Shown here: positions 1 to 40,553 of the stretch, one piece after another
Layout of the letters: each line of letters opens with the position of its first letter
Numbering within the stretch: position 1 is the stretch's first letter
Virus record (IMG/VR): IMGVR_UViG_3300042392_001041
Span: 1 to 40,553 of that record
Source: a virus
DNA length: 40,553 bases
Strand: one strand, 5' to 3'
Program-made: the position numbers and the translations under genes
The notes under the pieces: generated by a model
What the model saw: the letters and a program-made list of their open reading frames with translations, nothing else
The model's database searches: none
What the model was told of the DNA's origin: nothing

Positions 1-360
1 ACCGACCGATTACTGGTTCACCTTTACTGAAGAAACCGTATTTGTAGCCACAACCTATCAGTCGGGCGATCTACCATCTGACCCGCAATTGTGGCTGTAT
101 GCAGGGGATTTGTTGCTTTTTACAAACGACGATTACTTAGGGCTTCAATCCCATATTGAAATAACGCTTCAACCAGGCGACTACCGTCTCCGAGCTAGCA
201 CCTGCTGCTACGAACCTGACGTGTGGCGCGATGGCATCGTTTGGAATATCCAATACGAGTTGTATTACACCGGGATACAAATAGAACCAACCACCACCAC
301 CATTCAGGAGACGACAACCACGACATGGGAGCCAACTACAACATCCACGGAACCGACGAC
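1..360. repeat. Left copy of the overlapping contig ends
   Basis: Bases 1-360 correspond to 40131-40553. The two copies share reading frame and most bases, differ by many substitutions that are mostly silent, and differ by 63 bases (21 codons) that are extra in the right copy, inside the Thr-rich linker. Either the genome is circular or terminally redundant and two strain variants were assembled at the ends, or two paralogues lie side by side. Confidence 0.85.
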
Positions 361-1015
361 GACCTCTACTACTACTGCCCCAACAACGAGTGTCCCTGTC
401 GAGGAACCACCGACCACCGTGGAAACGACAACTACCTCGTCTTCTACTACGACAACAACGACTATTGGAAGCACCACCGTTTTGGCTACAGTCCCCCCAA
501 CGACAGAAGCCCCGACGACCACGGCGCAGACAGTACCCGTGACGACAACTCTGCCACCGACGACGACTACCAGCACTACGACGACATCTTTGGCTCCTAC
601 AACGACGGCGACGACTTCCACCCCGCCTACCGAGCCGCCTACAACGACCACCTTGCCGCCAAACGACAGCCCACCACCGCCTGACGCAAGCCCAGCCGAA
701 CTGGTCGCTTACCTTGACACCGTCACCGCCGAAGACCTAGCAACCCTAGACACCGAAGAAATCACACAGCTCGTAGACGACATTGCCAACGCTGAACTAA
801 CAGACGAACAAGCCGAACAGATCGCCCTAGCTTTAACCGATGCCCCGGCTGAAGTCAAAGAAGCGTTCCAAGAAGCAGTCAACGTCTTCGGTGGACAATT
901 TGACTCATATGTACCCACAGGATCGACCGTACCTGTCGGAACTCGTAGAACCCTTATAGCGGTCACAACTGCCACCTTCGCAGCGTCCACCCCTATAAGT
1001 AGAAAGAAGCCGTAA
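1..1015 (+). CDS. Secreted Thr-rich stalk protein, 3' part
   Basis: The frame is open from base 2, so the gene begins before the window; the other end of the window (from 40039) carries its start in a diverged copy. The visible part has a folded Cys/Tyr-rich head (residues before the linker include a CCYEPDVW motif), then about 110 residues of Thr/Pro/Ser linker (TTTT and PTTT runs), then an acidic helical segment (LTDEQAEQIALALTD), a YVPTGSTVPVGTRR motif, a hydrophobic stretch (TLIAVTTATFAA) and a basic tail SRKKP. With the N-terminal signal peptide of the second copy this is a secreted protein that may stay anchored by its C-terminus. It lies directly before the lysis cassette (TAATG overlap with the next gene). 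Function is unknown; superinfection exclusion, host-surface mimicry or a role in lysis are possible. Confidence 0.75.
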   Translation, partial: PTDYWFTFTEETVFVATTYQSGDLPSDPQLWLYAGDLLLFTNDDYLGLQSHIEITLQPGDYRLRASTCCYEPDVWRDGIVWNIQYELYYTGIQIEPTTTTIQETTTTTWEPTTTSTEPTTTSTTTAPTTSVPVEEPPTTVETTTTSSSTTTTTTIGSTTVLATVPPTTEAPTTTAQTVPVTTTLPPTTTTSTTTTSLAPTTTATTSTPPTEPPTTTTLPPNDSPPPPDASPAELVAYLDTVTAEDLATLDTEEITQLVDDIANAELTDEQAEQIALALTDAPAEVKEAFQEAVNVFGGQFDSYVPTGSTVPVGTRRTLIAVTTATFAASTPISRKKP

Positions 1016-1176
1016 TGAAAAAGCCAGTCAAAACAATCATCGAATCAGCAATCATGTCAGGGTCACTTGGCCTGGTTCTAATTACCCTGTCAGGCACGAC
1101 CCGAACCCAGGCATTGGTCATCTCCATTGTCTCCGTCGGACTGTTCTTCGTGTCGTCGCTGGCAGACCGTGACTAG
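1015..1176 (+). CDS. Small two-helix membrane protein, holin candidate
   Basis: 53 residues, ATG overlapping the upstream TAA (TAATG). The sequence has a basic start (MKKPVKT), a hydrophobic segment around residues 11-27 (IMSGSLGLVLITLSG), a short polar turn (TTRTQ) and a second hydrophobic segment at 33-48, ending in an acidic tail. That topology, the size and the position a few hundred bases before an endolysin fit a class II-type holin or another small lysis membrane protein. No family is recognised; the call rests on topology and context. Confidence 0.6.
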   Translation: MKKPVKTIIESAIMSGSLGLVLITLSGTTRTQALVISIVSVGLFFVSSLADRD

Positions 1177-1186
1177 ACTAGAACCC

Positions 1187-1342
1187 ATGACCAAGCCAGT
1201 AAAGACAGCACTAATAGCATCAGTAGTGCTAACCTGCGCTTTACTATCCCAATGCTCAGACAGGTACAGGTATCCTTGTGACGACCCAGCCAACATCGGA
1301 AAACCCGAATGCCCGCCCGCAACGGTCAATCCCGCCCCGTAA
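1187..1342 (+). CDS. Small lipoprotein-like protein
   Basis: 51 residues. The N-terminus is a signal-like segment (MTKPVKTALIASVVLTCALL) followed by SQC, a poor match to a lipobox because of Gln before Cys. The mature part holds YRYPCDDPANIGKPECPP, a Cys/Pro motif that resembles short lipoproteins in lysis regions of many marine and freshwater podoviruses (recalled, not searched). ATG at 1187 was chosen over upstream starts because it gives the signal segment and lies 10 bases after the previous stop. It may be part of the lysis machinery. Confidence 0.55.
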   Translation: MTKPVKTALIASVVLTCALLSQCSDRYRYPCDDPANIGKPECPPATVNPAP

Positions 1343-1349
1343 GAAGCGC

Positions 1350-1595
1350 ATGGATCAAAACGAACTAGACGCTCGACTGCGCTTCTATGTCGGTATCGGA
1401 CTCATTATCATTGTTGGACTTATCGTCTGCACGATGCTGTTCGGACTTTTATTCGTCGTACAGCCGCTCGACGCTCAATCGCCCAATGACAAAGCGATGC
1501 TTGAAATGCTCGGCCCGATTTGCTATACATTGGTAGGAGCTGCCGTCGGGATCGTTGCGACACGCGGCAACCGCCAAGACCCACCATCCGAATAA
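1350..1595 (+). CDS. Two-helix membrane protein, holin-like
   Basis: 81 residues from ATG 1350, with AAGAAG just upstream. Two hydrophobic segments are clear: residues about 13-37 (YVGIGLIIIVGLIVCTMLFG) and about 53-72 (GPICYTLVGAAVGIVAT), separated by a polar loop with NDK, and a polar C-terminus. This pattern is common in phage holins and the gene sits two genes before the endolysin. It is a better holin candidate than the 53-residue protein upstream, though both may act together. A GTG at 1278 would lengthen it but would overlap the lipoprotein-like gene by 65 bases. Confidence 0.6.
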   Translation: MDQNELDARLRFYVGIGLIIIVGLIVCTMLFGLLFVVQPLDAQSPNDKAMLEMLGPICYTLVGAAVGIVATRGNRQDPPSE

Positions 1596-1608
1596 CTAGG
1601 AGCCTGCC

Positions 1609-1818
1609 ATGCCTCTCATCCAAGCCAACATCATTTTTACTATTGACACAGACTTCGTGCCACCCGAAATACCGGGAATGGACACCCACGACGGCGATGT
1701 CGTTCCACCCATCTCAGGTGCTGAACAAGTCGTGTACGAAGTATTCAAGAAGATACAAGAAGTGCTACCCGAAAAGGTACACGCCTTCATACACACATCT
1801 ACCCTGCTAGATCGCTAG
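1609..1818 (+). CDS. Hypothetical protein in lysis cassette
   Basis: 69 residues, ATG preceded by CTAGGAG. Acidic and soluble, with a Pro/Asp-rich centre (PPEIPGMDTHDGDVVPP) and a helical C-terminal half (AEQVVYEVFKKIQEVL). No signal or membrane segment and no known family. It lies between a holin-like gene and the endolysin, so it may belong to the same transcript. Confidence 0.55.
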   Translation: MPLIQANIIFTIDTDFVPPEIPGMDTHDGDVVPPISGAEQVVYEVFKKIQEVLPEKVHAFIHTSTLLDR

Positions 1819-1831
1819 TTCTTCTGCTAGC

Positions 1832-2584
1832 GTGTCTGAAATGGCACGCAAATACACAGGCTACGACGGCGACGCAACTGGCAAACAAGCTGGTCTAGAA
1901 GAACTCGTACGTCAACTATGTAGCAAATTTCCCCTGTTTAACAACGGTACTTGGGTCGTTCGCAACATGAACAACGCCAACCTGTCAAAGCCGAAGCCGT
2001 CAGTCCATTCGACTGGCCGTGCAGCCGACCTCTCATGGCGCAAGTCAGGCAAGAAAGGTTCAGGCAACTACGCCGACGCTGTCGCCCTACTGGACTTCCT
2101 AGTGCTACACGCCGAAGCCCTACAGATTGAAGAACTACACGACTACTTCCCGCAACCGCACGGTCGAGGCTGGAAATGTGACCGTGAATCGTGGACGGTA
2201 TATGCCAAGCCGACCATTGGGTCTGCCCCCGGTGGCGATTGGATCCACCTTGAGATTTCTCCCCTTCACGCGAAGAACGCCCTGTACTACAAGGAATTCT
2301 TTGCGAACCTCGCGACGGCAGCGGGAGAAAGTCCTTCTCCGCTAACTCCCGCTGCTGGCGCACCTGCCCCTGCCCCTTTAGCATTTGCGTACCCTGGGAC
2401 ACCATTGAAGATCGGTTCCAAAGGGGACGCTGTGAAACTCGTCCAGGCAGTCGTTGGCGGTGTGATTACCGATGGCGACTTTGGGAAGAAGACTGACCAC
2501 CGTGTCAAAGAATGGCAGTTGGCTCACAACATTGCAGCCGACGGCATCGTCGGGCCTGTCTCGTGGAAGGCCATGTTCGGCTGA
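1832..2584 (+). CDS. Endolysin: M15-like peptidase plus peptidoglycan-binding domain
   Basis: 250 residues. Residues about 20-160 resemble zinc D-Ala-D-Ala peptidases of the M15 type: SVHSTGRAADLSW (His59, Asp66) and GDWIHLEIS (His139) supply a likely His-Asp-His metal site. An Ala/Pro linker (about 165-188) leads to a peptidoglycan_binding_1 domain (IGSKGDAVKLVQAVVGG, DGDFGKKTDHRVKEWQ, ADGIVGPVSWKAMFG). It has no signal peptide, so export would need a holin. GTG 1832 or ATG 1841 could be the start; neither has a clear ribosome site. It is followed by a TGATG overlap with a membrane protein gene. Cleavage of peptide cross-links in the host wall is the inferred role. Confidence 0.85.
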   Translation: MSEMARKYTGYDGDATGKQAGLEELVRQLCSKFPLFNNGTWVVRNMNNANLSKPKPSVHSTGRAADLSWRKSGKKGSGNYADAVALLDFLVLHAEALQIEELHDYFPQPHGRGWKCDRESWTVYAKPTIGSAPGGDWIHLEISPLHAKNALYYKEFFANLATAAGESPSPLTPAAGAPAPAPLAFAYPGTPLKIGSKGDAVKLVQAVVGGVITDGDFGKKTDHRVKEWQLAHNIAADGIVGPVSWKAMFG

Positions 2585-2838
2585 TGGAAGCGGTACTAGT
2601 CGCTGTCGTTACAGGTGTGTTCGCTGTACTAGCAATCCTCGTAGAGAAGGGTCGCAAAGAGAACAAGCGTGACCACGGGAACGTGATGGATCGACTAGAC
2701 CTCGTCTCATCAGAGATACGCAAAGACATTCGCCAAGTGCGATACGAACTAACAGATCATGCCAATGGGCCAGCCCACAACACTAAGCCTACTGTTCCTG
2801 CTAAAATCCCATTGAAGAAACGACCGAAGGCTGGATAG
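2584..2838 (+). CDS. DUF2746-like lysis-associated membrane protein
   Basis: 84 residues; ATG overlaps the endolysin stop (TGATG). One N-terminal membrane helix (MEAVLVAVVTGVFAVLAILV) is followed by a basic KGRKENKRDH segment and an amphipathic helix (VMDRLDLVSSEIRKDIRQV), ending in a Lys/Pro-rich tail. A single helix then KENxxDH beside an endolysin is typical of the DUF2746 membrane proteins of actinobacteriophages, often proposed as holin partners. The assignment is by recall of pattern, so the family name is probable and the role inferred. Confidence 0.65.
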   Translation: MEAVLVAVVTGVFAVLAILVEKGRKENKRDHGNVMDRLDLVSSEIRKDIRQVRYELTDHANGPAHNTKPTVPAKIPLKKRPKAG

Positions 2839-2863
2839 CCAGTAGGAACTCTAAGGAGCATCT

Positions 2864-3793
2864 ATGGCAAACGAAGCGACAGCCGAACTTTACACAAGGC
2901 AAAGCGGGCTTAACAAAGCCAAACTTAAGACTGACTACGATCAATATTTGGCTGATCTTGCTAGGCAATACGGTCTTTCTACAAAACAATTAGATACCAA
3001 CCTTGAATCCCGTGGCATTTTGCGTTCAGGGGAAGCAGGAGAGTCCCGTACTCAATTAAGTGCAGCCGAAGAAGCAGCACGGTTGAGCGCAAAAAGTGAT
3101 TACGATTACAACACGAGCACGGAAGACATTGACCTTATGACTCGTCTTGCTGGTCTTCAAGCAGGTAGTGCTGGATCAGGTGGCTCAGGTGGCTCAGGTG
3201 GCTCAGGTGGCGGTGGCGGTAATACTGGCGGTAATACTGGCGGTGGCAACACGGGTGATGGAAGCACTACACGACCCGAACGCCAACCAGGCTCACCTGG
3301 CAATCCAAACGCTGTCCGTCCAGGAGTGCCAGCACGACCCGAACGCCAACCAGGTTCACCTGGCAATCCAAACGCCACTCGTCCAGGAGTGCCAGCACCA
3401 CCCGTTCGCCCCGTCCGTGACGCAATTCCTAGACCACCAGTACCAGCGAGAGTAGTAAATATGCCTCGCCCAGGAACGACTACACCAGCACCGCGACCTG
3501 TTCGTGACGCAGCACCACGACCACCAGCACCAGTAACGACAGCACCACGCCCTGGAACCACGCCTGCCCCCGCACCACGGCCGACTCCAGCACCTACGCC
3601 AGCACCAGCCCGAACAGGTACAGCAGACTCAATGGCGCGCAACGCACCCGCTACACCAGCACTACCTGATCTATCGGGCGTTGACTTCGCTGCACTCGGT
3701 CGATACATAGACTCACAGAAAAAACCAGCACCAAAACCAGCACCAAAACCAGCAACCACACGAGTCAACCCCGTCTCAGTAAGGTTGCGATAA
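2864..3793 (+). CDS. Gly/Pro-rich probable structural protein with 21-residue repeats
   Basis: 309 residues with a strong AAGGAG site before ATG. Residues 1-100 are helical and charged; about 101-130 is a Gly/Ser/Asn run (GGSGGSGGSGGGGGN); residues 137-157 and 158-178 are two nearly identical repeats beginning RPERQPGSPGNPNA; the rest is Pro/Ala/Arg-rich with PRPGTT units, then a short C-terminal domain. It opens a run of overlapping genes that leads into the 1974-residue protein, which suggests a virion or assembly role. No family is recognised, and the disordered middle makes a catalytic role unlikely. Confidence 0.6.
   Translation: MANEATAELYTRQSGLNKAKLKTDYDQYLADLARQYGLSTKQLDTNLESRGILRSGEAGESRTQLSAAEEAARLSAKSDYDYNTSTEDIDLMTRLAGLQAGSAGSGGSGGSGGSGGGGGNTGGNTGGGNTGDGSTTRPERQPGSPGNPNAVRPGVPARPERQPGSPGNPNATRPGVPAPPVRPVRDAIPRPPVPARVVNMPRPGTTTPAPRPVRDAAPRPPAPVTTAPRPGTTPAPAPRPTPAPTPAPARTGTADSMARNAPATPALPDLSGVDFAALGRYIDSQKKPAPKPAPKPATTRVNPVSVRLR
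3271..3396 (+). repeat. Two tandem 63-bp coding repeats
   Basis: Copies at 3271-3333 and 3334-3396 differ at a few bases only and encode 21-residue Pro/Gly/Asn-rich units. Recent in-frame duplication inside a disordered region is the simplest explanation; copy number may vary between strains. Confidence 0.8.
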
Positions 3794-4320
3794 TGGCATT
3801 TGACCTCTCCACCCCCGGCGCACAACTCGCATTCGGTGTAGCACAACGCGCCCAAGAAGTACAAGACTACAAAACCAAACTTGAAGAAGAAGCACGCGCC
3901 CGCGCCGAAGCTCGACTCGCACCATTTGGCAACGACTTAAGTCAGTTTGACTCAACTTTTAGAAGCCTTTACGACCCCGCAGCAGCCGCCCAACAAGCCC
4001 GTGCGAAAGCCATGCAAGAATATGTGATAGGTCTTCCCGAACTGCTTGCACGCGTACAAGCCGAAAAGAAGTCAGGCTCAGGTGGCGGTGGCGGCGGTGG
4101 CGACAGCAAGTTTGTGCCACAAACATATGTGGATCCCAAAGACGTTCTTAAACTATTTCTAAATGGCAAAGGTCAACCAATTGCCGTTACGCAAGACTAC
4201 GGTAACGGTATGACTTACGGAAATGTCGGTGGATACGGTGCGGTATACAAGACAGGTTCAAAAGGCCCAGCAGTAAAACCTAAGTTCCAACGCACAATTA
4301 ACGCAGACAGGTTTGAATGA
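3793..4320 (+). CDS. Hypothetical, probable virion-associated protein
   Basis: 175 residues; ATG overlaps the preceding TAA. The N-terminal 90 residues are helical (KTKLEEEARARAEARL, AAAAQQARAKAMQEY), followed by a Gly run (SGSGGGGGGG) and a small domain rich in Tyr/Gly (DYGNGMTYGNVGGYGAVY). The same helix then Gly linker layout occurs in the gene before it, so the two may be related in function. No known family; context suggests an internal or assembly protein. Confidence 0.55.
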   Translation: MAFDLSTPGAQLAFGVAQRAQEVQDYKTKLEEEARARAEARLAPFGNDLSQFDSTFRSLYDPAAAAQQARAKAMQEYVIGLPELLARVQAEKKSGSGGGGGGGDSKFVPQTYVDPKDVLKLFLNGKGQPIAVTQDYGNGMTYGNVGGYGAVYKTGSKGPAVKPKFQRTINADRFE

Positions 4321-5483
4321 TGGCTCTACCTAAGATCGGCCCTCGTGGCGTAACAATTGAAGACGTACAAGATGTAGCCACAAACGGTAGCAAAGTCGGC
4401 AAATCTCAATATGTGTACGCGCCCCCCAGCCAAACAAGCCAAGCGTACGACCCCAAATTGTTGGCGGCCTTGATGGCTGGCCAAGCACAACCTAGTTACG
4501 GCGAAAAATACGGTGGTTTCCCAACGCGAGATATGTTGAACGACGCAGCTTTGGGTTACGCGTTAAACATTCGCGACATAGGCGATTACGCAGCACTTGA
4601 AGGCGTACGACTAGAAGCACCAATCTTAAAGCAAAAACAAGATGCTTACAAGTCCGCAGCAGGCTATGACGCGTTCGCATCAGAAATTGCCAAAGGCAGA
4701 GCAGCCCGTGACGAAAAACTTGGGGGTGCATTTAGACCCAAGCCAATGAACTTAACTAGCGAATTTGCAAATGCACAAAGAGTTAAAGCAGAACAAGATC
4801 GCCAGGCTTCAATTGCAAAATATAGGTCTGATGCAGAAAATCAATACAACACCAGTTACGACGCACAGGTTCTGCCGTACCAACAAATTGCAGAAACCAT
4901 TTACGGTACGCCGATTTCACAACTCGCTCGACAAGCACTCATGACTCAATACGGCGTTGATGCCAATGTGGCACGAGCAACTTTTGACGAACAAACAGAC
5001 CTTGACTACGCCGAACTTCAACGCGACGCAGAACTTGCTGCACAAGGTATTGACTTCTCAATGAGCGAAGGCGAAATGATTTATAACTCTCAAGGGCCTG
5101 AAGCATACAATGTTTACCAAGAACAAAAAATTTATGAAGCGACGTACGGCACGCCAGCAGAACAAGCCAAAGCGCAACAAGATTTGATTGACTCACAAAA
5201 CGCTCCAATTGACCAGGGTCTTTTTGAAACTTACGGCATTCGACCCAAAGAAGTAACAGGAGCAGACGCTGACACAGTTCGTTCAGTATTTACGGATCCT
5301 GAATTCTTGTCAACTTGGATCCTGCCTTCAATTGAACTGCTTGATGCTAGCGGTGGAGTAGATTCAGGTGCTGACATCGCTGGTCAACAAGCACAGGCAT
5401 ATTTGTTAGCCAACCCAGGCGATTTGTTGCGAGCCAAAACACTTAGTGCAATCATCGCAGAGTTTGATTTCTTGAGTCGCTGA
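4317..5483 (+). CDS. Hypothetical, probable internal virion protein
   Basis: 388 residues; the start overlaps the preceding stop (ATGATG at 4317, either Met possible). It is mostly helical and rich in Ala, Gln, Asp and Tyr (for example KAEQDRQASIAKYRSDAENQ and GTPAEQAKAQQDLIDSQ), with no membrane segment. Two GTPISQLARQ/GTPAEQAKAQ-like stretches hint at internal repetition. It ends overlapping the 1974-residue gene by one base, so the two are probably co-translated and may act together in the particle. Function unknown. Confidence 0.6.
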   Translation: MMALPKIGPRGVTIEDVQDVATNGSKVGKSQYVYAPPSQTSQAYDPKLLAALMAGQAQPSYGEKYGGFPTRDMLNDAALGYALNIRDIGDYAALEGVRLEAPILKQKQDAYKSAAGYDAFASEIAKGRAARDEKLGGAFRPKPMNLTSEFANAQRVKAEQDRQASIAKYRSDAENQYNTSYDAQVLPYQQIAETIYGTPISQLARQALMTQYGVDANVARATFDEQTDLDYAELQRDAELAAQGIDFSMSEGEMIYNSQGPEAYNVYQEQKIYEATYGTPAEQAKAQQDLIDSQNAPIDQGLFETYGIRPKEVTGADADTVRSVFTDPEFLSTWILPSIELLDASGGVDSGADIAGQQAQAYLLANPGDLLRAKTLSAIIAEFDFLSR

Positions 5484-8400
5484 TGTCTGCTGAAGACCTC
5501 ATCAATCGAGTTAAACAGCGCAGATTAAATCAGCCAACTTCCGACGTTCCCCCAACCATACCACCATACCCAACATACCCACCTAGCCCAAACGCTCCAA
5601 CAACACCCCCGCCGACCCCAACATTTACTTTCCCTAAATATGTGCCGACAGGGAATGTCCCGCAAGCGTCCGATAGTGGCGGTGACCGTAGTTTCTTAAG
5701 CAATGTTTTATCCTTACCTGGTGGTGTGTGGAACTCAATCTTTGATGTTGGAAACGCAGTCCCAGGACTTATAAAAGCTGGCTACCAAACAGGCGTTGGT
5801 TTAACAAAAGGGTTTTCCCCAAGAGAAATCCAAAAAATAGCTACGCGAGTTAACGAAGCGCAAGACCAAGGTCTTAAAGGTTTTGACATTGCCAAATATG
5901 CGGCAGAACAAAAATTTCCACTAGCAACACAATTTGCAGGCGATGTACAAACCCTGGGTGGGAATGTTGGCGAAGTAGCCACCTTGGGAAGATTAGATTT
6001 TGGCGAACCAGGTGTTAACTATGCTCAAGCATTTAACCGTGGACAATTGTCGCAAGCAGCAATTCGTGACCTTGGTACAGTCATAACTGCTGGCCGTCTA
6101 AGTGGTTTAGGAAACGTCGGTATTACCGCTGGAGCAAAAGTTAGTGCAGCAGGTGCGCCCCGGTTGGGTTCTGCAATAACGAGTGCTTCACGGTTTGTTG
6201 ACGAACCGATTGGTTCATCAGTTCGTGGTGCTGCTCGCGTTGCCAATTTAGGTTCAAGGATAATCCCCGGAACATCAGGCTTGACCGATGCGACAGGGCG
6301 CGTTTCAACAGCAGACCGACCCTTGCGACAAATTGCCAATGAATCAATCGGCGCGAAGCGTGGATATTTTGAACAACGATTGAACAGGCTCATAGGTGAA
6401 GAATCAGCCTTAATCAAGCAACAAGAAAGCCTTGATCAAAATGATCCAATGCGGGAAACGCTTGACGAACAGATTACAAAAATCCGAGAAAGCCGTGAGA
6501 AAGCGTTAAGCGGTACTGGTCGACCCAAGTTAATGGCTCGCGCTATCAAGGCCGAGCAACGAGCAGCTGAAGCAACCCGTACTGGATGGGTAACCAAAAT
6601 CAATCGTTGGGGCAATGCTGGGTCTGTTCCCGAAACTGTCCGTGACTTAGATCAGCGCGCTCAAGCATCACGCGTGCGCGTGCAAGAAGCAACGGCAGCA
6701 GGCGATACGCAAGCCGCGCAATTCTTTGAAGATCAAGCAACATTCTACGAAGACGCTGCCGCTCTAAAACGATCCGATGTCAACGGTCGACTCAACCCCA
6801 AGAACTGGGACGACGTTGAAAAGCAGACGGTATGGAGTAGTGCCGTTCTTATTATGACTAAGGTCAAAGAAGAAATTGTTCGCGCGTACGACAGCAAAAT
6901 TAGAGAAGGCTTGACACATGAGCAAGCCATTGACTACATCACTAAAAACATCGCACCACCTGAACTGCTGGACGATATAGCCCGCCAAGGTTACGCCTGG
7001 TCACCGCAAGCCATTGACCGCGTAGTGCGATTCTCAAAGGGTCAACTAGACGCATTTGACAGCATGAACATTGAAGGTGCTGCCCGTCTGATCGGTCAGT
7101 TCAGCGAATGGTTTACCAGTCAAGCCGAACAAGGTATCGGTCGAGTGACCGGGGCTATCCCGTTTACTTACAGGTACAACTTGCCTGACCCAATGAATAT
7201 GTTGCGCCAACTTGAGGGTCGACAGAAACTTAAAACAGCAATCTTTGAAATCCTAGATGAAGCTATGGCGTATGTATTGCGTCGCGACCACATGGATATT
7301 GTCACCCAACAAAAGATAGACCTAGACAACCCACGCCCAGGATTGTTTGAGGAGTATGCAAGACAAAACTTTGGTAGCGAACAATACGCCATTGCATATA
7401 AAGCATTGACCGCAGCGTTTGATGTTCTTGTAGATGACCCACGGTTCTCAACATTCATGCAGAACAGGATGATCTATCCCGCTGCGATGCGACCAGTCAT
7501 GTCGGCAAGAGAACGATTTACTCAAGCAGCTCGCGCCGAAGATGTTGTCTTTATGGCCGACGAAATGGCACGGCTCGCTGTTCAAAACCAAGACCTAATC
7601 CCCGGCAGGACAATGAAGTCTATTGCTACTGCCATCAATTTGGCTTTGGGTAAACAAACAAAATACGACGTGCGAACTTGGGTTCGTATTCAAGCAACGC
7701 TCAACCGTTTGGTTACTGACGCACAAAAGGCTCAAGCCGAGTACGAGGGTGCGGGAGCAAAACTTAGTGGTGGCATTGACACTACAATGGCTCGACTGCA
7801 AGAGATTGAACAGTTCGCTGTCGCTGCTAACGCAATGATTGACCAGGTTATTGCTAACCCCGACATTGTTTTTCCTGACCTTGCCAATGGTTCACCACGA
7901 CTTGTCGCAGCACGGGAAGCGGAGCAAGCGAACCTATCTCGCATTGAAGCGATCCCCGACGAGATGGCTCAAATTGATGCCGAGATTAAAGCCGAGATTG
8001 ACCGTCAAAGAGAAGCCAACGCCTACCTGCAACAGGAGTTGGACAACACGCAAGTCAGCCTTGACGAGGCTCGTACTCGCGCTACTGAAACAGCCGATGC
8101 CGAAGCCACGGTGCGCCAGCAGTTAGACCAGGAGCAGGCATACCTTGATGCGTTTAACAAACTGACTGAAGAAGAACTCGCGGCGTTACAAACAGACTTT
8201 GAGACTGCTCTTCGTATTCACAACCAGTATGCAAGTGGCGACAAGTTTGTTAGCAAAGGTACAGCGCAAGCAGTTAAGCGTCGCCTAGTCGAAGAAGCCA
8301 CACAACGTCTTGCTGTCGCCCAAGGTCTTGTAGATAGTTTGATGCCGTCACGGTTGCGTCGCTCGCGCACAATGACTATCGGTTTGGCGACCGACCCGAA

Positions 8401-11400
8401 CGCAATGTCGTTCATGCAGGAAGACTTCCGTGCGCCATTTGAAAGTGCCGTCTACCAGGCTATCGGTGATCCGAAACTAGCCAAGAAGGCTTACAACGAT
8501 TTCGTAAACTCTCGTACCGTCATGGACGAAGGTGTCGCCGTCGACCAACTCAGCATGGAGACAGGTCGTGACTTCGCATCGGATAGCGACTTTATGGCAG
8601 AACTGGGTCGCGCTTGGGCTGAACAATGGCAAGCAGAAAAAGACTTGGGTCGCGCCAAGCAAAAAGGTGTAGAAACAATTCGGAAAGAATTAGCCGACGA
8701 TAATCAAGCCAATATTGACCAGGCTATTGAAGCATCCACAGTTACACAGCAGAACCTGCCGTGGATTGAGCGCATGATCGAATTAGAAGATCGCGCGGTA
8801 CTTGCCGAACGCACTACTGAAGTTCAAAGATTGCGCGCTCAACTTGATAAAGCCGAAAAAGCTGCACAAAAAGCACAAGCCGACCTCAATAAATTGGCAG
8901 CAAAAGTAGCCAAACTTACCGACCAAGCACGACCCAAAGTTCCGAACGAATTACTGAGCCGTCGTATCAAGTTAGAAAAAGAAACTGCGACCACAAAGAA
9001 AGCAACTGGTCGTCTAGCCAGGGTTGTAGAGAGCGCACAAAAAGCAGAACCAAAGACCATAGCCAAACTTGTCAGGCAAGCACGAGCCGACAGGCTAGAA
9101 GGCGTTGGCAAAATTGAAGCTGCTACAGCAAGAATTGACACGCTTGACAATGAAGGAAACCCAGTCAGGTTGGTCGGGGTCAACCCACGAGCTGGTCAGG
9201 CAAGAATGCTTCCCGGTCTTGCGGGCAAACTAGAAGCCGAACAACAAACGCTCCTAGTCAAGCAAGCCGAACTAGATACAAAACTTGCCGACGTTCGACG
9301 CAGAGCAGCCGAGCAAGACGCGTTAGAACAACAAACACAGACGATCCAAAGCGAAGCGCAAGCGTTGCCAACTATTCAAGGCCAGTTAATGGGGCCACAG
9401 TTGCTTGCCCAAAGCGGAGCAGCACGACTCAATGTTGAAGGCGATACCCCAGCGTGGTATCCAGCAGGCGAAACATCATCTAGCAAACGACAAGCACGCG
9501 TTGCCACACAACTACGAAGCGAAGCAGCTGGTGCTGAACGGCAAACATCAACTGAAGGTGTCAAGACAACCAATGTTATTCCAATGACATCAAACAAATT
9601 TGCCAACCGTGTTGATGAAATCTTGGGTCAATGGGAACGCAACGTCGTTATCCAAAACTTTATTAAGAACCGAGAGTTTGTCACCGATGTAAGAACACAT
9701 TTTTCTGATGAACAATTAGCTCGATTTGATGCTGACGCTCGACGCGAAGTCAGCCTGGAACGAACTAACTTAAACAGTTACGAGTTTGAGCAACAAGTCA
9801 AGAAAAAAGTTGGCGACAGAATTCTTGTTGAATTAGACAACATGGGATTAGAGCCAATATCAAAAGCAAAGATTCCTGAGCCTGAAGATATTTATACTGG
9901 GCGTGCTTCGTTGGATCAATTCAAAGACATCATTGAAGGTAAAGACATTGATTTATCGACTCTCGTTATGCGTAAAGGTATGCGCGACAGAATCGCATCA
10001 AGTTTTGTGCCAGTAGGAGATAGTGCAGTTCCTGGCTTTGTTAAACGGTTAGCAAACTTTATTGGTAAAAATACTTCACGTTGGAAGTCTGTCATCTTGC
10101 CGATCTCAGTTCGCTGGCAAGTAGGCGACTACATGGGCAACATCATTAATGCTTGGGTTCGCGGAGACATTGACCCCAAGACAATGATGGAAATGATGAA
10201 GTTGGTTGACCAACTGATCCGCGAAGACAGCAATGTTGGCAGATTGCAGTCCCGCACCGGGGGCATGACAAACCGCACCTTCAACAACCCCGTACTACAA
10301 GCACTCATTGGTGAAGGTATCCAGGGTCGCTCACTACGCCTTGAAGACATTCGTGACATCTTAAAAGGAGACAGGCTGGCGTTACCTGCTGGTGATGTCA
10401 ACGCCAAGTTCGGTCGAGACTTCCGTACGAAAGCGTTTAACTTTAACGAGTACATGAACACGCAACAGAAACTTGCTGTAGCAATGGTCAAGTTGCAAGA
10501 AGCTTTAGATAAACAAGGTCGCACAATGGCAGACATTGACCCTGTCACATTGCACAATGACCCACAACTACGCGCTGCGGTAATAGAATCAGTTCAATTC
10601 GCTAACGAAACTCTTGGATCGTTTAGCGACTTGAGTCCTTTTGAACGCAATGTTGTGCGCCAGGTGTTCCCATTTTGGTCGTGGATTAAGTTCATCAACA
10701 CCGCAGCAGGCAAGTTATTACTAGACAACCCTGATCGGGTCTTGTTCTACGCTCACCTTGGCTCAATGACAATGGATCCCGATTCACAAGACCTTTACAA
10801 ATGGCTACAAGGACAGACACCCATCGGTGGTTTGCTATTTGACCTTTCATTCTTAAACCCGTACACCGATGCGACGCTGTTTCAAAAGAACCCATTTGAA
10901 GCAGGAGCAGAACAAGCAACCTCAATTTCTCCCGTACTCAGTTTCGGTTTAAGCGCACTCGGTGAAATTGCATACGGTATGTCAGGGGGCAAATACCCGA
11001 TTTTGATTGCTGGCTCTCGCCCCAGTTACCTTGAAGGCAACCGCACCGCATCAACCGCATCCGTTGGCGACATTGTTGGTGGCATTGCTTATAAAGGATT
11101 AAAAGCTTTCGGTGGGCCAGCCCGAAACCTATTAGAAATTGGGCCTGCTGACACAAAGATCCCGTTTACCGATGTAGCCGTAGGGCCTGGCAAACGCTAC
11201 AGCCAAGGATCACTCCGTACCGAAGGACGCTACGCAGAACTTGGACTGCCACAAAACACGGCTCGACTGTCATCAATCCTACGCACATTGGGTCTGCCAG
11301 GGCCTAGTATCACAATGGAAGAAGCCAAGCGACAGGCAGAAGAACAACGCATAGCTGACGAGAAAGCTCGCCTACGCAAAATACAGGAGAGAATTAACGC

Positions 11401-11407
11401 TGGATGA
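5483..11407 (+). CDS. Giant 1974-residue probable internal/ejection protein
   Basis: The largest gene of the window. Residues about 22-60 are Pro-rich; about 75-115 hydrophobic and Gly-rich (LPGGVWNSIFDVGNAVPGLI). Long coiled coils lie around 300-345, 775-910, 1085-1200 and 1240-1300. The C-terminal 450 residues form a separate region with aromatic, membrane-prone motifs: SRWKSVILPISVRWQVGDYM (about 1525) and PFERNVVRQVFPFWSWIKF (about 1720), then a Gly-rich stretch that could cross a membrane. There are no protease or transglycosylase motifs that I can see. Size, architecture and the lack of a tape measure suit an internal virion protein ejected with DNA, comparable in role to T7 gp15/gp16 or similar giants in actinophages. 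A polyvalent defence-type protein is the alternative. Confidence 0.65.
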   Translation: MSAEDLINRVKQRRLNQPTSDVPPTIPPYPTYPPSPNAPTTPPPTPTFTFPKYVPTGNVPQASDSGGDRSFLSNVLSLPGGVWNSIFDVGNAVPGLIKAGYQTGVGLTKGFSPREIQKIATRVNEAQDQGLKGFDIAKYAAEQKFPLATQFAGDVQTLGGNVGEVATLGRLDFGEPGVNYAQAFNRGQLSQAAIRDLGTVITAGRLSGLGNVGITAGAKVSAAGAPRLGSAITSASRFVDEPIGSSVRGAARVANLGSRIIPGTSGLTDATGRVSTADRPLRQIANESIGAKRGYFEQRLNRLIGEESALIKQQESLDQNDPMRETLDEQITKIRESREKALSGTGRPKLMARAIKAEQRAAEATRTGWVTKINRWGNAGSVPETVRDLDQRAQASRVRVQEATAAGDTQAAQFFEDQATFYEDAAALKRSDVNGRLNPKNWDDVEKQTVWSSAVLIMTKVKEEIVRAYDSKIREGLTHEQAIDYITKNIAPPELLDDIARQGYAWSPQAIDRVVRFSKGQLDAFDSMNIEGAARLIGQFSEWFTSQAEQGIGRVTGAIPFTYRYNLPDPMNMLRQLEGRQKLKTAIFEILDEAMAYVLRRDHMDIVTQQKIDLDNPRPGLFEEYARQNFGSEQYAIAYKALTAAFDVLVDDPRFSTFMQNRMIYPAAMRPVMSARERFTQAARAEDVVFMADEMARLAVQNQDLIPGRTMKSIATAINLALGKQTKYDVRTWVRIQATLNRLVTDAQKAQAEYEGAGAKLSGGIDTTMARLQEIEQFAVAANAMIDQVIANPDIVFPDLANGSPRLVAAREAEQANLSRIEAIPDEMAQIDAEIKAEIDRQREANAYLQQELDNTQVSLDEARTRATETADAEATVRQQLDQEQAYLDAFNKLTEEELAALQTDFETALRIHNQYASGDKFVSKGTAQAVKRRLVEEATQRLAVAQGLVDSLMPSRLRRSRTMTIGLATDPNAMSFMQEDFRAPFESAVYQAIGDPKLAKKAYNDFVNSRTVMDEGVAVDQLSMETGRDFASDSDFMAELGRAWAEQWQAEKDLGRAKQKGVETIRKELADDNQANIDQAIEASTVTQQNLPWIERMIELEDRAVLAERTTEVQRLRAQLDKAEKAAQKAQADLNKLAAKVAKLTDQARPKVPNELLSRRIKLEKETATTKKATGRLARVVESAQKAEPKTIAKLVRQARADRLEGVGKIEAATARIDTLDNEGNPVRLVGVNPRAGQARMLPGLAGKLEAEQQTLLVKQAELDTKLADVRRRAAEQDALEQQTQTIQSEAQALPTIQGQLMGPQLLAQSGAARLNVEGDTPAWYPAGETSSSKRQARVATQLRSEAAGAERQTSTEGVKTTNVIPMTSNKFANRVDEILGQWERNVVIQNFIKNREFVTDVRTHFSDEQLARFDADARREVSLERTNLNSYEFEQQVKKKVGDRILVELDNMGLEPISKAKIPEPEDIYTGRASLDQFKDIIEGKDIDLSTLVMRKGMRDRIASSFVPVGDSAVPGFVKRLANFIGKNTSRWKSVILPISVRWQVGDYMGNIINAWVRGDIDPKTMMEMMKLVDQLIREDSNVGRLQSRTGGMTNRTFNNPVLQALIGEGIQGRSLRLEDIRDILKGDRLALPAGDVNAKFGRDFRTKAFNFNEYMNTQQKLAVAMVKLQEALDKQGRTMADIDPVTLHNDPQLRAAVIESVQFANETLGSFSDLSPFERNVVRQVFPFWSWIKFINTAAGKLLLDNPDRVLFYAHLGSMTMDPDSQDLYKWLQGQTPIGGLLFDLSFLNPYTDATLFQKNPFEAGAEQATSISPVLSFGLSALGEIAYGMSGGKYPILIAGSRPSYLEGNRTASTASVGDIVGGIAYKGLKAFGGPARNLLEIGPADTKIPFTDVAVGPGKRYSQGSLRTEGRYAELGLPQNTARLSSILRTLGLPGPSITMEEAKRQAEEQRIADEKARLRKIQERINAG

Positions 11408-11778
11408 TCTACAAACTGGAAGTCCACGGTCGACGACCCACCACCCTCAACCAGGAACGCAAGGTCAACAACTGGGGAGCCAGGGCTAGCGACACCAAAT
11501 GGTGGCGAGCGCAATACGCCGAATTGGCAGCCGACATCCCCCCGATGAAGCGCATCCACATCTCGGTCACCCCCCTGCACAAGAACGGCAGGTCACCACA
11601 GGACGTTGGAGCCTGCTTCCCCGCAGCCAAAGCCGGGATAGACGGACTCGTAGACGCTGGGGTTATACCCGACGACACACCTGACATCGTTGTTAGGCTA
11701 GACTTTTACGCACCGCACGTCTGTGGAGAAGACGGACTCCGAATCGAAGTTAGGAACGCCGATGAACCCAATGTATAG
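11404..11778 (+). CDS. RusA-like Holliday junction resolvase
   Basis: 124 residues; the start overlaps the giant gene by ATGA. The core SVTPLHKNGRSPQDVGACF then AAKAGIDGLVDAGVIPDD matches the RusA pattern of an acidic residue, a Lys (K76), an Asp helix (D80, D84) and a paired Asp (D90-D91), which in RusA bind the metal. Spacing between the first Asp and the Lys is a little longer than in E. coli RusA. It would cut branched DNA made by recombination or replication before packaging. Its place among virion genes, away from the RecT-like gene, is unusual. Divergence leaves activity unproven. Confidence 0.65.
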   Translation: MIYKLEVHGRRPTTLNQERKVNNWGARASDTKWWRAQYAELAADIPPMKRIHISVTPLHKNGRSPQDVGACFPAAKAGIDGLVDAGVIPDDTPDIVVRLDFYAPHVCGEDGLRIEVRNADEPNV

Positions 11779-12046
11779 CAACGCTCTTTCAGGTTTAGCC
11801 TCAGGTATGGCAAGTGGCGGTGGCGCACCTATGGGTGGCGACATGGCTATGGGTGGCATGGGCGAAGGCGAAATGGTTCCCTGCCCTATGTGCCAAGGTG
11901 TTGGTATGGTTCCTGCTGACATGATGGGTGGTGGCGCAATGCTCCCGCCTCGTCTCGCAGCCCGTGGTGGCGGTATGCCGATGGGTGGCGACATGGCTGG
12001 AATGTCAATGGGTGGCGCAATGCCGATGGGTGGTCAACAGTCATGA
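11762..12046 (+). CDS. Met/Gly-rich small protein with one DnaJ-type zinc motif
   Basis: 94 residues from ATG 11762, overlapping the resolvase gene end by 17 bases (ATG 11771 is possible). It is made of Gly-Met units (MGGDMAMGGMG, GGGMPMGGDMAGMSMGG) around one CPMCQGVGMV segment. CxxCxGxG is half of a DnaJ-type zinc finger, so zinc binding would need a dimer. Similar short Gly/Met-rich proteins occur near virion genes in environmental phages. Function unknown. Confidence 0.55.
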   Translation: MNPMYSNALSGLASGMASGGGAPMGGDMAMGGMGEGEMVPCPMCQGVGMVPADMMGGGAMLPPRLAARGGGMPMGGDMAGMSMGGAMPMGGQQS

Positions 12047-12378
12047 TGCCATCAAATGGAAAATTGGGATCATCTAGTCGCGGATCAGCAAATGATTCAG
12101 CAGATATGGCTGGAAAGTTTGCTGCCGAATACAAAAGGTCTGATCCAAAAAACAGGCCAGCAAACCCGCAAGCTGGAAACGCATTAAAAGATTTGGCTAA
12201 AAAACAAGCCCAAGCAGCCATGCAAAACCCGAGACGATCACCTGGCACTCCACAAACACGACGACCCGCAGGCACAGTCAATACCGACATGGGAATGACA
12301 ACTCCGAAACGAGCCGCCCCTGGCGGATCAACCCCAGGAACTCCAAAACGCCCTGGTGGCACATTCAGAATTAGCTAG
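12043..12378 (+). CDS. Basic Pro/Gly-rich hypothetical protein
   Basis: 111 residues, ATG overlapping the previous TGA. Lys/Arg-rich and largely disordered; the second half has repeated TP(K/R)R and GTP units (RRSPGTPQTRRPAGT, TPKRPGG). There is no recognisable domain. The composition suits a nucleic-acid-binding or capsid-interior protein, which fits the surrounding genes, but nothing more can be said. Confidence 0.5.
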   Translation: MMPSNGKLGSSSRGSANDSADMAGKFAAEYKRSDPKNRPANPQAGNALKDLAKKQAQAAMQNPRRSPGTPQTRRPAGTVNTDMGMTTPKRAAPGGSTPGTPKRPGGTFRIS

Positions 12379-12380
12379 TC

Positions 12381-12710
12381 ATGGCAACGCCAGCATGGCA
12401 GCGCAAAGAAGGTCAGAACCCTTCAGGTGGACTTAACGACGCAGGTCGAGCCTCGTACAAAGCACAGACAGGTGGCACTCTCAAAGCCCCGGTCAAAGGT
12501 CGTCCGTCTTCCCCCGATCAGATGCGCCGTAAAGGCTCGTTCCTGTCCCGCATGGGTGGTTCGCCAGGCCCAATGAAAGACGACAAGGGTCGCCCGACCC
12601 GCAAGGCGTTAGCCCTCAAAGCATGGGGTGCATCGTCACCAGCCGAAGCCAAATCTATGGGTCGTCGTTTACTGGAGCAGTACGCCAAGCAGAAAGCTGA
12701 CAAGAAATGA
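12381..12710 (+). CDS. DUF6321-like small basic protein
   Basis: 109 residues. The order AWQRKEGQNPSGGLNDAGR, GGTLKAPV, RRKGSFLSRMGG and PMKDDKGRPTRKALALKAWG is the pattern I associate with DUF6321, a small family found in many phages and metagenomic contigs. It is basic and has no membrane segment. Its role is not known; neighbours are other short basic proteins, which suggests a DNA- or capsid-associated function. The family name is from memory and should be confirmed. Confidence 0.6.
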   Translation: MATPAWQRKEGQNPSGGLNDAGRASYKAQTGGTLKAPVKGRPSSPDQMRRKGSFLSRMGGSPGPMKDDKGRPTRKALALKAWGASSPAEAKSMGRRLLEQYAKQKADKK

Positions 12711-12862
12711 AGAAGCCTTTTTGGGAAACAAAAAACCCGAACAAGAAGTCAAGCAAACTCGGAGCCGAAGGTATTGCCCTTGCTAAGAGCATGGCATCTA
12801 AGGCTGGTCGACCGTACCCGAACCTTGTTGACAACGCCGCTGCCAGTCGCAAACTAAAGTAG
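12707..12862 (+). CDS. Short basic protein
   Basis: 51 residues; ATG overlaps the TGA of the previous gene (ATGA). Sequence starts MKKPFWETKNPNKKSS and contains KSMASKAGRPYPNLVDN; strongly basic at both ends. The overlap with the upstream gene and in-phase spacing to the next make it likely to be translated. The mid-part resembles the tails of the DUF6321-like neighbour in composition only. Confidence 0.5.
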   Translation: MKKPFWETKNPNKKSSKLGAEGIALAKSMASKAGRPYPNLVDNAAASRKLK

Positions 12863-12866
12863 TCCC

Positions 12867-14558
12867 ATGCTTCCCCGTCCTGACGCTCCCGCAACTCGAT
12901 TGCCTTATACCACCGCCGATATGGGCGAGCGTTTGGCTAAACGCAAAGCACAAGAACAATTCAAAACTAACGCATTGAAGACCCTGTCTAACTACAAACC
13001 CAAAGAAGACAAGCCGTGGTACGAAGATGTCGCAGGAGCCATCGGTGGCGCAATCAAAACCGTTTACGACAATATGCCCATGTCCAACCCAGTCTCAACA
13101 CCAATCAACATGGGTGGCAATGCTGGGGTGTCAATGGGTGGGCAAGGCACGGCCAAGTCCCTAGTATTAGAACCAGCGCGTCTTGCCGTTCGTCGAGCAG
13201 TCGGTGACATTACAGCGATCCCCCGTGTAGGTGCAGACTCGCCGTCGTACACCGCAGATCAGATACGCGAACAAGGCGTAGTGCCAGGCGTACTAGGTGC
13301 AGCAATTGATTACTCGCAATTCATTCCCGTCGTAGCCAAAGGTGCTGGCGTGACAGGCGATGTTGTGAACGCCTACAAACTTGCGATGATGGAACGCCAG
13401 GCGAACCCGTTTCCTGCTTTGCGTGGCGCATCCAATGTCATTGATGTCGTGCCAGGTTCACGCCTACCAGCTCGCATCGTGGATGCACCCGCACCACCTG
13501 CAACTCGGCTAGGCAATGCGCTAGCGCAAATGACACTAGACGCACGAGCATCACAAGGTGGCGTACGAGACGCAGGCGTTTTACGTTTCCCCGGCGGCGA
13601 ACCAACACCCGAACTACCAGCAGCCCAACTATCACCACCAGCATTTCGTGAACGAAAAGTACCAACGTCAAGCCGACTTACCGTAGAAACAGACGGCCCA
13701 CCTGACCCACAAGCAAGCCAAGAGTTTGTTATTCGCGCATTTGACAACACGTCCGATCAATATAAAGGCGCGTTAACAATGTATTGGGATCCAATAAAAC
13801 AAAAAGCAATAGTTTATGGAATGGGGGCAACCGATGCAATGGTCACTCCACAACTCGTTTCTTCTGCTGCCTACATAATTAGAAAATATTACGGCGACAT
13901 ACAATTTCCATTAGAACCTGCTAGGAATTTATCGGCTTATTCTCGACCATTTGTAGAAAGGTTACAAAAAGCTGGACTAATAGACCCTGATTTTGTTTTG
14001 CCTGAAGCCTATGAACTAAATTCAATTAACAAAGCTGCATTGCCTGAAGATTTTGCTGATGAATTTTCTGAATATTCCGAAGTCATTCCATCGCTTGCTT
14101 ATCAACCGACTTACAACAATGTTCTTAAAGCCTTAGTTGAAAGCAAACGAAAAGCCAAATTAGAAGGTGAATACGGCAAACTTGCTACATCTTCTCAAAA
14201 ATTGCAAGAATTAAAATGGAATCCAAATAAATTAAACACCGCAGAAATGTATCGAAGCAATATGGACCAATTTGGTTTTCCAGTACACCCATTGTTTAAT
14301 CTTTTTGGTGATGAATGGAATAATAATTTATTAAATGAAATTATTACTTATCCCTTTAGAGGTGCATCTTCCTTGGTCGATGCTTGGAAAAAAATTGATC
14401 CAGCAATAGTAGAAAATCTTGATTCAACTTGGGGCCCGTCATTTGCTCCAACCAAACAAAATTTATTAAAGTTTCCTCAGTTACTACAAGATTCAAATTT
14501 GATTGATGGGTTTACACGTCAACGATTATTGGTTGAATTGCAAGATTTGTTGGAGTAA
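12867..14558 (+). CDS. Probable internal virion protein with AT-rich 3' half
   Basis: 563 residues. The first half is Ala/Gly/Pro-rich, with a Gly/Met stretch (NMGGNAGVSMGG) and hydrophobic helices like those at the N-terminus of the giant protein. The second half (from about residue 290) is a distinct domain: GALTMYWDPIKQKAIVYGMG, then LSAYSRPFVERLQKAGLI, a layout that faintly recalls GNAT-like segments of other phage internal proteins, without a clear cofactor loop. Base composition changes inside the gene: 36 of 60 bases are G or C at 13201-13260 but 15 of 60 at 14281-14340. This suggests the C-terminal domain came by recombination. Function inferred from context only. Confidence 0.55.
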   Translation: MLPRPDAPATRLPYTTADMGERLAKRKAQEQFKTNALKTLSNYKPKEDKPWYEDVAGAIGGAIKTVYDNMPMSNPVSTPINMGGNAGVSMGGQGTAKSLVLEPARLAVRRAVGDITAIPRVGADSPSYTADQIREQGVVPGVLGAAIDYSQFIPVVAKGAGVTGDVVNAYKLAMMERQANPFPALRGASNVIDVVPGSRLPARIVDAPAPPATRLGNALAQMTLDARASQGGVRDAGVLRFPGGEPTPELPAAQLSPPAFRERKVPTSSRLTVETDGPPDPQASQEFVIRAFDNTSDQYKGALTMYWDPIKQKAIVYGMGATDAMVTPQLVSSAAYIIRKYYGDIQFPLEPARNLSAYSRPFVERLQKAGLIDPDFVLPEAYELNSINKAALPEDFADEFSEYSEVIPSLAYQPTYNNVLKALVESKRKAKLEGEYGKLATSSQKLQELKWNPNKLNTAEMYRSNMDQFGFPVHPLFNLFGDEWNNNLLNEIITYPFRGASSLVDAWKKIDPAIVENLDSTWGPSFAPTKQNLLKFPQLLQDSNLIDGFTRQRLLVELQDLLE

Positions 14559-14591
14559 TCCCTGCTTACGGTGTCATTTTGTCCCGGTGAC

Positions 14592-14619
14592 TTGACCGAA
14601 GGTGTCTGTTGGGTAAACT
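14592..14619 (+). promoter_or_regulatory. Promoter TTGACC-N16-TAAACT
   Basis: A -35 box TTGACC at 14592-14597 and -10 box TAAACT at 14614-14619 are 16 bases apart, a good SigA-type promoter. It lies in the 127-base gap after the virion protein block and faces the transglycosylase gene, so it probably starts the recombination and regulation transcript. Confidence 0.6.
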
Positions 14620-14621
14620 TG

Positions 14622-14634
14622 GTGTTGCCAACAC
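14622..14634. promoter_or_regulatory. Operator-like palindrome GTGTTGCCAACAC
   Basis: A 13-base palindrome (GTGTTG-C-CAACAC) begins three bases after the -10 box, over the expected start of transcription. A dimeric repressor could bind here. No repressor can be assigned; the winged-helix protein at 18223 is one candidate. Confidence 0.4.
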
Positions 14635-14638
14635 AAAC

Positions 14639-14668
14639 GTGATGTTGAAGGCTACGAGCCTCTATCAC
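14639..14668 (+). promoter_or_regulatory. Hairpin in 5' leader
   Basis: GTGAT (14639-14643) can pair with ATCAC (14664-14668), enclosing a second stem AGGCT/AGCCT (14649-14653 with 14657-14661). It sits just before the AAAGGAAA ribosome site of the gene at 14686, so it may affect translation or stabilise the transcript. No riboswitch class is recognised. Confidence 0.35.
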
Positions 14669-14685
14669 CCTTAACAAAGGAAATT

Positions 14686-15243
14686 ATGCGGCAAATCACC
14701 AAAGCAATAACCATTATTTGCGTTATGTCCTCGTGCGGATCAACAGCAAAAGAAGCAACCGAAACGCTTCCTACGCTCCAGCTCGCACCAGTCATATCTC
14801 AACCAGTCATTTTGAATGCACACGAAGCATTGCAAGAAGACCTAACAACAACAACCACATCCACCACAACAACCACAGAAGCACCGTTAGTATCAGATCC
14901 CCTTGATTTCATTGACGAATCGCGTGCAATGCATGGCAAGTGTGGTGAATGGTACGACACACTTATTGCTGTTGGTGGACGCGCAGAAGACTGGCCTATA
15001 TGGTCACGCGTGCTATGGATCGAGAGTCGTTGCCTTCCAGCACCAGGCAAGACCCTTGAAGCATCCGCACAAGCCGACTGTATTGGGCTAACTCAAATCT
15101 TTTTTCGGGTGCATGAAGCCTGGTTGTCGGAGTTCGGTTTCGGTAGAGAAGACCTGCTAGACCCCGTAAAAAACCTGACATTCGCTGTCGCGTTACAGAA
15201 GTCTTCGGGCTGGTCGCCGTGGGCTTATCTAAATATGCCTTGA
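14686..15243 (+). CDS. Lytic transglycosylase-like lipoprotein
   Basis: 185 residues with an AAAGGAAA ribosome site. A signal segment ends in VMSSC (Cys17), a plausible lipobox. A Thr-rich linker (TTTTTSTTTTTEAP, about 54-67) leads to a domain with the SLT layout: SRVLWIESRCLP with candidate catalytic Glu113, then QADCIGLTQI, a His/Trp segment and LLDPVKNLTFAVALQKSSGWSPWAYL. In the family this domain cleaves the glycan of peptidoglycan. The protein would sit on the outer face of the membrane. It has its own promoter and heads the recombination and regulation block, far from the lysis genes, so wall remodelling or exclusion during infection is as likely as final lysis. Confidence 0.75.
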   Translation: MRQITKAITIICVMSSCGSTAKEATETLPTLQLAPVISQPVILNAHEALQEDLTTTTTSTTTTTEAPLVSDPLDFIDESRAMHGKCGEWYDTLIAVGGRAEDWPIWSRVLWIESRCLPAPGKTLEASAQADCIGLTQIFFRVHEAWLSEFGFGREDLLDPVKNLTFAVALQKSSGWSPWAYLNMP

Positions 15244-15268
15244 CTTTCATACACCCATACTTCATAAT
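15240..15268 (+). promoter_or_regulatory. Promoter TTGACT-N17-CATAAT
   Basis: TTGACT at 15240-15245 overlaps the stop codon of the transglycosylase gene, and CATAAT at 15263-15268 follows after 17 bases: the best SigA-like promoter in the window. It is 58 bases before ATG 15326 and probably drives the RecT-WhiB block. Confidence 0.7.
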
Positions 15269-15325
15269 CATTACTGTGCAACACCCCACCACTACGGTGA
15301 GGGTAAACCTAACAAAGGGGAAACC

Positions 15326-15841
15326 ATGACAGAGATAGTTCCAGTTCCGTTATCCAATTCGCTTGAGCGACAAGGTGAAGACGGACTCCGCAATGCAATC
15401 ATGCGCTCAGATAGCAGTCGAGCAGAACTTGCCAAAGCCGGGGAATACCCTCAGCTGCTCAAGGGTCTGCTGTATCTCAAGGATATTAAGGCTGACTTGG
15501 ACACGTTGATCCGTGCCACCGAAGATGACATCACCCGTCTCATGCCTGAGAAAAAGATGTTTATCGACGATGTCGGTACGGTCGAGCGTCGCATGAGTTC
15601 CACCCGCAAATGGGAATCGGAAGATCTGCTGAAGCACATCACGCGCTCAACGCTTGACCCCGAAGGTACAGGCGAAGTGTCAATCAACAATGTTGTCATG
15701 CTCATTGACACACTTAAAGCCGTTCTCCCATTCACAGCGTCGCTGGGCTGGCGAGTGACCGCACTTAAAGAATTGGGCATTGATGTCTCAGAATATTCAG
15801 AAGCAACCTATGGTCGTCAGACCGTACAGATCACAAAGTGA
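15326..15841 (+). CDS. Hypothetical protein preceding RecT-like gene
   Basis: 171 residues with an AAAGGGGAAA ribosome site. Soluble and helical: an N-terminal helix (DGLRNAIMRSDSSRAELAKAGE), a coiled-coil-like section (LLYLKDIKADLDTLIRATEDDI), and a C-terminal part with RRMSSTRKWESEDLL and ELGIDVSEYSEATYGRQTVQI. It is the first gene after the strongest promoter and lies nine bases before the RecT-like gene, so it is probably an accessory factor in the same DNA recombination or replication step. I do not recognise a named family. Confidence 0.65.
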   Translation: MTEIVPVPLSNSLERQGEDGLRNAIMRSDSSRAELAKAGEYPQLLKGLLYLKDIKADLDTLIRATEDDITRLMPEKKMFIDDVGTVERRMSSTRKWESEDLLKHITRSTLDPEGTGEVSINNVVMLIDTLKAVLPFTASLGWRVTALKELGIDVSEYSEATYGRQTVQITK

Positions 15842-15849
15842 GAAGCACC

Positions 15850-16773
15850 ATGTCCAATATTGAAGTAGCACGACCCCTGTCCCCGGCTGAAGTCAACTGG
15901 AAGACAGCACAAAAGATTGCGAACACACCGTTCGTACCTACAGCGTTCCGTGGCAAGCCCGAAGCAGTATTCGCTGCAATCCTGTACGGCGACGAACTAG
16001 GTCTAGGGCCGATGCAATCGCTTAACTCAATCCATGTCATTGAAGGTAAGCCAAGCATGGCTCCCGAACTGATGCGTGCGCTCGTCGCCCGTGCAGGACA
16101 CCGACTTGATGTCAAGCTCGCAAGCAACGAAAAGGTCATCCTATGGGGCAAGCGTGCCGACAACGGCTCTGAAGCTACGGTCGAATGGTCAATGAAGGAT
16201 GCACAGCAGGCTGGACTCGCTGGCCGTGGAGCATGGAAGACCTACCCTCGTGCCATGTTGTTGGCTCGTGCCACATCAGAGATTTGCCGAATGATATTCA
16301 GCGACTGCATCATGGGTTTGTCATACACGCCCGAAGAAGCATCGTCTATCGCTGGCGTGGAATGGACTGACACACCCGTTGACCTAGTACAAACCGCACC
16401 CGTACTGACGGCAGCACCACCGACGACAGCACCGAACGCTGAACCACAGCAGGTCGTTGTTGAAGCCGACTGGGTTGAAGACCCCCCGTACGAACCGACC
16501 ATTGACTGGACAGAAGAATTCCCCGGCGCAGAAATCCAAGAAGCCGTCGTCGTTGATCCAGCACCGTCCACCATGACCAATGTTGCAACACCAAAGCAGA
16601 TCGGGATGGTTCGTGCGCTTCTCCGTGAATGGGGAGTCAACGCCGAAGAATCGTTGAGCCTTGCCTCGATGCATCTCAACCGTGAGATCACATCGTTGGG
16701 AACTTTGACTAAGGGTGACGCATCATCGTTCATCACCTACCTGAAGGACAATCACCCTGGCGGTGTCGTGTGA
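15850..16773 (+). CDS. RecT-like single-strand annealing protein
   Basis: 307 residues from ATG 15850 (GTG 15838 is possible but has no ribosome site; AGAAG precedes the ATG). Residues about 20-175 carry the RecT-type core: ANTPFVPTAFRGKPEAVF, ILYGDELGLGPMQSLNSI, KPSMAPELMRALVARAGH and WKTYPRAMLLARATSEICR. A Pro/Ala/Asp-rich linker (about 180-235) leads to a C-terminal helical module (TPKQIGMVRALLREWGV, LTKGDASSFITYL), seen in other phage annealing proteins. It would bind single-stranded DNA and promote annealing. No partner exonuclease was found next to it. Confidence 0.8.
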   Translation: MSNIEVARPLSPAEVNWKTAQKIANTPFVPTAFRGKPEAVFAAILYGDELGLGPMQSLNSIHVIEGKPSMAPELMRALVARAGHRLDVKLASNEKVILWGKRADNGSEATVEWSMKDAQQAGLAGRGAWKTYPRAMLLARATSEICRMIFSDCIMGLSYTPEEASSIAGVEWTDTPVDLVQTAPVLTAAPPTTAPNAEPQQVVVEADWVEDPPYEPTIDWTEEFPGAEIQEAVVVDPAPSTMTNVATPKQIGMVRALLREWGVNAEESLSLASMHLNREITSLGTLTKGDASSFITYLKDNHPGGVV

Positions 16774-17006
16774 ACCCGATCAAACTAATCATCATGCGCC
16801 GTCACGCACGGCGAGGCCACCTCAACTTGATGTCACGTCACCTGATCCAATGCGCCGATCAGATAGACGAATTACGCCGAGAGAACCGTGCGCTGCGAAT
16901 CCGTGGTGAGCGTCTCGCACAAGCCATTGAGAACAACGACGACTGCTACAACTGCGACAATGCTAGCGACAGCGTTTCAGCATGGCGGGAGTTTGACGAG
17001 TCATGA
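16770..17006 (+). CDS. Small coiled-coil protein
   Basis: 78 residues; GTG overlaps the TGA of the RecT-like gene (GTGA). The first half is basic (MRRHARRGHLNLMSRH), the middle is an ideal coiled coil (IDELRRENRALRIRGERLAQAI), and the tail is acidic with DDCYNCDN, which could bind a metal. It may dimerise. No known family. Overlaps at both ends show it is co-translated with the RecT-like and WhiB-like genes. Confidence 0.6.
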   Translation: MNPIKLIIMRRHARRGHLNLMSRHLIQCADQIDELRRENRALRIRGERLAQAIENNDDCYNCDNASDSVSAWREFDES

Positions 17007-17683
17007 CAGGCGAAGCAGTCACATTCAACTTCATCCCCGTTCAAGACTGGGTTGAAAAAGCTCGTTGCCGTGGCATGGATCCAAACATCTTCATGCCTGA
17101 GCCTGGCGACTCAACCGCTGAAATCAAAGAAATTTGTAACGGGAACCAACGTCGTAAATTCAACCGTGACAAGCAACGGTATGAAACAGTAGGCGACCCG
17201 CCGTGTCCCGTCCGTGGTCAATGTCTCCAATATGCGATGGAGCTTCCCGGCAAGGTAGTCGGCATCTTTGGTGGCACATCGGAGAAAGAGCGTCGTGCGC
17301 TGCGCTCAGAGTTTCGTATGGACGGTGTACAGAAGCGCATCCAGCACGGCACGATTGGTGGCTACAAAGCTGAATGGCGATTTGGACTAGAGCATTGCGA
17401 CGCGTGTCTCGCAGCCAACGCCGAAGCAACTCGACGCAAAAAAGCCCAAGCAAAATCCAAAGTAAAACATGGAACATATGCTGGATATCGTTCGGAGAAG
17501 CGACTAGGGTTGCCGATATGCGAAGCCTGCCAGCAAGCGTACGAGGTAGAAAAAGCCGACTACCTGTCCAAGACAACAGCGTTAGAGACGGACTCGCCGT
17601 TACGCCAGGTTCTCAACCTACTGCACTCAGTCACAACTGCCGACTGGCCGATAGCAAAGGACATAGCAAGTGAACAATCCTGA
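17003..17683 (+). CDS. WhiB-like regulator with tandem HGT/Cys modules
   Basis: 226 residues. Residues 1-100 are WhiB-like: ARCRGMDPNIFMPE (Cys22), EIC (Cys45), PPCPVRGQC (Cys68, Cys74) and GIFGGTSEKERRAL, matching the G[I/V]WGG turn with Phe for Trp. The usual Cys-x2-Cys is here Cys45-x22-Cys68 because of a 22-residue basic insertion, while Cys-x5-Cys is kept. In the family four Cys hold a 4Fe-4S cluster and the protein acts with the primary sigma factor. Two modules follow, HGT-x-GY...C-x2-C at 115-135 and 156-176, 41 residues apart, like modules in other actinobacterial and phage proteins. It probably redirects host transcription; the insertion leaves cluster binding to be shown. Confidence 0.8.
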   Translation: MTGEAVTFNFIPVQDWVEKARCRGMDPNIFMPEPGDSTAEIKEICNGNQRRKFNRDKQRYETVGDPPCPVRGQCLQYAMELPGKVVGIFGGTSEKERRALRSEFRMDGVQKRIQHGTIGGYKAEWRFGLEHCDACLAANAEATRRKKAQAKSKVKHGTYAGYRSEKRLGLPICEACQQAYEVEKADYLSKTTALETDSPLRQVLNLLHSVTTADWPIAKDIASEQS

Positions 17684-17834
17684 ACCCGTTTGCGAAGACT
17701 GCCAAACAACCGTCAAAGTCAAGACCGTGTATCTGCAACTCAGCAAAGAGGGTTACAAGGATTTATGCCCTGTTTGCCGAGACAAACACGAAGCACCATT
17801 CGTCCGCCGTAGTTACAAAAGCGAATGGGATTGA
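17670..17834 (+). CDS. Short zinc-ribbon protein
   Basis: 54 residues from GTG 17670, overlapping the WhiB-like gene end by 14 bases. Two knuckles, VCEDC (Cys8, Cys11) and CPVC (Cys33, Cys36), make a compact four-Cys zinc ribbon; the C-terminus is basic (VRRSYKSEWD). It could be a nucleic-acid- or protein-binding adaptor. Too short for a family call, but the Cys spacing and tight packing with its neighbours support a real gene. Confidence 0.55.
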   Translation: MNNPEPVCEDCQTTVKVKTVYLQLSKEGYKDLCPVCRDKHEAPFVRRSYKSEWD

Positions 17835-17835
17835 C

Positions 17836-18012
17836 ATGGGATCTTCATTCTTTGAGCCACCAGTCGAAGGTGATTGCGACACCTGCGGAGAATTCATTGA
17901 AGGCTGGGCAATCCCGCATTCATTTAACAAGCAGACGGGCTATCTACGGTGCGCCCGCTGCCAAGATCTAGAAAACAAATACACACAAACAAAGGGGAAA
18001 TACAATGATTAG
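17836..18012 (+). CDS. Short zinc-ribbon protein
   Basis: 58 residues; ATG one base after the preceding stop. Knuckles CDTC and CARC, about 25 residues apart, form another four-Cys ribbon in a sequence otherwise unlike the previous gene. Its last codons contain the ribosome site of the next gene (AAAGGGGAAA), with an eight-base overlap. Function unknown. Confidence 0.55.
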   Translation: MGSSFFEPPVEGDCDTCGEFIEGWAIPHSFNKQTGYLRCARCQDLENKYTQTKGKYND

Positions 18013-18226
18013 AACATGGATACCAATAACCATCCCAACAAGGATCGTGATTGAATGGACAAGTCCTGACGGCACATCCACATACACGCGCCGATCAGTC
18101 ATCGCATTCTGCATTGACGATGCTGGTGTACTGACCTACATGACCTGTAGTGGCCTTGACTACACAACAAAGCCACGCCAGTTCGCATTCACCGAGCAAC
18201 TACAGAACGGTGTGTGGCAGTCATGA
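18005..18226 (+). CDS. Small beta-rich hypothetical protein
   Basis: 73 residues with an AAAGGGGAAA ribosome site. Mostly beta-strand-like sequence (IPTRIVIEWTSPDGTSTYT, SVIAFCIDDAGVLTYM); no membrane segment and no known domain. It lies between the zinc-ribbon genes and a winged-helix gene, with overlaps on both sides. Confidence 0.55.
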   Translation: MIRTWIPITIPTRIVIEWTSPDGTSTYTRRSVIAFCIDDAGVLTYMTCSGLDYTTKPRQFAFTEQLQNGVWQS

Positions 18227-18564
18227 TTATCCCATTCACACCTGCTGTCCGTGCAGACGATCCCGTGACGTGCATCGAACCGAAGTCCCGTGCCAATGGC
18301 GCAGCGCGCCTACTAGACATCTACGCACTACACGATGTCACCGATGAAGAAGCCGTACGACTGCTCCTAGGCCGCCCAGCTACCCTGGCCGATGAAGGTA
18401 TTCGCCGTCGAGCATCCGACCTGCGAGCTTTGGGCTGGATCGCGCCGACCGGGGAAACTCGTGCCAATGACCGTGGTCGCCAGCGCATCATCTGTGCAAT
18501 CACCGACAAGGGTAGAGATGCCCACATGAAACTATTCGTAAACGATGAAGGAGACAACCGATGA
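18223..18564 (+). CDS. Winged helix-turn-helix DNA-binding protein
   Basis: 113 residues from ATG 18223, overlapping the previous stop (ATGA). The fold is suggested by DEEAVRLLLGRPATLADEGI, RRRASDLRALGWIAPTGETR and GRQRIICAITDKGRDAH: a recognition helix with RRRASDLRALG and a wing ending in a T-x-x-G strand, as in many short phage winged-helix proteins. It may regulate phage transcription or act in replication initiation. It is the best candidate for binding the palindromes in this window, but that is a guess. Confidence 0.65.
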   Translation: MIIPFTPAVRADDPVTCIEPKSRANGAARLLDIYALHDVTDEEAVRLLLGRPATLADEGIRRRASDLRALGWIAPTGETRANDRGRQRIICAITDKGRDAHMKLFVNDEGDNR

Positions 18565-18788
18565 ACCGTGAACCACTACCCGACTCACGCCGACCCGACT
18601 TCGGCATGGGCGACCCCGTAGTACGCGAATCTAAACACGACATGGTTGAATACATGACCGAAGTAACCCGCGACATGAAACGAATCATGGACGAACACAC
18701 GATACTCATGAAGCAGTTACTGACTGTCATGACATCAATCCGAGATGCCCAACAGCAAGACCGCTGGAACAACCAGGGGCGACGATGA
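18561..18788 (+). CDS. Small helical protein
   Basis: 75 residues; ATG overlaps the upstream TGA. An Asp/Pro/Arg-rich start (EPLPDSRRPDFGMGD) is followed by a long amphipathic helix (MVEYMTEVTRDMKRIMDEH, LMKQLLTVMTSIRDAQQQD) rich in Met. Probably a coiled-coil oligomer. No known family. It ends in an ATGA overlap with the methyltransferase gene. Confidence 0.5.
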   Translation: MNREPLPDSRRPDFGMGDPVVRESKHDMVEYMTEVTRDMKRIMDEHTILMKQLLTVMTSIRDAQQQDRWNNQGRR

Positions 18789-20215
18789 CACTCACATATG
18801 GAAGCCTTTTTGCGGGCGTGGGCGGTTTTGACATGGGCATGGAAGCGGCTTCTTACGAGCCTGTGTTCCAAGTCGAATGGGATAAGAACTGCCAAAAGAT
18901 CCTGCACCACCATTGGCCGACCGTCCCCAAATGGGGCGACGTATGCGATGTCAACGGTGCAGACCTACCACCATGCGACGTGCTGATCTTCGGATCACCA
19001 TGTCAAGACCTATCAGTAGCAGGCAAGCGAGCTGGACTCCAAGACGGAGACAGATCATCAATGTTCTTTGAAGCCGTACGAATCATCAAGGAGATGAGAG
19101 ATGCAACTAACTCTATTTACCCAAGAGCCACCATATGGGAAAACGTCCCAGGAGCCTTGTCAAGCAACAAAGGAGCCGACTTCGGTGTCGTCCTCTCAAG
19201 TTTGGCTGACATCGGGGCGATTACACAAGAATACGCCGTGCTGGACGCGCAATACTTCCGAAGCACCCCGCAACGACGACGAAGAATATTTCTCGTCTCT
19301 ATCTTCTGTCCTACAGCCAGCGAAAGATGTCCCGACCCGTTACTACCTCTCATCCAAGGCAGCCGAGGGGATTTTGCGAAGGGCCGAAAGGCGCGGAAAG
19401 ACGCTACCCGATTTGCTTCGACAAGCATTGATCCAGGTGATGGAGAAGGATTCCGAATGCTCGCCTTCGGTTATTACACCAACGACGACACCGCTTCCGC
19501 AATAAAAATGCGCGACTACAAAGACGCAACAGATCTCGTTGTGCCATTTGTAAAGTCACGCCGGGCGCAAACTAACACCGATGATGAAACATGGGTAGAA
19601 GGTTCCGTAACCCCGACACTCAACGCCTTTGACAATGGTGGTGAAACTAGGGCTACCGTCCTAATGCCTGTCGCATATTCGATTCGTGAGGATGCCAAAG
19701 CTAACAACTTCAGCGTGACCGAGACAGATACAGCCCTATGTCTCAATGGTCTAGTGCCATCAACGCAGTCGCACCACGCTCAAATATTTATTGCCGAACC
19801 CATTGTCTACGATGGTTACAACCAAAAACTTGACGACAGCGGAATTCACCGTTCGTTGCGTATCGGTCGAGATAGTAGCGACTTCGTGGCACAGCCAATC
19901 ATCTTTGAAAATTCATACCGTGACGGGCCGCGAGTAGGCGACGACATCTGCCATACATTGCCCGCCAAAATGGGCTTAGGTGGTGGCAACACGCCGATGC
20001 TGGCAGAACCAATCGAACACCGATTAGCAGTACGTCGACTTACCCCATTGGAATGCGAAAGATTGCAAGGATGGCCCGACGACCACACCCGCTGGACAGC
20101 AGACGGCAAAGAGCAAGCCGACACCAACCGCTACAAACAATGCGGGAACGGGGTAGCGTCACCCGTGGCACGCTGGGTAGGCGAACAACTACGACCAGTA
20201 TTGGAGACGGAATGA
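18785..20215 (+). CDS. DNA (cytosine-5) methyltransferase
   Basis: 476 residues with the standard motif order: FAGVGGF (I, residues 9-15, SAM binding), GSPCQDLSVAG (IV, catalytic Cys73), ENVPG (VI, Glu119), QYFRSTPQRRRRIFLVS (VIII, about 156-172), a target-recognition region of about 250 residues (CHTLPAKMGLGGGNTP near its end), and CGNGVASPVARW (X). It would methylate cytosine at an unknown site, protecting phage DNA from host restriction or marking expression. No partner nuclease gene is seen, so it is an orphan enzyme. A second frame is open and has its own ribosome site inside it (19101-19505). Confidence 0.9.
   Translation: MTLTYGSLFAGVGGFDMGMEAASYEPVFQVEWDKNCQKILHHHWPTVPKWGDVCDVNGADLPPCDVLIFGSPCQDLSVAGKRAGLQDGDRSSMFFEAVRIIKEMRDATNSIYPRATIWENVPGALSSNKGADFGVVLSSLADIGAITQEYAVLDAQYFRSTPQRRRRIFLVSIFCPTASERCPDPLLPLIQGSRGDFAKGRKARKDATRFASTSIDPGDGEGFRMLAFGYYTNDDTASAIKMRDYKDATDLVVPFVKSRRAQTNTDDETWVEGSVTPTLNAFDNGGETRATVLMPVAYSIREDAKANNFSVTETDTALCLNGLVPSTQSHHAQIFIAEPIVYDGYNQKLDDSGIHRSLRIGRDSSDFVAQPIIFENSYRDGPRVGDDICHTLPAKMGLGGGNTPMLAEPIEHRLAVRRLTPLECERLQGWPDDHTRWTADGKEQADTNRYKQCGNGVASPVARWVGEQLRPVLETE
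19101..19505 (+). CDS. Nested overlapping reading frame in the methyltransferase gene
   Basis: 134 codons, one base forward of the methyltransferase frame. AAGGAG at 19088-19093 lies seven bases before ATG 19101, a better ribosome site than that of the host gene. The product starts MQLTLFTQEPP, has NTSEAPRNDDEEYFSSLSSVL opposite motif VIII, and then VPTRYYLSSKAAEGILRRAE and RRGKTLPDLLRQAL opposite the segment before the target-recognition region. I recall the same alternate-frame pattern (SLSxVL, YYLSxKAxxGILRRAExRGKxLP) in many phage methyltransferase loci. Conserved dual coding is therefore plausible; a by-product of conserved methyltransferase codons is the alternative. Function unknown. 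Confidence 0.5.
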   Translation: MQLTLFTQEPPYGKTSQEPCQATKEPTSVSSSQVWLTSGRLHKNTPCWTRNTSEAPRNDDEEYFSSLSSVLQPAKDVPTRYYLSSKAAEGILRRAERRGKTLPDLLRQALIQVMEKDSECSPSVITPTTTPLPQ

Positions 20216-20382
20216 ACGAACAAGAATGGTTGCAATACGGCATCGACCACGAATTTGTGTGGGGATTCTGTTGCCAACATGAAACCGGGATGAATGCCCA
20301 AGAGGTCGAAGATTACGGTGACGGAGACGACTATTGCGTAACCGCATTTCGATTAAGAAGTGAGTACATCAAAGGATTATGA
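20212..20382 (+). CDS. Small acidic protein
   Basis: 56 residues from ATG 20212, overlapping the methyltransferase stop. Acidic and Cys/His-bearing (FCCQHETGMNAQEVEDYGDG, DDYC). No known family. Translational coupling to the methyltransferase supports expression. Acidic phage proteins of this size sometimes mimic DNA or inhibit host enzymes, but nothing specific is visible here. Confidence 0.5.
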   Translation: MNEQEWLQYGIDHEFVWGFCCQHETGMNAQEVEDYGDGDDYCVTAFRLRSEYIKGL

Positions 20383-20507
20383 TGAACCAACTATCGCCTG
20401 AGGAGCAACGATTTGTGGACAAAACAGTTGAAGTCATCTACTTCACAGGATTAGCAGCAACGTGTGTCGCGATCCTGTGGTGGATCATCGGCAAGATTAC
20501 GAAATAA
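20379..20507 (+). CDS. Small single-helix membrane protein
   Basis: 42 residues; ATGATG start overlaps the upstream TGA. A charged amphipathic start (SPEEQRFVDKTVEV) is followed by one membrane helix (YFTGLAATCVAILWWIIG) and KITK. It is the last rightward gene of this block and its end overlaps the convergent recombinase gene by 11 bases. Role unknown. Confidence 0.5.
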   Translation: MMNQLSPEEQRFVDKTVEVIYFTGLAATCVAILWWIIGKITK

Positions 20508-21402
20508 CCGAGTCAGGTGCAGAACCCGACCCAAATCTGTCTCCATTAGGCTCGACCACAATCTGAGCTATCACATCAGCCTGACTAACCAACGACACAG
20601 GATTGAGTAGGCGCAAAGTCTGCCGAACATACCTATCGTTCGTATGGCCGAGCCACTTCGCTATCACCGGGACAGGAACACCACGCTGAAACTGACGCTG
20701 GACAGCCCACCGACGCATATCCTGCACCGTAAGCCGACGACCAACAGCACCCGAAGCAACATCATTAATCGTCTCAGTCGCGTGCTTAGAACCAAACGTC
20801 CCGCCGAGCGTAGTAGTGGCAGCGAACACCGCTGTCAGACCTAAAGTCAGCACTTCAAGACGACCGTCCACCGGGATCTCGCGCCTGTTACCTCGACGAG
20901 AACGCACCGTGACTAGCGTCTTCCCTTCCCAGGTGCGAACATCCGTCTTACGAATTCGGAGAGCTTCAGCACAATCACAGCCACCCCAGGCGACCATCGC
21001 AGCGAGCCATTCCCAACGAGGCCCACGCTTAGAAAACGCTGACATGACCGCCACCATCTCGTCATCAGACGGCACAGTAGAACTATCAAGCACGATGACA
21101 CGCTTTGGCATCTTGACCGAATGCAGACCGTGAACCTTCAGAACACCAGCCTCGACCAGCGCATCCATCCACTTTGCGACCCCACAAACCCGCGACGCAA
21201 CCGAGGTTGACGTGTACTGAGAAGCCATCCAATCCACAAACAATTGAGCGTTCACCGCCGTGCAATCCAAAGGATGAATGTCCACCAAAGCACACCACCG
21301 TTGCCAGGTCATGATGTCCTTCTTGTACCGTTTACGAGTATGAATCGAGGCGTAACCCCCAAGGTGATGAGCCGTAATCGAGCGAACAGAAGCCATAAAC
21401 AA
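20497..21402 (-). CDS. Tyrosine recombinase homologue with altered catalytic residues
   Basis: 301 residues (ATG 21396, two codons in, is an alternative start). The N-terminal half has the core-binding fold (SIHTRKRYKKDIMTWQRW, LFVDWMASQYTSTSVASRV). The C-terminal half follows the catalytic layout, but key positions differ: GGCDCAEALRI has Asp143 where the first Arg is expected; VQDMRRWAV has Gln228 for the box II His (Arg231 is kept); WLGHTNDRYVRQTLRL keeps His253 but has Thr at the usual Tyr site, with Tyr258 nearer. SRRGNRREIPV may supply the Lys loop. It is therefore either an inactive DNA-binding relative or a divergent enzyme that uses Tyr258. The upstream gap holds attP-like repeats. 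Confidence 0.8.
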   Translation of the reverse strand: MFMASVRSITAHHLGGYASIHTRKRYKKDIMTWQRWCALVDIHPLDCTAVNAQLFVDWMASQYTSTSVASRVCGVAKWMDALVEAGVLKVHGLHSVKMPKRVIVLDSSTVPSDDEMVAVMSAFSKRGPRWEWLAAMVAWGGCDCAEALRIRKTDVRTWEGKTLVTVRSRRGNRREIPVDGRLEVLTLGLTAVFAATTTLGGTFGSKHATETINDVASGAVGRRLTVQDMRRWAVQRQFQRGVPVPVIAKWLGHTNDRYVRQTLRLLNPVSLVSQADVIAQIVVEPNGDRFGSGSAPDSVIS

Positions 21403-21437
21403 TGTTTACCACACTTAATCGGAATTATTTGCCTGCA

Positions 21438-21489
21438 ACGCACGCTGACGAGCCACATTTGCGAAAATATTTTGCGATCACGCACGCTG
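21438..21489. promoter_or_regulatory. Direct repeats flanking an AT-rich centre: possible recombinase arm sites
   Basis: ACGCACGCTG occurs at 21438-21447 and 21480-21489, 42 bases apart (four helical turns). Between them, TTTGCGA occurs twice around AAAATATTTT. The site is within 90 bases of the recombinase start, where attP usually lies. It could instead be an operator controlling that gene. Confidence 0.45.
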
Positions 21490-21612
21490 TCAACCCACAC
21501 CCAGCGCAGTTTGGGTTCTTTTGGTCGACCGCCCGTGGCCGAGCTGCCATGCCGGGCGAAGTATCCAGGGAAAAACGACCCAAACGCCCGCACCTATGAC
21601 ACCCCCCGCATA

Positions 21613-21624
21613 TCGTCATGACGA
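21613..21624. promoter_or_regulatory. Perfect 12-bp palindrome TCGTCATGACGA
   Basis: A perfect palindrome 16 bases from the terminator hairpin, in the gap between the recombinase gene and the minus-strand cassette. It may bind a dimeric regulator. Nothing else supports a function. Confidence 0.3.
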
Positions 21625-21639
21625 AATAGATACAACAAA

Positions 21640-21665
21640 AAACCCGCGCACATCGGCGCGGGTTT
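21640..21665 (-). terminator. Rho-independent terminator of the minus-strand cassette
   Basis: A perfect 10-bp stem AAACCCGCGC/GCGCGGGTTT with a six-base loop. Read on the minus strand it is followed by six T residues; the other side has only TTTAAT. It lies 27 bases after the last minus-strand stop at 21692 and separates the cassette from the recombinase gene. Confidence 0.85.
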
Positions 21666-21691
21666 AATGTTTAGAAATTCGAGTCGGTCAA

Positions 21692-22000
21692 TCAGTCACC
21701 AATCACCCCCGCCGACCCGACCGCGTAAGCATGAATAACCGCGACCAACTCGCGCGCCGATTCGGCCGCCGGGCGATCAAGAACAAACCAACGACCACCC
21801 CCGCCCCCGATCTTCTCAAGCCACAACGACCAACACCCGCGCGCCGTTGACCCATACCGCCACCGAAAACCAGGCACGGCGGGAAGACCACGGGCAACTA
21901 TAGGCAAACAGCCAGCCCCGCACCGATGCCCCAACGGATCAAGCCCCGAACACGGGAGACGGTCTACACGATCAGACACAGCGAGCCACCGCCCACACAA
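21692..22000 (-). CDS. Last gene of minus-strand cassette, hypothetical
   Basis: Up to 102 residues from TTG 22000; a GTG 21 bases further in is an alternative start. The product has several Cys early (LPCSGLDPLGHRCGAGC), a Trp/Gly-rich centre (RGCWSLWLEKIGGGGGRWF) and a helical end (AAESARELVAVIHAYAVG). The stop lies just before a strong terminator in the same orientation, which supports a real gene. No family is recognised, and the start is uncertain. Confidence 0.45.
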   Translation of the reverse strand: MCGRWLAVSDRVDRLPCSGLDPLGHRCGAGCLPIVARGLPAVPGFRWRYGSTARGCWSLWLEKIGGGGGRWFVLDRPAAESARELVAVIHAYAVGSAGVIGD

Positions 22001-22090
22001 TCAACGCGCCAACGCCCAAAAGCACCAGCCCGCGAACATCCCAAGATGTTACATCTTCGCACCATCCGAAATCACATTCATACGCGCCAA

Positions 22091-23077
22091 TCATGCCGAC
22101 ACCAACCCGCGACGAACCCGAACCGCAACCGCAGAACCCAACCGCCCCGCCGTCTTCCCGTTGTTCTTTCCACCATGAAGAAGAAAGGTGACAGATCGAC
22201 CAACCGAATCGGGAAGACAAACACCGCAAGCGACACAAGCCCCAACACCCAACGCGCCACGGGATGCCGACGACCGCCGACCATCCAGCCCGACAACATG
22301 GGCGGGAATATTCAACCCGTCCCGCGCCCACTTGCCCGACACGGGACACTCAACCGCCGACGGCACAGGAGCAACCGCCAAAGCGCGCGCCCAAAGTTCT
22401 ACGGCATGAGTCTTATTATCGGCAAGCATCGCCAACGGCAAACCGAGACGACTACCCGCCCGCGCCATCTTGGCGACGTTGAAAGAATCAGCCGAAAGAT
22501 AAACAGCCAAATTAGAGGGGGCAGGTAGTAACGCCTTGACCTTGACCGCGTCGCGCGTGTATATCCAATGATCTACCGACGAGGTAGCAACAACCGCGGA
22601 ACGAATCGCGCGCCCGTACCAAGTCGCAAAAATATCACCGCCCGAATGCCAACGAAAACACGGTGACACAACACCGCGCGCCCTTTGCTGGTTCTCGGAA
22701 TGTTGAACACACGCAACCAACGCCGACACAACCGCCGACAGTCCCGCGCATTCTTTCAAGTGTTGAAGGTTCGCAAGATTCACATCTGACCCCGCGCCAT
22801 ATTGTGGCGCGCGTGCTTCAAGCCCGCCCGCGTAACAATCAACACACGCCGAAGTCGTGGCATCGCATGACCCGCCAACATTCAACGCACCAACGGGCAA
22901 AGGTAAAGCATTAGCAACTAACGCCGACGCGCTCCCCTTGCTGTCAATCTGAACTATGGGCGAAGTCTTCGCGTCATGGTGAAGCATGAACCGCAACGAC
23001 AAACCGCAACGACACGAAACAAAAACCCCGCCACCAATTGACGCGGTAACAGTAGGTAAACGATCCTTGCGCATCAT
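22091..23077 (-). CDS. Gp88-like Cys-rich protein, possible iron-sulfur protein
   Basis: 328 residues; start overlaps the previous gene (ATGATG across its TGA). Key features: GGSCDATTSACVDCYAGGLE (Cys71, Cys78, Cys81), CFRWHSGGDIFATWYGRAIR (Cys140, His144, Asp148), LSADSFN, ECPVSGKW (Cys244) and ACVACGVCLPDS (Cys281, Cys284, Cys287). The CxxCYA and HSGGD motifs are those of the Gp88-type proteins of phages as I remember them. The two Cys triads suggest one or two iron-sulfur clusters; the first is near but not identical to the radical-SAM CxxxCxxC. Activity is unknown. The gene is GC-rich with many CpG-rich codons, unlike the late genes. Confidence 0.6.
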   Translation of the reverse strand: MMRKDRLPTVTASIGGGVFVSCRCGLSLRFMLHHDAKTSPIVQIDSKGSASALVANALPLPVGALNVGGSCDATTSACVDCYAGGLEARAPQYGAGSDVNLANLQHLKECAGLSAVVSALVACVQHSENQQRARGVVSPCFRWHSGGDIFATWYGRAIRSAVVATSSVDHWIYTRDAVKVKALLPAPSNLAVYLSADSFNVAKMARAGSRLGLPLAMLADNKTHAVELWARALAVAPVPSAVECPVSGKWARDGLNIPAHVVGLDGRRSSASRGALGVGACVACGVCLPDSVGRSVTFLLHGGKNNGKTAGRLGSAVAVRVRRGLVSA

Positions 23078-23391
23078 TCACCGCCCGCATAATGAACGCG
23101 CAACAACTCCGCGAACTCATCAACAATCGCACAAATTAAGCGCGCCAGGGCGTGGCCGCCAGCTAGTGAATGCGCTTCATTAACTCGATCATTAATCCAA
23201 GCCATTCGGTCAAAGTTCACCGGGCTAATTGATTCTGACCAGGTGGCATCACAACGCTCACACAGCCCTACGGCAACATTAAAAGACCCCGAATGCCAAA
23301 CGCCGTTTGAATCCGTCAACCCTTCAACCCGACACCAACCAGTCGCGGGAGTGTCAACTCCGCACGAATCACACTTCACTAATTCATTCAT
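23074..23391 (-). CDS. Zinc-finger protein
   Basis: 105 residues from ATG 23391, with AAGGGG before it. MNELVKCDSCGVDTPATGWC and GLCERCDATW give CxxC pairs near residues 7-10 and 44-47 (a four-Cys zinc ribbon), followed by a helical C-terminus (HALARLICAIVDEFAELLRV). The 17-base leader TTCATTACTACCCCTTA (plus strand) also precedes the first gene of the cassette, so this gene probably has its own strong translation start after the internal terminator. It overlaps the Gp88-like gene by four bases. Confidence 0.65.
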   Translation of the reverse strand: MNELVKCDSCGVDTPATGWCRVEGLTDSNGVWHSGSFNVAVGLCERCDATWSESISPVNFDRMAWINDRVNEAHSLAGGHALARLICAIVDEFAELLRVHYAGGE

Positions 23392-23407
23392 TACTACCCC
23401 TTACATA

Positions 23408-23434
23408 TAGAAAGCCCGCCCCCATTGGGCGAGC
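23408..23434 (-). terminator. Internal terminator of the minus-strand cassette
   Basis: On the minus strand GCTCGCCC pairs with GGGCGGGC (eight pairs, one G-U) around AATGG and is followed by TTTCT. It lies between the tRNA-like hairpin and the gene starting at 23391. The short T run suggests partial termination, which would lower expression of the distal genes. Confidence 0.6.
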
Positions 23435-23437
23435 AGT

Positions 23438-23483
23438 GCCGTCTCAGGAATTGAACCCGACGAAGCCCCCAACGGGCGACGGC
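23438..23483 (-). ncRNA. tRNA-like mini element (T-arm and acceptor-like stem)
   Basis: On the minus strand GCCGTC (23483-23478) pairs with GACGGC (23443-23438). Inside are a GCCC/GGGC hairpin and a T-arm-like hairpin with loop TTCAATT closed by TCGGG/CCTGA, which matches the tRNA consensus GGTTCAATTCC. There is no D-arm or anticodon arm: the bases before it code for the end of a protein gene. It ends three bases before a terminator hairpin. Options are a remnant of a host tRNA 3' end (as in an attachment site), a processing signal, or a small structured RNA. Confidence 0.4.
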
Positions 23484-23490
23484 TTACCGA

Positions 23491-23649
23491 CTAACCGACC
23501 TGCATCAACTCCCCACAATCACCGCACCAGTAAGCATCCCCAAGAATTGAATCGGGGTCATACTCATGAATCCAATCGGACTGATGGGCGCACAAGTCGG
23601 CGCACTCTTGGCAAAACTCATCGGACACATGAACACGCGCGCAACTCAT
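23491..23649 (-). CDS. Short Cys-rich zinc-binding protein
   Basis: 52 residues; ATG overlaps the TGA of the gene before it (ATGA). It holds CQECADLCAHQ and WCGDCGELM, so CxxC pairs are spaced as in a zinc ribbon, with acidic residues between (HEYDPDSILGD). The stop is eight bases before the tRNA-like element. The second zinc-ribbon protein of this cassette; function unknown. Confidence 0.6.
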   Translation of the reverse strand: MSCARVHVSDEFCQECADLCAHQSDWIHEYDPDSILGDAYWCGDCGELMQVG

Positions 23650-24167
23650 GCCACAACCCCCCAACCGTCTAAAGTCTCCGCGACAAAATCGACCAACTCA
23701 TCCATAGTCAACGGCGGGAAACTCTCGTCATTCAAATATGCCATGCGCGTCGCGTCGTCGTACTTCTCTGAATCTTCGTAGTAACCAAGACACGCGTAAC
23801 GATCCTGCCCAATCTCAACGACGGACGCGTCACAGGTCAACATCACATATGCCATGCGCGGATACTCGTCGCCGTAATCGTCGGGATTCGGAAACCACGC
23901 CCGCAAACAATCGTGACCCCCGCCCGTGTCGTCATGCTCCCACGATAAACCCGTGGCATGAAGTAGCCGATCTATTTGCTCATCTATCGCGTCTAAATAA
24001 GCATCCACAACACGAGACACAACATCACAACCCCACGACGACACCGTGCCATCAGAAAAACGCACCTTGACCCGATCATCAATAACTGACAACACATGAC
24101 CGCGCTCAGTCCCTAAATCATGCGACACGATCACCGCGTCACCCTTAACAAATCCGCAATCACTCAC
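23646..24167 (-). CDS. Hypothetical acidic protein of minus-strand cassette
   Basis: 173 residues from GTG 24167, which overlaps the preceding stop as GTGA; an in-frame ATG at 24203 would overlap by 40 bases. The N-terminal 50 residues look like an SH3/KOW-type barrel (GDAVIVSHDLGTERGHVLSV, VKVRFSDGTVSSW). The rest is acidic and aromatic (FPNPDDYGDEYPRMAYVML, GYYEDSEKYDDATRMAYL). Known families were not recognised; an acidic protein of this kind could bind a basic partner. Confidence 0.6.
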   Translation of the reverse strand: MSDCGFVKGDAVIVSHDLGTERGHVLSVIDDRVKVRFSDGTVSSWGCDVVSRVVDAYLDAIDEQIDRLLHATGLSWEHDDTGGGHDCLRAWFPNPDDYGDEYPRMAYVMLTCDASVVEIGQDRYACLGYYEDSEKYDDATRMAYLNDESFPPLTMDELVDFVAETLDGWGVVA

Positions 24168-24634
24168 AACGCCACCAACCCAGCACCAGCAGTACCGAAG
24201 CACTTAGACAAATCCATAGCCCATGAACCTTCATAGACCGCGTTCGCATCGTTACCAATCATGAAGGCTTCTTCAAACATGACCGTATTATCCGACAACC
24301 GAACATCTTCTAAGTAATCGCCCGCATCAAGAATGGCTGACACTTCGCCCCAAATGAAACCACCCGCCACGCCGTGATTACGACCTTGAACCCTGAACCA
24401 TGCGAACGAATCCACACCAACAAGATCGCCGTCAATCCATGAGTCACCATCATTCGGCAACACATCAACACACACCGACTTCCATTCCTGATGAGCCCAC
24501 TTAATACAGATGTCATACAGCGCAGGCGCAACCGACATACATTCTCTTTCAGTCCCCACGAACAGCGGACGTACCAAATCAAACGAATCGGTCGCGTCGT
24601 TGTAAGACCGCTCCCATATTGAATGAGTGTTCAT
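24164..24634 (-). CDS. First gene of minus-strand cassette, hypothetical
   Basis: 156 residues, ATG preceded by AAGGGG. Acidic and Trp-rich (WAHQEWKSVCVDVLPNDGDS, FAWFRVQGRNHGVAGG), without signal or membrane segments. It follows a possible promoter 60-90 bases upstream, so it heads a five- or six-gene leftward operon. No family is recognised. Confidence 0.6.
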   Translation of the reverse strand: MNTHSIWERSYNDATDSFDLVRPLFVGTERECMSVAPALYDICIKWAHQEWKSVCVDVLPNDGDSWIDGDLVGVDSFAWFRVQGRNHGVAGGFIWGEVSAILDAGDYLEDVRLSDNTVMFEEAFMIGNDANAVYEGSWAMDLSKCFGTAGAGLVAL

Positions 24635-24694
24635 TACTACCCCTTATCTATTTGGCCGCCTAAGCGGATGAACCCGCACGAGTTCACCCCTTGA

Positions 24695-24722
24695 TTCTTA
24701 CACATCCAAACCCGCCAATCAA
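24695..24722 (-). promoter_or_regulatory. Possible leftward promoter TTGATT-N16-TAAGAA
   Basis: Read on the minus strand, TTGATT (24722-24717) and TAAGAA (24700-24695) are 16 bases apart; shifted by one base the -10 box reads AAGAAT with 17. The inferred start is about 55 bases before ATG 24634. The match is fair, and no other candidate is nearer. Confidence 0.4.
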
Positions 24723-24967
24723 GTGTTAACCCCCACCAACAAAAACCAGGCAAACCGGGGTGATCGATCCGAAACTATTCGGCAGGACTCGCGCACCGCT
24801 ACCGCGTCTCTGTCGGTAAGCACGCTGACCGCATCGCAACAGCCCGACACCAACACGACGCAGTCGGGGCGGTAGCACCCCGTGAGGGATCGCAACCCAT
24901 CGCCACCGATCAGACCCCGAACCCCGCCACCGTTTGGCCGTCTCACTATGCGACACGCCCCACCCAT
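24719..24967 (-). CDS. Doubtful small Cys-containing protein
   Basis: 82 codons open from ATG 24967. The product begins MGGACRIVRRPNGG and contains CYRPDC and SGCCDAVSV. TAGGTT lies five bases before the ATG, the spacing seen in leaderless actinobacterial genes, and the three CTAGACC repeats are just upstream. Against it, the low codon quality and overlap of its end with the leftward promoter. It may be a spurious frame in GC-rich control DNA. Confidence 0.25.
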   Translation of the reverse strand: MGGACRIVRRPNGGGVRGLIGGDGLRSLTGCYRPDCVVLVSGCCDAVSVLTDRDAVAVRESCRIVSDRSPRFAWFLLVGVNT

Positions 24968-24975
24968 GCCCGAAC

Positions 24976-25008
24976 CTAGACCACCAGCCTAGACCTACGC
25001 GCTAGACC
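24976..25008. repeat. Three CTAGACC repeats spaced 13 bp
   Basis: Identical heptamers at 24976-24982, 24989-24995 and 25002-25008, each 13 bases after the last, followed by a partial CTAGTCT at 25010-25016. Regular spacing near one helical turn in the divergent control region suggests binding sites for a regulator or replication initiator (iteron-like). Confidence 0.55.
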
Positions 25009-25016
25009 GCTAGTCT

Positions 25017-25636
25017 GTTATGCCCCACCACCTACCTCGTGACCGTGCCCAAACCTGGCCGCACCCCCCGCACACCCATTGGGGGGCCCCACCCCCCTCT
25101 CCCTATTCACTCTCCCGTATTTTTCGACCTTTTTCAAAGGGTGTCCTTGCCGGGGGCTTGGCATCTTCGATGTTGGAAGGTCAAGGGCTTCCGCCGTTGG
25201 CGGCTAACGCCTCACCATCGCCAGCGTGGCTGTCGAAGTTCGTTGTTGTCATCCGTGTGTTGTCACATCGGTGACTTGTACGTTGTCTCAGACCTTTCGG
25301 TCTGCCCCAATGCCCTACCGTTGGCGGCCCTACACCGTACCAACACCCGAACCTTAACGATGTTCACTCGTTTCATTATTTAACTACCTACCCACGGCTT
25401 ACTGGCTGGCATCCAATTCGACTGTTGGCTTGACTCCACGCATGGGATCCGAACCCCCTTTCAGGTCACAAAGTCCCTACGCTCCTGGTTAGACAGGCTT
25501 ACTACGGGCGAGTTCCGCTTGGCGTGTCATCCCGACAGGCTCAAGCTTCGTAAGTTCGGTGACATGACAATACCATGGGGCTGTATGGTGATAGTGTCAG
25601 TTTTTGTAACAGGACAAAGTTTATTTGGGAGAAGAT
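25017..25636. other. Non-coding control region between divergent blocks
   Basis: About 620 bases without a credible gene. It contains a G6/C6 inverted repeat around 25080-25106, a GTCAC-ATCG-GTGAC hairpin near 25262-25275, a CAGACC-TTTC-GGTCTG hairpin near 25290-25305, and CGTTGGCGGC twice (around 25193 and 25319). Close to the first late gene, TGTATGGTGATAG (about 25582-25594) is a weak promoter candidate. The many hairpins suggest a structured leader or origin, but none matches a class I know. Confidence 0.5.
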
Positions 25637-25921
25637 ATGACAACTGTTGATGATTTGATGCGAACTGTTACAAGATTAGGTAACGATGCGCTGGTCGCTC
25701 AAGCCCGTTTCGCGTTGGAGTCCGCCGGGATCTTCCTGACACCTGATATGTGTAAGGCAGCTTTTTGTGCAGCAGCGCACATTGTCGAGCTTGCGGAGCG
25801 TTCTTATGACGTGAACTCATTGACAGCAGGCGAAATGGTCGCTACGCAGTCGGTTGGTTCGCTCGCAATGCAGATTTGGGCCACCCTTCACGACCTGACA
25901 TCAGGCAAAGACCTTATATGA
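25637..25921 (+). CDS. First gene of the late block, hypothetical
   Basis: 94 residues from ATG 25637, with GGGAGAAG just upstream. Soluble and helical with Ala-rich stretches (LVAQARFALESAGIFL, CKAAFCAAAHIVELAERSY). Its end overlaps the next gene as ATGA. Position directly before the likely small terminase suggests a packaging accessory role; no family recognised. Confidence 0.6.
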   Translation: MTTVDDLMRTVTRLGNDALVAQARFALESAGIFLTPDMCKAAFCAAAHIVELAERSYDVNSLTAGEMVATQSVGSLAMQIWATLHDLTSGKDLI

Positions 25922-26472
25922 CGATGCGGAAAGCGTTTGATGACGCAGATGACATCATTGAAGGCATCAAAGGTCGCCGTCCTACCCAGTCGAAGCCCAC
26001 CAAAGTGGTGGATGACTTAAATGGAGTGGTAATTATTTCTAAAGGCGAGGCTCAACAAGCCAAAAGAGCGTCCCGTGCAGCCGACATTGAAGAGGTTCGG
26101 GTCAAAAAGGTGCTGGAAAAGGAAGAACGACGCAAGTCAGCCGAACAATTGAAGGTTTTGGGGCAAGATCTGCTCGCTTCAGGGGTCGCATCACGGGAAA
26201 TTCTCCCCAAATTGGCGCAATCCATCATTGTTGACCTCGGTTTACGCCTGGTTAGTAACGAATGGGAGATTAAGTCCGCCGAAGAAGCCACAAAGGTAGC
26301 AAAGATTTGGTATGACATCCTCAGACTAGAGTCGGGCCAGGCAACAACGATCAACGAGAACCGCACCGGGAACCCCGAAGACCGTCTGTCACGCCTAGAA
26401 GAGTTAAGATCAGAAGCGAAAGCCCGTGTCGAAGCAGGGTTGCGCGCAATAGGTGACGGCCAAAGCGGATAA
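25918..26472 (+). CDS. Probable terminase small subunit
   Basis: 184 residues from ATG 25918. A basic N-terminus (KGRRPTQSKPTKVVDDL) precedes a long charged helix (RASRAADIEEVRVKKVLEKE) and further helices (KSAEQLKVLGQDLLASGVAS, SAEEATKVAKIWYDILRLES). Length, helical oligomer-like design and location two genes before the large terminase fit a small terminase subunit, which recognises phage DNA for packaging. No helix-turn-helix is obvious in it; the next gene has one, so the pair may share the role. Confidence 0.5.
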   Translation: MTMRKAFDDADDIIEGIKGRRPTQSKPTKVVDDLNGVVIISKGEAQQAKRASRAADIEEVRVKKVLEKEERRKSAEQLKVLGQDLLASGVASREILPKLAQSIIVDLGLRLVSNEWEIKSAEEATKVAKIWYDILRLESGQATTINENRTGNPEDRLSRLEELRSEAKARVEAGLRAIGDGQSG

Positions 26473-26477
26473 ATCCC

Positions 26478-26500
26478 ATATCTAATAAACAATATCTAAT
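26478..26500. repeat. Two ATATCTAAT direct repeats
   Basis: ATATCTAAT at 26478-26486 and 26492-26500, 14 bases apart, in the AT-rich 69-base gap before the helix-turn-helix gene. They could be operators or packaging-related sites. Confidence 0.4.
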
Positions 26501-26541
26501 TGAGAAACACATCTACCGCAAAGCGTGATAGAACCTAAAAC

Positions 26542-26781
26542 ATGACAAACCAAACAAAACCTGCCAATCCCATTGACCTTTTGCTCGACCCAACACGTTT
26601 AGTTGTTTCGTTGACTGAAGCATCATTTATTCTTGGTATCGCAAAATCAACTGGCCATAACGCCTACAAAGCAACTGGACTTCTTATGGAAGGTGTTCCA
26701 GTATTAAAAGTTGGCAAGCGTCGCGTTGTTAGCACCATGAAGTTGCGCGCTGCTTTGGGTATTGAAGAACCTGCCCGCTAA
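26542..26781 (+). CDS. Helix-turn-helix protein, excisionase/MerR-like
   Basis: 79 residues. LTEASFILGIAKSTGHNAYK is a helix-turn-helix of the HTH_17/Xis type, followed by a wing (VPVLKVGKRRVVSTMKLRAAL), as in excisionases and small DNA-binding subunits. It lies between the probable small terminase and the large terminase, three bases before the latter. Binding of the cos/pac region as a terminase component, or control of the late genes through the repeats in its own upstream gap, are both possible; an excisionase role is less likely at this distance from the recombinase gene. Confidence 0.7.
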   Translation: MTNQTKPANPIDLLLDPTRLVVSLTEASFILGIAKSTGHNAYKATGLLMEGVPVLKVGKRRVVSTMKLRAALGIEEPAR

Positions 26782-26784
26782 ACA

Positions 26785-28356
26785 ATGAACTTCCTGTCAG
26801 ACGACGAATTCGGTCAACTTACTGGGTCAGAACAAGACGAATACCTGCGACTGCTAGAGATTGACCTACAAGCATGGAAACTCACAGGCAACAAACGCCA
26901 AGAGAAAGCCCACGCCCTCGTCAAGAAGGTTGACTGGTTGCTTTACGGTGGTGCAGCTGGTGGTGGCAAATCCGAACTGCTTGCCTACCACGCACACGAA
27001 CTATCAGCCAAATACCCCGGTCACCGCACACTCCTCGTCCGTACCGCGCTCCCCGAACTACGCCGATCACTCATCATTCGATCCCAAGTCCGATACGCCC
27101 AACTAAACGTGGATGCAGCCCTACGATCCATCGACAACGTTAAAGCCTGGTGGTACGGCAACGGATCAGTCATCGAATACGGATTCTGCGCCCGCGACGA
27201 AGATGTCGGACAATATATGTCTGCTGAGTACGACTTCATCGGTTTTGACGAAGCAACCCAGTTCACCCCCTACCAAATGCTCATGATGTCAGGCCGACTC
27301 CGAACCAGCCGAAAAATGACTGCATTAGGCGTACGAACCCACGTTATGTTCGCAACCAACCCTGGCGACCGTGGACACACATTCCTATACAAAATGCTGG
27401 TACAACCCACCCAGCACGGCAAATACGCTGTTGTCTACGATGTGCGCGACGGATTTGAGAATCCTGATGTAGTACGCCGAGTCGAACTCCCCGACGACCC
27501 AGCAGAGATAGACAAACTAGAAATACCCCACGACCCCACCGACCACCTCATCGTCGCGTTCGTACCGTCAACCGTGGACGACAACCCCCACATTGACCCC
27601 ACATACCGCAAACACCTATCAATGCTTCCCGAAACAGAACGCAAACAAAAACTGTTAGGCGACTGGGACACCTTCACCGGGCAATACTTCTCCGAATTCA
27701 ACCGAGATGTACACGTCATCGCACCATTTGAAATCCCAGCAGAATGGCCACGCTACCGAGGAATCGACTTCGGAACAGCAAACCCCTACTGCTGCCTATG
27801 GGGAGCCTGGGATCCAGCCGACGGAACCTGCTACGTCTACCGAGAGGCATACCAAAAAAACCTCACCGCAGCACAACAAGCCATGCAAATCAAAGAAATG
27901 TCCAAAACCAGCGACGGCAAAAACGAACGCATCACCGCCACCGTCATTGACCCATCCACCTACAGCAACGTCCAAGGCTTAGGGCAAACAGTCGCAGGCG
28001 TATACAACTCACTAGGAGTCTCCACCAGCCGAGCCAAAAACGCCCGTATCTCAGGATGGCAAAACGTCCACCGCTACCTGCAACCAGGCGTAATCAACGA
28101 TGAGCCAAAATTAAAAATTTTCTCTACCTGCGAGCATCTACTTCGTACCCTGCCCGCAATGCGCCACGACAAAACCAAAATTGAAGACGTAGACACCGAC
28201 GATGAAGACCATGCAGTAGACGCACTCCGATATCTGCTAGCCTGCCGTCCGTACAATGAAATCACCCGCAAACATAAACACGCCACATATGATGCAGAGG
28301 GTAGAGTACAAAGGTTCATGGAGAAGTTGGACAAAACAAAAAAGCGGAGATGGTAA
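26785..28356 (+). CDS. terL: Terminase large subunit
   Basis: 523 residues. The ATPase half shows Walker A LLYGGAAGGGKS (55-63), Walker B YDFIGFDEA (Asp155-Glu156) and the coupling motif FATNPGD. The RNase H-like nuclease half has GIDFGTANP (Asp328), VIDPSTYS (Asp389) and DDEDHAVDALRYLL (Asp475, Asp479), the expected acidic triad. It drives DNA into the prohead and cuts the concatemer. It is intact and of usual length. The next gene overlaps as TAATG. Confidence 0.95.
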   Translation: MNFLSDDEFGQLTGSEQDEYLRLLEIDLQAWKLTGNKRQEKAHALVKKVDWLLYGGAAGGGKSELLAYHAHELSAKYPGHRTLLVRTALPELRRSLIIRSQVRYAQLNVDAALRSIDNVKAWWYGNGSVIEYGFCARDEDVGQYMSAEYDFIGFDEATQFTPYQMLMMSGRLRTSRKMTALGVRTHVMFATNPGDRGHTFLYKMLVQPTQHGKYAVVYDVRDGFENPDVVRRVELPDDPAEIDKLEIPHDPTDHLIVAFVPSTVDDNPHIDPTYRKHLSMLPETERKQKLLGDWDTFTGQYFSEFNRDVHVIAPFEIPAEWPRYRGIDFGTANPYCCLWGAWDPADGTCYVYREAYQKNLTAAQQAMQIKEMSKTSDGKNERITATVIDPSTYSNVQGLGQTVAGVYNSLGVSTSRAKNARISGWQNVHRYLQPGVINDEPKLKIFSTCEHLLRTLPAMRHDKTKIEDVDTDDEDHAVDALRYLLACRPYNEITRKHKHATYDAEGRVQRFMEKLDKTKKRRW

Positions 28357-28853
28357 TGAGAATCGTTGACAACTACAATTATTTGCCTGGTTGCTGTTGG
28401 ATCTGTCGAGGGGTCGCCAAACCGATCATTGACATGGAACTAGACCTAGACGGACACAACAGTCCCGAAGACGCAAACCCGTCAGCAATCACCCGTCTCT
28501 ACATCTGTGCCGACTGTGCGCTAGAACTAGCTCGCATGGTTGCACCAGCCCGCGCCGTAGAAATGCGTCGCTTTGGAGAATTCGCAGCAATGGAACGAGT
28601 CGCCAAAGAAATGGGTGACCGAGCCGAAATAGCAGAAGAACGCCTAGCCTTAATCGCAGGAGCAATCGTGGGTGTAGACTCACAACCTGTAGAGCAGGCA
28701 GGCCCTACAAGTCAACTCGACGAGGATGATCCGCCGTTAGGCTCCGCACGGCCCGATGTAGCAGGTTCACCCCTTACCAGCAAGCGTGGTCGTCCTCGTC
28801 GGGAAGACACCCCCAAACCCGAAATAGATACTGATTTCGTTGGTGATCTGTGA
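28356..28853 (+). CDS. Zinc-finger protein between terminase and portal
   Basis: 165 residues from ATG 28356 (ATG 28350 is possible). GCCWICRG and YICADCALELARMV give two CxxC pairs about 35 residues apart, followed by a helix (FAAMERVAKEMGDRAEIAEE) and a Pro/Asp-rich tail with a basic KRGRPRRED patch. It may be a packaging or DNA-binding accessory. No known family. Confidence 0.6.
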   Translation: MRIVDNYNYLPGCCWICRGVAKPIIDMELDLDGHNSPEDANPSAITRLYICADCALELARMVAPARAVEMRRFGEFAAMERVAKEMGDRAEIAEERLALIAGAIVGVDSQPVEQAGPTSQLDEDDPPLGSARPDVAGSPLTSKRGRPRREDTPKPEIDTDFVGDL

Positions 28854-29059
28854 TATTCGCAGTATTCAGCCTCGTCGCCCTACTAGGCATTGTCCTGTTG
28901 TTACTACGCGAGAACCGTAGATTGACTAATCTATTGTTGGCAAAGAACCCATCAGCAGCCATTGCAGCTGAAAAGTTCACCAAGTCAACAAAGAAAGAAC
29001 AAGTCGATCCTCGGTCACGAACATCGTGGCAGTCACCAACTGAAGGCGTAGGGCCATGA
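28850..29059 (+). CDS. Small membrane protein
   Basis: 69 residues; GTG overlaps the upstream TGA. One N-terminal membrane helix (MIFAVFSLVALLGIVLLLL), then RENRRLTNLLLAKNPSAA and a basic Lys-rich tail. It overlaps the portal start by ATGA. Role unknown. Confidence 0.55.
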   Translation: MIFAVFSLVALLGIVLLLLRENRRLTNLLLAKNPSAAIAAEKFTKSTKKEQVDPRSRTSWQSPTEGVGP

Positions 29060-31002
29060 AACCTTGGGAACCACCCAAACCAACAGAAGTCATTGACCTA
29101 TGGAACAAGGCTGACCAATACCTGTTAAAAGAACGCCGGGACTACTGGATGAACGCGTCCTACAACAGCGGTCAACAATGGATTTGGTGGGATCAGACCC
29201 GCAACATCGTGCAAGAACTGGACTACGCCAACGACAACGAACGGTACACGCGTATCACCGTAGACAAATTTGGGCCTCGCACAACAAACCTTCTATCCCG
29301 CATGAGCCGATCCCCACTCGTATGGGAAATTGAACCATCAGGAACCGATGACGCATCAGCGCGTCGCCAACGTCTACAAGAACAACTTCTCCTATCAGAA
29401 GCCAACGAACAAGACTGGGCTGACATCCGTGAAGAACACCTTCTCCAAGTCCTATATGGTGGATCGGCGGCCGTATCTATTGAATGGGATCCGCAACTAG
29501 GCAAGATCGTTGCTACCGACCCCGTCACCGCCATCCCGATCCCCGCTGGTGGTGTACGCCTCACACCTCTCGGTATTAGCGAATTCTGTTTAGAGCCAGG
29601 TTCACAGTCAGTTGACGACGCTCGCTACTGGATCAAATGTGTCGCTCTACCCCCTGAGCAGGTCAAAGAACGCTACGACCTTGACTTTGATCCTGTACCT
29701 GACGCTGAAGCATCATTGTCTTCACGCCACCGCACATTGTTGTCCCGTCGACCACAAGGTCAACCACCCCGACTCACCCTTGTTTACTGCTACTACGAAC
29801 GCCCAACCAACCGTACCCCTGGTTGCGTCGTCCACGTCGTAAACAACAAGCAGGTATACGCCTACGGCAACGGTCAAGGCTGGCCATTCCCCTTCCCCCG
29901 CCTCAACCTCGCTATTGGTATCCAGCGCAAAATCCCTCGCACATGGGTCGGAAACACACTTCTTACCCCGGCACGAGACATCCAGTACGCCTACAACCGT
30001 GCGCGTTCAACCATCCTTGAACATATGCGTAAAGCAGCTAACGCTCGACTCATGGTTCCCGCAGGATCAATTGAAGACTCCGACACTATTACGACCGATC
30101 CCGCCGATGTACTTGAGTACAACGCTGAACTGGGTGAACCGCATTGGCAGTCAGCACCCGAAGTCCCCCGCTGGATCAGCAACGAAGCAGCACAACTTGA
30201 AGCAGAGATGGACGACATCTTCTCAACCCATGCCGTTTCTCGTGGTCAAGCCCCTGGTGACCGCAACTCAGGACTTGCCCTATCGGTATTGGCTGAAAAG
30301 GACGACGGCCCGTTAGCACCAATGGCACGAAACCAGTCCGCTGTTTGGGCGCGTATCGGACAGATGACGTTGCAGTTGTACCGTGCCTACGCCCAGCAAT
30401 CAGGCATGGTGCGATCACAAACGATCACCACCCAGCAAGGATCAACCGTCCAGTTTGAATGGACAGCCGACGACATTGACGAAACCCCACAAGTCAAAGT
30501 CCCGTTAGACGCAACCGCACCACGATCCAAGATTGCAACCCAGTCCGTCATCACATCGCTGGCACAAACCTTCCCAGCAGCATTCCAAAACATTGACGGC
30601 CCAAGCCTGTCAAGACTGCTCGACCTTCCCGACCCCAAAGGTTTCATGGCATCAGCAGACCCCGATGTTGCCAAAGCCGAATGGGAAAACGGACTACTCA
30701 TGCAGGCAACCCCTGTCATGCCAGCAGACTTTGACGACCACGCCAAACACATTGCCCAACACAACCGTGAGCGTAAATCCCCTGCATACGAGCTTGCAAC
30801 ACCTGATGTGCGTCAGGCAATTGATGTCCACGTCCAAGCCCACCAAAAGCTTGCAGCCGACGAAGCCGCAGCACAACTCGCCCAACAGCAACAGATGCCG
30901 GGATCAGAAATGCTTCCGCAAGCCAATGAAGCACCTGGATCATTGGTTCCACAAATACAAAACGGCCAGCCAGGATTACCACAGGAGATGCCACCACAAT
31001 GA
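29056..31002 (+). CDS. Portal protein, P22-like
   Basis: 648 residues. The start (VIDLWNKADQYLLKERRDYW, SGQQWIWWDQT) and the block NERYTRITVDKFGPRTTNLL match large podovirus portals. Further on come EEHLLQVLYGGSAAVSIEWD, ARDIQYAYNRARSTILEHM and TDDPADVLEY-like sections, with a Gln/Pro-rich tail (QLAQQQQMPGSEMLPQ) that could be a barrel or tail extension. The dodecamer would sit at the capsid vertex and bind the terminase and connector. Place between terminase and scaffold is standard. Confidence 0.85.
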   Translation: MKPWEPPKPTEVIDLWNKADQYLLKERRDYWMNASYNSGQQWIWWDQTRNIVQELDYANDNERYTRITVDKFGPRTTNLLSRMSRSPLVWEIEPSGTDDASARRQRLQEQLLLSEANEQDWADIREEHLLQVLYGGSAAVSIEWDPQLGKIVATDPVTAIPIPAGGVRLTPLGISEFCLEPGSQSVDDARYWIKCVALPPEQVKERYDLDFDPVPDAEASLSSRHRTLLSRRPQGQPPRLTLVYCYYERPTNRTPGCVVHVVNNKQVYAYGNGQGWPFPFPRLNLAIGIQRKIPRTWVGNTLLTPARDIQYAYNRARSTILEHMRKAANARLMVPAGSIEDSDTITTDPADVLEYNAELGEPHWQSAPEVPRWISNEAAQLEAEMDDIFSTHAVSRGQAPGDRNSGLALSVLAEKDDGPLAPMARNQSAVWARIGQMTLQLYRAYAQQSGMVRSQTITTQQGSTVQFEWTADDIDETPQVKVPLDATAPRSKIATQSVITSLAQTFPAAFQNIDGPSLSRLLDLPDPKGFMASADPDVAKAEWENGLLMQATPVMPADFDDHAKHIAQHNRERKSPAYELATPDVRQAIDVHVQAHQKLAADEAAAQLAQQQQMPGSEMLPQANEAPGSLVPQIQNGQPGLPQEMPPQ

Positions 31003-31727
31003 CCGACTTTAACCCCGAAGGCGTAGTGGATTCTGCACCATTAGAAGGTTCAGAAGCCAGTTCCACCGATGTCAATTGGGAAGACAAATACCGATCAGAA
31101 GTAGCTGACCGTGTCAAAGAACGCGAACGCTACAAGCCAATTGCACAAACATTTGCCAAAATGCATCCCGACGATGCCCGTGCAGTACAAGAGTTTGCTA
31201 ACGCTTTCGCGTCAGGAGACACCGACACCGCAGTCCGATGGATGGTTGACAACGCCAAGACCCTCGCCGGGGAACGCTTTGACACTTTCATCAGTCCTCA
31301 AGCGCAAGCAGCCATTGGTCAGCAAGCAGTTCAAGACGGCCAGTCAGCAGGTCTGACCCCCGGTCAGGTTGAAGAGCTCGTCGAGCAACGGATGAACCAG
31401 TTCGCCCAGGCGCAGGTACAAACACAGTACGAACGACAAATTGAGGAGACGCTCGCACAACATGGACTTCAACCCGATACGCCGTTGGCGACAGCAGCGA
31501 TTGTCGCCGCATCCCGCCGATCCGACCTTGATCTTTCCCTGGCAATACGCGAAATGGAAGATCAAGTTCTCGCTCAGGCAACGCAGATCGCAGCGCAACG
31601 TTCAGCGGCAGGTAGCCAAATGGGGACACCCATCGTCAATGGGCAAGCCTCGACCAACCTCGCAGGACAAAACCTGAGTCCCCGTGACCGGGCTATGGCA
31701 CGACTTGAACAAAACGGTTTGAACTAA
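30999..31727 (+). CDS. Scaffolding protein
   Basis: 242 residues; ATG overlaps the portal stop. Acidic, helical and Gln/Ala-rich: DVNWEDKYRSEVADRVKERE, AVRWMVDNAKTLAGERF, QIEETLAQHGLQ, ending in a basic patch LSPRDRAMARLEQNGL, which often binds the coat protein. It is placed between portal and major capsid protein as expected. It would organise coat subunits and leave the prohead. No protease gene is evident. Confidence 0.75.
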   Translation: MTDFNPEGVVDSAPLEGSEASSTDVNWEDKYRSEVADRVKERERYKPIAQTFAKMHPDDARAVQEFANAFASGDTDTAVRWMVDNAKTLAGERFDTFISPQAQAAIGQQAVQDGQSAGLTPGQVEELVEQRMNQFAQAQVQTQYERQIEETLAQHGLQPDTPLATAAIVAASRRSDLDLSLAIREMEDQVLAQATQIAAQRSAAGSQMGTPIVNGQASTNLAGQNLSPRDRAMARLEQNGLN

Positions 31728-31731
31728 CCAT

Positions 31732-31897
31732 TTGACAAACGGTAGTTGTAGTGGTGTAGCATTCTTTCGTACCTCGGATGAGGCGCACCACATACAACCA
31801 CATAACATCGGAAGATGCAAGGCAACGCTGGATGGCGTGAACCATTGACAAGGTTGTGAACCCCCACATTCACCTACCCTCTTAAAGGAAACCCATC
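31732..31897 (+). promoter_or_regulatory. Promoter and long leader of the capsid gene
   Basis: TTGACA at 31732-31737 is followed by TGTAGC (17 bases) or TAGCAT (19 bases). The segment GTAGTGGTGTA...TTCT recurs before the secreted gene at 40039. A 135-base leader with small hairpins (CCTC-GGAT-GAGG) and a second TTGACA near 31847 leads to the AAAGGAAA ribosome site. Extra transcription for the most abundant protein is the likely purpose. Confidence 0.5.
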
Positions 31898-33166
31898 ATG
31901 CCCGCAACACTCTCAACAGTCGATGCCATTCTCAAGGACGACTACAAGGAATATCTCGACAACCTCAACGAGGCGAACTTCATTCTCTCGCAGGTTGAAA
32001 CCCGCAAAGACACCGTCCAGGGTCGTATTGCCCGCCACGCCGTCCACCTCGGACGCTCAAGTGGTGTAGGCGCACGAGCCGAAGGTGGCACTCTGCCAAC
32101 CGCAGCAAACCAGTCGTACGCAACCGTCCCGGTTCCCGTGCGCTACGTCTACGGACGCATCCAACTTTCAGGCCCGACCATCAAGCAGGCCGTCACCGAC
32201 CGTGGCGCATTCATTGATGCTTTGGACGCTGAAATGGAAGGCATCAAGAAGGACGCAATGAAGGATGTCAACCGTCAGTTGTGGGGTACGTCAAACGGCG
32301 TTATCGCACAATGTGGTACGACCACGGCAGCAACGACCGTTGTTCTCGCCTCAACCACAGGTTCAACTGCACTTCGCCAGTTGTTCTTTGATGGTGGCAT
32401 GGTTGTTGACATCGGAACCGTCGCATCCCCGTCGACCGTTGCATCAGCTCGTACCATCACCTCGGTCGACGAAACCAACAAGACCATCGCCATCTCAGGT
32501 GCAGCAGTCACGACATCCTCAAGCCACTTCGTTTTCCGTAGTGGTGCAGGTGGAGCATCCAGCAACACAGGTCAGCCTGGCGACGGACAGGTCGAATTGA
32601 CGGGTCTTCAGACCATCGTTGACGACACCGCAGTCCTTCACACAATCAACCCTTCGTCACAGCCGAAGTGGAAGGCATATGTGAACAGCAACTCAGGAAC
32701 CAACCGTTCCATCACCGAAACCCTCATTACTGGCTCCATCATGAAGACCCTCACCAACTCAGGTAAGAAGCCTTCGTTGTTGGTTTCGGCTGAAGGTGTC
32801 AACTTGGCAATCAGCAACTTGTTGCTCTCATTGAAGCGCAACATGGAGCAGACCCAGCTCAAGGGTGGCTACGCAGGTATCCAGTTCTACAGCCCGTCTG
32901 TCAGCGGTAAGGGTGACGAGTCACCGACTGCCTTGTACGCAGACTTCGACTGCCCGAACAACCGCCTGTACGGCATCAACCCCGACGTGTTGGTTTACCA
33001 CCAGGTTGGCGACGGATTCCAGTTCATGGATCTTGACGGTGCAGTTATGAACCGTAAGCCTGACGTGGATGCCTACGAAGCAACCTTGTACGCCTACGGC
33101 GAACTTGCTTGCAAGCAGCGCAACGCCCACTTCGTCATCAAGGACATCACCGAGGTGAGTATCTGA
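31898..33166 (+). CDS. Major capsid protein, HK97-fold
   Basis: 422 residues. Signature parts: STVDAILKDDYKEYLDNLNE at the N-arm, GRSSGVGARAEGGTLPTAAN (53-71), VYGRIQLSGPTIKQAVTDRG (84-103), EMEGIKKDAMKDVNRQLWGT, and a C-terminal section with DVLVYHQVGDGFQFMD. These fit the phage major capsid proteins found in many marine and freshwater tailed phages. Subunits form the icosahedral shell. Own promoter, strong ribosome site and a terminator two genes on mark a highly expressed unit. Confidence 0.9.
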   Translation: MPATLSTVDAILKDDYKEYLDNLNEANFILSQVETRKDTVQGRIARHAVHLGRSSGVGARAEGGTLPTAANQSYATVPVPVRYVYGRIQLSGPTIKQAVTDRGAFIDALDAEMEGIKKDAMKDVNRQLWGTSNGVIAQCGTTTAATTVVLASTTGSTALRQLFFDGGMVVDIGTVASPSTVASARTITSVDETNKTIAISGAAVTTSSSHFVFRSGAGGASSNTGQPGDGQVELTGLQTIVDDTAVLHTINPSSQPKWKAYVNSNSGTNRSITETLITGSIMKTLTNSGKKPSLLVSAEGVNLAISNLLLSLKRNMEQTQLKGGYAGIQFYSPSVSGKGDESPTALYADFDCPNNRLYGINPDVLVYHQVGDGFQFMDLDGAVMNRKPDVDAYEATLYAYGELACKQRNAHFVIKDITEVSI

Positions 33167-33486
33167 TGGCAGCTTCAGTCAGTATCACAACTGGCCCTGA
33201 AGTACCGGGAAGCCGTAAGGAAGTCGTTGGTGTTATCACTTTCGACAGCTCGTATCCGACAGGTGGCGAGGCTGTCACTTTGGCGCAGTTGGGTCTTTCA
33301 CGACTTGACTACCTCATCGTGACCGCTGTCAACGGAAACATCCCTGCGTGGGACGGATCAACCTCGTCGCCTAAGATCAAGTTGTTTTGGGTGGACACCA
33401 CCACAGACGGCGCACCGATGGCTGAAGTTGCAAGTACGACAGACGTTTCTGCAACGACTGCTCGTTTCTTGGCAATCGGCGCATAA
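33166..33486 (+). CDS. Probable head decoration protein
   Basis: 106 residues from ATG 33166 (TGATG overlap with the capsid gene stop). Beta-rich, with SSYPTGGEAVTLAQLGLSRL, AVNGNIPAWDGSTSSPKIKL and VASTTDVSATTARFLAIG. Short beta proteins with this GGxxxTLAQLGL and PKIKLFW layout frequently follow capsid genes. A role in stabilising or decorating the capsid is inferred. It is followed by a strong terminator. Confidence 0.55.
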   Translation: MAASVSITTGPEVPGSRKEVVGVITFDSSYPTGGEAVTLAQLGLSRLDYLIVTAVNGNIPAWDGSTSSPKIKLFWVDTTTDGAPMAEVASTTDVSATTARFLAIGA

Positions 33487-33510
33487 ACCAAATCCCCTAA
33501 CAAACGAACG

Positions 33511-33542
33511 AGCCAGCCACTTTCGACGGTGGCTGGCTTTTT
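33511..33542 (+). terminator. Strong terminator after the capsid genes
   Basis: A perfect 10-bp stem AGCCAGCCAC/GTGGCTGGCT with an eight-base loop runs into TTTT after the stem T. It ends the capsid transcript and lies 25 bases after the decoration gene stop. Confidence 0.9.
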
Positions 33543-33544
33543 CG

Positions 33545-33550
33545 TATATA
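33545..33550 (+). promoter_or_regulatory. Possible -10 box TATATA after terminator
   Basis: TATATA directly follows the terminator T run and is nine bases before ATG 33560, so a transcript from it would be almost leaderless. No clear -35 box exists because the terminator stem occupies that place. Confidence 0.35.
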
Positions 33551-33559
33551 GTGACCACC

Positions 33560-34015
33560 ATGATTCGTGCAGCAAACCTCATGGGAGAAGTAGAAGGCGG
33601 TAGCCAAATGGCTGAAGTTGCCTTTGACGTATATGACATTGCGACCCGCATCCAAAAAGGTGACGAGTCGGGCTGGCGAGGTGATCCCAGCGCATCACTC
33701 ATGTTTAACCCGATTATCGGTCGATTTGAAGTGTGGATGGTTGACGGCATGGGAGTACCGTATGTTGCTTGCTCACACCACCGAGCTGACCACACCTTGA
33801 TCGTCAAGTTGATTGAGGGTGACTGGCAAAAAGGTAAAGCACTCCACGAAGACCTGTTGAAAAAGAACAAAGCGATCCTTGCTGCTCACGAAACAGAGGA
33901 GAAGGAAAAGCGACTAGAATTAGCAGACAAGTTGCATTGGGCATTGATTAAAGATGTCGGCCACTTGGGTGGATCTAATAAGCGCAGTATCAGCATGAAC
34001 GAGAAAGGCAAGTAA
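33560..34015 (+). CDS. Hypothetical protein of the connector region
   Basis: 151 residues from ATG 33560. The first half is mixed alpha/beta (VAFDVYDIATRIQKGDESGW, ASLMFNPIIGRFEVWMVDG); the second is a basic coiled coil (KGKALHEDLLKKNKAILAAH, EKEKRLELADKLHWALI). Starts right after the capsid terminator, so it begins a new unit. The last base overlaps the next gene. Related proteins at this site are found in other environmental podoviruses, without known role. Confidence 0.6.
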   Translation: MIRAANLMGEVEGGSQMAEVAFDVYDIATRIQKGDESGWRGDPSASLMFNPIIGRFEVWMVDGMGVPYVACSHHRADHTLIVKLIEGDWQKGKALHEDLLKKNKAILAAHETEEKEKRLELADKLHWALIKDVGHLGGSNKRSISMNEKGK

Positions 34016-34320
34016 TGGCAACCATTAACGCAAACACGGCAGGCTCGGCAACATTAACTGCCGATACTGTTGACACAATCAATTTGACTTGCCCGGCAAC
34101 ACGACTCATTGTTTGGAACCTTAAACATACAGGTTCAACATTGTATTTCACTTTTGCTCCCGCAGCGACTGGTGCGCCTACACCAACGGTTGCTGGCAAC
34201 AATTGCTACGCCGTAGCGCACGGGCCAGCAGGGGTTCTTGATCTACCAGCTTTGGGTGTTCCGTTACAAGTAAAAGTCATTTCGGCAGGCGCACAAGATT
34301 ACAGCGTTATGGTGGTCTAA
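34015..34320 (+). CDS. Small beta-sandwich structural protein
   Basis: 101 residues, Thr/Ala-rich and beta-like throughout (TAGSATLTADTVDTINLTCP, RLIVWNLKHTGSTLYFTFAP, LQVKVISAGAQDYSVMV). Overlaps neighbours by one base on each side. Probably a head or tail accessory (for example a capsid surface or connector protein). No family is recognised. Confidence 0.55.
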   Translation: MATINANTAGSATLTADTVDTINLTCPATRLIVWNLKHTGSTLYFTFAPAATGAPTPTVAGNNCYAVAHGPAGVLDLPALGVPLQVKVISAGAQDYSVMVV

Positions 34321-34967
34321 TGAATTTGCTTGACCTTCGTAACGCTGTCAAAGATCGACTGGCGATTCGTTCTGACGGTGGTGGTGTAAGCCTTGACGGA
34401 CTTATCACTAACGCCTATGTCAACACTTCTATTGATGATGCGCTCAATCGTGTCAGCATGGAGCGTGACTGGTGGTGGCTTGCCACGACCGCATCACTAT
34501 CGTTTGATACGACCGACGGTGACGCAGCTTTGCCCGCCGATTTCATGCGAGCCAACAAACTGGTCATTAACGACTACCCGGTCGAACCACTACCGCTGGA
34601 CACATTCCTAGACCCCAACGCCGACAGTAACGCTTACGGCTGGCTAGTTTACGGCAACGCTGTCAAGATTACGCCGATCCCAACTACGACAACTGCAGGG
34701 ACGTTGTACTACTTCCGTAGCGAACCAGCCCTCTCGACACAAGCATCTCCCGATACCAAGTCACCGTTGATGCCCGTGGTCTACCACAAGTGCATTGTCG
34801 CCTATGCCAGCCATCTTTGTGCGGCCCGTCGCCAAGACGAACAGCGTGCAGCGTTGTATCTCCAGGAGTACGGCAACTTCTTGAAATCAATGAGCGACGA
34901 CAACCGAGCGACTATTCACCGACGCATCAAGTTTTCACGGGCAATGTCAGACGCAGCCTGGAGTTAA
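34320..34967 (+). CDS. gp4-like head-tail adaptor
   Basis: 215 residues. The helical N-terminus (LLDLRNAVKDRLAIRSDGGG, ALNRVSMERDWWWLATTASL), an ALPADFMRANKLVIND segment and a helical end (YASHLCAARRQDEQRAALYL) match the adaptor or tail-accessory family of P22 gp4 type. A ring of this protein would extend the portal and bind the tail hub. Function follows from family and from position between capsid and hub genes. Confidence 0.7.
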   Translation: MNLLDLRNAVKDRLAIRSDGGGVSLDGLITNAYVNTSIDDALNRVSMERDWWWLATTASLSFDTTDGDAALPADFMRANKLVINDYPVEPLPLDTFLDPNADSNAYGWLVYGNAVKITPIPTTTTAGTLYYFRSEPALSTQASPDTKSPLMPVVYHKCIVAYASHLCAARRQDEQRAALYLQEYGNFLKSMSDDNRATIHRRIKFSRAMSDAAWS

Positions 34968-34970
34968 GGC

Positions 34971-36512
34971 ATGGGATCATTCCAAATCTCTTATGACGAC
35001 TTCTCAGGTGGTCAGTACATGGGCAACAAATCCACCAATTTGCCTAAAAACACTTGGCATGGCAATGGTGTCATATCGACACCTAATGGAAAGCTAGTAC
35101 CTACTGGTAGCTCGTTAGCAGCAAGCAGGACTTATGCATCAGGAGCAACCGGGACAATTTTCGACCATTGGGTTGTTGGTGGAGATTCGTATGTATTTTT
35201 TCAATCTGTTAAATCAGGAACTTTCCCAGCCCTTGTAAAAACTACTGGTGTCAACAATGGTTCAACATTCCCAATTACAACTTCTTCTACGGCTTTAACC
35301 GGGCCTCTCGCTGGCAAAGTTGCTTACTACCCAGCAACCTCGTTGTTTTATTACATCAGCACAACAGGAACAATTTATTCTGTTTCTACAACAGGAACAG
35401 AATCGTCTGTTTCGGCAGCTTTAGCGGGTCTTGGATTAACAGACATCGCTAGTTATGGATATCGACTTGTTTCCTGGGGCGGTACAAATGCCACAGCAAA
35501 GAAACGCCTTTATTACTCAGACACAACCCTCGCGACTTGGTCAACCGCCAACTACTACGAATTCAGCGGAACAATCCTAAATGTGTTACCACGAACAAAC
35601 GACTTGTTAGTTGTTTGTGACACCGGGGTCTTCAGCCTCGTCGGCGTACTTGGCTCATCAGTAACAAACCAACTGATCGTCCCGCAAGAAAATGTTACCG
35701 AAGGCATGAAAGACGCAACCATTGTCGGTCGCAATATGCATTTCTTAGACCAGCTTTCAAATGGTTCAATAGACGGTCGCATCTATCGTTTGGTTGGTTC
35801 AACCGTCCAAGCAACAGACACGCTAGACAATGACGACGTGTTGGCCCAAACTGGACTTGAACAAGCACGAATCATGGCCGTTAACGATGGTCGCCTTGTA
35901 GTAATGATGCGTTCTGACATTTGTTATGCGGAAACATCAAAAGGTCAATGGGGAAGACACACTATTGGTACTGGTTACACCATTAATCCAAATGCCACCA
36001 AACAACAACAGGTAGGTCGACCAGGCCCAAATTCGCTTAACGAATTCTTTATGGTTGCCTCATATTCGGCTACTTCAGCCACGCTTTATATTGAACGATT
36101 TATTCATAACACCATTACCCCAACTCCAACAAATGCTGAAATTACAATTTTAGGTGGTGGTACTGGCGCAAGTTACCCAACAGGAACCGTGACATTGCCC
36201 GAATACTGGCATTCAAAACCTTTCACCGTCAAAGAAATGTTCATCGAATACAGCATCGCCAACGACACTTCATGCACCCCAAGTATTTATGCACAAATTA
36301 TTCCTACAGGAAACGTGGATGTTCTAGTAACAAACATTTCAAATTTGGTGGCAACTTCAGAACCAAACATTGCTCAAGCGAATACCGAACCTAACACCAA
36401 CGTGTTTGAACGCTTCCGACCCAACAATGCCAGCAAAGGCTTTGGTGCTAAGGCGTATCTAAGTTTTAGTGCCGTCACTATCAAGCGTGTGATCCTGAAC
36501 TGCGAAGACTGA
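34971..36512 (+). CDS. Tail hub/nozzle protein, podovirus type
   Basis: 513 residues, beta-rich. Opening QISYDDFSGGQYMGNKSTNL is a common start of short-tail hub proteins. Propeller-like strands follow (YVFFQSVKSGTFPALVKTTG, IASYGYRLVSWGGTNATAKK, NVLPRTNDLLVVCDTGVFSL), with a GRNMHFLDQLSNGSIDGRIY section. It fits the P22 gp10-type hub or T7 gp12-like nozzle. It would attach to the adaptor and carry the fibres. Base composition is more AT-rich than the genes before it. Confidence 0.65.
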   Translation: MGSFQISYDDFSGGQYMGNKSTNLPKNTWHGNGVISTPNGKLVPTGSSLAASRTYASGATGTIFDHWVVGGDSYVFFQSVKSGTFPALVKTTGVNNGSTFPITTSSTALTGPLAGKVAYYPATSLFYYISTTGTIYSVSTTGTESSVSAALAGLGLTDIASYGYRLVSWGGTNATAKKRLYYSDTTLATWSTANYYEFSGTILNVLPRTNDLLVVCDTGVFSLVGVLGSSVTNQLIVPQENVTEGMKDATIVGRNMHFLDQLSNGSIDGRIYRLVGSTVQATDTLDNDDVLAQTGLEQARIMAVNDGRLVVMMRSDICYAETSKGQWGRHTIGTGYTINPNATKQQQVGRPGPNSLNEFFMVASYSATSATLYIERFIHNTITPTPTNAEITILGGGTGASYPTGTVTLPEYWHSKPFTVKEMFIEYSIANDTSCTPSIYAQIIPTGNVDVLVTNISNLVATSEPNIAQANTEPNTNVFERFRPNNASKGFGAKAYLSFSAVTIKRVILNCED

Positions 36513-37831
36513 TGCCGTTCCAGTACACCTTCCGATCTGACGACATTGAGTCGCTTGACGCAGATGCCCGTGACCTTTTAGAGAACCGTGACCGGGAACT
36601 AGAGTTGTACTCGACGACGATTGACACGTCGTTTCTAAACCTGAACGCCAGCAACCTCACATCGGGTACTGTGCCGTCAGCTCGTATGACTGGCGCATAC
36701 ACCGGGATCACGGGTCTTGGGGCTTTGACTTCATTAACCATTGATGGTGCTAGTTCTCCTGCCATAACTCTTGGCGACTGGTCGGGTGCGTCTAGCAACT
36801 CCGCTATTGAATCAAATAGTGGTCATTTAATTCTTGGGTTTGGTACTGGTGGTGCTGTTTATCTTCGTACAATTAACACAAACCCCGTTTATATTGGGGC
36901 TAACAGTAGTAACACCCTTCAAGTTGGTAATGGTACAGCAACAGTCGTAGGCACAATGAACGCCACCACTTTCAGCGGGTCGGGTGCATCATTAACATCT
37001 TTACCCGCGGCTCAGTTAACAGGCTTCGTCAATTCGGCTCGACTGAGCGGTTCGTATTCGGGTATCACAGGTGTTGGCACTTTGAGTTCGTTGACTGTTA
37101 CTGGCGGGGTTATTACTACTAGCCTTGCGCCAACATCAGACGGTGTCTTAATATATGGAAATGGTACTGGCTCATCTAGTCGTAGAGTTAGTATTTACCC
37201 AGCGTCATTGACAGCATCCCGTGATTTTATTTTGCCTAATGTGACAGGCACGGCAATTACGACAGGCAACTTGTCGAGCATTACAGCGGTTGGTACTCTT
37301 GCGTCGGGATCTATTCCAGCGTCGTTGTTGACAGGCGTAGGTGCTGGCATAGGTTGCGATCTTGTCAAAACACAAGCAATTGGTGCAGGTGTTTCGTCAG
37401 TAGTTGTTACAGGCGCATTTTCTTCTACTTATGATATGTATAGAATTTTTATACAAACCGACTCAATTGCGGCTGGTGGCCCATACATGACCTTACAGAT
37501 GGGATCAACGACCACAGGATATTATTGGGGCGCAGCAACCGTTATCTATTCATCAGCTGCTGCCTCAAATATCAACAATAATAATACTTCGTCTTGGAAT
37601 CGTCTTGGACCGGGTACAACAGGCGGCATGACAGGTGTTTACGATTTGCTAAACCCGTTCAAATCTGAAGTAACTGTAATTTCAGGAAGTTACGCCGACC
37701 CAAGCACAGCAGGCTCGGCTGGTTATGGTTCAGGGTTCTTAAATAACACCACAAGTTATACAGGCTTTACTATTGGTCTTACATCGTCAACAATGACAGG
37801 CGGGTCTATCCGCATTTACGGATTCAAGTGA
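36512..37831 (+). CDS. Tail fibre / receptor-binding protein
   Basis: 439 residues. N-terminal 40 residues likely attach to the hub (FRSDDIESLDADARDLLENR). The shaft has repeats: SARMTGAYTGITGLGALTSL (about 56-75) and SARLSGSYSGITGVGTLSSL (about 175-194), with Gly/Ser/Thr/Asn-rich beta sequence between. The C-terminal domain from about 300 (FSSTYDMYRIFIQTDSIAAG ... SIRIYGFK) is of a type common at fibre tips. It probably recognises the host surface. Followed by its likely chaperone. Confidence 0.8.
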   Translation: MPFQYTFRSDDIESLDADARDLLENRDRELELYSTTIDTSFLNLNASNLTSGTVPSARMTGAYTGITGLGALTSLTIDGASSPAITLGDWSGASSNSAIESNSGHLILGFGTGGAVYLRTINTNPVYIGANSSNTLQVGNGTATVVGTMNATTFSGSGASLTSLPAAQLTGFVNSARLSGSYSGITGVGTLSSLTVTGGVITTSLAPTSDGVLIYGNGTGSSSRRVSIYPASLTASRDFILPNVTGTAITTGNLSSITAVGTLASGSIPASLLTGVGAGIGCDLVKTQAIGAGVSSVVVTGAFSSTYDMYRIFIQTDSIAAGGPYMTLQMGSTTTGYYWGAATVIYSSAAASNINNNNTSSWNRLGPGTTGGMTGVYDLLNPFKSEVTVISGSYADPSTAGSAGYGSGFLNNTTSYTGFTIGLTSSTMTGGSIRIYGFK

Positions 37832-38145
37832 TTCAAATGACAAAACCAAACATTCAAATTAACGATGAAGTGCGTGAGATGACCGACGAGGAATACGCCG
37901 AGTTAATCGCTTCAGGTTGGACTATTGAAATCAATGAAGAAGAAAAATTAACTGCTTATATGCGCGATCAAAGAAATCTTCTGTTAAAAGAATCTGATTG
38001 GACACAAGTAGCCGACTCCCCCGTAGACAAACAAGCATGGGCTGAATACCGTCAACAACTACGGGATTACCCAAATACCTGGACACCATCGGATAAGGTG
38101 AAATTTCCAGCCACCCCCGAAGAATGGAAAGTGGAGACAGTATGA
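37828..38145 (+). CDS. Tail fibre assembly chaperone-like protein
   Basis: 105 residues from GTG 37828 (GTGA overlap); ATG 37837 would give 102. MTDEEYAELIASGWTIE begins a helix, then YMRDQRNLLLKESDWTQVAD and KQAWAEYRQQLRDYP, then KVKFPATPEEW. RxxRNxLLxxSDWTQ with AWxxYRQxLRDxP is the Phage_tail_APC (tail assembly chaperone) pattern. It likely helps fold or attach the fibre encoded just upstream. Confidence 0.75.
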   Translation: MIQMTKPNIQINDEVREMTDEEYAELIASGWTIEINEEEKLTAYMRDQRNLLLKESDWTQVADSPVDKQAWAEYRQQLRDYPNTWTPSDKVKFPATPEEWKVETV

Positions 38146-38285
38146 ACCAGGAATTAGACGCAAACAAAGTCGTAGAGTCACTACTACGCCAAATACTTGA
38201 CTATGCTCAAAAAATAGCGGTACTAGAATCCCGCCTCAACAGCACACCAGGAGAACCCAATGTCGAAACCGAGCCTGCTGAATGA
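38142..38285 (+). CDS. Short coiled-coil protein
   Basis: 47 residues; ATG overlaps the previous TGA. MNQELDANKVVESLLRQILD then AQKIAVLESRLNSTPGEPN: one coiled-coil helix and an acidic tail. The ribosome site of the next gene lies inside it. Proteins of this kind accompany fibre chaperones in several phages; function unknown. Confidence 0.5.
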   Translation: MNQELDANKVVESLLRQILDYAQKIAVLESRLNSTPGEPNVETEPAE

Positions 38286-38511
38286 AATAGCGGTCATCAA
38301 CAACGCTAGATACGTCCCGGTGTGCGGATACCAAACCCTGTTAGACAGCCTAGACAAACCTGACAAGGTTGACCTAGAAACCGCCATGTCCGACCAAAGT
38401 ATCCAATGTTCCGCAATTGAGCGAGCGTTACGCCAACGAGGACACGGCATCACAGCGACGACACTACGCCGTCACCGACGAGGGGACTGTTGTTGTGGCA
38501 GGACTAGCTGA
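38260..38511 (+). CDS. Small HTH-like protein with C-terminal HRRGDCCC
   Basis: 83 residues, ATG after CAGGAG. The end (IERALRQRGHGITATTLRRH, then RRGDCCCG) recalls short actinophage proteins in which a helix-turn-helix is followed by HRxGxCxC; the Cys cluster may bind metal. It overlaps the genes on both sides. A DNA-binding role is likely, target unknown. Confidence 0.55.
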   Translation: MSKPSLLNEIAVINNARYVPVCGYQTLLDSLDKPDKVDLETAMSDQSIQCSAIERALRQRGHGITATTLRRHRRGDCCCGRTS

Positions 38512-39640
38512 AGACATCACCCGCATTGGGGAAACCAAACGACTGTCGCTGGGTCGCATCGCAGACCTACTCGACCGCAACGGCATCGACCTAGACGAAG
38601 TTGGCAAGATTCAGCGCGTCTCGCTGTACCAGTCGCTCACCAAGAACGACGAAGGCGAAGCCGAACTCCACGACCTGACAGCAATCCAGTTCTCACCCAA
38701 ATGGGCAGAAGGCCCCGAATGGCCAGTTATCCAGCCAGGGCCAGTAGTCAAACTCCCAGCCCGCAAACCCGCCAAAACTCTCTCAGGGTGGCGTAATTGT
38801 GCCATCCTTCCCGATATGCAGATCGGCTACTACAGAGGCGTAGACGGGCAACTACAACCCACACACGACGAGCAGGCGATCAAGGTCGCATTAGACATCG
38901 TCAAAGATGCCAACCCAACACTCGTCGTCCTAGTTGGGGACAACCTAGACCTGCCCGAAATGTCCAAATACCGTCTGACCGCCCCATACCAGCAGACCAC
39001 CCAAGCCACCATCAACCGTGCCACCCTGCTCGGCTTTGAACTTCGTGAAGCAGCACCCGACGCACGGATCGTATGGCTCGCAGGCAACCACGAAGAACGA
39101 CTCCCCCGGTACTTGATAGACAACGCGAGCGCAGCGTTTGGTCTTCGACGAGGATCATCCCCCGAATCATGGCCAGTCATGTCAGTACCGTTCCTATGCC
39201 GACTAGACGAATCCAACGTGGAGTATCTACCTGGCTACCCTGCCAGCCACATTTGGATTACCGAGAACCTCAAAGTGATACACGGCGACAAGGTAGCTAG
39301 CGGTGGATCAACCGCACACAAGTACCTCGCCACCCAAAAAGTCAGCGTCATCTACGGGCATATCCACCGTCGAGAATGGGCAGAGCGCACACGAGACGAC
39401 CACGACGGCCCATCCACGATCCTCGCAGCATCGCCAGGTTGCCTAGCTCGCATAGACGGGGCAGTCCCCAGCACCAAAGGTGGCGTAGACCTAGACGGCA
39501 GACCCCTCGTCCAACACGAAGACTGGCAACAAGGATTAGCCATCATCCCGTTTGACCCTGAGACAAACAAGTTTTGTTACGAACAGATCGCTATTCATAA
39601 TGGGTGGGCGATGTGGCGTGGTAAGAATTACGGGCAATGA
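38495..39640 (+). CDS. Calcineurin-like metallophosphoesterase
   Basis: 381 residues from GTG 38495, with AGGGG nine bases upstream; an upstream TTG at 38417 would add 26 codons but lacks a ribosome site. Metal motifs in order: LPDMQIGYY (about 38807), VLVGDNLDLPEMSKYR (about 38928), WLAGNHEERLPRYL (about 39074), VIHGDKV (about 39276) and VIYGHIHRREW (about 39348), the full two-metal set. The N-terminal 100 residues include RIADLLDRNGIDLDEVGK, which may bind DNA. It could act on nucleic acids or nucleotides late in infection; its site after the fibre genes is not a usual place for a nuclease. Confidence 0.8.
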   Translation: MAGLAEDITRIGETKRLSLGRIADLLDRNGIDLDEVGKIQRVSLYQSLTKNDEGEAELHDLTAIQFSPKWAEGPEWPVIQPGPVVKLPARKPAKTLSGWRNCAILPDMQIGYYRGVDGQLQPTHDEQAIKVALDIVKDANPTLVVLVGDNLDLPEMSKYRLTAPYQQTTQATINRATLLGFELREAAPDARIVWLAGNHEERLPRYLIDNASAAFGLRRGSSPESWPVMSVPFLCRLDESNVEYLPGYPASHIWITENLKVIHGDKVASGGSTAHKYLATQKVSVIYGHIHRREWAERTRDDHDGPSTILAASPGCLARIDGAVPSTKGGVDLDGRPLVQHEDWQQGLAIIPFDPETNKFCYEQIAIHNGWAMWRGKNYGQ

Positions 39641-39957
39641 AACCTGTACTCGTCATATGGAACGATGCCCATGCCGGGACATCCACATGGGAACGCATTG
39701 AAGACCTTGTGGACAACGAGCCGTACGAAGTTAAGTCTGTCGGTTTCTTAATGACAACCAAGGCTGGTGGCAAGCGTAGTCACGTCTCGATCACCCAATC
39801 TTGGTCGGCTGATGGGTGTGTAGACTCGGTACTCCACATCCCTGCCAAAATGGTTGTCAGGGTCATTAACTTGGCCGAGGAAACCGATGAATATCTCAGC
39901 AAAACTGGTACAAACAGCCCTGCATTACCTGAAGCGAGCAACCCCACGGGGTCGTGA
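39637..39957 (+). CDS. Small hypothetical protein
   Basis: 106 residues; ATG overlaps the phosphoesterase stop (ATGA). Mixed alpha/beta with KPVLVIWNDAHAGTSTWERI and DNEPYEVKSVGFLMTTKAGG; WNDAHAGTSTWERIEDL resembles short phage proteins that may bind metal. Coupled to the phosphoesterase, so it may assist it. Function unknown. Confidence 0.6.
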   Translation: MKPVLVIWNDAHAGTSTWERIEDLVDNEPYEVKSVGFLMTTKAGGKRSHVSITQSWSADGCVDSVLHIPAKMVVRVINLAEETDEYLSKTGTNSPALPEASNPTGS

Positions 39958-40021
39958 AGAAGAAGACGAACTAGCCAATCTGATCTATGCGTTAGAGAAG
40001 TTGCTCGACAAGAAAAAGTAG
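39887..40021 (+). CDS. Short basic helical protein in overlapping frame
   Basis: 44 residues; ATG 39887 after GAGGAAACCG, overlapping the previous gene by 71 bases in another frame. MNISAKLVQTALHYLKRATP then EEEDELANLIYALEKLLDKK: an amphipathic helix with a basic end. The good ribosome site and the otherwise empty stretch to 40021 support it. Confidence 0.5.
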   Translation: MNISAKLVQTALHYLKRATPRGREEEDELANLIYALEKLLDKKK

Positions 40022-40032
40022 TGGTGTATTCT
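40005..40032 (+). promoter_or_regulatory. Promoter for a leaderless secreted gene
   Basis: TCGACA at 40005-40010 and TATTCT at 40027-40032 are 16 bases apart. The -10 box ends six bases before GTG 40039 and no ribosome site is present, the arrangement of leaderless transcripts in actinobacteria. The GTAGTGGTGTA segment between the boxes also occurs in the capsid promoter. Confidence 0.5.
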
Positions 40033-40038
40033 GTATAG

Positions 40039-40553
40039 GTGAAACATCTGTCCCGCCTTGGAATCTTTACCGTATGCCTCATGGCTATGGTTCCCCACGC
40101 CCGTGCAGAAGATCGACTGATCGTTAGCGCACCGACCGATTACTGGTTCACCTTTACTGAAGAAACCGTATTTGTAGCCACAACCTACCAGTCAGGCAAT
40201 CTACCATCCGATCCACAATTGTGGCTGTATGCAGGTGATTTGTTGCTTTACACAAACGACGATTACTTAGGGCTTCAATCACATATTGAAATGACACTTC
40301 AACCAGGCGACTACCGTCTACGAGCTAGCACTTGTTGCTACGAACCTGACGTGTGGCGCGATGGCGTTCAATGGAATATCCAATACGAGTTGTATTACAC
40401 CGGGATACAGGTAGAGCCACCGACAACAACAACTGTCCCCGAAACAACTACCACCACAACCACCACAACGACAATCCCCGAAACAACCACCACCATTCAG
40501 GAGACAACAACCACGACATGGCTGCCAACTACAACATCCACGGAACCGACGAC
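40039..40553 (+). CDS. Secreted Thr-rich stalk protein, 5' part
   Basis: 171 codons, running off the window end; its 3' part is seen, in a diverged copy, at 1-1015. GTG start, then a signal peptide (MKHLSRLGIFTVCLMAMVPH, cleavage probably after ARA), a head domain with two adjacent Cys (STCCYEPDVWRD) and a Thr/Pro linker. The linker has 21 residues more than in the left copy. Head changes between copies are few (for example Asp to Asn, Phe to Tyr, Ile to Met) while silent changes are many, so the head is under selection to stay the same. Expressed from its own promoter. Confidence 0.8.
   Translation, partial: MKHLSRLGIFTVCLMAMVPHARAEDRLIVSAPTDYWFTFTEETVFVATTYQSGNLPSDPQLWLYAGDLLLYTNDDYLGLQSHIEMTLQPGDYRLRASTCCYEPDVWRDGVQWNIQYELYYTGIQVEPPTTTTVPETTTTTTTTTTIPETTTTIQETTTTTWLPTTTSTEPT
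40131..40553. repeat. Right copy of the overlapping contig ends
   Basis: Matches 1-360 with scattered substitutions and a 63-base in-frame insertion in the Thr linker. The last 29 bases are identical to 332-360. Confidence 0.85.

Follow-up and report, generated by a model that had tools for sequence, protein, structure and literature searches.

Nested genes, where a second protein is encoded in a shifted frame wholly inside another gene, have precedent in phages. The E gene of phiX174, which lies within D and appears to be read from its own start, is probably one example (overlapping genes are reviewed in PMC8227390). In phage Mu, the small com gene seems to precede, and partly overlap, the DNA-modification gene mom, with which it is apparently transcribed. 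Out-of-frame HNH insertions have also been described in mycobacteriophage methylase genes (PMC11855218). One such element, ShiLan, is an inserted homing element with HNH and zinc-finger motifs and a patchy distribution. In general, long overlapping genes in bacteria and tailed phages are thought rare and are mostly lineage-restricted. Here, we describe an open reading frame nested in a phage C5-cytosine DNA methyltransferase gene. In contrast to phiX174 E and D, the pair occurs in tailed dsDNA phages of many bacterial phyla, and the nested frame is the better conserved one over its core domain. Unlike ShiLan, the ORF is no insertion. It overlies conserved methyltransferase motifs, has no HNH match, and was present in every relative selected by the methyltransferase. 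We found no publication describing the ORF in the open-access literature, where searches returned overlapping-gene reviews and the ShiLan HNH papers.

Our first goal was to establish whether the nested frame exists as described. The window is the whole stretch of DNA analysed, 40,553 nucleotides from an IMG/VR virus record. The relevant features are as follows.

18785..20215 (+), host gene, encoding a 476-aa phage C5-cytosine DNA methyltransferase (frame 0)
19088..19093 (+), internal ribosome-binding site AAGGAG for the nested gene, inside enzyme codons IKE
19101..19505 (+), nested gene, in the +1 frame relative to the methyltransferase, 134 codons plus stop
19101..19292 (+), nested N-terminal half (residues 1-64), predicted disordered, overlying motifs VI-VIII of the enzyme and moderately constrained in the +1 frame
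19293..19432 (+), conserved C-terminal domain of the nested protein (SLSxxLxxxxDVPxRYYLSxKAxEGILRRAxRRGKxLPxxLxxAL), basic, with two confidently predicted helices
19433..19502 (+), unconstrained C-terminal tail of the nested ORF, variable in length among relatives

The host gene matches PF00145 (E 3e-52) and phrog_116 (E 1e-81). The nested frame begins with ATG, is offset by +1 ((19101-18785) mod 3 = 1), and is separated from AAGGAG by a 7 nt spacer (19094-19100). Both peptides ascribed to this frame by the sequence-only reading are present, opposite the stretch between motif VIII (QRRRRIF) and the target-recognition region. Note that the length of the open frame is, by itself, only weakly unusual. 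In total, 147 of 5000 codon-shuffled versions of the gene (about 3%) had a +1 run at least as long.

Logically, if the nested frame is a gene, it should be kept in relatives chosen without regard to it. To test this, we collected loci using only the methyltransferase frame. All 80 carry the nested frame, down to about 40% enzyme identity, and in AT-rich genomes whose +2 frame holds 40-60 stops. Conversely, of 80 loci collected with the nested protein, 80 have it at +1 of a methyltransferase. Similarly, 80/80 loci chosen by the nested C-terminal motif alone are nested in a methyltransferase at +1. We next built a profile only from distant phages (P1, mycobacterial, Vibrio, Pseudomonas, Streptococcus, Akkermansia, and gut Firmicutes phages). 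This scored 48-79 bits in the +1 frame of all 67 distinct methyltransferases, while 6,700 copies with synonymous codons shuffled reached at most 29 bits. Conservation of the nested sequence is, therefore, far beyond chance.

We then asked whether selection acts on both frames. Over codon-aligned relatives, fourfold-degenerate divergence is 0.36-0.46 in most of the gene before the nested start, 0.18 at the start, and 0.05-0.20 over the nested N-terminal half. It falls to 0.00-0.085 over 19289-19432, and returns to 0.30-0.42 from 19433. For 27 disjoint pairs, the counts are 74/1325 inside and 971/3005 outside (Fisher p 7e-96). Strikingly, in 19289-19432 the most variable enzyme codon position is position 1. 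This is position 3 of the nested codon, and the signature of a +1 protein frame. Over the core domain, mean identity is 0.684 in the +1 frame, compared to 0.411 for the enzyme in frame 0. Part of the so-called variable region of these enzymes is thus shaped by another protein. However, only about the first 110 residues (to about 19432) are constrained, which corrects the sequence-only reading of the full 134 codons. Residues 111-134 behave like ordinary enzyme-only coding sequence (+1 identity 0.20) and many relatives stop at about residue 116. Hence, the functional product ends near residue 110-116. The suggestions, in the sequence-only reading, of long-term dual coding, and of the same sequence in other phage methyltransferase loci, are both supported.

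The nested frame also has its own start signals. In the enzyme sequence IIKEMRDA, the two Ile codons vary freely. Conversely, AAG and GAG, which form the ribosome site, are used in 59/64 and 62/67 relatives, against 43% and 30% elsewhere in the same genes. Where the enzyme residue is Asp, its codon is always GAT (54/54). Where this residue becomes His, Tyr or Asn, the codon still ends in AT before G, so keeping ATG, and where it becomes Arg it gives GTG. Overall, AGGAG with ATG is found in 59/67 relatives, AGGAG with GTG in one, and GGGAG-ATG in two. The remaining five lack this site, but relatives of that type have AAAGG with an ATG a few codons downstream. While start assignment is clear in the window's clade, it is less so in several distant ones. 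These observations argue for independent internal initiation rather than frameshifting, although translation in vivo is only inferred.

To determine how widely the nested protein occurs, we used tblastn with the window protein. This hit 153 phage records, with methyltransferase the usual annotation under the match. Reading the DNA directly shows +1 nesting in dmt of coliphage P1 and in Vibrio, Pseudomonas, Akkermansia, Streptococcus, Oscillospirales, Ruminococcus, and mycobacterial phages. P1-like plasmids add hundreds of records. In P1, the ORF is unmarked in the annotation of the dmt region that we read, where it predicts a 157-residue protein at about 66728-67201 of NC_005856.1. A second methyltransferase clade (clade 2), from Streptococcus, Blautia and related phages, carries a shorter nested form ending YYLSxEKxxxLLxxL-stop. 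Of 70 such loci, 69 match the strict motif and the last has FYLS instead. Here, fourfold divergence jumps from 0.038 to 0.542 exactly at the nested stop. A +1 ATG is present in 59/59, with AGGAG in 52/59. None of 30 chromosomal C5-methyltransferases gave a signal (best 9.5 bits). A scan of bacterial genome contigs returned only three loci, so prophage abundance is poorly measured, and the profile termed A1 gave matches at E <= 0.001 in 12 of 398 genomes of one phylum, several of them weak. The only DNA-level match of the whole region in the phage collection is 114 bases around the nested start in a Streptococcus phage methyltransferase, as expected for doubly constrained sequence.

In Mycobacterium phages Thibault and Bombitas, the methyltransferase is broken up around an HNH gene, near the nested gene, but the nested C-terminal domain survives intact. 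In Thibault it is annotated as its own 81-aa gene, gp104 (positions 2869-3114 of our extracted locus, L173). This is the nearest to a stand-alone copy, of which there were none among the 80 motif-selected viral loci. In Vibrio phage 1.194.O, and in two clade 2 loci (L375 and L384), methyltransferase and nested frame are truncated or broken together.

We next turned our attention to the nested protein. Residues 1-64 are predicted disordered (AF2 pLDDT about 50-60), while residues 65-119 form a confidently predicted, basic, helical unit (pLDDT 92, pTM 0.69). The C-terminal domain has a pI of about 10. Searches of the PDB with three profiles gave nothing credible, and no solved structure matched by structure comparison. 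NCBIfam and PADLOC gave nothing for a function. In PHROGs, the window protein matches phrog_16143 (E 2e-4), as do 34 of 37 nested proteins (best E 2.6e-14). This family is at least partly built from nested-frame proteins but is labelled 'DNA methyltransferase', evidently by transfer from the overlapping gene. Similarly, the PADLOC model PDLC03324 (MTase_II) matches weakly (best E 0.0027). This suggests that wrong-frame translations entered these libraries.

We conclude, with high confidence, that 19101-19505 is a genuine overlapping gene with its own internal initiation site, although this confidence does not extend to function and translation is inferred. The most likely scenario is that one mRNA is translated twice, from the enzyme's own start and from the internal AAGGAG-ATG, giving a small protein of about 110-134 residues. 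An alternative is that the domain is made only as a frameshift product, with ribosomes starting at the methyltransferase ATG and slipping +1, so that the enzyme's N-terminal part is fused to the nested C-terminal domain. Some support comes from Faecalibacterium phage Toutatis. The otherwise near-identical genomes of Faecalibacterium phages Toutatis, Lelie, and MT836117 have a poly-G tract of 9, 14 and 11 bases, respectively, just upstream of the nested domain, inside a C5-methyltransferase gene whose motif I follows motif X (circularly permuted layout). This is likely phase variation and, with 9 G in Toutatis, the enzyme's N-terminal part runs in frame into the nested domain. However, the nested SD and ATG are conserved, and reappear downstream in relatives that lack the usual site, and constraint begins at the nested start rather than in the middle. 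Hence, although no general slippery site was looked for, we consider frameshifting very unlikely as the general mode. Strong synonymous constraint alone would also fit an RNA or DNA element (structure, regulatory or packaging site), with the open +1 frame a by-product. This is more improbable still, since the constraint follows +1 codon positions, ends exactly at the nested stop in clade 2, and conserves amino acids through changing nucleotides in distant phages.

With respect to function, our inferences are less certain. Because the domain was found only embedded in this enzyme's gene in phages, the likeliest role is with the enzyme. We tentatively infer that the protein binds nucleic acid, or the methyltransferase itself, and tunes methyltransferase synthesis or activity. 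It is possible that the gene founds an unrecognised protein family, found only embedded in phage C5-methyltransferase genes. Its product would be an obligate partner (regulator, activator or counter-defence factor), tied to the enzyme gene by shared nucleotides so that neither is easily lost without the other. A ribbon-helix-helix (RHH) repressor that autoregulates the methyltransferase operon, which overlaps with our main reading, seems unlikely, but is a live alternative. The domain is basic and Pfam RHH_1, the only recurrent Pfam suggestion, gave E 0.0022 for the window domain and 1.1e-4 for the best of 128 relatives. These align without gaps over Leu, Ala, Gly and Ala positions typical of RHH, and one relative weakly matches the Arc-like PHROG. 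Conversely, the window score of 18.3 bits is below the 20.5-bit cut-off, only 5 of 128 relatives match at all, and comparison by hhalign with RHH proteins from bacterial genomes gave a probability of 2.9% (P 0.015). Furthermore, no strand is predicted in the AF2 monomer (although RHH strands pair only in the dimer), no RHH was among the Foldseek hits for this model, and the clade 2 form lacks the second helix. Hence, we do not assign the protein to the RHH (CopG/Arc) family, but it may still work as a small DNA- or RNA-binding protein. A counter-defence role, for example as an anti-restriction protein that protects the incoming genome until it is methylated, is also doubtful, but remains a live alternative. 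The association with phage methyltransferases, and absence from the 30 chromosomal ones, would fit, and small phage proteins of this kind are probably common. However, there is no similarity to known defence or anti-defence families. The roles proposed in the sequence-only reading, regulating the enzyme or acting on host restriction, remain suggestions.

The genes surrounding the methyltransferase provide some context. A 226-aa protein, encoded at 17003-17683, has a WhiB match (PF02467, E 1.4e-14), which points to an actinobacterial host. At 20212-20382, a 56-aa ORF starts with an ATG that overlaps the methyltransferase stop (ATGA), suggesting translational coupling. Beside the methyltransferase, on the other strand, 20497-21402 (-) encodes a 301-aa protein with sub-threshold tyrosine-integrase matches (Phage_int_SAM_1 E 0.008, Phage_integrase E 0.025).

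Follow-up and report, generated by a model that had tools for sequence, protein, structure and literature searches.

A protein with the tyrosine recombinase (YR) fold, whose catalytic set has been replaced, is encoded in the window (the whole stretch of DNA that was analysed, a 40.5-kb virus record), and it belongs to a family of phage proteins, referred to below as the dead family, in which the same substitutions were observed in 27 of 27 relatives wherever the site was covered, down to 49% identity. The sequence alignment settles the loss of the catalytic set, from which we infer that cleavage activity was lost as well. In every one of the 28 genomes a single-copy 11-bp box, CTGGGTGTGGG, precedes the ATG, and this element is newly described here. 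A whole family devoid of the cutting residues, together with a conserved element beside its gene, makes a DNA-binding regulator the most likely role, and we see about an even chance that the protein is an autoregulated, site-specific DNA-binding regulator, namely a YR that has lost catalysis and resembles the phage repressor MrpR. The features concerned, in the order in which they lie on the window, are as follows.

20497–21396, minus strand: dead tyrosine-recombinase-fold protein, 299 aa (ATG at 21396, stop at 20497)
21403–21408, minus strand: putative -10 element TAAACA, proposed from the upstream alignment and the promoter habits of Actinobacteria
21438–21447, minus strand: second direct repeat, CAGCGTGCGT
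21464–21473, minus strand: A/T tract between the repeats, AAAATATTTT
21480–21489, minus strand: first direct repeat, CAGCGTGCGT
21494–21504, minus strand: conserved box CTGGGTGTGGG, 11 bp, upstream of the dead YR gene
21640–21665, minus strand: intrinsic terminator, a 10-pair stem followed by a T-run, which parts the gene from the leftward genes upstream
21692–22000, minus strand: conserved 102-aa ORF, next upstream of the dead YR gene, with no family match
22091–23077, minus strand: GP88 family protein (PF17338), a conserved neighbour

Catalytic residues, fold and ancestry

The open reading frame runs on the minus strand from 21402 to 20497 and is opened by a TTG at 21402, and the plus strand at 20497–21402 contains stops. 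The relatives share the start at the ATG of 21396, so the protein is taken to be of 299 aa; residue numbers follow the 301-aa scheme of the first-pass annotation, which counts from the TTG. The gene is intact in all relatives but one, whose record ends inside the gene at the contig end. The family alignment comprised 28 sequences including that of the window, 27 of which extend to box II. The position of the box I arginine is occupied by aspartate in 26 and glutamate in two of the 28 members, so that the earlier reading of Asp143 at the first catalytic Arg proved correct, and the β-hairpin lysine is replaced by arginine in all 28 (Arg169 in the window protein). The box II histidine is glutamine in all 27 sequences that reach it, and the box II arginine is kept while the next histidine has become arginine across the same 27; the first-pass annotation had named the first substitution and the retained arginine rightly but numbered them one too high, as Gln228 and Arg231 in place of Gln227 and Arg230, and its list did not include the β-hairpin change to Arg169 or the change of the second box II histidine to Arg231. 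The retained LGH motif, also as annotated, carries His253 in 27 of 27, and Thr262, which was recognised at the usual place of the tyrosine nine residues after this histidine, is T or V across the 27 covering members and is followed by leucine at His+10. Position 258 (His+5) varies, with tyrosine in 10, tryptophan in 15 and asparagine in two. The catalytic columns are thus fixed as D/E-E-R-Q-R-R-H with no conserved tyrosine anywhere in the family; the R-K-H-R-H/W-Y set is absent from the dead family and intact in its nearest relatives. Close homologues bearing the same substitutions had been proposed as a check, and the search for them returned the 27 relatives, all alike at the covered sites.

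The AlphaFold model built from 14 family members reached a mean pLDDT of 81, with values under 50 for residues 252–268, the segment expected to hold the tyrosine, so that the model alone cannot position this segment. The predicted catalytic domain superposes on the integrase domain of P2 (2.5 Å over 140 residues) and of HP1 (2.4 Å over 143 residues), in agreement with the clear recombinase fold claimed from the sequence. Structure matches to YRs gave Z values of 15–19, including an archaeal Xer (18.7), the Brujita integrase (17.4) and SroF on DNA (15.2), and the large whole-chain rmsd values probably reflect the domain orientation of the model. The match to PHROG family phrog_1 (integrase, E 1.9e-13) and the predicted structure both place the protein among two-domain YRs, and Pfam matches for the window protein lie below the cut-offs only. 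The N-terminal DNA-binding, core-binding domain (PF02899) was recognised in 13 of 14 members and PF00589 in four of 14; both domains are equally conserved within the dead family, at a mean identity of 63% each. No assignment to XerC/XerD was obtained (TIGR02224, 31 bits vs a cut-off of 335), the PDB sequence search with the family profile gave one irrelevant match, and the plasmid search gave YR fragments only, about 23% identical.

Pairwise dN/dS values among family members range from 0.04 to 0.27, which, together with the same substitutions in 27 relatives, indicates a stable pseudo-enzyme and not decay. The tree places the dead clade on one side of a branch with support of 100/99, which indicates a single origin, and the nearest relatives by sequence are intact actinobacterial YRs, namely integrases of Gordonia phages and YRs of Acidimicrobiales genomes. 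MrpR falls outside the branch of the dead clade (100/99), yet the MrpR branch is very long. The nearest intact relatives from phages are Bunker gp34, Utz gp31 and Dmitri gp36.

The upstream element and its genomic setting

The box CTGGGTGTGGG was observed 5′ of the ATG in 28 of 28 genomes, in 27 exactly and in L030 with one mismatch, and, measured to the end of the ATG, it starts 82–125 bp upstream, while the rest of the upstream DNA in these genomes is largely unalignable. The box is followed by a GCGTGC-like motif, often repeated, and by an A/T tract about 20–24 bp beyond it. The direct repeats are private to each lineage: CAGCGTGCGT stands twice in the window, TTTGGCGTGCATCCGAGC twice in L033, TTTGGCGTGCGATTCGACCG twice in L030, and L038 has the pair TTGCAATGCGTCCCGAC/TTTCAATGCGTCCCGAC; for the lineage of L024–L029 and L040 the second repeat is not clear. 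Private repeats that are alike within one genome have the look of a co-evolving protein-binding site. The putative -10 element stands 6 nt ahead of the ATG, which hints at a leaderless mRNA; in other lineages TAATTT stands in its place, and in L034 and L035 a Shine-Dalgarno sequence.

The site formed by box and A-tract occurs in one place per record, the long repeats have no second copy elsewhere in the genome, and CTGGGTGTGGG is among the few non-coding sequences in the set of 11-mers common to seven genomes. A pattern search of IMG/VR for box plus A-tract returned 75 loci, 25 of which have a dead recombinase; the remaining 50, with no relative in the stretch examined, look like chance matches. 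Two further candidates were set aside: dispersed operators, since the repeats occur only beside the gene and the extra one-mismatch 10-mers in the window clade are about as frequent as by chance, and a palindrome by the ATG, AAACATTGTTT, which is restricted to the window clade. Rfam gave no match within 20.3–26.8 kb.

Genes for RecT, RusA, a WhiB-like protein, a C5 methyltransferase, terminase, portal and capsid are present in the window. An actinobacterial host is indicated by the WhiB-like gene together with a copy, 69% identical, on a contig of an Acidimicrobiales MAG, this contig being phage DNA itself. Hairpins similar to the terminator were seen at the same position in several relatives, and the order GP88, 102-aa ORF, dead YR is kept in G011, G313, G314 and G315, the relatives examined most closely; the 102-aa ORF is about 47–52% identical in relatives. 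The convergent gene varies, being a C5 methyltransferase, another methyltransferase-like ORF or a small ORF, and the C5 methyltransferase of the window (18785–20215) thus occupies a variable slot among relatives. The WhiB-like gene and a 116-aa phrog_18663 gene were found in all five compared relatives with the dead recombinase. No YR was detectable in the near-full-length sister phages G318 and G319 (70% TerL identity), so that the dead YR is a stable part of one phage group and missing from its neighbour; in these sister phages RecT is followed by an AAA_5 (MoxR-like) ATPase and a phrog_33218 protein (L245:13568–15825). A second conserved non-coding element was observed at 25043–25150, where a GGGGGGxCCCC hairpin-like stretch is followed by TCCCGTATTTTT; it occurs in 10 of 10 dead-YR genomes examined and in G320, with no exact match in G318/G319; it stands ahead of the rightward terminase operon and may be a promoter or packaging signal. 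The ORFs at 12867–14558 and 14686–15243 gave no match in ten compared relatives.

Proposed role and competing explanations

Retention of the gene for DNA binding without cutting, one of the purposes suggested from the sequence, gains support from the fold, the selection, the fixed dead set and the upstream element, and the binding itself is what we infer from them. The element adjoins this gene only, after the terminator, which counts for binding. In the mechanism that we propose, the dead YR, in dimeric or higher oligomeric form, would bind the CTGGGTGTGGG/repeat element and leave it uncut, and the bound protein would control its own promoter just downstream of the element; such autoregulation, possibly with binding at further undetected sites, would make it a repressor-like phage regulator, as MrpR is for SPβ. 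With the element in single copy and the repeats not dispersed, no lytic promoter under dead-YR control was found. Neither an active integrase in these phages nor a prophage was seen, and a role in lysogeny therefore has no support from lifestyle. Control of another recombinase, also suggested earlier, gained no support within the phage, as no second YR was found among the 13 phage records searched.

The same DNA could instead serve replication or maintenance, with box, repeats and A/T tract as an origin or partition site (replicator or centromere) and the dead YR as an iteron-binding initiator or centromere binder. Each genome has a single such site, the repeats flank an A/T tract, the gene of a DNA-binding protein adjoins, and a search of the window recognised no gene for a polymerase, primase, helicase or initiator; however, the sister phages G318 and G319, which carry no dead YR gene, have no recognisable initiators either, the lineage of L024–L029 and L040 has no clear second repeat, and a literature search found no description of a YR-derived initiator, so that we regard this role as somewhat improbable. 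The GC skew makes no turn at 21.4 kb and is uninformative for an origin. Whether the element belongs to this protein at all bears on a further reading, in which it would serve the WhiB-like or the 116-aa phrog_18663 regulator and the dead YR would act elsewhere, e.g., on host DNA. Both genes accompany the dead YR in the five relatives compared and the element is near the promoter, but the direct repeats are confined to the dead YR locus and the box occurs only once, which leaves this assignment unlikely.

YR enzymes act as tetramers, and the dead YR might pair at the upstream site with an active host YR of the XerC/XerD type, which would do the cutting. Acidimicrobiales genomes encode intact YRs, and the phage genome holds this site once, as expected of an attachment site; on the other hand, a search of about 690 genomes of the phylum for an integrated copy gave one match, a 5.2-kb contig on which all genes are those of a phage, and no inverted partner of the kind that a YR core site needs is apparent for the box. 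Such an accessory function seems quite unlikely. That the protein might still recombine through an altered active site using Tyr258, as the first-pass annotation had considered, draws on an alignment in which a short loop deletion puts Tyr258 in the catalytic Tyr column. Of the 27 covering members, 17 have Trp or Asn at this position and the others Tyr, and in view of this variation the residue was rejected as the nucleophile; with the first Arg acidic and the His replaced by Gln in all, continued recombination is highly improbable. A decaying integrase remnant, which the weak family scores below the Pfam cut-offs might suggest, has next to no probability in view of the intact gene in relatives, the low dN/dS and substitutions fixed across members only 49% identical.

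Comparison with known systems

The regulator proposed here finds its closest parallel in MrpR (YopR), the master repressor of the Bacillus prophage SPβ, which has the YR fold and no recombinase activity, represses by DNA binding, retains K169 and Y304, and binds a dispersed 15-bp element, SPBRE (PMC10516654). Both MrpR and the dead family are phage-encoded YR folds that have lost the catalytic Arg and His, as repressors of the MrpR/SroF type have, and the dead family may work like MrpR in principle; DNA-binding regulation is demonstrated for MrpR and proposed for the dead family. MrpR keeps the catalytic Tyr and Lys whereas the dead family keeps neither, and its element is dispersed whereas that of the dead family is in single copy beside its own gene; a dispersed repeated operator, as in the MrpR/SroF type, was not found in the phage genome. 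SroF, the phi3T repressor solved on DNA (PDB 9rd5, 9rgl), matches over the whole chain at 5.4 Å over 248 residues, but shares 11% identity and comes from a different host phylum; the comparison with SroF covered structure and identity.

The dead family apparently arose separately from MrpR/SroF of the SPβ-group phages. Kohm et al. suggested from the Bacillus case that tyrosine recombinases may have been recruited as transcription factors more widely than had been supposed (PMC10516654). The dead family apparently adds a separate example from phages with actinobacterial hosts, in which the catalytic side chains are more cleanly lost than in the Bacillus case and a precise conserved DNA element is present. 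For these phages, calling a phage temperate because an integrase is annotated would be unsafe.

The best structural matches, the Brujita integrase and XerA-like simple YRs (5vfz, 4a8e), likewise have two domains and no arm-binding domain, but are active enzymes, unlike the dead family. Bunker gp34, Utz gp31, Dmitri gp36 and the Acidimicrobiales YRs share the two-domain layout and keep the R, K, HxLRH, H and Y that the dead family has lost. Among L134, L135, L136 and L138, two annotated tyrosine integrases are present in each of the Gordonia phages Bunker, Dmitri and Oregano, and one tyrosine and one serine integrase in Utz.
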